A stretch of 64,000 bases of DNA from Utricularia gibba (taxonomy: Eukaryota; Streptophyta; Magnoliopsida; Lamiales; Lentibulariaceae). This document shows, piece by piece, positions 1 to 64,000 of the stretch. The stretch's first letter is position 1. Every line of letters starts with the position of its first letter. The position numbers were made by a program, and so were the translations under genes. The notes beneath the pieces were generated by a model. That model ran no database searches. It worked only from the letters and a program-made list of their open reading frames with translations, and had not been told where the DNA came from. The DNA is taken from positions 2,108,001 through 2,172,000 of the forward strand of contig NEEC01000013.1 of NCBI GenBank assembly GCA_002189035.1, read 5' to 3'.

Positions 1-306
1 ACCGCCGTCGCTAAACGCCCAAGTTCTGCAAACAGTAAGACCCATTTTGGAACCTGCTAACAACATAGCCCTGATTTTGTGTCTGTTGTATTCATCCACA
101 GCGTGATCCATCATCCAGTAGGAATTCCACCCATTAAAATAGAAAGGCTTTCCATCCACCAAAAACTGAGTTCCATTTCTCTCCACAAAAGTAAGCTTCG
201 TTTGCCCATAGGGGTTGATCCACACGTCTCCGAATGATATGTAGAGGAAAGCCAAACATGACGTAAAACCCACAATTGGGTAAAACCACCCATTTCCACT
301 ACGCAT
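1..306 (-). CDS. Mannan endo-1,4-beta-mannosidase (GH5_7), N-terminal part, cut by window edge
   Basis: An uninterrupted frame reads leftward from the ATG at 304-306 to base 1, giving the first 102 residues. A hydrophobic N-terminal segment (about residues 8-27, signal peptide or anchor) is followed by FVERNGTQFLVDGKPFYFNG, then NSYWMMDHAVDEYNR, and finally GLTVCRTWAFSDGG. These match the N-terminal half of plant endo-beta-mannanases (MAN family), secreted enzymes that hydrolyse mannan and galactomannan in the cell wall. The catalytic glutamates lie beyond the edge. The stop codon and introns cannot be seen. The family assignment is firm; the member number is not assignable. Confidence 0.87.
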   Translation of the reverse strand, partial: MRSGNGWFYPIVGFTSCLAFLYISFGDVWINPYGQTKLTFVERNGTQFLVDGKPFYFNGWNSYWMMDHAVDEYNRHKIRAMLLAGSKMGLTVCRTWAFSDGG

Positions 307-2022
307 TTCGCCAATCACGGCGACTGATAAAAAGGAATCTTTGCGAATGTTTCCAGAAAAAGATCAATAAAACCCAACAAACAATTGATCCACCGCCTCC
401 TTGTTTTGGATCTACCCAGTCCCTAAATCCCAGAGGAAAAAACAAAGACAAAAGGGTGGGGTGGGGGGCAACCCGGATTCTTCTCCGCACAAAAAGAAAG
501 TTTTTTCAGAGGGTTGAAAGAACAGCGCGACTCCAAGAACACTCAAGAAGGCTCCTTTACACTTCAGCTCCACCAATATATACAAGAAGACGGATCATTG
601 ACATACAAGGATAACAACAGCGTAGTTAATAGACAACACGGAGACCGCCAGGCTTCTTTCCGACTTCTGATCTGCGGATCCCTTTACCATCCGCATTTCA
701 CTATTTGCCTACTACTTGCAGACCAAGCCGACAAGACTTAAACCATGGCCACCCCTTCATTTCATCCCAAGGCCTAAATTCTACTCCATACCCATTCTCA
801 AATTTACTGTAAGCACAAATAATTTACTATAATTCGGACACCTATGTTTCAATTATCACACACATCTCGATCATTTCTGGGATTATCGAAGAACACAAAA
901 AAAATTAAACGCCACACTTCTTGAGCTTTGGTGGGCTGTCCATCACTAGAAGTTGCTTAGTCATTATCCTTGGGCACTACTAACCAAAGAGACGAATTGG
1001 GCACTCACCAGGTCATCCCATTCCCCTACCTAATGCAGCATACCAGAACCATAAACACAGACCCAAGAAACCATTTACACATAAATGATACACTGATTGC
1101 AATTGAGGTTGATAAGTCCATATCAAATATCTGTAAGGAACAACACAAGATAAGCCTCGAGGAGTAGACATGATATGAAGGACCACCTTAGGCGTTGGTT
1201 ACGAGGTCAGGTGTCCTAATGAGCTGGGAGAGGTCTCAAGTTGGACACAACCACGAAAAATGAACTGAAATAAATAGTAATTAAATTGGGCTATTTGGGA
1301 TTCAAGCCCAATAACAATTTCAAGGCCCAACCCTAATCCATTATTTAATGAATATATTCTTTTTTAATATCAATTTAAAAAATATATTGGATGGAGTGTT
1401 GTAAAAGATGAAGAAATTATTGTGAAAAATCATTTAAATTATGATTCTGTTGAATTTAATTCGATATTTATTATGAATGATCCACGACCTCAAGTCTTTT
1501 TTAAATGGAATTAAAAAACTAGACTCGTTCCAAACCAATTCAAAATCCACATTTGACCAATTCAATTCGAAATTAATCTAAATAATTTATAATTTTCAAA
1601 AATATATTAAATGTTACTATCAAATATCAATTAATAATAATAATATTATTATTATTATTACATGATTTATATACACTCCTTTAAAAAGATAAAAAAAAAT
1701 TAATCAATTTTAAACAAAAGTGGACTGTGATAATGATGATTATTTAAAGACCATATCCAATAAAACCGGAAATCCATATTCGGGTTAACCGGCGAGTTGC
1801 TAAAAAACTATTAGCGATTCGCCGGTTTGAAAACACAGCGTAAAGTAGTTTAATTATGTTTTCTTAAACACTACTTAGATGATATTCTTAGTCTTTTGCA
1901 ATTACATGTGTTTATTGGCTTTTTATGATGTGAATGTATACACAACACTGATGTAATAATAATATGCAAATAATACATGGGATGATGGTAAAGTCAACAT
2001 ATGGAAATTTAGGCACAAAATG
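307..2022. other. Intergenic: mannanase upstream region and MYB 3' flank
   Basis: No gene is supported. Short open frames at 276-741 have no recognisable product. An AT-rich part (1260-1960) includes a TAA/TTA run at 1632-1660 that is self-complementary and could fold into a hairpin. TGGGCC/AGCCCA words occur near 1290-1335. Confidence 0.6.
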
Positions 2023-3124
2023 TCACATAAAGTCTTCCAAGTCGAACTCCTCTAGAAGCTCGAGCCCCAACACGCTGCCGCTGAAATCGTCTTGCTGCTC
2101 GACAGCCCTGCCGATGATCGCGGCGGAGGAGGACGAGTTCCAGGTCTCCGGGCTAGAGAGGGGTGTGGAGAAAACCGATTCGTAGCTCAGGTTTACGTTG
2201 AAGGTTGAGTTTTGGGGGTGAGATTGATCGGGAACTCCACTCCACGAACCAGGGAGCTCATAAAAACTTGTATCTTGAAACGGTTGCGGTGTTGAATCCC
2301 ATGAAATCCCTTGGAAGGACTGTGCAGAGGACGGTGCCATCTCTGGGCTGCAGCCATTTTCAATGTGGGTAGGTTGGAGTTGGACAAACGAGCCATGGCC
2401 GTGAACATCAGACTCAGCTTGACCAAACTCATCTGCTTCTATCTGTTTCAATACGCTGTAAGGGTTCTCATGGCTTGCTTTCAGAAGGCCTAGGGCAAGC
2501 TTCAGCATTTGAGGGTTTGAGTTCAGTAGGTGAGCGAGGTTGGAGACCTCCGGCCGCGGCGCAAGGAGGAGCGACGATATGTCCAGGAAGTCGAGACGGG
2601 GAGCGTGTGTCACAGGGTCGATCCCCATTTTCATCAACCTCTTCCTGATGTGCGTGTTCCAGTAGTTCTTGATCTCATTATCCGTTCTTCCGGGTAAACG
2701 CGACGCGATCGCAGACCACCTGATCGTGATCGCAGTCAGTAACACTCAAAAGGAAAAGAAAGTGTCTGCTTCGTCATCTTACTTGTTCCCCAAAACTCTG
2801 TGAAGCTGAATGATGGTCTCCTCTTCCTCGAAACTGAACCTTCCTCTCTTGATATCCGGCCTCAAGTAATTCGTCCATCGGAGACGACAGCTCTTGCCGC
2901 ATCTTTCAAGCCCTGACACCAGCTCAACCCGTTTAACCCTTTAAACATCTGTAATTCTTCCTGAAACGCCATTAGAGAACCTCGAAGGTACCTGCATTCT
3001 TAGGGAGAGTTCTCCAGTTCCCGGGGCCGTGCTCCCGAATGTAGCGAACCAGCTTCTCGTCCTCATCCTCCGTCCACGGCCCTTTCTTGAGACCACTTCT
3101 GTCACAACAAGGAGATCTTCCCAT
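2023..3124 (-). CDS. R2R3-MYB transcription factor, MYB41/MYB74/MYB102-like (subgroup 11)
   Basis: Three exons (3124-2992, 2912-2783, 2719-2023; 133, 130 and 697 nt) splice to 319 residues. Exon sizes and phases are those of most plant R2R3-MYBs. Exon 1 begins [17 protein letters not shown]. Repeat R2 spans about residues 14-61 and R3 about 67-112, with the regularly spaced tryptophans present (the first R3 position is F, as usual) and [19 protein letters not shown] at the end of R3. The text after R3 ([20 protein letters not shown]) is closest to subgroup 11, known for regulating suberin/cutin, wound and osmotic responses. The acidic C-terminus ends in [12 protein letters not shown], a plausible activation domain. 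Acts in the nucleus. A TATA box lies about 100 nt upstream. Confidence 0.9.
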
Positions 3125-3220
3125 CCTCAGAAGGCTCCAGCACCACTCACCTTTAAGACAAGCTTCTCGTACGTAGAAAAAAACAACAAGAATGCAATAA
3201 ATGTGACAAGGGCTTGGTTG

Positions 3221-3230
3221 CAATTTATAG
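3221..3230 (-). promoter_or_regulatory. Probable TATA box of the MYB gene
   Basis: Minus-strand CTATAAATTG, about 97-106 nt upstream of the MYB start codon, at the expected distance for a plant core promoter. Confidence 0.6.
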
Positions 3231-5640
3231 AGGAAATGGATGAGAAGAGAAGGGTTTGGAAGAAACCGACGTTCAAGTCAACCGATTGGCGCCGCCCCTC
3301 TTGTACAGCAACGCGGCGAGCGTATGATGCAACAAATGGTTCAATACGTGGATTTGCCTGCGTCAGCATCCTTACACATAATCAAGACACATGCCCAAAT
3401 GTTGCAATATTTGACAGGATTAAGATAAAGCAATTGTGTTTTCATATCCTTAAGACAAGTGTGCACCCTCTAAAGCCGAAACCCTACTTCATACATTAAT
3501 CTAATTTTTTGTCACCTAAACTTAATACATCTTTTTGTATTTTTTTAACAAAAATTTGGATTAAATACGAAATTTATCATGATCATTCAAATCATGCTAT
3601 AAAACAAACCTCTGACACCATATTAAAATTGACTATATGATAGATCAAACAAATAAACGTGTAGATCAATTATATAAAGATTAGATTTAATCGATTATTA
3701 ATAATTTATAATTTATTATATGTTTGATTATTTTATTTTAAATGTAGAATTATTTGTTGTGAATCTCCAATCCAAAGACACACAGATTGTGGGGGTAGCT
3801 AGAAGTGACTATCAAATATCTGATTAGAAGAAACTACTGATGAGCGTGTGGATTTGGGGTTCGGTTTTTGTTGAGTATAAAGGTGATTCACTCGTTGGAC
3901 TTATGGAATTGGAAAGAAAGCAGGTACCTTTTTTTACAGAAGGTTCCTTGCGTGAGGGAGTAGCCATTCCCTTGCGCAAGGCAAAGAGAGAAAAGTTTAG
4001 GCCATTTTTTTCACCTGCTCAAGAGAAACTGCAGGCACTGGGCTTCTGTCTGCACGCTTCGTTTTCATGTGCTAACTGCTTCTTTGTCCATCGCCCTTAA
4101 TTCAAAGGTCAACCCCTTTCTCTTTCTCCATTTTCCTACTGTTCATGAGCTTGATTTCTGTACCCAGGTCCCATAACCAATACTGAATACATGGAAATCT
4201 TCATTGAGTTGAAATGAGTAACTTGAAAACAAGTTTACAAGTCACAGAGACAGAAAGAGGGAACACCCTTTTCGGCTCTGTTCCTCCACATGTCACATTG
4301 ACGAACCAGAATTCAAAAACCCTTGACCTTCTTTGTTACGTGCCTGATTCCACTTTGACGTCCGTTCTGCAAATAATCTGTACACTCACAAGAATGATTT
4401 TTTTTTTTTTCTTCCAAGGCATAATCCTTCTCAGTTACATTCTCACATGAAAGGTTTAGTCCATTTCACTCAGAGGGCGCCTGCACCAGCGAAGCCTCCT
4501 CAAATTCCAGACACTTTGAACAGTTCAAATCACTGAGATGTCGTACCCACCAGTGAAGTTCGTTATGTCTTGTTCTGGTGGGGGTGCCGAGAGAGACGGG
4601 AGAATCACTTGTCAAAAGAACACAGCGTGATTTTCCATGTTTTCAGATAGCTAGTAGCACTGGATTGTCAATGCTTCATAAACCCATAGTCGAGGCGTTT
4701 GGTTTATCGACTTCCAGCTAACCCTTCTGACTTCAAAAAAACTCCCAGTCAAAGGGGTGCTTAGCAGAATCCATCTCAGCCCAGATTGCCACTCAGACTT
4801 CCGATGACTATTCCGATAGTTGGTTTCTGCAACGCGCCTGGCCCGCCGCCGCGCCAGCCCACTTTCAGCAAATGGGCCTCCAGATGAACCGGGCCTTGTA
4901 TTCAGACATGGGCTTACTCTTGGGCTCTCATTTCCCCCAAAACAAAAGATCCGAAACCGTGATAATTCAATTTACCTAAAGGTGGGCCCAGATAGGGTGA
5001 ACTCGGATAACTGTTGGGTTGACCCGTCACAAGTCGGATACGTTACTGATAACCGTAAAAAATACGTACGGAACGGATCCATAGTGGATTCGATGGGTTA
5101 AACGCATTGGATCTAAAACATATCCCAATAACAAAAAAAAATATGTTTTTTATCAAATGAATTGAGCATCCTAATCATTGGACTTAAAACTTATGAATTA
5201 AATTCAATTCGTGCTAATATAAATAAATCATATATAATATTATAATTATTAAACTAATTTAAAATTATAAAAAATTATAATGATTTGGGTCAACTAATTA
5301 CCCCGATGTCTTGTATAAGTTGAGTCACAATTTTTAATATTGACTCGACGGGTTCGATCCATAAGCATCTTTGAATTTATCACACCCCACATTCAACCCC
5401 ATTTTTTTAATATTATTCAATAGGTTAGGTTGCAGTATCAATTTCATTGAACACTTTGGGGAGTCAATTTTAATGACAATAAAACTAGGTATGCACTAAA
5501 TTGATATAAATAGAAGGAGAGGGAGTTGACCAACCACAAAAGTCATTATTATTATTATTATTATTATTTAGGGGTGAAAATGCGGAAGAATTGTCACGTC
5601 GGGATCAAAGCATAATTTTGATTCCCTTTTTATTTACTTT
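3231..5640. other. Intergenic between the MYB and SPARK genes
   Basis: No gene is recognised. Open frames at 3840-4100, 4214-4450 and 4820-5101 have no recognisable domain. 3490-3770 and 5100-5460 are AT-rich. 4380-4400 holds a poly-T run. 4820-5050 is richer in GC with several TGGGCC/GGGCTT words. An (ATT) microsatellite of eight units lies at 5545-5569. Confidence 0.55.
5545..5569. repeat. (ATT)n microsatellite
   Basis: Eight consecutive ATT units seen directly. Confidence 0.9.
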
Positions 5641-5658
5641 ACCCTAACCCTAACCCTA
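5641..5658. promoter_or_regulatory. Triple telo-box-like motif upstream of the SPARK gene
   Basis: ACCCTAACCCTAACCCTA lies 214-231 nt upstream of the chosen start codon of the SPARK gene. Telo boxes (AAACCCTAA) are established promoter elements of plant growth-related genes. This is a hexamer rather than the plant telomere heptamer, and only three units long. Confidence 0.55.
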
Positions 5659-5871
5659 GTATTCTTACTCCCCATCATAAAAGGTGGTGGCTTTTTCAAC
5701 GGCAAACAAGACTCATGATTTGGGAAAGTTGGGTTTTTTTCATTATTTCTTTTGACAGCGAAAGTTGTCGCACTTTTTCTTCTTCCTGGTGATATGGGTT
5801 CCTCCAGGGAAATCTCCCTTTTGGTGTTCGTGGCTTCGCCGGAGGGTTCTCATTTGGAGCACGGTCCGAGG

Positions 5872-6912
5872 ATGGGAATGCGGATGCGCCGCCGCTGGGT
5901 TCTCGGCTTCTTCCTTTTGCAGCTCCATTTCCATGGCTTCTCGGCGGGGGTGGGTCAGGCAAACCCGTTGAACCCGGATGACTTCACCAATGTGCCTGCT
6001 TTTCCTGTGCAGACGCAGGAGCAGACCTGCCGCCTCGACTTGTCCGCCGAGCTCTACGGCGGCGTCGCCGAGGCATGCGGGGGGAATCTCCACCGTAGCC
6101 GCTGCTGCCCTGTTCTTGCAGCCTGGTTGTTCGCCGCGCACGCCAGGGCGGCGCTTCAGATGCCGGCGCTCTCGCCGCCGTCCGGATCCGAGCTGCCCAT
6201 GATGCCGGATGACTCGCAGAAATGCGTGAACTCACTTCAGGCCTCGCTTGAGAGCCGCAACATTCACATTCCTCAGCCGAACGCGTCGTGCGATGCCGTT
6301 TTGTGCTTCTGCGGCATCCGTCTCCACCAGATCAGTTCTCTCAGTTGCCCAGCGGCGTTCAACGTTACTGGAATTAGGAGAAACGCGACGCCGACCGCTG
6401 CGCTGAGAAATCTGGAGCACAACTGCCGGAACTCGTCCTACGCCGGCTGTACCAAGTGCCTCGGCGCTCTGCAGAAGGTTAGTTTCGTAAATTCCTGAGC
6501 GCTCCACTGAGCCGGGATGCTTCATTTATTTCCCAATCATTTGGTTCAATCAATGTCTCTGTAATTAATGCTTCTGATTTGTATGTTTTTCCGGTGGCTG
6601 GGAAATCTACAGCTCAACCCGAACAGCACGAAATCCGGCGACGGGGACCGTGTGAACAGAATGATGAACCGCGATTGCAAGCTTATGGGACTGACCTGGC
6701 TGCTGGCGCGCAACAAGACGGCCTACATCCCAACCGTCTCCGCCGTCCTCCGTGCCGTGATGTACAGTTCCCGGGCGGCGCATGACTTCACGTGCTCCCC
6801 GGACCAGGAGAACATGCCCCTCGCCGTCGATTCTTTACAGCTGGAGCAATCGTCGGGGAGCATGATTGCAGTTCCACTTCTGCCCCTCCTACTTCTCATG
6901 TATCTAATCTAA
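5872..6912 (+). CDS. GPI-anchored SPARK-domain protein (At4g28100-like)
   Basis: Two exons (5872-6477 and 6613-6912, phase 0, GT-AG) give 301 residues. The start at 5872 (MGMRMRRRW) places a basic-hydrophobic signal peptide (about residues 1-27) at the N-terminus. An in-frame ATG at 5752 would add 40 non-hydrophobic residues and is less likely. The mature part is cysteine-rich (CRLDLSAELYGGVAEACGG, CDAVLCFCGIRLHQ, NCRNSSYAGCTKCLGAL), characteristic of the SPARK domain. Several N-glycosylation sequons are present. The tail ends in a small-residue site and a hydrophobic stretch (VPLLPLLLLMYLI), as for GPI attachment at the outer plasma membrane. The function of this protein type is poorly known. 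A triple telo-box lies upstream. Confidence 0.85.
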
Positions 6913-7351
6913 CAATCAGGGGTATTCACGACATTTCCTCACTGTTCACTGCTCCAGCCCCCTTCTTTTTGTTCCTTAGCGAAGCGGTTGTTGATTCCCA
7001 GGTCCTCGTCACGTGAAGAGTGGGGCCGTTTTTGTCATTTTATCGCCCTGTACATTTTCAACATGCTCTCTTTGACCTTTTCTGTGTACTTCTGGACAGA
7101 ATCATGTAAAATAATTGAACTTCAAGGATCATTTACAAGCTCCCATTCAATGTCCAAAGGAGGCCCTACTCTGTACTTTCCCTTTTTCTTTTGTTTATTT
7201 GAGGACCCTTTTGAATTTGCTTCCAACCTCTAAAATGTAGATGATCTACTCATTGGTGTGCTATGATGCTCAAGGTGCTTTCAATGAGTTAACTGATATG
7301 GTGCTATTTAGGAATGAGGAGGAGGATGCAAACGCATCTGTATGGAGAAGC
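6913..7351. other. Intergenic, 3' flank of the SPARK gene and of the petC relic
   Basis: No coding signal is recognised. It is T-rich around 7020-7210 and probably holds the 3' UTRs of two converging units. Confidence 0.6.
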
Positions 7352-8691
<1,340 letters not shown>

Positions 8692-11077
8692 GGAGGAATG
8701 TGGGACGTGAGGATTTGGGCTGGAAGATGAGGTGATCGCTTCCAGAGCGGATAAGGCCCTTTCTCCAGATAGCCACGCGTTCGGATGGCAGCCATTGGGT
8801 TGGGTTACGAACACCACAGGCCTGTAACATGTTGACTTGGGTCAACGAAGCCTTGTTCTTATTTCTTCTGTACAAGTGTCCTTAACCTATGGGCTTGGCA
8901 TGTAATAATTAAAAAATAATAGCAATTGAATAAAAAAATCTATTTCAAATAGAATTTTAAAATCCTTAAAATTTCAGTATTTGGTATGTATAAACTTAAG
9001 ATAGTATGAATATTTTTAAACCCAGCTTTAAAAAAGTTTACTTATCCTTATTTTTAATTACTTTATTTTCTTCTTTCTCTCCAATTTGTTCACTTTATTT
9101 TCTTCTCTCTTTCCATTTGTCATAATTTCAGATTCTCCTGCATTCTCTTAATTTACCCCTTTTTTTAAAACTGAAGAATAATTTCTTCTAACTAATGATA
9201 TTAAACACAATATCAATATAGATTATTTGGAATCAAAGAAATATCAAATGTTCACCATTAAATTTATTGGAGAAGTATAATATATAAGCTATCAATAACT
9301 ACGAACAATGGGTGCCATCATATTTAGTGTTTTAAGTTGATACGAATGATCAATTGATCCATTTAATATTTTAAGTGACTATATAAAATAGATATTATTT
9401 AAATTGTATATTATTCAAAAAATACTATATTATCCAATCATATACCAAAATATCTTATTTTGCTAGTAAAGTGCATGGAACGACAACCATGGGATATTTA
9501 TTGCGGTTCTCTTACAACAACATGAGGAGTTCGAACTTCGGAGTTGGTCGTGTTCGAAGGGATCTTGAGTGTAGCTTTTGAGGGGGGAGAAGAGAACGCC
9601 TTCCATCCCGACAACCTTTCTCTTTACTCTTTATCCCAAACAAAAGCACCCAATGTTGTTCACGTGGATGGACTATTTCTCCCCATCCCCGATTCATTGC
9701 TTTGTCCTAAAACAAGTGTCTTGTGGAGGTTAAGAATGGCTTCATTTGCCCTAACCCCCTTCATCCATCTCCATTCTTGTCTTTTACTGCGGTCATTCTC
9801 TCCATCTACCATCAGGTCACATGGCCTCAAATTCATATACCGGGTCACCAAAATGATGTTGAACTGCGAGCTCGATCGGCATCTTCAATTCGAATGATCG
9901 ATGTGGGATTGCTGAAGAATAACAAACAGGTCGGAAGCACAGACTAAGAGCTATAGAATTCAAAGAAAAATGAACCCTAGCGATCAAACTACTCGAGGCT
10001 CGTTTGATACGATATGAAAGATGGGGCATGGATGTGTGCATCCATAAAATGAAAATATACTACAGAACGAGTACTATATGTATTGAAATAAATGGTCAGC
10101 GGAGTGATAAGGAAGAATGAAGAGATAAGGCTGATTGGAGTAGTAAGCAGGCTGACCATATTATGTTGGAATGTGCTAATCACCTAATGATTCATGCTAT
10201 CCCTCCTATACACGATGAAGTTGAAAGATGTCATCTCTATCCAAGAAGATGAGGGTTATTTGATGCAAAGATCCCAACGGCACCAGCAATTAGGAGATTA
10301 TACTCAATCTTCTCCAATATTTTAGGAAATAGTTTAGGACCCTTAACTAACGTTGACCATCTTTTTCTATTTAAGTTGTATCATTGTACAGCTCCTGCGT
10401 GAAGAAATCAATTTGCTTCTTATCCGGTTGCCATCCATCGTCTTCCTATTATATGTTCTTTTTTTTCCCCTCTCTCTTTAAAGAAGAAAAAAAAGAGAAA
10501 GTATCCATCGAAGTTTGCATAGAAAAGTGAGTTATAATAAGTTATGGGGGATGGTCCGGTCCGCTTGTGGTTGCTGTCGTGATTACGATGTGTGTCTGTA
10601 GAAGATGGTCACACACGCAGAAAAGAAAAGCTGCGATCCTGTCCCTTCTTCTTCCTCTCCTTCCTCCCCTCGCTTCTTTTGTTACTTAATCACATGGCTT
10701 TATTTACTTCCTAATCCCGAACCCTAAACCTTAAACCCGATTTATTTTGTGTTGGGTATGCAAAAAATGTACATGTTGGATTGATCAATGTTTGCAATGT
10801 TTTTTTTTCTTGCTAAAAAAGACTTGCATGCCTAAAAATTACAAGAGATTATATATTATGTTTATAATATGAAACCATAGCCTCTAATAATTAATTCGAA
10901 GATGGGGGGAGTGAAGGTGAAGTTTCTTTCTCGTCTTTTTATTGTTTTTATTTTATTTTTATTTTTTGCAAACGAGGATGGCTGGCCAAGTCTCTGTCTT
11001 TTTCATTAACTCTCGGCTTCGTCCACAAAAGCAAAGGCATTAGAAGACTGCGAGGGGCAACAAAGAGGTGCTCAAGA
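8692..11077. other. Intergenic between the petC relic and the CYCD6-like gene
   Basis: 8880-9500 is AT-rich. 9500-10000 contains several overlapping medium-length open frames on both strands, none with a recognisable product; a decayed gene cannot be excluded. A telo-box (10720-10728) and T-rich tracts (10800-10970) precede the cyclin gene. Confidence 0.5.
10720..10728. promoter_or_regulatory. Telo-box upstream of the CYCD6-like gene
   Basis: AACCCTAAA about 350 nt before the cyclin ATG. This word is enriched in plant cell-cycle and ribosomal gene promoters. Confidence 0.5.
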
Positions 11078-12285
11078 ATGGAGTTTGATCTCGAAAACCC
11101 ACTGCCGCCTTCATCTGATAACTTGTTTCGGATAGAGGAAGATCACATGCCCACCAGGAACTACATTCGGGCACTCCATTCCTCGCCTTCTTCCGGGCTG
11201 ACGCGCCGCCGTGCCGTCGAGTCGATACGACTTCTGATTCCTGATCATGATCCCTTCTCCGAGTATCTTGCCGTCAACTATCTTGATCGGTTTCTCTCCG
11301 CTCACCCCCTTCACGTACGACGCCGTTTCCTTCGTTGCCCCTCCTATTAGTAGAGAAGAAAAGAAAAGAGAAGAGCATTTTGATTTTTTTTTTTCGAGCT
11401 TTTGCAGGAGGGGAATCCCTGTGTTTTGGATCTTGTTGCTGGCTCCTGCGTTTCGCTGGCGTTGAAGATGAGGAAGACTGAGTCCTCTGTCGCAGACTTT
11501 TTGGTAAGAGCATAAAAAAAAAGTATAATATTCACTTATTATAATTCATTGACTGGATGGGTGAGAACAGAGCGAGAGTGGTTTCATGGCGGATACGCTG
11601 AAGATCAAGCGCATGGAGATGCTGATTCTCGACGCTTTGAATTGGAGGATGCGATCGGTAAATCCGCTGTCGTTTCTGAACTATTTCATGCCCTTCTTCA
11701 ACGTCAAAGACGAGGATACGGCGGCGCGTCGCTCCTTCAAGAAGATGGCTATGGAGATCATCTTCAAAGCTCAAAAAGGTTGTGTCCAAATCCGACCATC
11801 ATTGGAAGAAGCTAGTTGTCGTGTGTGGTCATTTTCTACTGTTTATTTATTTATTTTTATATTTGCAAATTACGCACATGGAATAAATATGAATTTCATA
11901 TATCAGTCTAAAACATGTCTTTTTGTGTTTGTTTTCAGATACCCGGCTGCTGGAGTTCAAACCCTCCGTCACGTGCGCGGCGGCGCTGCTCGTCTCCGGC
12001 CTCCACCTCTTCCCTTTGCAGCTTCTGTCGTTCAAGACCGCTCTCTCCTCCTGCTCCGACTTGAACGTCGTGAGTTTCCTTCACCTCCCCGGAATCCATT
12101 TCTTGCCCTAAAATGTCATAGAAAAAAATTGTGGGTTCACGCAGGAAGAATTGGTAGACTGCTATGAAAAAATGCGAGGAATGGAGGAAGAAGAAGACAC
12201 CCGCAGTGCAGCGCACGCGCCGCCGGTCAAAGTAAGCTTCAAAAGCTGCATGGCTCGTAAGCGTCAAAAGATACAAGATGCTTAA
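11078..12285 (+). CDS. D-type cyclin, CYCD6;1-like
   Basis: Five exons (11078-11314, 11408-11503, 11571-11778, 11939-12069, 12145-12285) splice in frame to 270 residues. The N-terminus MEFDLENPLP and the cyclin box (YLAVNYLDRFLSAHPLH, then SLALKMRKTESSVADF, then MEMLILDALNWRMRSVNPLSF) match CYCD6. The C-terminal cyclin fold begins LLEFKPSVTCAAALL. The retinoblastoma-binding motif LxCxE found near the start of most D cyclins is absent, as in Arabidopsis CYCD6;1, which drives formative root ground-tissue divisions with CDKs downstream of SHR/SCR. The basic tail (ARKRQKIQDA) could be a nuclear signal. Paralogue number is inferred from the opening residues and missing LxCxE. Confidence 0.88.
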
Positions 12286-13558
12286 GGCATTCCAAGCTCG
12301 TCTTCTTGCGCAAATCGAATAATTTTAAGCCTGCAAGTTTTGTTACCTTCGGTAAAAAAATTAACCCAGTTTGACAACCGACGCGACTGTCCTGCTGTTT
12401 CACTTCACCATCCTACGGAAAGACGGAGGAGCAAGTTGCCGGAATTGAAATGGTCCCTGTTGAGCAGGCATTGATTCGGAGTCCGAGAACAGTCATTCAA
12501 TGTAAAAAGAAGAAAAAAATCACATTGATCAGCGTCAGGACATTGGTCCATCGTATTCACAAACTGATCAAATAATTGACTGTCTCCTCTTCAGGAGGAG
12601 GGTTCCGGTGACCGGCAACCCGGAGAAGGAAACTCAATTCCAGCACAATTTAAAAGATAATAGGGAGGTTAGTCATATAAATATTTTTAATTACATTTAT
12701 ATAAAATATTATTAAAATATTTATATATAATTATTTATCATGTGTTTGAAAAATAAAAAGATAATATTATATTTTAATTTATTGAGATTAATAAAATCCA
12801 ACTAATATACATGTGAATTAAAATGTATAAAATAATATTTTAAATTCTGGTCCTAAAAAAGAAATACAAAATAATTAAATTTATACAAAAATATATATGT
12901 TTAATTTATAATATATATCATGAATGCCAATAGGTGGTGTGACACATTAATAAAATACATGAAATAATATATATTTTTTTAATATATTAAATTTTGTTTC
13001 TAATTATTTAATTCTCGTCTAAAGTATCTACCTAGATATTTTGACGTGTGTAGCGCATGGTGCCGAAGTACAGTGGATTCCTTTTTCATCATTCTCTTCT
13101 TCCACGATCCGCCATTCGGAGATTTGGATACTTGTGTGGAGACTCTGGAGTAAGCAGATTCCGCGGGCCTGGCTCCTCGAATCGCTGGAAGGGAGGAACT
13201 GAAATCGCTTCTCAGTTTCAGGAAAATTTCACGATTTCGGTTCTTCATCCGTCGTCTCTGTGAAAAAGCACGCTGCCATTGGGAGATGAAGCCCAGTTTT
13301 AGTTCTCTGGCATCCATCGAGTATCCGGGATGGAAAAATCTGGCTTCAAAGAGAGCAGCACATTGATTGCTTAGTCTGGTCGTATGCTTCAGTTAGATGT
13401 CGCAGCAGGGAAGTCACCGTTCTGATTCGGGTGTATAGTCAATGGTAGTCGCATTGTTGAGCCATCCTTCACTCGGTACTGTTGCGACTTCAATTGCACT
13501 TCAATGCACTAGTGAGTTTTTCTCATCAAGTCTGCACCTTTGCTCTCCTTGGGGTATT
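12286..13558. other. Intergenic between the cyclin gene and the TFIIE-alpha relic
   Basis: Very AT-rich at 12660-13020. 13040-13440 is of balanced composition and may be the former 5' region of the TFIIE-alpha relic, but no protein homology is visible. Confidence 0.5.
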
Positions 13559-15754
13559 TTGGTGAAACTTGTCCCTATAGCTTTTTATAATATTACTGTC
13601 AAAAGGCGAAACCAGGCAAAGAATGGAAGAAGCGACAATAAGGGGATAGCTGTGGTCGTTCCTGATGCCTTGACGAGGTAACTTTCCCCTCTTTTAACCC
13701 AATTTAGGGTTCTTGCTTTTTGTTGTGAATCACTCTCCATCCATTACAGTATGTTAAATATTTATTCGAAGTACACAGGGTTCATTTTTGTTAAAAGAGA
13801 TGTCTTTGTCACCATCCTACCCAAGTTCAGGAAATTTCTAAGTATTTAGGCGTAATCAGAAAACTTAGCTTTTACAAAGTTTGTATGAGTGAATGACTTT
13901 GAATGAACTTTTTAGATTACTAGACCAGTTTCAAATATATACAAAACCCCCCTTTTTTGTTTGTGTTTGCATATTCAGAAAATGAAGATTTTTTTTTCTT
14001 CTATCTCCTGGCATCAATGGGTAAGAGAATAAGGTTTGGCCAAGGACCTGAAGGTTCATACAAAGCAACTTCGTTGGATGGTGTTCTGAGTAGTATCTAT
14101 TAACTGATGAGTGCTTGGTCATGGGCTTGATTAAAATGGAGTATTATGATCTGGAGAACGATTGCTCTTAATCCACTCCATATCTGTACATAATCTCACT
14201 CTGAGATAACGTTGCCTGACATATAGGTTTAGCAGTTCTTCTTGATGACATTAGCTTCTGCTCATACAATTTAAAATTATTTGATTTGCAGCCTAGATAT
14301 ATTGTTCTGCTGTTGCAGCAACAGGCGAGGGCCTACAATCTGGAAGAGAAGGAGATGATACGCAAAAAATGCACACATTCATACTGCTGTTTATACTACG
14401 CATAGGTACTTCACCCTGGTATATACTACCTTTTTATATCAGGCATGCTTTTTAAATACGTTCCATGTTCAGTCATTTTTAACTAATTTTCGTACCAATT
14501 TAGTTACTTGCAGATGCATGAGGTGGTGCGGTACAGAATATATTGCATGAAGAAAAAGCTGAAGGATGAACTCGAGAGCAAGAACACCATTCGATATTAT
14601 GCATTCCCCAGCTGCAACAGGAGGTATTTTTGGAACGCAGTTACGATCATGTTTTATTTCCAGGTATACTGCCCCTGTTGCTCTCCGTTCAGTGTCACCA
14701 CTCGAAGATTATTTTCAGGTATACTGCCCTTGGTACTACAGAAGACTTGATAGATGGAGATGATAGTAAGAGAAGAAGATGCCAACCTGAAAACATGCTG
14801 GAAAGGATGTAGGTTTGTTCTTTCTTTGAGAACCAAGTAGCACGAGCATGTCTTCCTAGAATTTGGAATTCTAGGTTCGTATCGTTTTCTTTTTCTTTTT
14901 GGTGTACGTAGTTATTCTACCCTGGCTGAACATTGACTATGGAAAATTATGATTGATGAGATTATCAAGTCAGAAATATTTGATGTTGAAATTAACTTTT
15001 GGATTATAGCTAGTATGCCTGCAGGGAAAAAATCCTTGTGGAATCTTGTCAGTAGAATAAGCTTTCGATTGTTTGATTCGTCCGGATACATTTTTCACAT
15101 TAGTACTTTCTCATTTCAATTTTCGTGGTATGCTAACCGGTTTTTGCTTTGTTTTGAACTACCGAAGATGCTTAACTACAGGAACAACTCAAGCCACAAA
15201 GTAACTGATCAGCTTGCTAGAGTAAGGGGTTTGAAAGCTCCTTATTTAGGAAACCTTCAAGCTTGTGGTTTGAATCAACTCAAGATTTGATTTTGAATTG
15301 TGCTTGTTTTTTCCACTTAGCCTACCTTCATCAGAGTGACTATATTAAAGCGTATTATGCTGCATTACTAAAAATGCAGAGTGAACAACAAGAGGCAGTT
15401 ATAGCATGAAGAAAATCATGAAGTAGATGAAAATGAATGGGAAGGGTCTTCAAGTGCTACATTTTCTGGATCCTGTTAGTTAGTATCATTCCATGAATAG
15501 AGCTTAGCAGCAGTTCAGTTCCCTGAAAATTTCGAAAGAGGAGGTTTGATTATTGTCTGTGGCGGGTATCGGAACAAAAGTCAAGCTATGGACTAGCATC
15601 TCTAGCTTAGTGTTTGCCGTATTGTTTCTTTTGGTTGTTTGGTGGCTACTGAAACCTGTTTCCAGGCCAAACAACAAGACCCTTCAACTTGAATGTCGAG
15701 GCTGAAGCAGAAGCCTCGAAGGGTGAGGACGAGATAGACTGAGAAGAAGGCTGA
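13559..15754 (+). pseudogene. TFIIE-alpha (general transcription factor IIE large subunit) pseudogene, introns retained
   Basis: Successive plus-strand segments match plant TFIIE-alpha in order: 13559-13677 (LVKLVPIAFYN, then KNGRSDNKGIAVVVPDALTR before a GT donor); 14012-14095 (HQWVRE, stop, GLAKDLKVHTKQLRW, stop); 14316-14404 (GREGDDTQK, then the HSYCC block put out of frame by two missing bases); 14514-14640 (EVVRYRIYCMKKKLKDELES, then a damaged zinc-ribbon region); 14720-14812 (EDLIDGDDSKRRR); about 15181-15270 (DQLARVRGLKAPYLGNLQA with frame breaks); 15400-15475 (acidic, EVDENEWEGSSS); and 15681-15754 (NLNVEAEA, then EID, stop, EEG, where the family has EIDWEEG). The start codon is not found. 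Multiple stops and shifts make this a clear pseudogene; surviving introns show genomic duplication rather than retroposition. Confidence 0.85.
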
Positions 15755-17467
15755 ACCACCCTCTCGGTCCCTCGAACACAAATCCATCCAACAAAGGCCG
15801 ATCCAGTTCTACTCACCACTGCACGATGATCCACAGACAAACGATCACAACATAGACACCCCGAGTAGTCAATTTGGTGAGATTTTTTTTGTCAAACCAG
15901 TACACATTAACACATCATATTCTTGGATCCTTGGAGCTGCAACTGATCTATTTACTCCAAGCTGCACCTTATGAGCTAATGAGGAAATGTGTCCTGGCAG
16001 AGTCAGATATTATTACTGTGCTTATATTACAATGAGTAGATTATATCCTGGGAGCAGCCAGTTCCTTGCACATCTTCACAGGTAGATGGATATTAAATAC
16101 TCTCCAGAGCCAGCTACTTGAGCATTGCCCCTGTCCAGGGGCATTCAAGAATCATACCTCATGAGTATTAAAAGTTCCCCAGAGCCAGCTAATTCATCAT
16201 TGTCCCTGGTTCTGTCCCAGGCTCAGCACCATGATTCAAAATTATACAGCGTCAGTATTAAAGCTCCCCCAGAAACCAGCCAAATGTTATGTCATCTGAG
16301 AAGGAATTAGGTAGATGTATATCTTAATTTTTCAAGATTATTGCATGAATGGTCCAACGGTCCAGATACAATCAACCACTTGAAAAGGATCCTGTGGTCC
16401 AGATTCCTCTACTTACACCAGGTTAAAAAGAAAAGCTCAGCCCCAAGGGAGCTTTCCAATGCTTTTATACCGCTTTACTAACCCTTGTTGTCACCATTAA
16501 CTTATTATTACCATTAATTCCTTTTATGGGAAATTTGGAGTCTTATTGTAATCTAAGATAATGATGGAGTTAGAGTCCTACTTACAGTATTTTACATTAT
16601 ATGATTAAATAGAAGAGTTTCCTTAAACTTGTATGAATATTTTTCGTAAAATCGTGAAAATTAGATATTCAAAACGTACAATATCATAGTATGGTCGTAC
16701 CTATACGGAGAGGTCTCCCAAGGGTGGGATGCGCACGAGAGAGACCATGGGATATGTAATAACAACAACTAGGGTACGATGGTGCACGTTGTCCCCATGA
16801 CAACCTGACAGTGCGGGAGGGGGGCTTTCAATTCAATGGTTACCCCCCCTAGTGACAAGGCCAGTCAAGTAGATATGCTTCTTCCTTGTGGCAGATTGGG
16901 CCAGCCCAATTTATTCACCCTGGCCCACTACTAGGCCCACCCTGTCCCCACCATCATTAACCACGTGCGTCACCATTTAGTCACCGCCAGGTTAACTGTA
17001 ATTTTCGACTGTTTCATTGCTGAGAACCGAATAAATTAAATTAAATTAAATCATAATTGTACTTTTAAATAAATTCATTTAATTATGTTTTATTTAATAA
17101 TTTATAATTCTATTGATTGCGTCAATTAAATATTATCTTTATTTTCATTTTACACCCTGTGAATGTCACTTTCCTGCAGTAAATTTTGGCCCCATTTCAC
17201 TCTTCCTTTGTTTAAAGGGTTAAAAATGGTTAAGTACATGGCGTGGGGTGAAAAATCGGATGCCCCTCTGGCGTCCTTTCAGGTGTAATAACGAGGGATT
17301 AAATAATTTTATTTAAATTTTTATATTATATGGATTAAAAGTGGAAAGACAAGAAGGAACAAGATTGATTTATTTAGCAACTAGAGGGTTATGTGCACGG
17401 GGTACACAGAAAGGGGGCAGGCAACCTAGGAGGAAGTCTAGTCTAATCCGATCGATCGGACACATGT
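15755..17467. other. Intergenic between the TFIIE-alpha relic and XTH9-like gene
   Basis: Holds an imperfect tandem repeat (16091-16285), a near-palindrome with TGGGCC words (16895-16910) and an AT-rich stretch (17030-17150). No gene is recognised. Confidence 0.6.
16091..16285. repeat. Imperfect tandem repeat, three partial copies
   Basis: Units beginning TATTAAA at 16091, 16166 and 16256 each continue into a CTCCCCAGAGCCAGC-like block. The first two go on to CATTGTCCCTG-like and CAGG-containing blocks. Spacing is 75 and 90 nt; the third copy is short. Confidence 0.7.
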
Positions 17468-18744
17468 CTAGTGGCGGCGGCGCTCACACTCCGCCGGGGC
17501 GGCGGGGAAGCGAGCATTGTCGAAGCAGTAGTCATACACCATGTGGTTCGCCCTCACCCACACCAGCTGATGGCTCTGATGCACACTCAGCTCGGTCATT
17601 GCGGGCTCGTCCCACCAGTACCTCCGATCGCCGCCGCTGGTGCACCGCTTCATGTTGTCGGCGGAGGCCCAGACATCGGGGCATTCACAGGCGTCGATTT
17701 TGAAGTCCCTGTAAGAAGCAACGAAGGGCTGGTGGGACCAATCTGTCTTCACTCTTCCGCCTTGCGTCGCCCAGTCATCAGCGTTCCAGATCGAACTGTA
17801 AACCCCCATGGCTTGATCTTTTGGGAATGGGATCCCCTTGTGCTCTAAGTTGGAATGAACTCTCACCGGAGTTTCATCCACCATGAACCTGAAGCACAAA
17901 TCGGGAGCCCCGGGATCAGATCACAGACCTTGATTTCTGGATCTCAGAGAAAGAAGAGAGAAAGCTTACACGACTTGGCGTTGGTTCCAAAGAATCGAAT
18001 AGGAATGAAAATCCTTGGTGGGATCAAACCAAAGCTTCAATCTTTGCTCCCTGCTCCCAACTCCGTTCACATACACGTTGGTCTGAACAAGGTACGGCTC
18101 CCCTGTAGAGTTACCCAGAAACTCGAAATCGAACTCGTTGTGATTTGGGCCGTCGGACGACATCTGGGTAACAATCATTCAACGCACCCATCAGATAGCT
18201 GTAAAGCAAACCCGTGAACCAAGGGGGGAAAAAGTCACCTTTACCACTGTTACACAATTATTCTCCGTCGTTTCTCGTAGATTAAACAGAAGGAAACGCG
18301 AATACAGTCAAAAAAACATTGACTTTCACAGATTGAAACGCAAAGCTAGCATCTTCCAGCACAGTAAATGGTAAGCAACATGGGAAGAAACCGTACATAG
18401 AAAGCGGTGACGGTTCCAGCAGAATCACCCTCCACAAGCTTGATCCCCATCGACACTCTCCCATACAAATACTTGCTTTTTGATCCAAACCCAGCTCCTA
18501 AACCCCACAAAAAACGACAGATTCAGACACAAGGACGCAACCAGAGATGGCAAAGTAACAAAAAGCATTTACCAGAGGAGCTATCAAGCTTCATCTTCAC
18601 AACCTGGCCGTCGTGGACGAAGTGATCCGGAGCCCAACTAGGCTGAAAGAGCTGATCGAAGCTCACATTCGCCTTACTAGCAGAGCAGGAGCACAGCGCA
18701 GCGAACCCAGTTAACAGTAGCAGCGACAGATGCATTCTGGCCAT
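17468..18744 (-). CDS. XTH9: Xyloglucan endotransglucosylase/hydrolase, XTH9-like
   Basis: Four exons (18744-18573, 18497-18397, 18163-17970, 17888-17468) give 295 residues, close to Arabidopsis XTH9. A signal peptide (about residues 1-25) leads to GH16. The catalytic motif is NEFDFEFLG (residues 100-108, nucleophile E101, acid/base E105), followed by the N-glycosylation sequon NST that is typical next to this site. N in place of the usual D at the first position is also a feature of XTH9. The C-terminal XET domain carries conserved cysteines and [14 protein letters not shown]. The enzyme cuts and rejoins xyloglucan in the wall during expansion. A TATA box lies about 115 nt upstream, ACGT-core elements (GCCACGTAGG, GCCACGTCAG) near 18893-18932, and G-boxes near 19330 and 19440. 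Confidence 0.93.
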
Positions 18745-18856
18745 TGATGAGCAGAGCTTATCGAGGAAGATAAGCTTTTTTCCTCACGATAGACAGAGAG
18801 TCGGAGACAAATGTGTCCTCTTTAGGAGATGCAAAGGAGAAAGAGGCAGGGGCACT

Positions 18857-18866
18857 GTTTATATAG
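18857..18866 (-). promoter_or_regulatory. Probable TATA box of the XTH9-like gene
   Basis: Minus-strand CTATATAAAC about 113-122 nt upstream of the ATG; a strong match at a normal distance. Confidence 0.7.
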
Positions 18867-20363
18867 CCGGAAGAAAATCGGGACGCCATGCTGCCACGTA
18901 GGCTCTCTCTGATACATCTTTAATGCCACGTCAGATTCTGCCCCCGTGACAAATGTGACCTCCACCTACTTCTGTGTAGCTTCCTTTTTCTCATATTCAT
19001 CAAAATTATAAAATCCATTGGCATATTCATTTGGATAAGTTTGAAGTCCTATATTTTCCCACAATTTTTTATATTAACAAAAATACAAAAAATCGGGGTC
19101 CCACATTTCAAAAACCCCATAATTGGGGGTGCTCTCTGCAATTTCTGTATTTCTATTCCATACTTGTTTGATGCAACCAAATCTTTTTTAAATTAGTGAT
19201 AGGCTCCTCTCCTAATTCAAATTTACGAAACTTCGATAGCCGTTGGGGGAAAAAAGGACAGCTGGCTGGCTGCCTGGCTGCTTTCAAGGCGGAAAAGATA
19301 TTGGGGGAGCATCGGCCAATGGAGTTCGTCCACGTGGCTGGCAGATAAAAAAGCCTGGGAGGACAGCTGTCCTTGGAATAGGCTGTTTGCGTCATGAGTG
19401 TGGAGAGGACGGAGGGTGGGCCCCGCACCCCCTAACCAATCACGTGGCGCGTGTGTAGCCTTTTTCGGGGGTGGGGATTACTGTTCAATAATAGGGAGTG
19501 GATGATTAATTATAATTAATTTACTACTCCTCCTCTTCCTCCTTAATTGTGTATTAAATACTCATTTATCCGTACTCTCTCCCTTCTCACATTCTAAGTA
19601 AATTAAAAAAAGAAAAAAAAAAAGCAAAGGAGTGTTGGAGTGTGTGTGTCAGGGGCTTTGAGTGCAGTGATGGACGAAACATCTTTATGTAAAAGCAGAG
19701 ATGCAGATGCAGATGATGCCCTTCCCTTCCCTTCCCCAAATGCAAATTCAAATTCTGAATTTGATGTAGATTGGTGTGGGGCCCATTATTCTACTCAATG
19801 TACGGATGGGCTCGGCCCATATCGAATGGACGCCCAGGCCCAATGAGTCATTTCCCCGTCACATCTTGTGTTAATGGCTCATCCTCGTCATCCATCCCAA
19901 TGTCATCAAATAAAAATATTGAATTATATAATCGATTCCTAATTTGAATGATTCGATAGTAATTCCAAATCCTTTTTTTAAAAAAAATATTTTGTGATAT
20001 TTTCCATACAAAAACTTCAATTCAATAACGATGATTGAATGGTGTCATATTTTATATTTTAAAATGTTTAAAATTAATTCTATTAAAATTAAGAATAGAA
20101 TATATAGAGAGAATATACAAAAAATGTGAATTATATTGAAAAAAATTAGACTTAACCAATTACTAATGATTATAATCTATTATATATTTGAATATTTCAT
20201 ATTAATTTTCTCTAGTTTTTTTTAATAAATTAACTTATATTATTAATAATTTATAATTTAAAACAATTTAATTACGATCTAATCATCATTTTGATAATCC
20301 GGGGAGGGAGGGGGGAGCATGGCGTGGGTTCGGGTTCGCGACCGAGAAAACGGGATCCATTCG
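18867..20363. other. Intergenic: XTH9 promoter and 3' flank of the BTB/NPH3 gene
   Basis: ACGT-core boxes (about 18893-18932) and two CACGTG G-boxes (near 19330 and 19440) lie on the XTH9 side. 19900-20290 is AT-rich. No gene is recognised. Confidence 0.6.
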
Positions 20364-22508
20364 TCATTCAAAGCTGTTCATTTTCATGCTGTGCAGTTGG
20401 AGTTTCAGTTCATTGCAAATCTTTTCCAGGTGGGCGGCTCTCAACTCCATGCACTGCAGCTCCGCCCTCATCTTCTTGCTTTCGTTGTGGTTGTCAAGTT
20501 TTGCTGTCCGGAGCTGGATTTGCTGCAGTCCCAGATCGTCAATCTGCTGAAAACCAGTAGACAAGCTCTCCTCCGCCAAGCTGCTCAATGCTTCCCCGGA
20601 GAGCTGCTCCTGGCAGTAGTTCAGCCCTGAACAGATGTTTATCTTTTGCTCATTCGACAACCCGGAGTGTACCTGCGTAGAACCAGAATCTGTATAAGTT
20701 TTGCAGTCACAAAGCATCAGCATTAATGTCGTCATATCACCTGAAGATACAAGTTCACGGAGTCGTGTATTCGATCCAACGACTCTCGAGCTGGGTGGGG
20801 GACGGCCCTGATGAGATCTGCAAACAGTGAAGGCTCCAGGAAGGGATCAGGAGCTACTTCTACCAGGTACAGATCGATCAAGCTTGCAACTTTCTTCAGG
20901 CGATTCAATGGCAGAGTGCGGGCTTCTGTTGAGAGAAAGGATTGCAGCAATCTGGAAACAAGGTTCACATCATACGAGTAACTAGCACCGGGGGGTGAAG
21001 GAACAAGTAAACTGTCTAATGTAGCACGATCCAGCTCTGAACCGATGATGTGTTCCAGCTTGCTCCTGCACTTGTGGCTAGTTTTGAGGATTGATGCATC
21101 GCTCAACAGCCTGAATAAACTCTTGTATGGTAAAGACCTTACGTCCAACCAGTGAAGCATCTCCACAACGGCCTCCAGGGTCTTGATTTTTTCTTCTGTT
21201 GAGGTGTAAAAGGCTCGTGATTTTTGATAGTAGAAGAGAAAACGGCCGAGGATTCCATGGTCCATGCTTCTAGAGATCATCATCTTCACCAGTATCTGGA
21301 TCAGGTTCGTTTCAAGCAGGGTGAGATCTTCAAACCACCATGTCACCCGCAAAGAGACGTTCTTTGAGCTCTCTGTACATAGAGTGTCACAAGATGATCT
21401 GAATCCAGAGCTACTGGATGAAGAGAAAGATGAACAGGGGCTGGTTTCACAGGGAAGTGTAACTCTTGAGACGATAGAATCCAAGAAACTGTTGATGATA
21501 CCCGTTGAAGAAGCCATGGCTGCAAAATGCTGGCATTGCTTCAAAGCTGCAACAACCTCCGGCCAACTCCAGTCATGAATCTCCTCTGAAAGCCTCTCAG
21601 TTTTCTCAAATAGATTCTCACTTCCAGGAGCAGTTTCTTTCATCTCCAGAAAATGTGCAGCACACGAGAGGGAAGCAACGTTTGAAGGACTCATGTCTAC
21701 TTTTCCATTGCTGTAGCAGAACCGCAGGATTGCCTCAAAACACTCAGATCCTCCAGGAAAATCATTAAATATCACCTTGAACCGACCCTTGGCATCTTTT
21801 GCCCGGCCTAGCAATTTGCTTATTCGGGCTGAGTAAGAACATATGAGATTCTACAAGGAATGAAGTACCACAGTTAGAAACCAGAAAGCATTTGATGACT
21901 ATGAGAAAAAGCAAGCTTTTGTTGCACAAATTTGCATGAGGCCATGGCTGAAGACTCCCAGATGATAACAGAAGTTTTACTGCTAAGAAGAAATCAAAAC
22001 ATTTTCTACGTGGCTCATATAAACAACAAAGAATGACAAAACGCTAGAGCCCAGCAAGAGTATGTTAAGCAAAAGGAGCATAATCTCGTGTCCCTTTCGT
22101 GGTTTATGATCCCCAGAATCTTAAGATTTAATTCAGCAGAGTATAAAGGCATCAGCATTTAATATCAATATAAGCAACCAGCAGAAATTAATGATGAGAC
22201 CATTATGCACGGGAAGAATCTACACTTCCTGAAAATAATTTCATATGAACCAGAAGAAGAAACTACTTTCATTAACTTTTCATTCCCTAATGAAAAACCA
22301 ACTCTTGAAGTTCAAAAAATCAAGAAACAAAGCGGCATTATGCCCATAAAGCAAGCAAAAAAATAGGCAACTCTCAACAAGAGTAAGATATCTTATTCAT
22401 GGATTCCCACATGAAGAAAAGAACAAGTGTTATCTATATCACCTTGTTAACTGCGAAAATCTCTTCTCCATTGACGTCCACTTCAAGATCAAGAACACTA
22501 CTTTCCAT
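20364..22508 (-). CDS. BTB/POZ-NPH3 domain protein (At1g50280/At3g22104-like)
   Basis: Three exons (22508-22443, 21850-20741, 20672-20364) splice in phase 0 to 494 residues. The BTB domain occupies about residues 7-100 (VDVNGEEIFAVNK, SARISKLLGRAKDAKG, VIFNDFPGGSECFEAILRFC). The NPH3 domain follows (WSWPEVVAALKQCQHFA, then LDRIHDSVNLYLQVHSGLSN). The C-terminus is a coiled coil (about residues 440-490). NPH3/RPT2-like proteins are substrate adaptors of CUL3 ubiquitin ligases, often at the plasma membrane in phototropin or PIN-related signalling. This divergent subgroup has no established function, so the adaptor role is inferred. Intron 1 (592 nt) splits the BTB domain. Confidence 0.9.
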
Positions 22509-23622
22509 GATAAAGAAAACGAAACTTCGGATGAATCCCACCTCAAATCAGAAGGAATCTTGAACTGATCTCGGATTCTAAAGAGCGAATGGCGGAGAAA
22601 AAACCATATTTTGACAGAGTGGAAGAGGACAAATCCAGGTATTCAGAGTGCAACCCTCGTTTTCCATACCACAAAAGACATGCAAATCTACGTAGAAACG
22701 GTTGAGACGAGAAAGGTACCCATGAAGAGTTCGCAAACGGCGCTACAGACGAACCCAGGAAAAAAACAACGAATGAGGAAACTCTCCGACCCCAGAATTT
22801 GAAATCGATTAGCGAATGATTTATAAAAGGCTGTTCAATCGTTAAAAACATACATGAAAGAAACCATTTTTCCGCCGTCGAGTCACCATCTTTTTGTTCC
22901 TTTTTGAGCTGTTTGGTTGGACCACAAAGCATCCTTTGAGCAGCGGTACAGCGTAACATACAGGAGCTTTTTGCAAAGGTTCTCGATGAACAACTCTGTC
23001 GACAGGAAAGTATTAACAGTCATGTTAAATACAGTTATTCCTTTTGGCTTCAAGCACCACCCGCATCTTTAAAATCCCACATTCTCTTCTTTTATTTTAA
23101 ACAACTTCAACAATGCACAGGCATGCATTACACCTACTAAGCAACGTGGATCTTTTGGCAGGCTTTTTTGAATTAAAGTTTACTTTTTTGATTTATGGTT
23201 GTGGTTTCATTTCATATCCCAAGGCTCATTTCAAAGACTCTGGCTTTCACCAGTGTGTGTTGGAGCCAATATTCATTTTCGGATTTGGAATATGGTTCAA
23301 TTAATGGTGGCGTTTCGTCTGTGTTTCGAGTTAAATGTTGAGAAGCTTAGACCCCAGTAGTCTGGCTATCTGTTCGTGTTTGGTTCAATGCAATCAAACA
23401 GTAGAGGAAGAGGCGGATCCGCCAAAGTGAAGGATTTGTACACAAAATCGAATACGAACCATGAAAAGGAAGTGTAAAAGTTGGCTCAAAAGCAAGCTCA
23501 AGCTTTTAACGAAAGAAGCTTTTCCATTTCACAAACTCATCTCTTTATATTGCACCATTGTTCCTCCTGGTTTGCTCACATTGCTTGCTTGCTGCTTAAG
23601 AGTCACACATACTCAGGAAGGC
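22509..23622. other. Divergent intergenic region between the BTB/NPH3 and DUF1218 genes
   Basis: Serves two oppositely oriented genes. A minus-strand TATA-like word lies near 22828-22836. From 23461 an open frame joins the DUF1218 start codon without a stop. No other gene is seen. Confidence 0.55.
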
Positions 23623-24278
23623 ATGGTTAAGTTCACGGGCATTATAGCGTGTATGCTGATCGTTTTATTGGATGTAGTTGCAGGAATTCTCGCCATAAGA
23701 GCTGAAGGAGCTCAAAACGAGGTGATCAGTTCAATTCTCACCACCAACCCATGAACAAATGAGCCTGATCACCGTTATTTGTAATTTTCTTTGTAGGAGA
23801 AGCATCTGACTTTGTGGATATTCGAGTGCAAGGAGCCAAGCCACGATGCTTTCGTGCTCGCCGTAGCTGCAGCTACTCTTCTAGGAGTAGCCCACATCTT
23901 TGCCAATTTGCTTGGAGGGTGGAGTTCTTGCAGTCAAGAGGAACTTGAGAAAGCATCTAGTAGCAGGCAGTTATCAGTCATCTGCCTCGTCTTCACTTGG
24001 TATGCAAAATCACAGAAGTTTCTCCCTTCCCCATCAATCCAAAGAATGCCAACCCTCTTCCATCTCTGTTCCCAACTACCCATTGAAGGTGTTCTTGTGC
24101 GTGTGACAGGATTGTTCTTGCAATCAGCTTGGGCATGCTTGTGATGGGGATAACATCAAACCAGAAACCAGCAGCTTCTTGTGGCTTCATGCAACATCAT
24201 TATCTTTCAATCGGAGGAATTATGTGCATTGTCCATGGCTTTTTTGCTGTCGCTTACTGTGCCACTTCTCGTTCATAG
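23623..24278 (+). CDS. DUF1218 membrane protein, MODIFYING WALL LIGNIN (MWL)-type
   Basis: Three exons (23623-23721, 23797-23999, 24110-24278) give 156 residues, the family's usual length. The start MVKFTGIIACMLIVLLDVVA gives the first of four predicted membrane segments. Conserved features are ILAIRAEGAQNE, LWIFECKEPSHDAFVLAVAA, a Cys pair in the first loop region, and SCGFMQHHYLSIGGIMCIVH near the end. Relatives (MWL-1/MWL-2 in Arabidopsis) affect lignin content; the biochemical activity is unknown. An in-frame ATG at 23461 would add 54 residues with an extra hydrophobic stretch; I prefer the start matching the family. Confidence 0.85.
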
Positions 24279-24657
24279 ACCCAGCAAACCAGAAGAAGGA
24301 AGAGCTTCATCTGTGTGTGTGTTTTGAATGTGGGTTTTGGTAATTAGATTAATTATGATACATATATGAACAGTAAAATTGTTTAAGAGTGCATTCATTA
24401 TCATTTCCGATGGAGCTGGTATCCTCTTCCGATTAACCAAGCCGTCCGCCGGGAGATTTGATCAGAAGCTTGATGTTGTTCATCTCTGATTCCAAATTTC
24501 CGAAGCGAAACCTTGAAACCTGTCTGCTGCGCATTTCATCAGGTGGGATGGGCGGAGCTCGATCGGGGCATTCTACACCTCCCATATCGGGCACCCTACC
24601 AGCAGAAGCCATGTCGCTGGAATCCTCACAACCAAATGTAAGCATATGGTTTACACA
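24279..24657. other. Intergenic 3' of the DUF1218 gene
   Basis: A minus-strand open frame (24645-24433) with no recognised domain lies here; its status is unclear. No other signal is seen. Confidence 0.4.
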
Positions 24658-24963
24658 ATAACGGCTTCATAATCACCACGTTCATCAATGTTTGTTCGGA
24701 CATCGAAGAAATCGAGTATGCACGCCACCTGTTCGACGGATTTCCTGACAAGTACGTCTATGGGATGGGTCAGTCGTTTTAACCGCATTCAAGGATGCAT
24801 TGCTGTGTTCAAAGCTTGTGGTGGCTTCATGGCTGTTGATCGTGGTAGAGGCATCCTTTGGACATGGTTTTGCAGAAGAATTGTTTGTGCAAAATGGGGT
24901 CTTGTTTTCAACAGGATGAGGACCAGAGATGTTGTTTCATGGACGTCAATCATCCCTCATTAG
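24658..24963 (+). pseudogene. Pentatricopeptide-repeat (PPR) gene fragment
   Basis: Across more than one frame, the plus strand keeps PPR-like phrases: ITTFINVCSDIEEIEYARHL then FDGFPDKYVYG; ACGGFMAVDRG; and GLVFNRMRTRDVVSWTSII, a classic PLS-type repeat end. No start codon, no full repeat array and frame changes mark it as a relic of about 300 nt. PPR proteins bind organellar RNA. No parent copy is present in the window. Confidence 0.7.
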
Positions 24964-25126
24964 GATCAGAACTCGCAGCACTGGATCAGGAGGGAGATAA
25001 GGTTCGTCGCCAATTCTCATCAGGGCTAAAGTCTAAAAATGTGTACTTTCGTTTTGAGTGCGAGGTCACAAGATACTGGACAAATTCAAGCTACGACATG
25101 AATGACTTGCTCCCTGCCATGAAGAG

Positions 25127-28100
25127 TCAAACGATATCCACTTCCACCGTGTCCTCATCGACTCCATCAATGTCCACAGTCTCTTCTTGGCCCTTGTACT
25201 GCAAGGAAGGAACCAGGGCATCCAAGAAGTTAAAAAAAAAACGAAATCAAGCATCGCAGGATATAGCAGTTTTCTGAAGATGGGTAAGCGAAAGAAACCT
25301 GTGCATAGGCATTCTCAGGAACTGGCGGAGGCAGAGGAGGTAGAAATGGCATGCTTGAGACTTTCACTGGGACTTCCGTCTTAGCTTCAGCAGGAGTGGC
25401 GCCAGTTGGCAATTTATCATCTGACTCTACAACATCATTTTCTTCATTCAACGCATGAGCAGCTATATCAGTTGATGGGAGGTTCGCTGTTTCATATACC
25501 TTGTACTGCATGATTCACCCAAAAAGTACACTACTTCAAGATTGTTGAAAAACGTTGAAATGTTAAGGTTAGTGGCATAAAATATCCTTACCGCACCTTA
25601 CCATTGGAGGCAGTATCAGGAGGCTGAGTTTCTCTATTGGACATGTGTTCGTGAACGAGGTAACCATTGCCATTGCGTGTGCCGTGATCTGACTCTGAAA
25701 CTCTGGAACTTTTCAACTGATCAGGGTAACTGGGCTGATGAGGAACGCTCTCCACTACATGTTTTCCAGCTTCAGCCCTTTCACCAACTGAATCCACTTA
25801 ACAAATCGAATTCCGTGAGTTAAGCCACTGGAGTGTAAAAAATTCAGATAACTGTTATCATGAATAGAAGCGCAGCAGGTGTACAAAATTCAGCAAAGGT
25901 TATGAATAGATAACTGTTATCATGAATAAAATGCTTCCGTAGTTCACAAAGCAGTCTTAATGAATTATAAAGGGTTCAGATGGGTATAAGTAATTGCTGG
26001 ATAGGTTAAACCATCCACAGTAAAAGGCATCTATTCCTTACTTTGGTTTTTCATATCATAATCAATGCGGGCACTCGCCCTTCTCTGCAGGGGTGATGAA
26101 TTAATCTGACTACCATGGAATGGGCTTACAGCATGCACGTTCCTTGCATTATCAACAAATGTGCTCATCCTATGTCCATCGTCAATAACTGGTCCGGCAA
26201 CATCTGATTCCAGCTGCTCAGCCAACTTCCGAAACTGGCCTTGCGACCTGAAACAATCACGACTAGCTATAAAAACTAGCTAAGAAAATACCCAAAAGAA
26301 CAAGCAGGAAGTGCAGGAATATACTACCTCATCAGTTCATCTTGTGACCTTAAGTAACGATGATGAGCTTTAAGGAATTTCTTGATCTTTGTAGTCAACC
26401 TGGAAAATAGAGATGTCAAACTAATGTATCACATCTTTTTTTTTTTTTTTTCTCAGAACACATGCCAAATTTATATAATCTGGATTTAAATAACTCGGCA
26501 TCTATTTTCCATTCTTTAATCGTCAAAATAACCAAGGAAACACACAATAATCAAAAACCTAGAGGGAAAGAGAAGATTTAATACAGTACAGTACCTTTTG
26601 CTCTCGTCTTTCTCTTTCAGCAGCTGCATTTCGAGCTCATCAATGTTTACAGATAAAGTATCAGCTTCTTTAGACTTGTCTTCCAGGTAACCCTATTGAT
26701 TTCAGACGGACATCAAGTGAATCAATGGAAGAGAAATGACTAAGCAATGAAACAGCATATCATAAGCCATCAAGTCAACCTCGAGTTCCCGCTTCTTCCT
26801 TTCCACCATCTTGATTTCAGATTGCATTTCCCGGAGCTGTGATTTAATGCAAGGAAGCAAGAGGAAGGAAAAATACCAATCACATATCGCAGTCAGAAAA
26901 ACGGAGTGGAAAATGAGCTAAATAAATGCCTTTTGGGCATAGAACCTGCTCATTAATGCGCTTTTGGGCATCAGAAGAAGTCTTTCTTTCTTTAGCTTGA
27001 TCGTCAGTTCCATCGGAAAATCTTCCAGACTGATCACTTTGATCATCTATTTGTTTTCTCTTTCTGTAGGAGCTCATGTTAAAAGAATAAAATGCCAATC
27101 ACATCACATTTCTACTCATCACAAGCATGTAAAGTTAGGTACAACAAAATACTGCCATGAACCCACATACCTTTTTCCAGAAGAATGAGGACTGTCTCCT
27201 GAAATTATTGAAGTGAAAAGTGATAAGAAGTAACAAAAATCAGACTTCTGCAGCGACTGAATGCAGAAGGATTAACGGACACACAGAAAACCTAACCACG
27301 AGATGAGTATGTTGTTCTGGCATCTCCTCTTCCAATAGAGTTGTGAGATGGAGAATGCCTTCGATCAAGCCTTTCTCTCAAGTCTCTACCATCTCGATAG
27401 TCTCTCCTCCCTGATATGGTTGAAGAAATTATAATCCACAGGAGGAAAAAAGAGACCACGGCACCAGAATTAGAAAACACAGTCATCCAGTAAACACATG
27501 AAATTTAACCTTACCATAGTAGGAAAGAATGAGTGTAAAATTAAGAACAGTTTTTGTGCCTTCTTGAAAGATCCCATTTGAGGGTCAAGTAATTAATAGC
27601 CCTTCTTATTGAGATAGACAAATATATACCATGAAGCTTTTAGACAGAAAATCCATCAAAACTATGGAAGCAACTCAAACAATAGATATCCTTCCCATTG
27701 AGCGATATAATAGAGGGCAACGTTCCAGAGTTTCTTTCATTTTCCTTCACTTGGAATACAGTGCGTAGTTGGACCACACTTATACTCTTAGGCACGAGAA
27801 CCAAGAGATTCCTTGCAGTTTGTTTCAGCAAAGGAATGACAGAGCACTTACATACAGCATGACAAAGTATGGATTGCGAATTTGGTTGGCGCGTCACAGT
27901 AACATTTATAGAGAAATCAGGTGAAGAAAATACCATCTCTCTAAAAATTGCAGAAATACCATGAAAGCATATGTCCGATCCTTTTAACAGACGGCTCTTT
28001 CAACAACGATGAGAATAAACCAAGATTCTGAACCGTCAGAAGATCGATCTATCTTAGTTTTTTAGAAGAAAAGGTACCCAAACTCAGGAATCACACTCAA

Positions 28101-28684
28101 GCCATCACAAATGCTGTGCAACCTTCCCTCGGGAAATAAACCACACAGTATAGAGCGATCAGCAGTGCACCCCATGCCAAATCATCCAGAGTATGTCATC
28201 TTCCTTATGCATAAAAAAGCGTACTAAGACAAAAAGATAACCCCATAGGAACACCCCTCTGTTTCAGTTAGGAACCTTGGCTCTGGAATATCAATGTTTT
28301 ATCAACATACCACTCAGGTTAAAAATCCAGCATTTCCTATTGCGATGTCATACCAGAAAAAAAAATCTAAATAACTCCGTTCAGTTCCCTGGTTGTGATT
28401 TATACATAGAGATCAAGACTCAGCAGTAGCACCTAAAATTTCGATAAAGGCATCGACTACACAATTAACGAAAGCCCAGACGATGAAAAATTCTTGATGG
28501 AACGCAGAAAGCCAATCATTTGCAGTATCCAAGAGGGAAAAAAAAAGAGCAACAAACCAAAATTACCACTAAAGGAGCCGCGGAGCTCAGCGGTGCCGTG
28601 TGCGAAATTGCAATACTGCCGTGTACAGCGCCCTCTTTGGAACAGCACACACAGCTTCGTCTTGTATAATTTCCTCTCCACCAT
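25127..28684 (-). CDS. Zinc finger CCCH domain-containing protein 13-like
   Basis: Eleven exons (28684-28567, 27410-27297, 27198-27171, 27063-26946, 26836-26780, 26692-26595, 26399-26328, 26247-26042, 25796-25597, 25505-25299, 25198-25127) join in frame to 429 residues. The start MVERKLYKTKLC is immediately followed by one CCCH finger (C-x7-C-x4-C-x3-H, ending YCNFAHG). Next come an Arg/Asp-rich segment (RRDYRDGRDLRERLDRRHS), a long coiled coil (about residues 110-215), and an acidic tail ending YKGQEETVDIDGVDEDTVEV. The layout matches plant C3H13-type proteins, presumably nuclear RNA-binding; the precise role is unknown. Intron 1 is long (1156 nt). The exon 9 donor (AAG|GTGCGG) was chosen because it alone keeps frame. 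The promoter has a telo-box and TGGGCT elements. Confidence 0.85.
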
Positions 28685-28766
28685 CCTCCTCTTCTTCCTC
28701 AAAGATTCACGACTCCAATACCAAAATAGCCAACCCCGTTGTCCAGCAACAACTGACTTCCGACAA

Positions 28767-28775
28767 TTTAGGGTT
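28767..28775 (-). promoter_or_regulatory. Telo-box in the CCCH gene promoter
   Basis: Minus-strand AACCCTAAA, about 85 nt upstream of the chosen start codon. Confidence 0.6.
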
Positions 28776-28861
28776 AGTGTGTGCTGCAGTACGGCCCCGA
28801 GAAGGGTAAAATCGTCACTCTCTCTCCCTCCGAAGGAGAATTAAGGGTTTCCACTCATGAG

Positions 28862-28972
28862 AGCCCATTTCCTAAGCTCAATAGACAAGAAAACCCAGAA
28901 GCCCAATCAAATCCAAACCCATTCCAAAGCCCAATAGATGAGAAAAATGCACAAGCCCATTTCCCAAGCCCA
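28862..28972 (-). promoter_or_regulatory. Cluster of five TGGGCT (site II-like) elements
   Basis: Minus-strand TGGGCT occurs five times (about 28862, 28900, 28928, 28954 and 28967), 180-290 nt upstream of the CCCH gene. Site II elements plus a telo-box are the known pairing in promoters of constitutively expressed plant growth genes, bound by TCP factors. Confidence 0.65.
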
Positions 28973-28975
28973 AGT

Positions 28976-30153
28976 ATACAGCATATGATCAATTCCATTA
29001 TAACTTGGTAAATCATATGTATTCACATTATGCCTTTGCTTCTAAGTTTGTCACCAAATTTTTTCGTCACATAAACAATTGAAATGTGTACCCATATACG
29101 AAAAACATCGTCGTTGTCGTATGCTCGTCCCAAAGTCAATTATCTAAATGTAGTAGTGTTCATGGTTGACAAAATCCATATACTTGCTAATCCCTATCCA
29201 ACTTGTGGTATTTTTATGCACTATTGAACTGCCATCATAATTGATCATTAATGGCGTATTAAGTGATTAATCCTGACAGCTAATTATGTGTCATTAAGAG
29301 ATGTAATCACCTTCACCTTTTTTTATCTTTTTTCTTCTTCTTTTTTTTAAAAAGGAGCAGTTAGTGGAAAATATTGTTAAAAAGGTAAATCAACTGTTTA
29401 AGGTTCATTATTCAAGCCGTTGACCAACTTTATATGAAGTCAACAAAAAATTAAATAAATATAAAGACTTTGTCACCTAATACACCGGATACCTGAGTAC
29501 GTGGACCCGGACACGGCCACGCGGAAAGTATCTTGTGTTCCTCACCTATACACATAAATATATGTTAATATAATATTACTAATAAGGACGTGTGTTTGTT
29601 GGATTGATATGGACGGTTTGGATTCGAAACTAAATATTATTTATATGTTTGGTTGGTTGATTAAATTATATATGAATAAAAATATATCATTAAAATCATG
29701 CAAAAAAAATATAAAAATAACCCTAAAAGAGAATTGGGTTTTCCATATCCAAATTTGTTCCTCAAATAAAAATAAATCCATCTAACCAAAATTATTTCAT
29801 ATATATTTTATGTGCATCGTGTTATTTGATATTATTCAAAAATAAACGTGCATTATTAAAAATATGCGCATCGTGTTAAACTAACCTACTAAATATACAT
29901 TATTATGAATAATACACATACTAAAATTGTGTAAATTCAACAAAGTCGTGTGGGGAAAATTGGGTCAAAAGTCTATTTGTTTGAATCCGGGGGCTAAATG
30001 GAAACCCTAGATCCGATTCTTGATTTTTCAACGGTTCCTTTATTTCCAATGATGGATCTTGTCATGTTACATTACAGCAACAGCAACAAAAAAAATGATG
30101 CATGTCTTCAGAGTTTCAGGTAACTTGATTGCTAAGAGAGGAGGCCCCCAAAT
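28976..30153. other. Intergenic between the CCCH gene and the peroxidase array
   Basis: Mostly AT-rich (29200-29950). No gene is recognised. Confidence 0.6.
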
Positions 30154-31335
<1,182 letters not shown>

Positions 31336-32227
31336 TTTGCTTTTTCTTCTCAGCTCGATGTCTGCGTCAGGTAACCAAGCTCAACCTTCAATTTATGGAT
31401 GCTACCAGAACTAAATTACAGGCTTTATGTCTTTGACTTTTACCTTTTCCCAATTGAAACCAGCACACGCCACAAACCCGTGGATTTTGACAAGATCTGG
31501 GTGACGAGATCACGACTCTCAGATATTAAATACAGAAGAGATTTCATGACGATGATGATGATGACCAGAACATAAATATAGAAATTGTCAAGAGTTTGAG
31601 GATCTCTGAGCAATTTATTTTAGTCTTCAGGTTGGGAATATTTAAATTGAACAGACTATGGGGGTATATTTGAGATTTCGACTACAAAACCACGTCCCGG
31701 TTACCACAATGACGTTGTAGTAACCCCTGCAATTTTTGAATTTACTAATTCACCCTTCTAGCAATTTTCTCAATTAGGGTGGAGGTTTGAAGTGCATTTT
31801 AAATACACTCAATATAAATAATTTAATTCTAAATTTCAAAATTATGCATAGATCCTAGAAATTACATTTTTTTTGTAAATATTTTAGTTACGAATTTATC
31901 AAATTGCATATTTAATCTTTTATGTTATCAAAACTAATCATTTTTAATCTTTGTAAAACTTTCAAAATCAGGAAACACAATCGTGATATAACACTAATAG
32001 GAGTATCATTTGATTCATTGAACTGCAAATACAAATTCGAAAAGTTATATCACTAAATTTTGTTGGATTTAAAATTTTTAAAATTATTTGGATTTTCGTT
32101 GCATGATTTTTACAATTTGATATATTTTTAAACTTGAACATTAAATTTTTTATAATGATCCAAAATTGAGGTGTTTTATTGTAAGTTTATCAATTAAAAA
32201 TATTTTTGTATTTGGATTACAATAAAA
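31336..32227. other. Intergenic between peroxidase copies 1 and 2
   Basis: A TTGACTTTT word is at 31433 (copy 1 promoter) and a short (GAT) run at about 31550-31562. The rest is AT-rich, with no gene. Confidence 0.65.
31433..31441 (+). promoter_or_regulatory. W-box-like TTGACTTTT, peroxidase copy 1 promoter
   Basis: TTGACT core (WRKY-binding type) about 100 nt upstream of the ATG; the same nine-base word recurs in the copy 2 and copy 4 promoters. Confidence 0.45.
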
Positions 32228-33473
<1,246 letters not shown>

Positions 33474-35380
33474 TGTTGGTGCAGTACAGCTTCTATGTGA
33501 TGCCTCCTATTTGTACCTGTTCCAAGGGACTGGAGTTCATGTACAGGACAGGCTTTTACCTCGTTGACTTTTGTTATATCTCAAGCAAAATCAACACACA
33601 CCTTCAAACCACGACCCCATCAACAATCGTACATACGTTCATTATCAAAGATAATATGTTGAAATTTATAATTTATTATTTTATTTTTAAATCTCTATAT
33701 GAGATTATTTGTATGATCATAGTGTATGTGAGAAAAAGAAGATTGTTAACTGTTTTTGTCAAGAATCACTATTGATTTGCACAATATTATCCGTTTTGAT
33801 CAATTAATTCTCATGATTTTACGTTTTTTTTTTATTTTAAAGAAAAGTGCTCATGTAATATTAGTAGAGTTACTCTATTTAAGTATACTTCCTTTCCGAT
33901 CCGTAACGTGGGATATCATATCGTTACTGAACCCCTTACATTTCATACGTGTAAGGCGAGGATGGGTGGTGACAGTTTTTCAAAATAAGGATTGAAATAT
34001 AAGACATACATAAAATAATAATAATAATATGATAAGAATTTTTATATCTTTTTTTCGATGTGTAACGTTTAACTTATGAATCATATTTGCTCTAGGGATC
34101 ATAGAAATGTGTTAGATACATGTATCCCGGTTTTAAATTTGCGAGAAAATTAATTACGAGTACGATCAAAGTATCAAACGAAGCTTCATTAAAACCCTAG
34201 TTTGCAAAGCCAGCTAATGGTTTCTGGAAGCCGTCGCCCCTACAACACCTAATGGAACTACGTTCATATGATCCGACCCTAAACCCGATCGACGTTGTTC
34301 GGATCTAACCAAACCCATCCCACCCGACCCAAGATGAGATCATATGATCCATACCCGGAACATGGATGCCAACGTTATGATTGGTCCCGATGTTCAAGAA
34401 ATAAGTTTCTGTCCGAAGAAGGAGAGGTGAAAGATGAACCGACAGGAGTGGACAAGAAAATACTTGTCCGGGGCCCCTACGAGGGAGCTAATGTGTAAGG
34501 AATCCCGCATCGGAGTAGATGGCCGGCCGTGCACACGCCGCGTCGGGTAATAACAAGTCAACTAGTGTTGTAGGACCTACAGACCTGCTCAATAAATGAG
34601 CACCAGGTTTAGAAATGGTGGATACATCCAAAACTGGAACCTCACGTTTTTTTTTATTATTTTTTAAAAATTTAATGATATTTATATAATTTTTTATGAT
34701 AGTCAATAAATTATTTATTCATTCTTACTAATTTAAACCACAAAATATATTATCTTCTCGCATATGTATTTATTTATCGATAATTCATAAATTTAATTGT
34801 TTCTGTACTTAAAACGTTTTTTATTCTGCCAATTTCAAATAATTTAGAGCATGATATAAAAGATGATGCTGCGGTTTTTTTCTTATGAATAACATTTTTT
34901 GTGTAAGAACTTGCGCCCACTCGCAATTTTGTGTCGATTCTATTGAAAATGTAACCTACCGAAATACCATATTTTAAAACAATTTCAAAAAGAGTACATT
35001 CCCTTACATTTGATCATAGATAATGGATTGATTTTAGGTATCCCATATATTCTTCACATATATCAAAAGCTACCATCTTTTGTTGATCCAGATTCTTTCC
35101 ATAGAACCCAATTTTTTTAACAAGGGAATTGTGCATTGGAATGTAATAAAATTTACGAATGCATTCGCATTATGTGATGATAACTTCACGTTATGGGTCT
35201 TATAAACCACCCCAGTTTCTCTTGATTTTCTGATGTCAAAGAAGATACTGTTGGAAACTTATGGGGGCTGTTTTTTGCACCATTTTGCCTTCTTTTATTC
35301 CGATTGAGGTCAATTTTTTAAAAGGGCCGCCATCTGGTTCTGTTGTTGGCCTCTTATTTCTAACACAAGAAGTATTGGAC
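33474..35380. other. Intergenic between peroxidase copies 2 and 3
   Basis: TTGACTTTT is at 33564 (copy 2 promoter). AT-rich stretches (33600-34180, 34640-35100) flank a distinctly less AT-rich island at about 34180-34620 with a 67-codon plus-strand open frame (34295-34498). No protein family is recognised. Confidence 0.55.
33564..33572 (+). promoter_or_regulatory. W-box-like TTGACTTTT, peroxidase copy 2 promoter
   Basis: Same word as in copies 1 and 4, 91 nt upstream of the ATG. Confidence 0.45.
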
Positions 35381-36582
<1,202 letters not shown>

Positions 36583-38791
36583 GCTGCTCTGTTTCAACTC
36601 TTGCCTGATCCATTTCTGGGTGCATGAAGGAAGTTAAATACATGCACGGACATGCCGTACAGGAGGGAGCACCACCCCAACTTAACCTAAACCCCCCGGC
36701 TCACAGCAGAAATAATGTTTTATTCCGGGAATAACCAAGATAACTTATCCAGGCCGAAATTACTGTTATAACCTCATGTTGGACGGAGAAGCAGGGGTAA
36801 AAATGCAAAAATACAAATTAAGATATTCAGGGCCACAAAAACAGCTGACTTTAGGTATATTAAAAATATCTTTTAATAAATGGTTTGTATTTTATTTAGA
36901 GGTACTTTAATTTTAAATACCTTTCAAAAATACTTCTTAAGATGCGGTCAAATCTCCATAAACTCCCTGGGACATGCCACACCACTAGATCAAATTATCC
37001 CAATAAATGGGGCTTCTATTATTTTCATAAGTTTTTAAATATATTTGGTTTAATTTTTTAAAATTCTAATTTTTAACTGTTTTATAGTATAATCAGAAAT
37101 TCATATTTTATGATTAAAGTCATAAATTATTGAATTTATAGTATTCACATTTTATTTATTATTAAAAAAATTATATTATAATATTAGACTAATTTATATA
37201 TTAATTTTTTACTATATAAATATTTATATATTATTTTATTAAATTTTATATTATTATACAAAACAATTTTATAATGTGAAATTGATTCTATTCATATAAT
37301 ATTAAAATTAATTCTATTCTATATAATTTGAAACATAAATTCAAAATACATAATAGATCCATGAATCCCTTGTTTCCAAATTTTCATTAGTTTTCCTTCA
37401 TTAAATCCCCTTGACTGAATGGGATAATGTGATATTAGGTAAACAAAATAATTATAATATTAGGAATATCAAAATTTCAAAATTTTTAAATTGAATAAAA
37501 TTTATAAAGTATTGATATTGAAATTTGATATCCCTAAGATTTATAGTATGTAATGGGGATTTAATTACCTCACACTCATTTGACATCCTTCTCTATTTAC
37601 ACAATAGAATGAAACAACACCAATGGCGCCGGAGCTCCTAATCAACGACTCTCAACTTAATATTCAGGCCCAACAGCACCACCCAACCCAAGATATGGAG
37701 GTGAGCTCAAAAAAAAAAAAAAATTTATCGAAAAATTAAAATAATATAATTAATTATATTAAAAATTATACATTATTAATAATCGATTAAAATTATTTTT
37801 TTAAATATGATTTATATTTATTATGTATTTGAGATTTATAAATACGATTGTCGAATGTTTGAATTATGACATGATTTAAATAGTGAAAAAACAAAAATAT
37901 ACATTAAGATTAAATGATAAAAAATTAGATCGTTTTATAAATTGATCAAATAGTTGCTATTACAAAATTAACTATATCAAGTCCAATTCCACTTCAGAAT
38001 ATGTATTAAAGCAAACAATATAACATCACAAAATTAAGATTATATAGTGAAGTATATAATATGTTATTTATGATTATTAATCAATCAAATCTAATTTTTG
38101 TCGAATTTGTTAACTTTACACACAATTATTAATATAGGATCACAATGGGCGCCGCAGGTGGTTTTGTTTTGTGTTTTTCTAGGAAAGTGCAGTAATGGAA
38201 ATAAAATTTAATTCATGTTGGCTGTGGGATTGGTTGTCAAAGCGGATTTGAACTTGTGTCGCCACCAACCCAAGCCATCAGACGGGAGCATGCTGCTGAC
38301 CGCAAATTCGTTCCCAAACACAAAGTCAAGAGGCGTGTGGCAGCCACACTCCCCGTGAGAATGGGCCATAGATGCGTGTGGGGCCCATGCTTGATTTCTT
38401 GTCTGATTGGGGGCGAATGTTTTTTTCCCGATTTTTCAAAATATACGATTTTTATTTTGTAATATGTGTGTAATTTGTGAAATACGTGTAATTTCTCTAA
38501 TATTTTAGAATTTATTTATTTTTTAAAAATATATATAATAATTATATTTAAATAGAAATTTACAAAACCGTATATTAGATATATGATTAAACTATATTAG
38601 CCGATGCTCCTTAAATGTATTAAAATGCGTGTAAATTTAGTGGTAATTATTTTGTTTTAATTTGATTTTTATAATTGAAATTGAGTGTTGCTTTCATTTA
38701 AGCGGTCATTCATTACCTTAATTTCAGACAGGAAAAGAGCAACAAATGAGAACGCTCCATGTGTAAAAATGGAAACTAAGCGACCATGCCG
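36583..38791. other. AT-rich intergenic between peroxidase 3 and the HD-ZIP IV gene
   Basis: 36830-38140 is extremely AT-rich, with a poly-A tract near 37706. I looked here for a START domain belonging to the neighbouring HD-ZIP gene and saw none. Confidence 0.65.
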
Positions 38792-39502
38792 TCAGGGACG
38801 GTAAGGGGACGGGGTGACCTCGACAACCACCGCCCGGCCAACGTACTTGGCGGCCATCTCCGATATCCGGTTTATCTGCGAACAATTATTTCCCAAGACA
38901 TGTAAAAAAGATGATCGAGCTGGGATCTCAAAACAGGATGATTTTTTTATATTTGCCTCGAGAAGGAGACGGTCATTCTGCATTCTGAGACTGCGTTCCT
39001 CGTCGGACATGTCCGGCACGGCGGCCATGGCGCCACAGACGGGGCACCGAGCGGCGCTAAGGGCTTCTCTGAACAACTTATTTTCTGCCCGAAGCTTCTC
39101 GTTCTCTGCTCGAAGCTGGATGTTGTCTTGCTTTTCATACTTCATCTGAAGACGCACCGTCTTATTTTTCTAATCTTTTTTCAATGCATAGAAACTCATT
39201 TAAAGGAAAAAAAAACCTTCATCTGGGTGCGTTTGTTCTGGAACCAAAACTTGACTTTCAATGGCTCCATGCCAAGCCTCTGGCTAAGCTCCTCTCTCTG
39301 CCTCTTACTGGGATGAGGATAATCCTTGAACACCCTTCATAGATTGTCAATTTAAAAGTTAGGAAAAATGGCATATCAACTAACTGAACTGTTGCATGAT
39401 CTATTACGCCTCCATTTCTTGGATCTGGAGCGGCGTTTGCCGGTGGTAACGGTTGCATCTCTCGGCCTCGCTTCCGCCGTCGCTGTGCTTCTCACGGCCC
39501 AT
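38792..39502 (-). CDS. HD-ZIP class IV protein lacking the START domain
   Basis: Four exons (39502-39408, 39334-39217, 39145-38957, 38875-38792) encode only 161 residues; family members usually have 700-800. [17 protein letters not shown] and [15 protein letters not shown] show an intact homeodomain (about residues 17-75, recognition helix WFQNKR). A leucine zipper follows ([20 protein letters not shown]), with the class IV cysteine motif CPVCG and [13 protein letters not shown] stop comes 12 residues later, where full-length proteins run into START. No START, SAD or C-terminal domain is visible downstream. Intron 3 uses a GC donor in good context (GAG|GCAAAT). It may dimerise with full-length epidermal HD-ZIP IV factors or bind their L1 boxes, modulating them; this is inference. 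Alternatively it is a truncated duplicate. Confidence 0.83.
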
Positions 39503-39991
39503 TTTCTGCGAATGCGGACAAAGTTTCAGTTAATCTGGTACGCCCATGCGACTGAGAATTTGAAATCTACTGTAAGTTTGTAAGCGACTCACCAACCGTG
39601 AAGAGCGAGGGTAAACAGAGGCACCGCAGAGTTAAATATAGTTGCGCACGAGGGAGGATCTGTAAAAATGGTGATTAAATCTGAAGATAGTTATTGGGTC
39701 GGTAAAAGGAAGCAGTAAAAAGGGACACCAGAGTGAGTTTTAATTAATGTTGAAGATTTGATGCTGTTTTTACTGGTGTAACATGATTTTTCTGTCCTTA
39801 ATCCGGGTAAAAGTGGGCATCTGATACCAGATTATTCTGCTTATTTCTGTATAAGTACGTTTAATTCTGCTGATTTGCTGGAGATAGACTCAAAATTCAA
39901 TATAGGAGCAATATGGGAGCACAAAATGCAAGACAAATAAACAACTCAACAAGCAAGCAAAGGCAATGTGTTCAATCTACTTCGTGGAAGT
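39503..39991. other. Intergenic between the HD-ZIP IV gene and peroxidase 4
   Basis: HD-ZIP upstream region and peroxidase 4 3' flank; no gene is seen. Confidence 0.65.
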
Positions 39992-41192
<1,201 letters not shown>

Positions 41193-42809
41193 GTCGATTC
41201 TCAGAGCTTCTTCTGTGTAAGAGGATGTTTGTTATACTCTGCTTCCCTACGGAGCCTTCTATTTATGGACAGACAAGACGCCTCGGACCAAATGCGAACG
41301 CGGACAGCACAGGCCACAGCCACAGCTTCATCTTGTTGACTTTTGAAACTTTGACCAATTACAAGTTGAGTGGCACACGACACCAGCTGTAATAATATCT
41401 TTTAAATTTCAACCAAATGTTTTAGATTTTTTCCAAAGTAAAATATTTCTAAAATGTTTTCAAAAATTCCTGAAATTTTTATTTTTATTCACATTAAAAA
41501 ATATTAAATTTTAAAAAGTTCAAATACTGGTGAGAAACCATGGTCCAATCTATTGTGACCATTTCTCAAGATTAACCATCCAATCCAATATATTCAATTT
41601 AAAATATTTCTATTGTATTCTAGGCAACATAGATGTTCTAGACCTTTTTACAGAATATGAAACATTACTTTATATTAATTACATAAAATAATGAAATGAA
41701 ATGTATTAAATATTCTAATATTTTTTATTTAATAATGAAAAACAAACACATCTTTTAAATAGGTATAGTTAGGATTACAAATTATAGCATGTTTGTTTCA
41801 TTTGTTTAAATGAATTCAAAATTACGAGAATTTTTGTTGATTCCGATTTATTTAAAATCAAAACTCTATCTTATTTTACTTAATACTGCTTCTAATGTTA
41901 TTAATTGAACACTATCTAAACAAATAATTTATGTATTTCAATTTTATTTAAATCTAATTGAATTAATTTTTTATTTTAATTTCATCAACTAAATAATCCC
42001 TTACTTATTTCCAATAATATTATACTAATATGAGCGTTTTGGTAACACCTAATAATTAATTATAATTTAATCAATAGACAAATTTTATCAAATCTTTTAG
42101 TTTTGTGAATATTTAATTTCGTCCCAAACAAATGAAAATTGTGTATCAAATCAAATCGGTGGGCGAATTGGAGGGTAAGTATGTAAATATGAAAGAGAGG
42201 TGTCGGCTGGCGCGTTAATAGGAGGTCAAATAGGACTTTGCAAGAAGGATTATGGAAATCTAGTGGGAGTGTGAGGACCACGTTCCAGATATTCTCTTCA
42301 ACCTCCGATTTCATTTAAATCATCATTTTTATTTTTCAAATATTTAAAATTAATTTTTAGGAATTAATTCAATTTTAATGGTTTGTAAAAATTGATTTTG
42401 AGATATCAAAATTAACTCATATTTTTAGAAACAGTTATCACTATTATTTCAATGAATTACAATTATAATATTTGAATTATGATTCTAATATAAATAATAT
42501 GTATATAATTTATTTCTAAAAACTATTTTTTTATTTTTTATTTTTAAAACAACCTAGACATATTCAATTCCTATTTTTGTAAAATTATTAATTGTGAATT
42601 TTTGCCTTTTGTTTCTCGATGGCTATGCTTTTTATTATGCAATTTAATTATTAGAACACAGGAGAAGAAGTCGCATGGGAGGGAATGCTTCTTATTGGCA
42701 AGATGACAAAACTCTTGGCGAGCAGCAGCAGCCCTTCGGGGACTCGGGGGGAGACATGAGCCTTGAAAACCTTGTTTTGAGGTGGGAAACATGGCGTTGC
42801 TCTGTCACC
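41193..42809. other. Intergenic between peroxidase 4 and the TMEM97 gene
   Basis: W-box-type words (TTGACTTTT 41336, TTGACC 41351) belong to peroxidase 4. 41390-42560 is very AT-rich, with no gene. Confidence 0.65.
41336..41356 (+). promoter_or_regulatory. Paired W-box-type elements, peroxidase copy 4 promoter
   Basis: TTGACTTTT at 41336 and TTGACC at 41351, about 145-165 nt upstream of the ATG. Confidence 0.5.
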
Positions 42810-43729
42810 TTAGATTCTCTTTTTTCTGCTGACGCCACTTCTTCTATGGGTTGCAGAGGTTTTGCCCCAGCGGGGAAGCATCCCGCGCAGCAAAGCCAGG
42901 AGGGCGAAGCCCAGAAAAGGAAAGTACATCATGAACAGTTTATCAGATGCTCGGTTGGAGAACTTCAATTCGGCTAGTATTGCCACCTGAAATGCAGAAG
43001 AGATTATTCAGAAACTAGGCCTGAAACATCAAGATTAGGATAGTGGTCTCCAGAATTCACAAGCATCTCTGTGGGTTGAACTATTGAATCAAAGGGATCC
43101 AAAATGAGCATTGTGATGCTAGTTTGCAATCCCCCAGTAATCAAAAGCTTGCTGTTAATGTGTTAAAAATTAGTGGCATCAAAGGATTCAACCATTGCTG
43201 AAGAACAGGGGAATGAGGGATCTTGAATTCGAGGGTCTAAAAGCTAAGGCATGGAATGCGGGAATTTCCTATCACAAAACATGCCCAAGAACCAGCTTGG
43301 TCGCGATTACGCATCATGGTCATCGAATAGCAACAATGCAATTAATCAGTTGCAGAAAAGGGAATAAAAACCATTTTTTAACCTATAATTCGAGGAGTTT
43401 CTTACCATGGATGTGAGAGTTGAGGCGCCATACATCAAACAGGTTGTACTGAGCCAGGATTTACGAGTAGCAATGGCATAAAAGTTGGCAATAGAAAGAG
43501 GCCACTGGAATAGAAGCTCCAGCCACACAATCCCGACAAAGAAATGCGGTTTCTCCGATACCAGATAGTCGCCGTATTCCCGCGAGTACCAGCTCTTGAG
43601 CTCCACCAGAAACGACGGAAACAGGTGCGCCGGAAGACACGTCTGGCCGTCTACCAGCGGCGCCACGACGGCGATGAAGAGGAAGAAGACTAAGAGCACC
43701 GTGTCTATCAGGCCGCAGAGGAACCCCAT
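42810..43729 (-). CDS. TMEM97/sigma-2 receptor-like EXPERA domain protein
   Basis: Two exons (43729-43406 and 42986-42810) encode 166 residues, normal for the family. Four membrane segments are visible (GLIDTVLLVFFLFIAVVAPL; the region around FFVGIVWLELLFQWPLSIAN; the segment around the exon junction; MMYFPFLGFALLALL). The acidic residues D near the first segment and E in the second are typical of EXPERA proteins, which include sterol isomerases and TMEM97. The C-terminus is basic (SRKKRI), consistent with ER retention. In animals TMEM97 affects sterol handling; the plant role is unknown. The start codon 24 nt inside the longer open frame gives the family N-terminus. Confidence 0.85.
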
Positions 43730-44036
43730 CCGCAAACGTGAATCAATCCACAAGATTCTCGAAAGGGGATCTGAGGAGGTGACCGATTCTTGAACATTCG
43801 AATTGCAGCTGCCATTTTGAAAATTTCTATATTTGTATAATCACCCTTCTACTTTATTGAATCCCATTTAAAACCCCTAGTCAAGCAAGTCACCAGGTAT
43901 ATAAACTCTTAGAAAATTCCAAAACGACCTTTAATTTCTTAGTATAATGCAATTGGATCACCTATTATTTACTTCTCAACCCATGTAAATCTATTTATTT
44001 CCACTTTTGCGCCCAATCTCAAAACAATTGTGTTGT

Positions 44037-47433
<3,397 letters not shown>

Positions 47434-48467
47434 TCTTTCTATTCCTCAAGCTAACCCATAAACTTCTTCGCATATTTAAGCACGAGAAGAGCTCAGCAGC
47501 TACAGTCCCAGTGCTCAAAATGCCACCTTTGAATTTCACCGCTGTAAATTCACTTCACTGGATTCGAAACACAATTCACCCATACAGAAATACTTGTAGA
47601 CGATAAAAGAAGAATTAAACTCGTGGACTGAACGACACCAATTAATGAAAAGAACAGTAAGTTGGATAGTGACAATTTCCACATTCATTTTCAACAGCGA
47701 TTTGAAATGGGAAAGGCGTGTGAGGAGCCACCTCCACCCCATAAGACCTTAGAGTCAACATGACATTTCCCAGCAGCCGAAGCACATGCTCCTCTGTATT
47801 TTTGTAGCTTCTTTGCGCGGAAAAGAAGATACTTCCTTCATACTTACCTCTCCGCATACGGTCCTTCCCTATCCGGAAAAGAATTCTGCACTCTGCATCT
47901 TATATACGGTCACCAGGACGACGAGGAGGAGGAGGAGCGTCATCTTAAATTAATTTCAAAATAAATTATTATTATTACAGCTGATTTTAATAATTAATTA
48001 CATCCACATAATTAATAAATAAATTAGTATTAGAATAATCAACTCAGGAGTCAACGATTTTGGCCTGATTTTTTTTCATAAAGACAAAAATAATTAGTGA
48101 AGGGGGGCAATATTGTCTATTCGCAATAATGAAATAATTATTAAAAAAATCCAAGTGATATGGACAGTGGGCCAGAGCATCCAGGGCTGGTGTTTGAAAG
48201 GTCTTTCTTGGAGGAATAGAACAGAAGATGCCCACCGGCCTGGATCTGTGATTCATGCATGTCCACGACGTATCGGACACGGGAACCCGGGCGGGTCCGG
48301 AATACATGAACACTGTGTGTTTTATTATCTGACTCAAGGAGAAGGGGAAGACGAAGACAAAGACCGGACCTTTTGTCATAAGCTGAACAGTGACCGGAAT
48401 CAAAGAATGAAGATTGTTGTTTATTCCCACAGTTGCAGGTGGGTGGGTGGGTGGTTGCTGTGTTGTC
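47434..48467. other. Intergenic: GLR upstream region and aconitase 3' flank
   Basis: No gene is recognised. 47950-48030 is AT-rich. Open frames on the plus strand around 48113-48481 have no recognisable product. Confidence 0.6.
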
Positions 48468-51400
48468 TCACTGCTCGCTGAGTTTCCGGATCACGTACGG
48501 AAGTATGCCGCCATGGTTGTAGTATGCAAGCTCCACCTGATCCACGAGGAAGACGAACGGTGCATGTGAAGAATCCAAAAGGGTTGCAAGTGTATGGAGA
48601 AAGGGGATATGCAGGTATACTACCTCTGTGTCAAAACGAACGGTGCATGTGAAATGCTTGCCGGAATCTGTAGAGACGGAGACATCTTGGCCGGGGCGGA
48701 TATCGGCGATGTTGGTGGGGAGAAGGATGGTGTAACGTTCATGCCCAGTTAATCCCAACGAGTCTGCATCTTCGCCGGACTTGAAACAGAGGGGGATGAT
48801 GCCCATTCCCACGAGATTACTCCGGTGTATCCTTTCGAAGCTCTTGGCGATCACAGCTTTCACACCCTGTAGATGGTAAGCGCAAACTGGATTCCGTCAT
48901 GCCGTGGACGGAGCAATGATCGGAGAACGGAAAAGTGGCAGGTAAAGAAATGCAGCTAGGAAGTGTAATGTTAGACGGCTAACCAACAGCATAGGGCCCT
49001 TCGCCGCCCAATCTCTGGAGCTTCCACTTCCATATTCGGCTCCGGCCAAGATGATTGTATTGTGCCCGGCCGACTTGTATTTCTGCAACCGCATGCATTT
49101 TCGTCAGCACCCTGTAACCATGACGACGAGGAAGACAGACCAAAATGGTATAAAGATACACACATACCATGGCAGCGTCATACACAGAGAGCTTTTCTCC
49201 GGTCGGAATGTGGATTGTCTTTGGGGCAACCTCCCCATTCAAGAGCTTGTTGACGAGCCGAATGTTGGCGAAAGTTCCCCTCGCCATGATCTCGTCATTG
49301 CCACGGCGACTCCCATAGGAGTTGAAATCCTTGCGATCCACTCCCCGCTCTGTGAGAAACCTGGCCGCTGCACTATCCTTGTGAATGCTCCCGGCCGGGG
49401 AGATGTGATCAGTGGTGATGCTGTCTCCAAAGTTCAGCAAGCAGTAGGCATCTTTTACTTCGTGTGGGCCGGGAGGGTCCATCGTCATCCCCTTGAAGTA
49501 CGGCGGCTCGTGGATGTACGTAGAGTTTGGATCCCATGGATAGAGCTTCGAAGGAGACACAGGGAGCTCGTTCCACATGGGATTTCCCACAGTGATCGCC
49601 TTGTATGTGCTCTTGAACATGTCGGGAAGCACACTGGATTGAACTGCCTGAAACGGAAGTTCCCAGAAGATTGAATCTTTCAGTCTCCCATTGAAGAAAA
49701 AGAACCAGACATCTACAAACCTCTGCTACTTCTTCAGTTGATGGCCAGATATCCTTGAAGTACACTTCCTTGCCATCTTTGCCTACGCCAATCGGTTCTT
49801 TTTCGAAGTCGATATCGACCTGAGAGACAAAGATGTTGTGATGGATGTAGCAAGGAGTGATCATGGAGAATCTGAGCCATCATACCGTTCCTGCAAGAGC
49901 ATAAGCGACAACAAGAGGAGGGGAAGCTAGATAATTTGCTCTAGTCAAGGCATGGACTCGGCCCTCGAAGTTGCGGTTCCCTGAAAGCACAGCTGCTGCA
50001 ACAATATCTGTACAATAGCAACACATTTGAAGTTAGATCGTTCAGGGAAAGGCAGCAGAGAGAGTTGGTGTTACCATTTTCAGATATAGCAGCGGCAACG
50101 GATTCATCAAGATCACCCGAATTCCCAATGCAAGTGGTGCAGCCATAGCCCACAATGTGGAAACCTTGCTGATTTAAGTACTCTTGAAGCCCACTGTGGC
50201 ATGCAGATGACCCAAGATCAGAATGTGTAGGACATATAAAGGCATTGTTTGCTGATTTACTAGGAAACATGCTGTCAAAAGCTCTCATGTCTCTGAAATC
50301 CAGAAAAAAAAACCCATATATGAGTCAATACCTCTGCTGCAGGTATTTTGTGACAACTCCCGAGCCAGGAGCAAGGCTTGTCTTGACCCAAGGTTTAACC
50401 TGGGAAATGCGAAGATTCAAAGAAGGTTGAGCCAAAAGCTGAATTTAGTCAAGGTTCAGGTTTCTATCATCAGCATAAAAAATGTGGACCTGAAGACCAA
50501 GCTCAGAAGCTTTCTTGGCTACAAGGCCTGCTCCAAGCATGACACTGGGGTTTGATGTATTCGTGCAACTTGTAATTGCAGCGATCACCACACTACCATG
50601 CTTGAGTTCTGCAGATTGCCCATGAAACGAAAATTTGGCAACCTTCCCTTGTTCATTCTTTGGCACAGCAAACCCCTACCTCCCACAAGGATTTTCAGGG
50701 AATGTATAGGACTCAAAAGTTGGAGTTAATGAGAGCAAGGAAGAACAATAGACAGTTGTTCGAAGTGATTCAGCTTCACCTCCCACAGAAGGAGGGACTT
50801 TTTTTAGCAGGGTAACTACAGCTAAATCACTTTCAATCTCCAAAAGCCGGGGTTAGAAAAGGTTGAATTTTTACCTTGAACCCAACTTTGCTGTCAAGGC
50901 AAGAATGCCAGTCAGTTTTCATGTCTTTCAATGGAACTCTGTCATGAGGCCTGTTAGCATACATGAAAATAATTCATTCTTCCAAAAAAAGGTAATAAAA
51001 TCAGGTGCAAATACACGATTCACAAAAAAAAAAAAACAAGAAAAAAACCAACCTCTTGGGTCCAGAAATACATGGTTCAACATCTCCCAGGTCCAGTTGC
51101 AAATAAGATGAGTACACACGTTCTTGTTGAGGCTGTGGACGGAGAGCATGGGATGATCGAAAGAAGATAAGAACAGAGAAAGTATACACAGGAGACCCAC
51201 CTCACTGTAGTCTACAAACATCTTGTTTGCACGAAGATAAGCTTCGATCATTGCCACCTAAAGTCCATAAATGGGTACTTTCATTGAGAAACCAAACCAG
51301 CGTCAATAACATCTACATGAAGTGTACTCACTGTTTCGTCACTTCGGCCAGTCAACTTCAGATACTGTAACGTAACATTGTCCACAGGGAAAAAACCCAT

Positions 51401-53833
51401 GGTAGCACCGTATTCAGGTGACATATTAGCTATTGTGGCTCGGTCAGCCAACGAGATTTCCCCCACACCAGCCCCTGGAAACAAGTAGACATGCAATGGT
51501 GATTCTCTAGCTGAATGTGCGTGAGTCAAGATTCGAAATATTACCATGAAACTCCACAAATTTACCAACAACACCATGCTTTCTGAGCATTTGTGTCACG
51601 GTAAGAACCAGGTCTGTAGCTGTGACACCATTCCTTAGCTTTCCAGATAATTTGAAACCGACCACTCCAGGCAGCACCATGCTCATTGGCTGTCAAAAAG
51701 ATTATTATATTGTCATGCTGTCACCCGCATCTTTGAAAGAACAAGCAATAGGGAAGCAGATGAAGAGCAAGAAGCATAAATTTCAGTGAAAGATACAACA
51801 AGAAATACTAATAAAATTATGAGGAGAGGTTTAATTTAGCACCTGGCCTAGCATTGCAGCCTCTGCTTCAATTCCTCCAACCCCCCAACCAGCTACTCCC
51901 AGCCCATCGATCATGGTAGTATGAGAATCAGTGCCAACCACACTATCCGGATATAGTACGCCATCAGTGTTGAAGACAACACGTCCAAGATACTCAAGAT
52001 TCACCTAAAAATACAGGGACTATAGCATCACCCAGATTACAAGACTACAGGTAGAAATATAAAATCAGTAAAGGGAAAGTAACGAAGTCATTCTAGGAAA
52101 CTCCAGCATAATAAAATACCTGGTGCACAATACCAGAGCCGGGTGGGATGACAAGCATGTTATGAAAAGCCTTAGAACCCCACTTTAGGAACCCAAATCT
52201 TTCTTTATTTCTCTGGAACTCGAGTTCCATATTCGCCTGAACAGCGTTTTCAGATCTTGTAACATCAACTTGGACTGAATGATCAATGACTAGATCTACT
52301 GGAACCTGAATGTTCACCCAGCACGTGGATCAGTAAATACCATATCAAGAGCAAATTGAATAAAATCAAATAAAGTAGTACATACCAATGGGTTGATCCT
52401 TTCAGAATCACTACCGAGTTTGTTCATAGCATCTCGCATGCAAGCAAGGTCAACAACAGCTGGAACACCCGTAAAATCCTACAGAAGTAAATTTTTCCAA
52501 CTGATAATGCTCCTTTCGGACTTTTCATTGCATTGTTGATTTTGATCAATTTTAGTACCTGAAGAAGCACGCGGGCAGGCTTAAAAGGAATTTCCACTAG
52601 CTTTGGTGAAGTATTTTCCCAGTCTATTATCTTTTCAACATCTTCCTTAGTGACTTGGAAGCCATCACAGTTGCGTATTGCTGATTCAAGAAGGATTCTA
52701 ATGGAGTATGGCAATCTATCTGCGGTTACAGAATAAGATTTTATAAATGAGAAACGAAGCTTCAACACCTGAGACTTGAAACAATAGCATCAACGGAAAA
52801 GCATTGCATAAGATAAGACACACAAAAAAAGAATCACACAAACAAAGCATCCTGTACTACAGCAAGAAAGCTCACCTATCCTTGAATCATTTAGAGCAGG
52901 CAAACTGTAAAATTTTCCGAATTCACCACCCCCGGGCTTGGGAAGGCTAGTGAAAATTCCCTTGAAGGCATTTTCCGAGGCTGATACAGCACAGCATACA
53001 GATTTAGTACTCATCAACAACATCTCAATATTAAAGTGGAAATGCCACACCAGCAGCACATCGATTTAGGCTTGTACACAAGATCTTCAGCGCTACTAAT
53101 TTCCTAACAGAAATTGAATTTGACATTTCTAAACGAAAAGTAATCAATATCGCCAAGGACAGCATTCGAAAAGTAGTTAGCACCTGCTCCAGCTCTATAA
53201 GCAATAGCAGTTTACAGTTTCTGGGATTAATCAGCTTGAAGAATACAACGGCATCAGAAATATAGAACCAAAAAAGAAATTATACTACCGCAACTAGTAT
53301 AGAACAATAATACTTCGATGTCAAGATTCCTTAATCCAAATCATGGCCAGAGAAGTGAAACGAATAGCAAAGGAAGTAGGAATTACAAACGCATCAAACC
53401 CGAAAAGAAAAATCTCAAAAAATTAATATTTACATTAAGGCCGCTAAAGAATAGATTTTGCGATTAAGACAGGCATTTGCCGGTGTGATGGCCTACTCGA
53501 ACATCAGCAAGTCCGCAGATCAAAAGGCTAGAAAAAGTACTAACCCAATGTTGCCATCTTGCGATACAACGGGGTATCGGAAAAAGCAGAGGCGATTCTT
53601 ATCTGAGCCGCGAGACTGGCCGGAGATTTCCAATCAACGCCGTATCTCCAACCCGCCGCCGATAGATAACTCAGCGATCGGAGCTGCTGCTGATTCTGCT
53701 TACCAATACACCGACCAAGATGGGGGGATGAAACGTGCTCCCCAGACTCAAAAGAAGAGACCCTTTTCGCCGCGCCGGAAGAACTCCTGAAACCTCTCTT
53801 GAGGAGAATGGATGCACTCCTTCTTATATACAT
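48468..53833 (-). CDS. ACO: Aconitate hydratase, mitochondrial type (ACO2/ACO3-like)
   Basis: Twenty exons assemble without a frame break to 993 residues (plant ACO2/3 are 990-995): 53833-53545, 52980-52876, 52719-52559, 52478-52386, 52305-52120, 52004-51843, 51689-51545, 51474-51332, 51257-51201, 51132-51053, 50950-50875, 50675-50490, 50399-50332, 50193-50075, 50007-49886, 49819-49721, 49647-49168, 49082-48984, 48866-48624, 48536-48468. The N-terminus ([19 protein letters not shown]...) is Arg/Ser-rich and acid-poor, a mitochondrial presequence. Iron-sulfur ligands are the Cys in [14 protein letters not shown] and the two in [25 protein letters not shown] and [18 protein letters not shown] are active-site motifs. 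It interconverts citrate and isocitrate. An in-frame ATG at 53845 is the alternative start. The last intron (87 nt) is in frame and shares an 18-nt repeat with the exon before it. Confidence 0.95.
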
Positions 53834-54915
53834 GATTGGATTCACCAGAGGCCGACAGTCACATTCAATGCAACAGAAAACATCAAATGTTAAAAAAAAG
53901 GAAGTGGATCACGCGATGACTGGATAAATTCACTAATCTCTTGGGTTGAGCGCCGGAGGGCGATCCAATGAAACGGCGGATTAGAGGAGAAATTGGAGCT
54001 TGTGGGGGACACGGAAACGACGATTAGCAACCTTGACAAACTTCTCTGCTGCTTTTAAATGGGACAACGTCCACGATAGCGGCTGCTGATTCTCAAACTG
54101 AAATATCTAAAAAACTCGAACAGTGGAATTGGTCCCCGATCCCCAATATCGCCTTGATTCGTCGTCCTCTGCCCTACACTGCTTTTTCATTAGTAACGAA
54201 GAAGATTTTGACTTCGCATCGGAAACTTCAAACAAAGTAAGGCTTTCCGGTTTCCACTTTCACATTCCGCCTTGAAAAATTCATATCTGATGATCAGCAA
54301 AAGGTAGCTACCATTTTCCTTTCTTCCTTCTCTCCCAGACGAATCATGTTGATCTCTCTTGCATTTCACCCCTTTACCGACAACGGATAGTCATTGAAAG
54401 GGACGTGTTAAACTCAAAAAATGTTTCGTCAATGGCGTGAATCCGTTAACCACTCGTTCAATTCTTCTCTTTTTTTATTTGCCAGCTTCAAGCAGAGGAT
54501 AATCGCCATGTCAACTCATCGGCGCATACATTGAATCAGGAATGTACTCCATTGATAATCAAGTTCTGAACTTTTCCCTGAGGCACGGCGACAAAGGATC
54601 TTAAGATACAACTTTGGACCGATCCCATGAAAGAAGGATAAAATCTCTCAAATATGTTCAGCCCACATTACATTTAATGGATCACTGATCATTAACACTT
54701 GTTTGATGTGCAAAACTGGAAGATTTTCTTAAGAGTGCTTGATGTTCATCTTCTAGTGCTTGTGAAAGAGAATTGTTTGGATCGCAGAGATGTTAGCCTG
54801 TACGTAGCAAGTTCGATGTACATGAAAAGAGTCAGTTCTATATACATTTGCTTCTGAGTTTCTCTCTAACTGCAACGTTGGTGTTTCTTTCTCCAGTTTC
54901 CATCTTGAATTGATC
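53834..54915. other. Intergenic: aconitase promoter and 3' flank of the MAPKKK gene
   Basis: No gene is recognised and no strong motif stands out. Confidence 0.6.
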
Positions 54916-55889
54916 TCATCTTCTTCTTCTTACTGATACCCAGCTCTCTTCCCATTCCCAATGCTTGCTTTCTGAATCTACGGATAACTCCTCCATCCTC
55001 TGTGATGGGGATTTCTCAAGATCCTTGCGGTTTTTCTTCTTGGGAAATTGCAAAACTTGTTCTTCAATCGAGCTCCAAATACTGTGATCAAGAATACTTG
55101 TTGGGGATGTCGTTTCATCAGGAATTACAGTAGCTTCGAAATGATCAAGAAAGGGGTGTTGCAGGAGATCTTTTGCGGGCCATCTCTTTCTCGGATCAAC
55201 TATTAAGCACTTGCTTAAAAAATCCCGAGCTGAATCTGATAACAGAGCCGGGAAATGAGGCGCCATGCCGGAAAACGCGATCTCGTGAAGGCCTGATTCC
55301 GGCCACGGCGAGTTTCCCGTGAACATTTCAATGACCGTACACCCCAGAGCCCAAATATCAGCTGGCCACCGTTGCTCCTCCCGCGCGCCACTTCCGGCGC
55401 CATAAACACCGGCGTTCCCCCAATCGCAGCCGAACCCTCCATCTTCGCACACCCGAAGTCCGCAATTTTTGCACCGTGATTCGACAACAGCACGTTACTC
55501 CCCTTGATATCACAATGCACGATTCCCCTGGAATGCAGATACTCCAGACCCTTCAAAATCTGAGACACATAGCATCCAATCATAGCCTCATCCATACCCC
55601 CGCCGGAGCGGCAAACCGCCTCCGCAAGAGTCCCTCCGGCGACGTACTCCATCATCAGATTAAACACTTTCTCACCGTTCTCTAAACTGGCACCGCTTCC
55701 CAGGTAGCCAACTACATACGGACTTTCCAGAGTCGAGAGAATCAAAGCTTCCCTCTGAAGATCACCAGCCCGACTCATCTCTACAGATTTCACCGCGAAA
55801 ACTTCACCGGAGTCTGGGAAACAGGCAAGCGAGACGGCGGCGGTGGCTCCCCGGCCAATGATCCGGCCTCTGTGCCACTTGCCCAGCAT
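54916..55889 (-). CDS. MAPKKK17/18-type protein kinase, with an apparent one-base deletion
   Basis: Intronless, as usual for this MEKK subgroup. From the ATG at 55889: glycine loop GRGATAAVSLA, catalytic lysine in FAVKSVE, HCDIKGSNVLL (catalytic Asp; C replaces R before it, as in this subgroup), DFGCAK, and GGTPVFMAPEVARG. The reading then leaves frame near 55380-55382, where the G run is one base shorter than the family needs. The next frame continues at once with EEQRWPADIWALGCTVIEMF and runs cleanly to the stop at 54916. Taken literally the product stops after 224 residues, inside the kinase domain. The unblemished downstream half suggests assembly error or a very recent mutation. MAPKKK17/18 act in ABA-triggered MAPK cascades. 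Confidence 0.85.
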
Positions 55890-56686
55890 TCCACAGGCTC
55901 CTCCTATTCCTCAGAATCACATACTCCCACCACGTTTCCACATCATATATATATAGTATACATATGCGACTCCATGGACGCTGATGTGTCAATATTCTGA
56001 TTGATGTACGTACGCCGACGCCCTCAGAAAAGATAAGGTGGCGTAGCAGCCACGGTTTCTGAGGTGTCGAAATCTGGTTGGCAACCGGTGGCTGTAGGTG
56101 GAAGACGTGCTGACGTTTTCATGGCTATGAGCTCCTCGCCATCCGCCAACCCGAAAGGCCTGGCCTGTCTTTGCTCCCCAGATTACTCCATTTTTTCCCT
56201 TTTTTTCTGGCACAGAAAATCAGCAGCCTCCCAGTACACTCGTCGGCGTCAAACCACGCGGTGGTTTGATATCAATCATTATTCTTCTCACCTACCAGAG
56301 CAGTTTGGGGAGGAAGACATTGCGGCAAACTTGTCAAAAGCTAGTTATAACTGAAAGTTTTTTTGGTGCGCTGTCGTTCTTTGGGCTGGGGTCGTCGGTT
56401 CAACACCTTTCCGACGAATCCTTAATGCCACGCCGGCCACCGGAAAATCTCATTTCCGACGAATCCTTAATGCAACCGTGGCGATCGGACTACGGGTTAC
56501 TGTAAAACTACTGATGATGAAAAGTTTGAAACAGAGACTTAACCAGTTGTATTCTAAAACCACAACTGACATGGAGAATAACATATGTTCCAGACTTCAT
56601 AGTTAGCCGGAAAGAGCATGCCCTTTCCAGTTCGCACATATACTACATAGCATAGTTTTTCAGGGCTCCATCGGCATAACAGAGAT
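55890..56686. other. Intergenic: MAPKKK promoter and 3' flank of the aspartic protease
   Basis: A TATA-rich tract (about 55945-55965) is close to the kinase start. A 21-nt direct repeat lies at 56408-56428 and 56453-56473. No gene is seen. Confidence 0.6.
56408..56473. repeat. 21-nt perfect direct repeat, 45-nt period
   Basis: The 21 bases at 56408-56428 (beginning TTTCCGACGAATCC, ending TTAATGC) are repeated identically at 56453-56473. Confidence 0.85.
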
Positions 56687-60145
<3,459 letters not shown>

Positions 60146-60837
60146 TCATACCGATGAAGTCTCCTCCTTCTCCCCACCCAAGTACCTGTGAGAAAAGCAA
60201 CAGCACATGACACTTGGTCGCAGGATTCATCTATTATCAAAATGTGTGCAAAGGTTAGTGCAACAAGCACATGTAGCAAAGCATCTTCAAGACGATACGT
60301 GAGAGTTGATAGAGTTCCAATTTTAGCTGGATTTTCCAACTTTGTGAATCTGGAATGATTTCTGTGTTCCCCAACAGCGAGAAATGAAGTTTTGGAACTT
60401 ACCCCTGATTCTTGGCCCAGCGGGAGATTTGATAGAGTTGCACTGTCTCCTTGGACGCGTGGCAAGCAAGTAGGAGAAAGTTGCGAGGCTGAACCATCCA
60501 GGCGAACCTCATGAACAAACCGGAATAGATGCACATTGCTGCAGTTTTGTCAGAATGAGTTGACATAAATTAGACAAGGGGGAAAAAAATAGCAGTTGGA
60601 AACATCTGAAATAAACCACCTCCAGTCATGTTTCCAGATATCATTTCTGGAGGCTTCTTCATGTCCACCAGGCCCTGAGATGCAAGTTTACCAATATTAT
60701 GATCACACACACAGAGCGGGACAATCTAGGTTGGCACAATACCGCGATTACAAACCCCAGTTAGCCACAGGACCCCAGAAATGAGTTGTCTTAGGCCCAA
60801 CTGGGCTGTTCAGAAAGGCCTTCAATGAAGAAGCCAT
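60146..60837 (-). CDS. MPC1: Mitochondrial pyruvate carrier subunit MPC1, with an apparent one-base deletion
   Basis: Four coding exons (60837-60743, 60674-60620, 60538-60403, 60185-60146) fit a 108-residue MPC1. SLKAFLNSPVGPKTTHFWGP and ANWG open the protein, followed by GLVDMKKPPEMISGNMTG, AMCIYSGLFMRFAWMVQPRN, LLLACHASKETVQLYQISRW and a short charged tail (GYLGGEKEETSSV). MPC1 pairs with MPC2-type subunits in the inner mitochondrial membrane to import pyruvate. Exon 1 is 95 nt where 96 are needed: TGGGGTTTGTAATC lacks one T, turning the expected Gly-Phe-Val-Ile into Gly-Leu-stop. The remaining exons are intact. I infer an assembly error in a T run, though a real null allele is possible. 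Confidence 0.88.
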
Positions 60838-61849
60838 AGATAGGTAGGTGCAGGTGCCTTATATAAACCTGCATTAACAAGAAGACCGAAAATCCGTGAG
60901 GACATAGACGCCTATGAAAATATGGACATGCCAGTACCATATCCCAATGATGCGAGTTATCATACTTCGACAAGAAAAATAAGAAACGTACAGACATTTG
61001 TATATCAATAAAACCTCGGACGTCATCATTATCGTTACACACACTGATCTTAAGGGCAATCAAATGCACAGAAATTCTAAAAGATCCTCTTTTTACAAAA
61101 ATATAAATGTGCTTCAGACTTTCCAATGTAGTATCAGTTCTAAACATGTGCTACACCAACACTTCGAGTGTGGAGATGTGTCAACGCTGTGTAGCTGCAC
61201 AGATCATTTACGTAATTGCGATTGAGCACGAGCAGTAAACGATAGAAGAAATCACATAGTTCTAAAAATCAAAACAGAATGTGGTATCGATCCATCTACA
61301 AAGTAAATACAGTTCAACAAATTCGGCCGTATCCGATCACAGCACAAAAAGATTCACTCAAATCACGCATCAAAGAAGAGAACGGCGAAAACTAACATCG
61401 AAGCACCACCAACATTGCAAAGAGCGATCTGCAAATCCTAGCCCTGCACTATCACATTCGAAGAAAAATTCGTAGGAGAAACCCCTTACTCTCCTCTGTA
61501 TCCTCTTTCTTCGCTACAGTCCCCTCTAAACTGAAACGAGGGTTCTATTTTTTTTAATATAATTGAAAGTTTGTTTTAAGCCCTCAACTTTCTAAATATT
61601 TCAAAAAGAACCTTTTTATTTGTGAAAAAACCCCCCGAAATATGTCAAATTTTCATAAAGCAATTATTATGTCCAAACTGCAAACTACGAGAAACATAAC
61701 GAATGTTCCGACAGTAGAACGAAGTATAAGGGACTTCTTTTCTGTATATTGCCGTTGCATGTAATACACATTATTCCATGGCGTGCTCCCACTCGTACAG
61801 AGAGGAAAAACAGCTCAGACTCAAGTCGTCCTCGATGCATGTCCGGTCG
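60838..61849. other. Intergenic: MPC1 upstream region and WRKY 3' flank
   Basis: No gene is recognised. Some of 61240-61500 could be MPC1 5' UTR exon or promoter; this cannot be decided by eye. Confidence 0.55.
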
Positions 61850-63807
61850 TCAGTTCACTTGAAAATTCGAGGTGTTAAGTTTACTGCTTCCTGTATTCGT
61901 ATTATTGTTTCCAATGGTGGTCGCGCTGCCGTTGTTGTTTCCGGCGGATGCTCCGATGTTATTGTTGTTGCTGTTGCCGCTGCCGTTGTTTTGGCACGCC
62001 ATGAGGGACGAAATCGCAGCCGCTAGACCTGCTGTGAAGTTCGGATCCGTCGCCAACGCATTGATGGTGTCGCTGATATGAGGCTCTTGAGCTTGATGTA
62101 GCTGGTGGGTGCCTCCTTGCTCCATATCTTGCGACAGTTGTACGCCGGAAAACTTCGATTGATTTTGCAGTGCTTGCCCGAAGATTTGAAACAAAAGCGC
62201 GGACGCCGGGCTTCCGGGCTGCGCCGGGGGGAGGAAGGGGATGGGGAATTGGTTGGCGGGCCGTGGGATTTGTAAAGGGTTGGGGTTTTGCGTAAGGTCT
62301 AAGGTGACCGTCGGGAACGGAGCCGAAGCCGATATGGTTGCCATGCTTGAGGAGTATGGGAAGAGGTTTCGCGCTAGGAAGTTGGAGTTCATTAGGCCGT
62401 CGGAGCTCGGCATCGACCCGGAAAGAAGCATTTTCGCCGCGGAGGAGGTTGTCGACGCCATCGCCATGGCCGCCGGCGGCAAGGGGTGGTTGTGGTTGCC
62501 CTCGTACGTGGTGATCAAGACGCTTCTGTCGTCCGCACATCTTTGAACCTTCAGCAGCAAAACTCGATCAGTCAGTATCTCGTTTTGATGCCTCAAAGAG
62601 CAACACTAAAATCACTGTCTACATCTGCTTCCAACGTAAAGAGAAAGTGTACTTGTTTTCGGACCGGGCAACCGGCGGACATCGTGCACCGGTAGTATGC
62701 ACGGGGACAAGGGTTCCCCTTCGCCATCTTCTGTCCGTACTTCCGCCATTGGCATCCATCCGTGATCTGAACACAATCCGATCGACCGTTTTTTCATTCC
62801 GAAGATCGTATGATCGGAAAAAACAAAAAAAAACAGTCAAACTTCACCTACCATGGGAGCCTCGGACCTTGCACGAACAGAGACGCGAGCCTTTCTCATA
62901 GTAGCCTCAGCAGCCTGATCTCCGGCCTTAGGAGAGCCACCGCCGAGCCTGGGTATCTTGCTTTCCGGGCTCTGGTTGCCCAGGCCGCCCCCGATGTCTT
63001 TATCTCGCGGAGGCGGCATGTCGTGGCAACTCCGATCCTCCTCCGGCGAAAGCGAAGCATGGTCCGGCGCTGCAAGCCCGAGATCCATGAACTGTCGCGG
63101 CACCAGGGCGCCATTCCCATGGCTGATGATCTTATGCTCCTCTTGCTCCTCATCACCTTGTTTGTGCACCACGTTCAGCATATGCATCCTCAGCCCATTA
63201 TAACTGGACGTCACCTGGTTCAGCATCTCCTTCAACCTCTGGTTCTCCCCGTTGAGCTTCTCCATCTCAGCTCTCAAAGCAACAATCTTGTACGCCGGAA
63301 AACTTGCAATGAGAACACGCACGATATGGAATTCATACCGCGCTATAAATTATTACCTCGCGTTTGGACAAGGCGAGATCCTTATTCATCGAATCATCAT
63401 CCTCCTCGACGATGGATTCGTCGCTCCCCGTGGTTAAAAGATGCAAACCAGTCTACGATTAAGATTCAAACACGGGTGATGACACAGTCCGGTGACACCC
63501 CAAAAAATGTAACCAGAAACACAAACCATACATTGACTTTGGAAGTGGATTTCATCTGCATCCTCCGAGCATCAAGATCATGATCGTGCTCCATCCCGCG
63601 GTCCTTGAAGAAATCCATTTCGTCCATGATCTTGGTCCTCTCCGTCGACCCCTCCGGCAATCCAACCGAAAACTGAATAGTGGGAGAGGGGGAGGCTGCC
63701 GCCATGGATGACAGGAGGAAGAATGGAGGATGATGGGTTTTGGCCTTGGAGTGATGAAACAGCGCGGTCGGGTCCTGATGAAAGGTAAGTCCACTGGATT
63801 CGGCCAT
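61850..63807 (-). CDS. WRKY transcription factor, group IIb (WRKY6/31/42-like)
   Basis: Five exons (63807-63532, 63452-63357, 63286-62852, 62766-62653, 62548-61850), all phase 0, encode 539 residues. [10 protein letters not shown] is the conserved group IIb N-terminal block. A leucine-zipper coiled coil follows ([20 protein letters not shown], about residues 130-150). The DNA-binding domain has [16 protein letters not shown] from residue 274, then [19 protein letters not shown] and [20 protein letters not shown] with a C-x5-C-x23-H-x-H finger. The intron falls after VRKQ, diagnostic of groups IIa/IIb. The next block, [20 protein letters not shown], is shared with WRKY6/31/42. The tail is Asn/Gly-rich. 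Such factors bind W-boxes and act in senescence, phosphate and defence responses. The start at 63807 ([12 protein letters not shown]) is the first ATG with family resemblance. Confidence 0.94.
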
Positions 63808-64000
63808 TGATAAAGGATGGCCAAAGCAGGAAGAAGAAGAAGAAGAAAGAGTAGAATCAAAGGACTCGGCTAGAAACAAGGATGGAAGTTTTGAGTATTT
63901 CTTTCGGGTTTTTGCTCCCGATCTCGGAGTAGAAAATGAAGACCAGAGCAACAAACAGAGCATAAAAAAAGGAAGAGGAGTCATGGATTTTCCCCAGTGA
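63808..64000. other. WRKY 5' flank to window end
   Basis: Probably 5' UTR; an upstream in-frame ATG at 63984 would add 59 non-conserved residues. A short GAA/AGA-rich run lies at 63830-63850. Confidence 0.5.

Follow-up and report, generated by a model that had tools for sequence, protein, structure and literature searches.

Positions 39502-38792 on the minus strand of the window, the whole 64-kb stretch of Utricularia gibba DNA that was analysed, encode a 161-residue class IV homeodomain and zipper-loop-zipper protein in four coding exons, as delineated by spliced alignment. The gene lacks a START domain and lies among class III peroxidase genes close to a GLR3.4-type glutamate receptor. The features are listed below in the direction of transcription.

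45558..46991, minus strand, N-terminal exon of the GLR3.4-type glutamate receptor (Pfam ANF_receptor), used as synteny anchor
44040..45035, minus strand, ion-channel exon of the GLR3.4-type receptor (Pfam Lig_chan)
39995..41192, minus strand, class III peroxidase gene directly upstream of the START-less gene
39631..39640, minus strand, TATA-box-like TATATTTAAC read from the sequence, probable core promoter
39506..39592, minus strand, probable 5' UTR intron (G/GTGAGT ... TTCGCAG), read from the sequence
39502-39500, minus strand, start ATG in the good context AAAATGGG
39408..39502, minus strand, exon 1 (spliced alignment), 31 residues plus (A), start of the homeodomain
39217..39334, minus strand, exon 2 (spliced alignment), remaining homeodomain including the 13-residue recognition helix
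38957..39145, minus strand, exon 3 (spliced alignment), zipper half 1, CPVCG loop and zipper half 2
38876..38956, minus strand, intron 3 (spliced alignment, read from the sequence), GC-AG, 81 nt, in frame and stop-free
38792..38875, minus strand, exon 4 (spliced alignment, read from the sequence), 27 residues and TGA
38794-38792, minus strand, stop codon TGA, read from the sequence
36640..38791, minus strand, AT-rich spacer (27% GC) at the expected place of START/SAD, without START homology (tblastn, composition)
35387..36582, minus strand, class III peroxidase downstream, 62% identical to the 39995..41192 copy
32234..33473, minus strand, class III peroxidase of the array, 68% identical to the 39995..41192 copy
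30163..31335, minus strand, class III peroxidase of the array, 76% identical to the 39995..41192 copy

The three introns that interrupt the homeodomain and zipper share their positions and phases with those of the ATML1/PDF2-like paralogues of the same genome, the arrangement typical of class IV. Introns 1 and 2 have GT-AG borders; intron 3 (GAG/GCAAAT ... TTCGCAG) opens with a GC donor, whereas the paralogues carry GT. As intron 3 is in frame and free of stops, unspliced RNA would still be readable and give a protein of 188 aa in place of the spliced 161 aa. The probable 5' UTR intron stops 3 nt short of the ATG, and no ATG is found between the TATA-like box and the donor of this intron. No stops, frameshifts or broken splice borders occur across the 161 codons.

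The homeodomain is recognised by profile search as Pfam PF00046 (61 bits, E 9e-17) and is followed by zipper half 1, the CPVCG loop and zipper half 2, with the leucine pattern of the zipper preserved. A homeodomain of class IV type joined directly to a zipper-loop-zipper with a CxxCG loop is what defines this class. The recognition helix is identical to that of three paralogues (L040, L042 and L043), and 24 of the 28 residues that are invariant in 18 paralogues are retained, including 6/6 in the zipper-loop-zipper; the four that are altered all fall in the homeodomain. The N-terminal extension is only 17 residues long, the basic KKK patch ahead of the homeodomain is missing, and the protein ends 14 residues past the zipper motif AAKYVG.

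The START and SAD regions that lie downstream of the zipper in class IV proteins are absent, which makes the protein a truncated derivative of the class rather than a canonical member. In the ATML1/PDF2-like paralogues the equivalent exon is longer by more than 100 residues and reaches into START; here a spacer of 2.15 kb separates the stop from the next peroxidase downstream. When the downstream frames of eight paralogues were used as tblastn queries, no START or downstream coding remnant was found below E 0.02 in the whole 64-kb window. Every match of a genome-wide START search (100.09 Mb, 516 contigs) could be assigned either to a class III locus (7 loci) or to another class IV locus (18 loci), and no orphan START exon was found elsewhere in the genome. 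Of the class IV homeodomain loci found, this gene alone has no START match; 18/18 of the others have one. The sequence-only reading had placed at 38792-39502 a separate, intact class IV gene with an undamaged homeodomain, zipper-loop-zipper and CPVCG motif, whose protein stops at 161 residues before START, and each of these claims is borne out by the start, stop, domain match, open frame, introns and START searches given above. Its description of the gene as correctly spliced holds for the exon borders and phases, which are those of the paralogues, but not for intron 3, which is GC-AG and not GT-AG.

A transposable element insertion was considered as the cause of the truncation and rejected: the only dispersed repeat downstream (37019-37355) lies ~1.4 kb beyond the stop and thus offers no obvious cause. 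This AT-rich repeat of ~340 bp occurs in at least ~40 copies genome-wide, at roughly 70-78% identity, and has the appearance of a short non-autonomous transposable element.

The closest relatives of the gene are six loci (L039-L044) which we take to be ATML1/PDF2-like, on the basis of their likeness to AtPDF2 and of characteristic sequence features. Over 130 residues of homeodomain and zipper the START-less protein is ~63% identical to most of them and 58% identical to L044 (the comparison with L041 spans 93 columns only), with a near-identical recognition helix. Best matches of 63% identity to class IV paralogues over this length argue that the class IV assignment is not due to chance. Unlike the START-less gene, L039-L044 carry START, and where they are fully modelled GT-AG introns are present at the three common positions. 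In L041 (G000:C4:939300-943600) there is a one-base frame break in the region of the CxxCG loop, at about locus position 1720, with START sequence downstream; the break could be natural or have arisen in the assembly. In a tree of the genome's own class IV genes the START-less gene joins the six with a support of 95/92 and is placed outside them at 72/72. Its terminal branch is 0.60, compared to less than 0.2 for each ATML1/PDF2-like gene since their common node, so that amino-acid change has been several times faster than in these genes and the place in the tree is uncertain. Addition of AtPDF2 (PDB 9lpe) left the branching order of the gene unsettled.

The neighbourhood provides a second line of evidence. 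The receptor is 60% identical to AtGLR3.4 (PDB 7lzh), compared to 48% for the next best in the genome, and is therefore the genome's only GLR3.4-type gene. It lies within 8 kb of the START-less gene, as do peroxidases of the four-gene array, one copy of which stands between receptor and START-less gene. Tandem peroxidases are reported to be enriched in U. gibba (PMC6982007); the third intron of the copy at 30163-31335 has a GC donor in our gene model. The Arabidopsis gene numbers are AT1G05200 for GLR3.4 (PMC3483616), AT1G05230 for the class IV gene HDG2 (PMC6068134; PMC4740955) and AT1G05240, AT1G05250 and AT1G05260/RCI3 for peroxidases (PMC8996529). The START-less gene thus has the location of HDG2 near GLR3.4 and a peroxidase cluster, where the match comprises two gene families, the peroxidases at the level of class III only, and an Arabidopsis order taken from gene numbers rather than from an aligned region. 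For 19 class IV genes and a genome of 100 Mb, we estimate the chance that any one of them would lie this near to the single GLR3.4-type gene at ~0.3%. As the same trio of GLR3.4, HD-ZIP IV gene and peroxidases is present in both genomes, the simplest reading is that of an HDG2 in its ancestral place. Neighbourhood and tree position taken together make the START-less gene most likely the HDG2 orthologue, and the suggestion that it had entered the peroxidase array as an independent insertion is unsupported, because the grouping fits the Arabidopsis gene numbers around HDG2. Besides these neighbours, it has in common with HDG2 the homeodomain, the zipper-loop-zipper with CxxCG and the class IV exon borders; it differs in the absence of START and SAD and in the N-terminal extension of 17 residues. 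A second HDG2 may be present among the six ATML1/PDF2-like genes. A query with a putative HDG2 linker matched 6/6 of them at 52-57%, with no separation.

It is proposed, at a probability of about 0.5, that the gene is a positional orthologue of HDG2 that has been reduced to a homeodomain and zipper-loop-zipper and is predicted to function as a START-less regulator. The sequence-only reading had suggested a comparison of dN/dS with the paralogues, and a codon model fitted to 14 genes with the terminal branch of the START-less gene as foreground indicates purifying selection overall, on a branch that includes the time before truncation. The dN/dS of this branch is 0.03 with a profile upper bound of ~0.11, and neutral evolution along it is rejected (2dlnL 19.9, p 8e-6). 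This signal is provided by the zipper part; for the homeodomain alone a dN/dS of 0.1 could not be told apart from 1, and dS is saturated between the START-less gene and nearly every paralogue. With its introns present, its frame open and a branch dN/dS below ~0.11, pre-truncation time included, the locus does not have the features of a processed pseudogene or a decayed duplicate.

The greater part of the branch may be older than the truncation, in which case the low dN/dS may stem from the constraint on a full-length ancestor, and a recent truncation followed by slow decay is a possible alternative. According to this explanation the START region of the HDG2 orthologue was deleted recently and the remainder is still readable only on account of the short time since then; a submerged plant may have come to do without HDG2 in its stomata and epidermis. 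HDG2 is listed with the genes of stomatal cell fate, and stomatal genes have been lost in aquatic plants, for instance in Zostera (PMC6068134); in U. gibba itself other truncations have been reported, for example in DCL3 and RdDM proteins (PMC8333044; PMC10663240). The long branch and the four altered homeodomain residues are in line with decay, as is the GC donor of intron 3, which may be a weakening and a point against a working gene. The START-less protein differs from L040 at 48 positions, and simulations show that with 25-40 neutral amino-acid changes an open frame and an unchanged helix 3 would persist with a probability of at most 0.003, but with only 10 such changes P is 0.07, so that about ten neutral changes are compatible with the intact frame. 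Against a dying gene stand the 161 undamaged codons, the preservation of the entire zipper pattern and recognition helix, and the absence of any START debris, such as might be expected after a recent deletion or stop. We consider a working START-less regulator somewhat more likely than a dying gene.

Much less probable is a lineage-specific ATML1/PDF2-like duplicate that lost START and by chance lies near peroxidases and a GLR gene, which corresponds to the insertion or decayed duplicate of the sequence-only reading. The long branch and the AU tests leave room for it, since the tests reject placement with neither subgroup of the ATML1/PDF2-like genes (p ~0.27), but the best tree places the gene outside their clade and the match with the Arabidopsis HDG2 neighbourhood would have to be the ~0.3% coincidence. 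Moreover, the flanking spacers match other spacers of the array only in short AT-rich stretches, and with all introns present the gene is no retrocopy. An assembly or annotation artefact, with START exons further downstream or lost in assembly, is very improbable: the assembly is probably PacBio-based and L041 has its apparent one-base break, but a single-base error is unable to remove the entire START/SAD part, the sequence down to the next peroxidase is continuous and without N, and START similarity is missing from every frame of the 64 kb and from orphan exons elsewhere in the genome.

The function proposed for the reduced HDG2 draws on what is known of its full-length relatives. PDF2 and ATML1 form homo- and heterodimers through the zipper, and their turnover and dimer level are set by the lipid-binding START (PMC10126025); in inner cells, the START of ATML1 additionally keeps nuclear localisation in check (PMC7913478). 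The HDG2 orthologue would have lost its START and SAD regions and most of its N-terminal extension and still encode an intact, spliceable 161-residue protein, which is predicted to pair with ATML1/PDF2-like partners and to bind L1-box DNA. The loss of START would mean that its stability and dimer level are no longer set by epidermal lipids, and it could pair or compete with the full-length class IV factors independently of lipids. L1-boxes are not enriched in the window (5 observed, 6 expected) and none is present in the 5' flank of the gene. The fullest version of this model must be regarded as rather doubtful: the plant, submerged and carnivorous, would have lost every full-length HDG2 and would maintain a START-less, lipid-independent form that joins ATML1/PDF2-type factors in pairs on L1-box DNA and so weakens or redirects the control of epidermal genes.

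ZPR proteins consist of little more than a zipper, have no homeodomain and form partners that are unable to bind DNA. The START-less protein resembles these regulators of class III HD-ZIP factors in that it is short, has a class-specific dimerisation zipper and lacks START, but unlike them it has an intact homeodomain and recognition helix. The term microProtein, in the ZPR sense in which it was initially applied to this gene, therefore does not fit, as the DNA-binding domain is present. Another parallel is the truncated ATHB17 expressed in maize, which also has homeodomain and zipper with another part missing; it is a class II protein (HD-ZIP II) and a transgene product, unlike the START-less protein, which is of class IV and has a gene of its own, and the same source mentions microProteins (PMC3988052). 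A narrow phrase search of the literature found no described natural START-less or truncated class IV protein.

START is regarded as the domain that links class IV factors with the epidermis, through lipid-dependent stability and dimerisation. If the protein is long-lived, it provides a natural test of a class IV homeodomain and zipper acting alone, and, if the proposal is true, class IV would have its own equivalent of the short START-less regulators known from class III. It could then be asked whether the loss of lipid control accompanies the changed epidermis of aquatic carnivores, with few or no stomata and many glands. If the gene is merely dying, it is a clean case of HDG2 loss seen part-way.

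L040 and L042 sit in blocks that are homeologous to each other (G000:C414:1355000-1404999 and C3:1675000-1724999; L057-L066), which are long and collinear. No other neighbours are clearly common to the L040/L042 regions and the START-less locus. The peroxidase in these regions was considered as part of the same ancestral block and rejected, as it is of another class (NIFHDCAVESCDASLLL type) and ~30-50% identical over most stretches. In each block this peroxidase, which is presumably PRX42-like, lies ~10-12 kb from the ATML1/PDF2-like gene.
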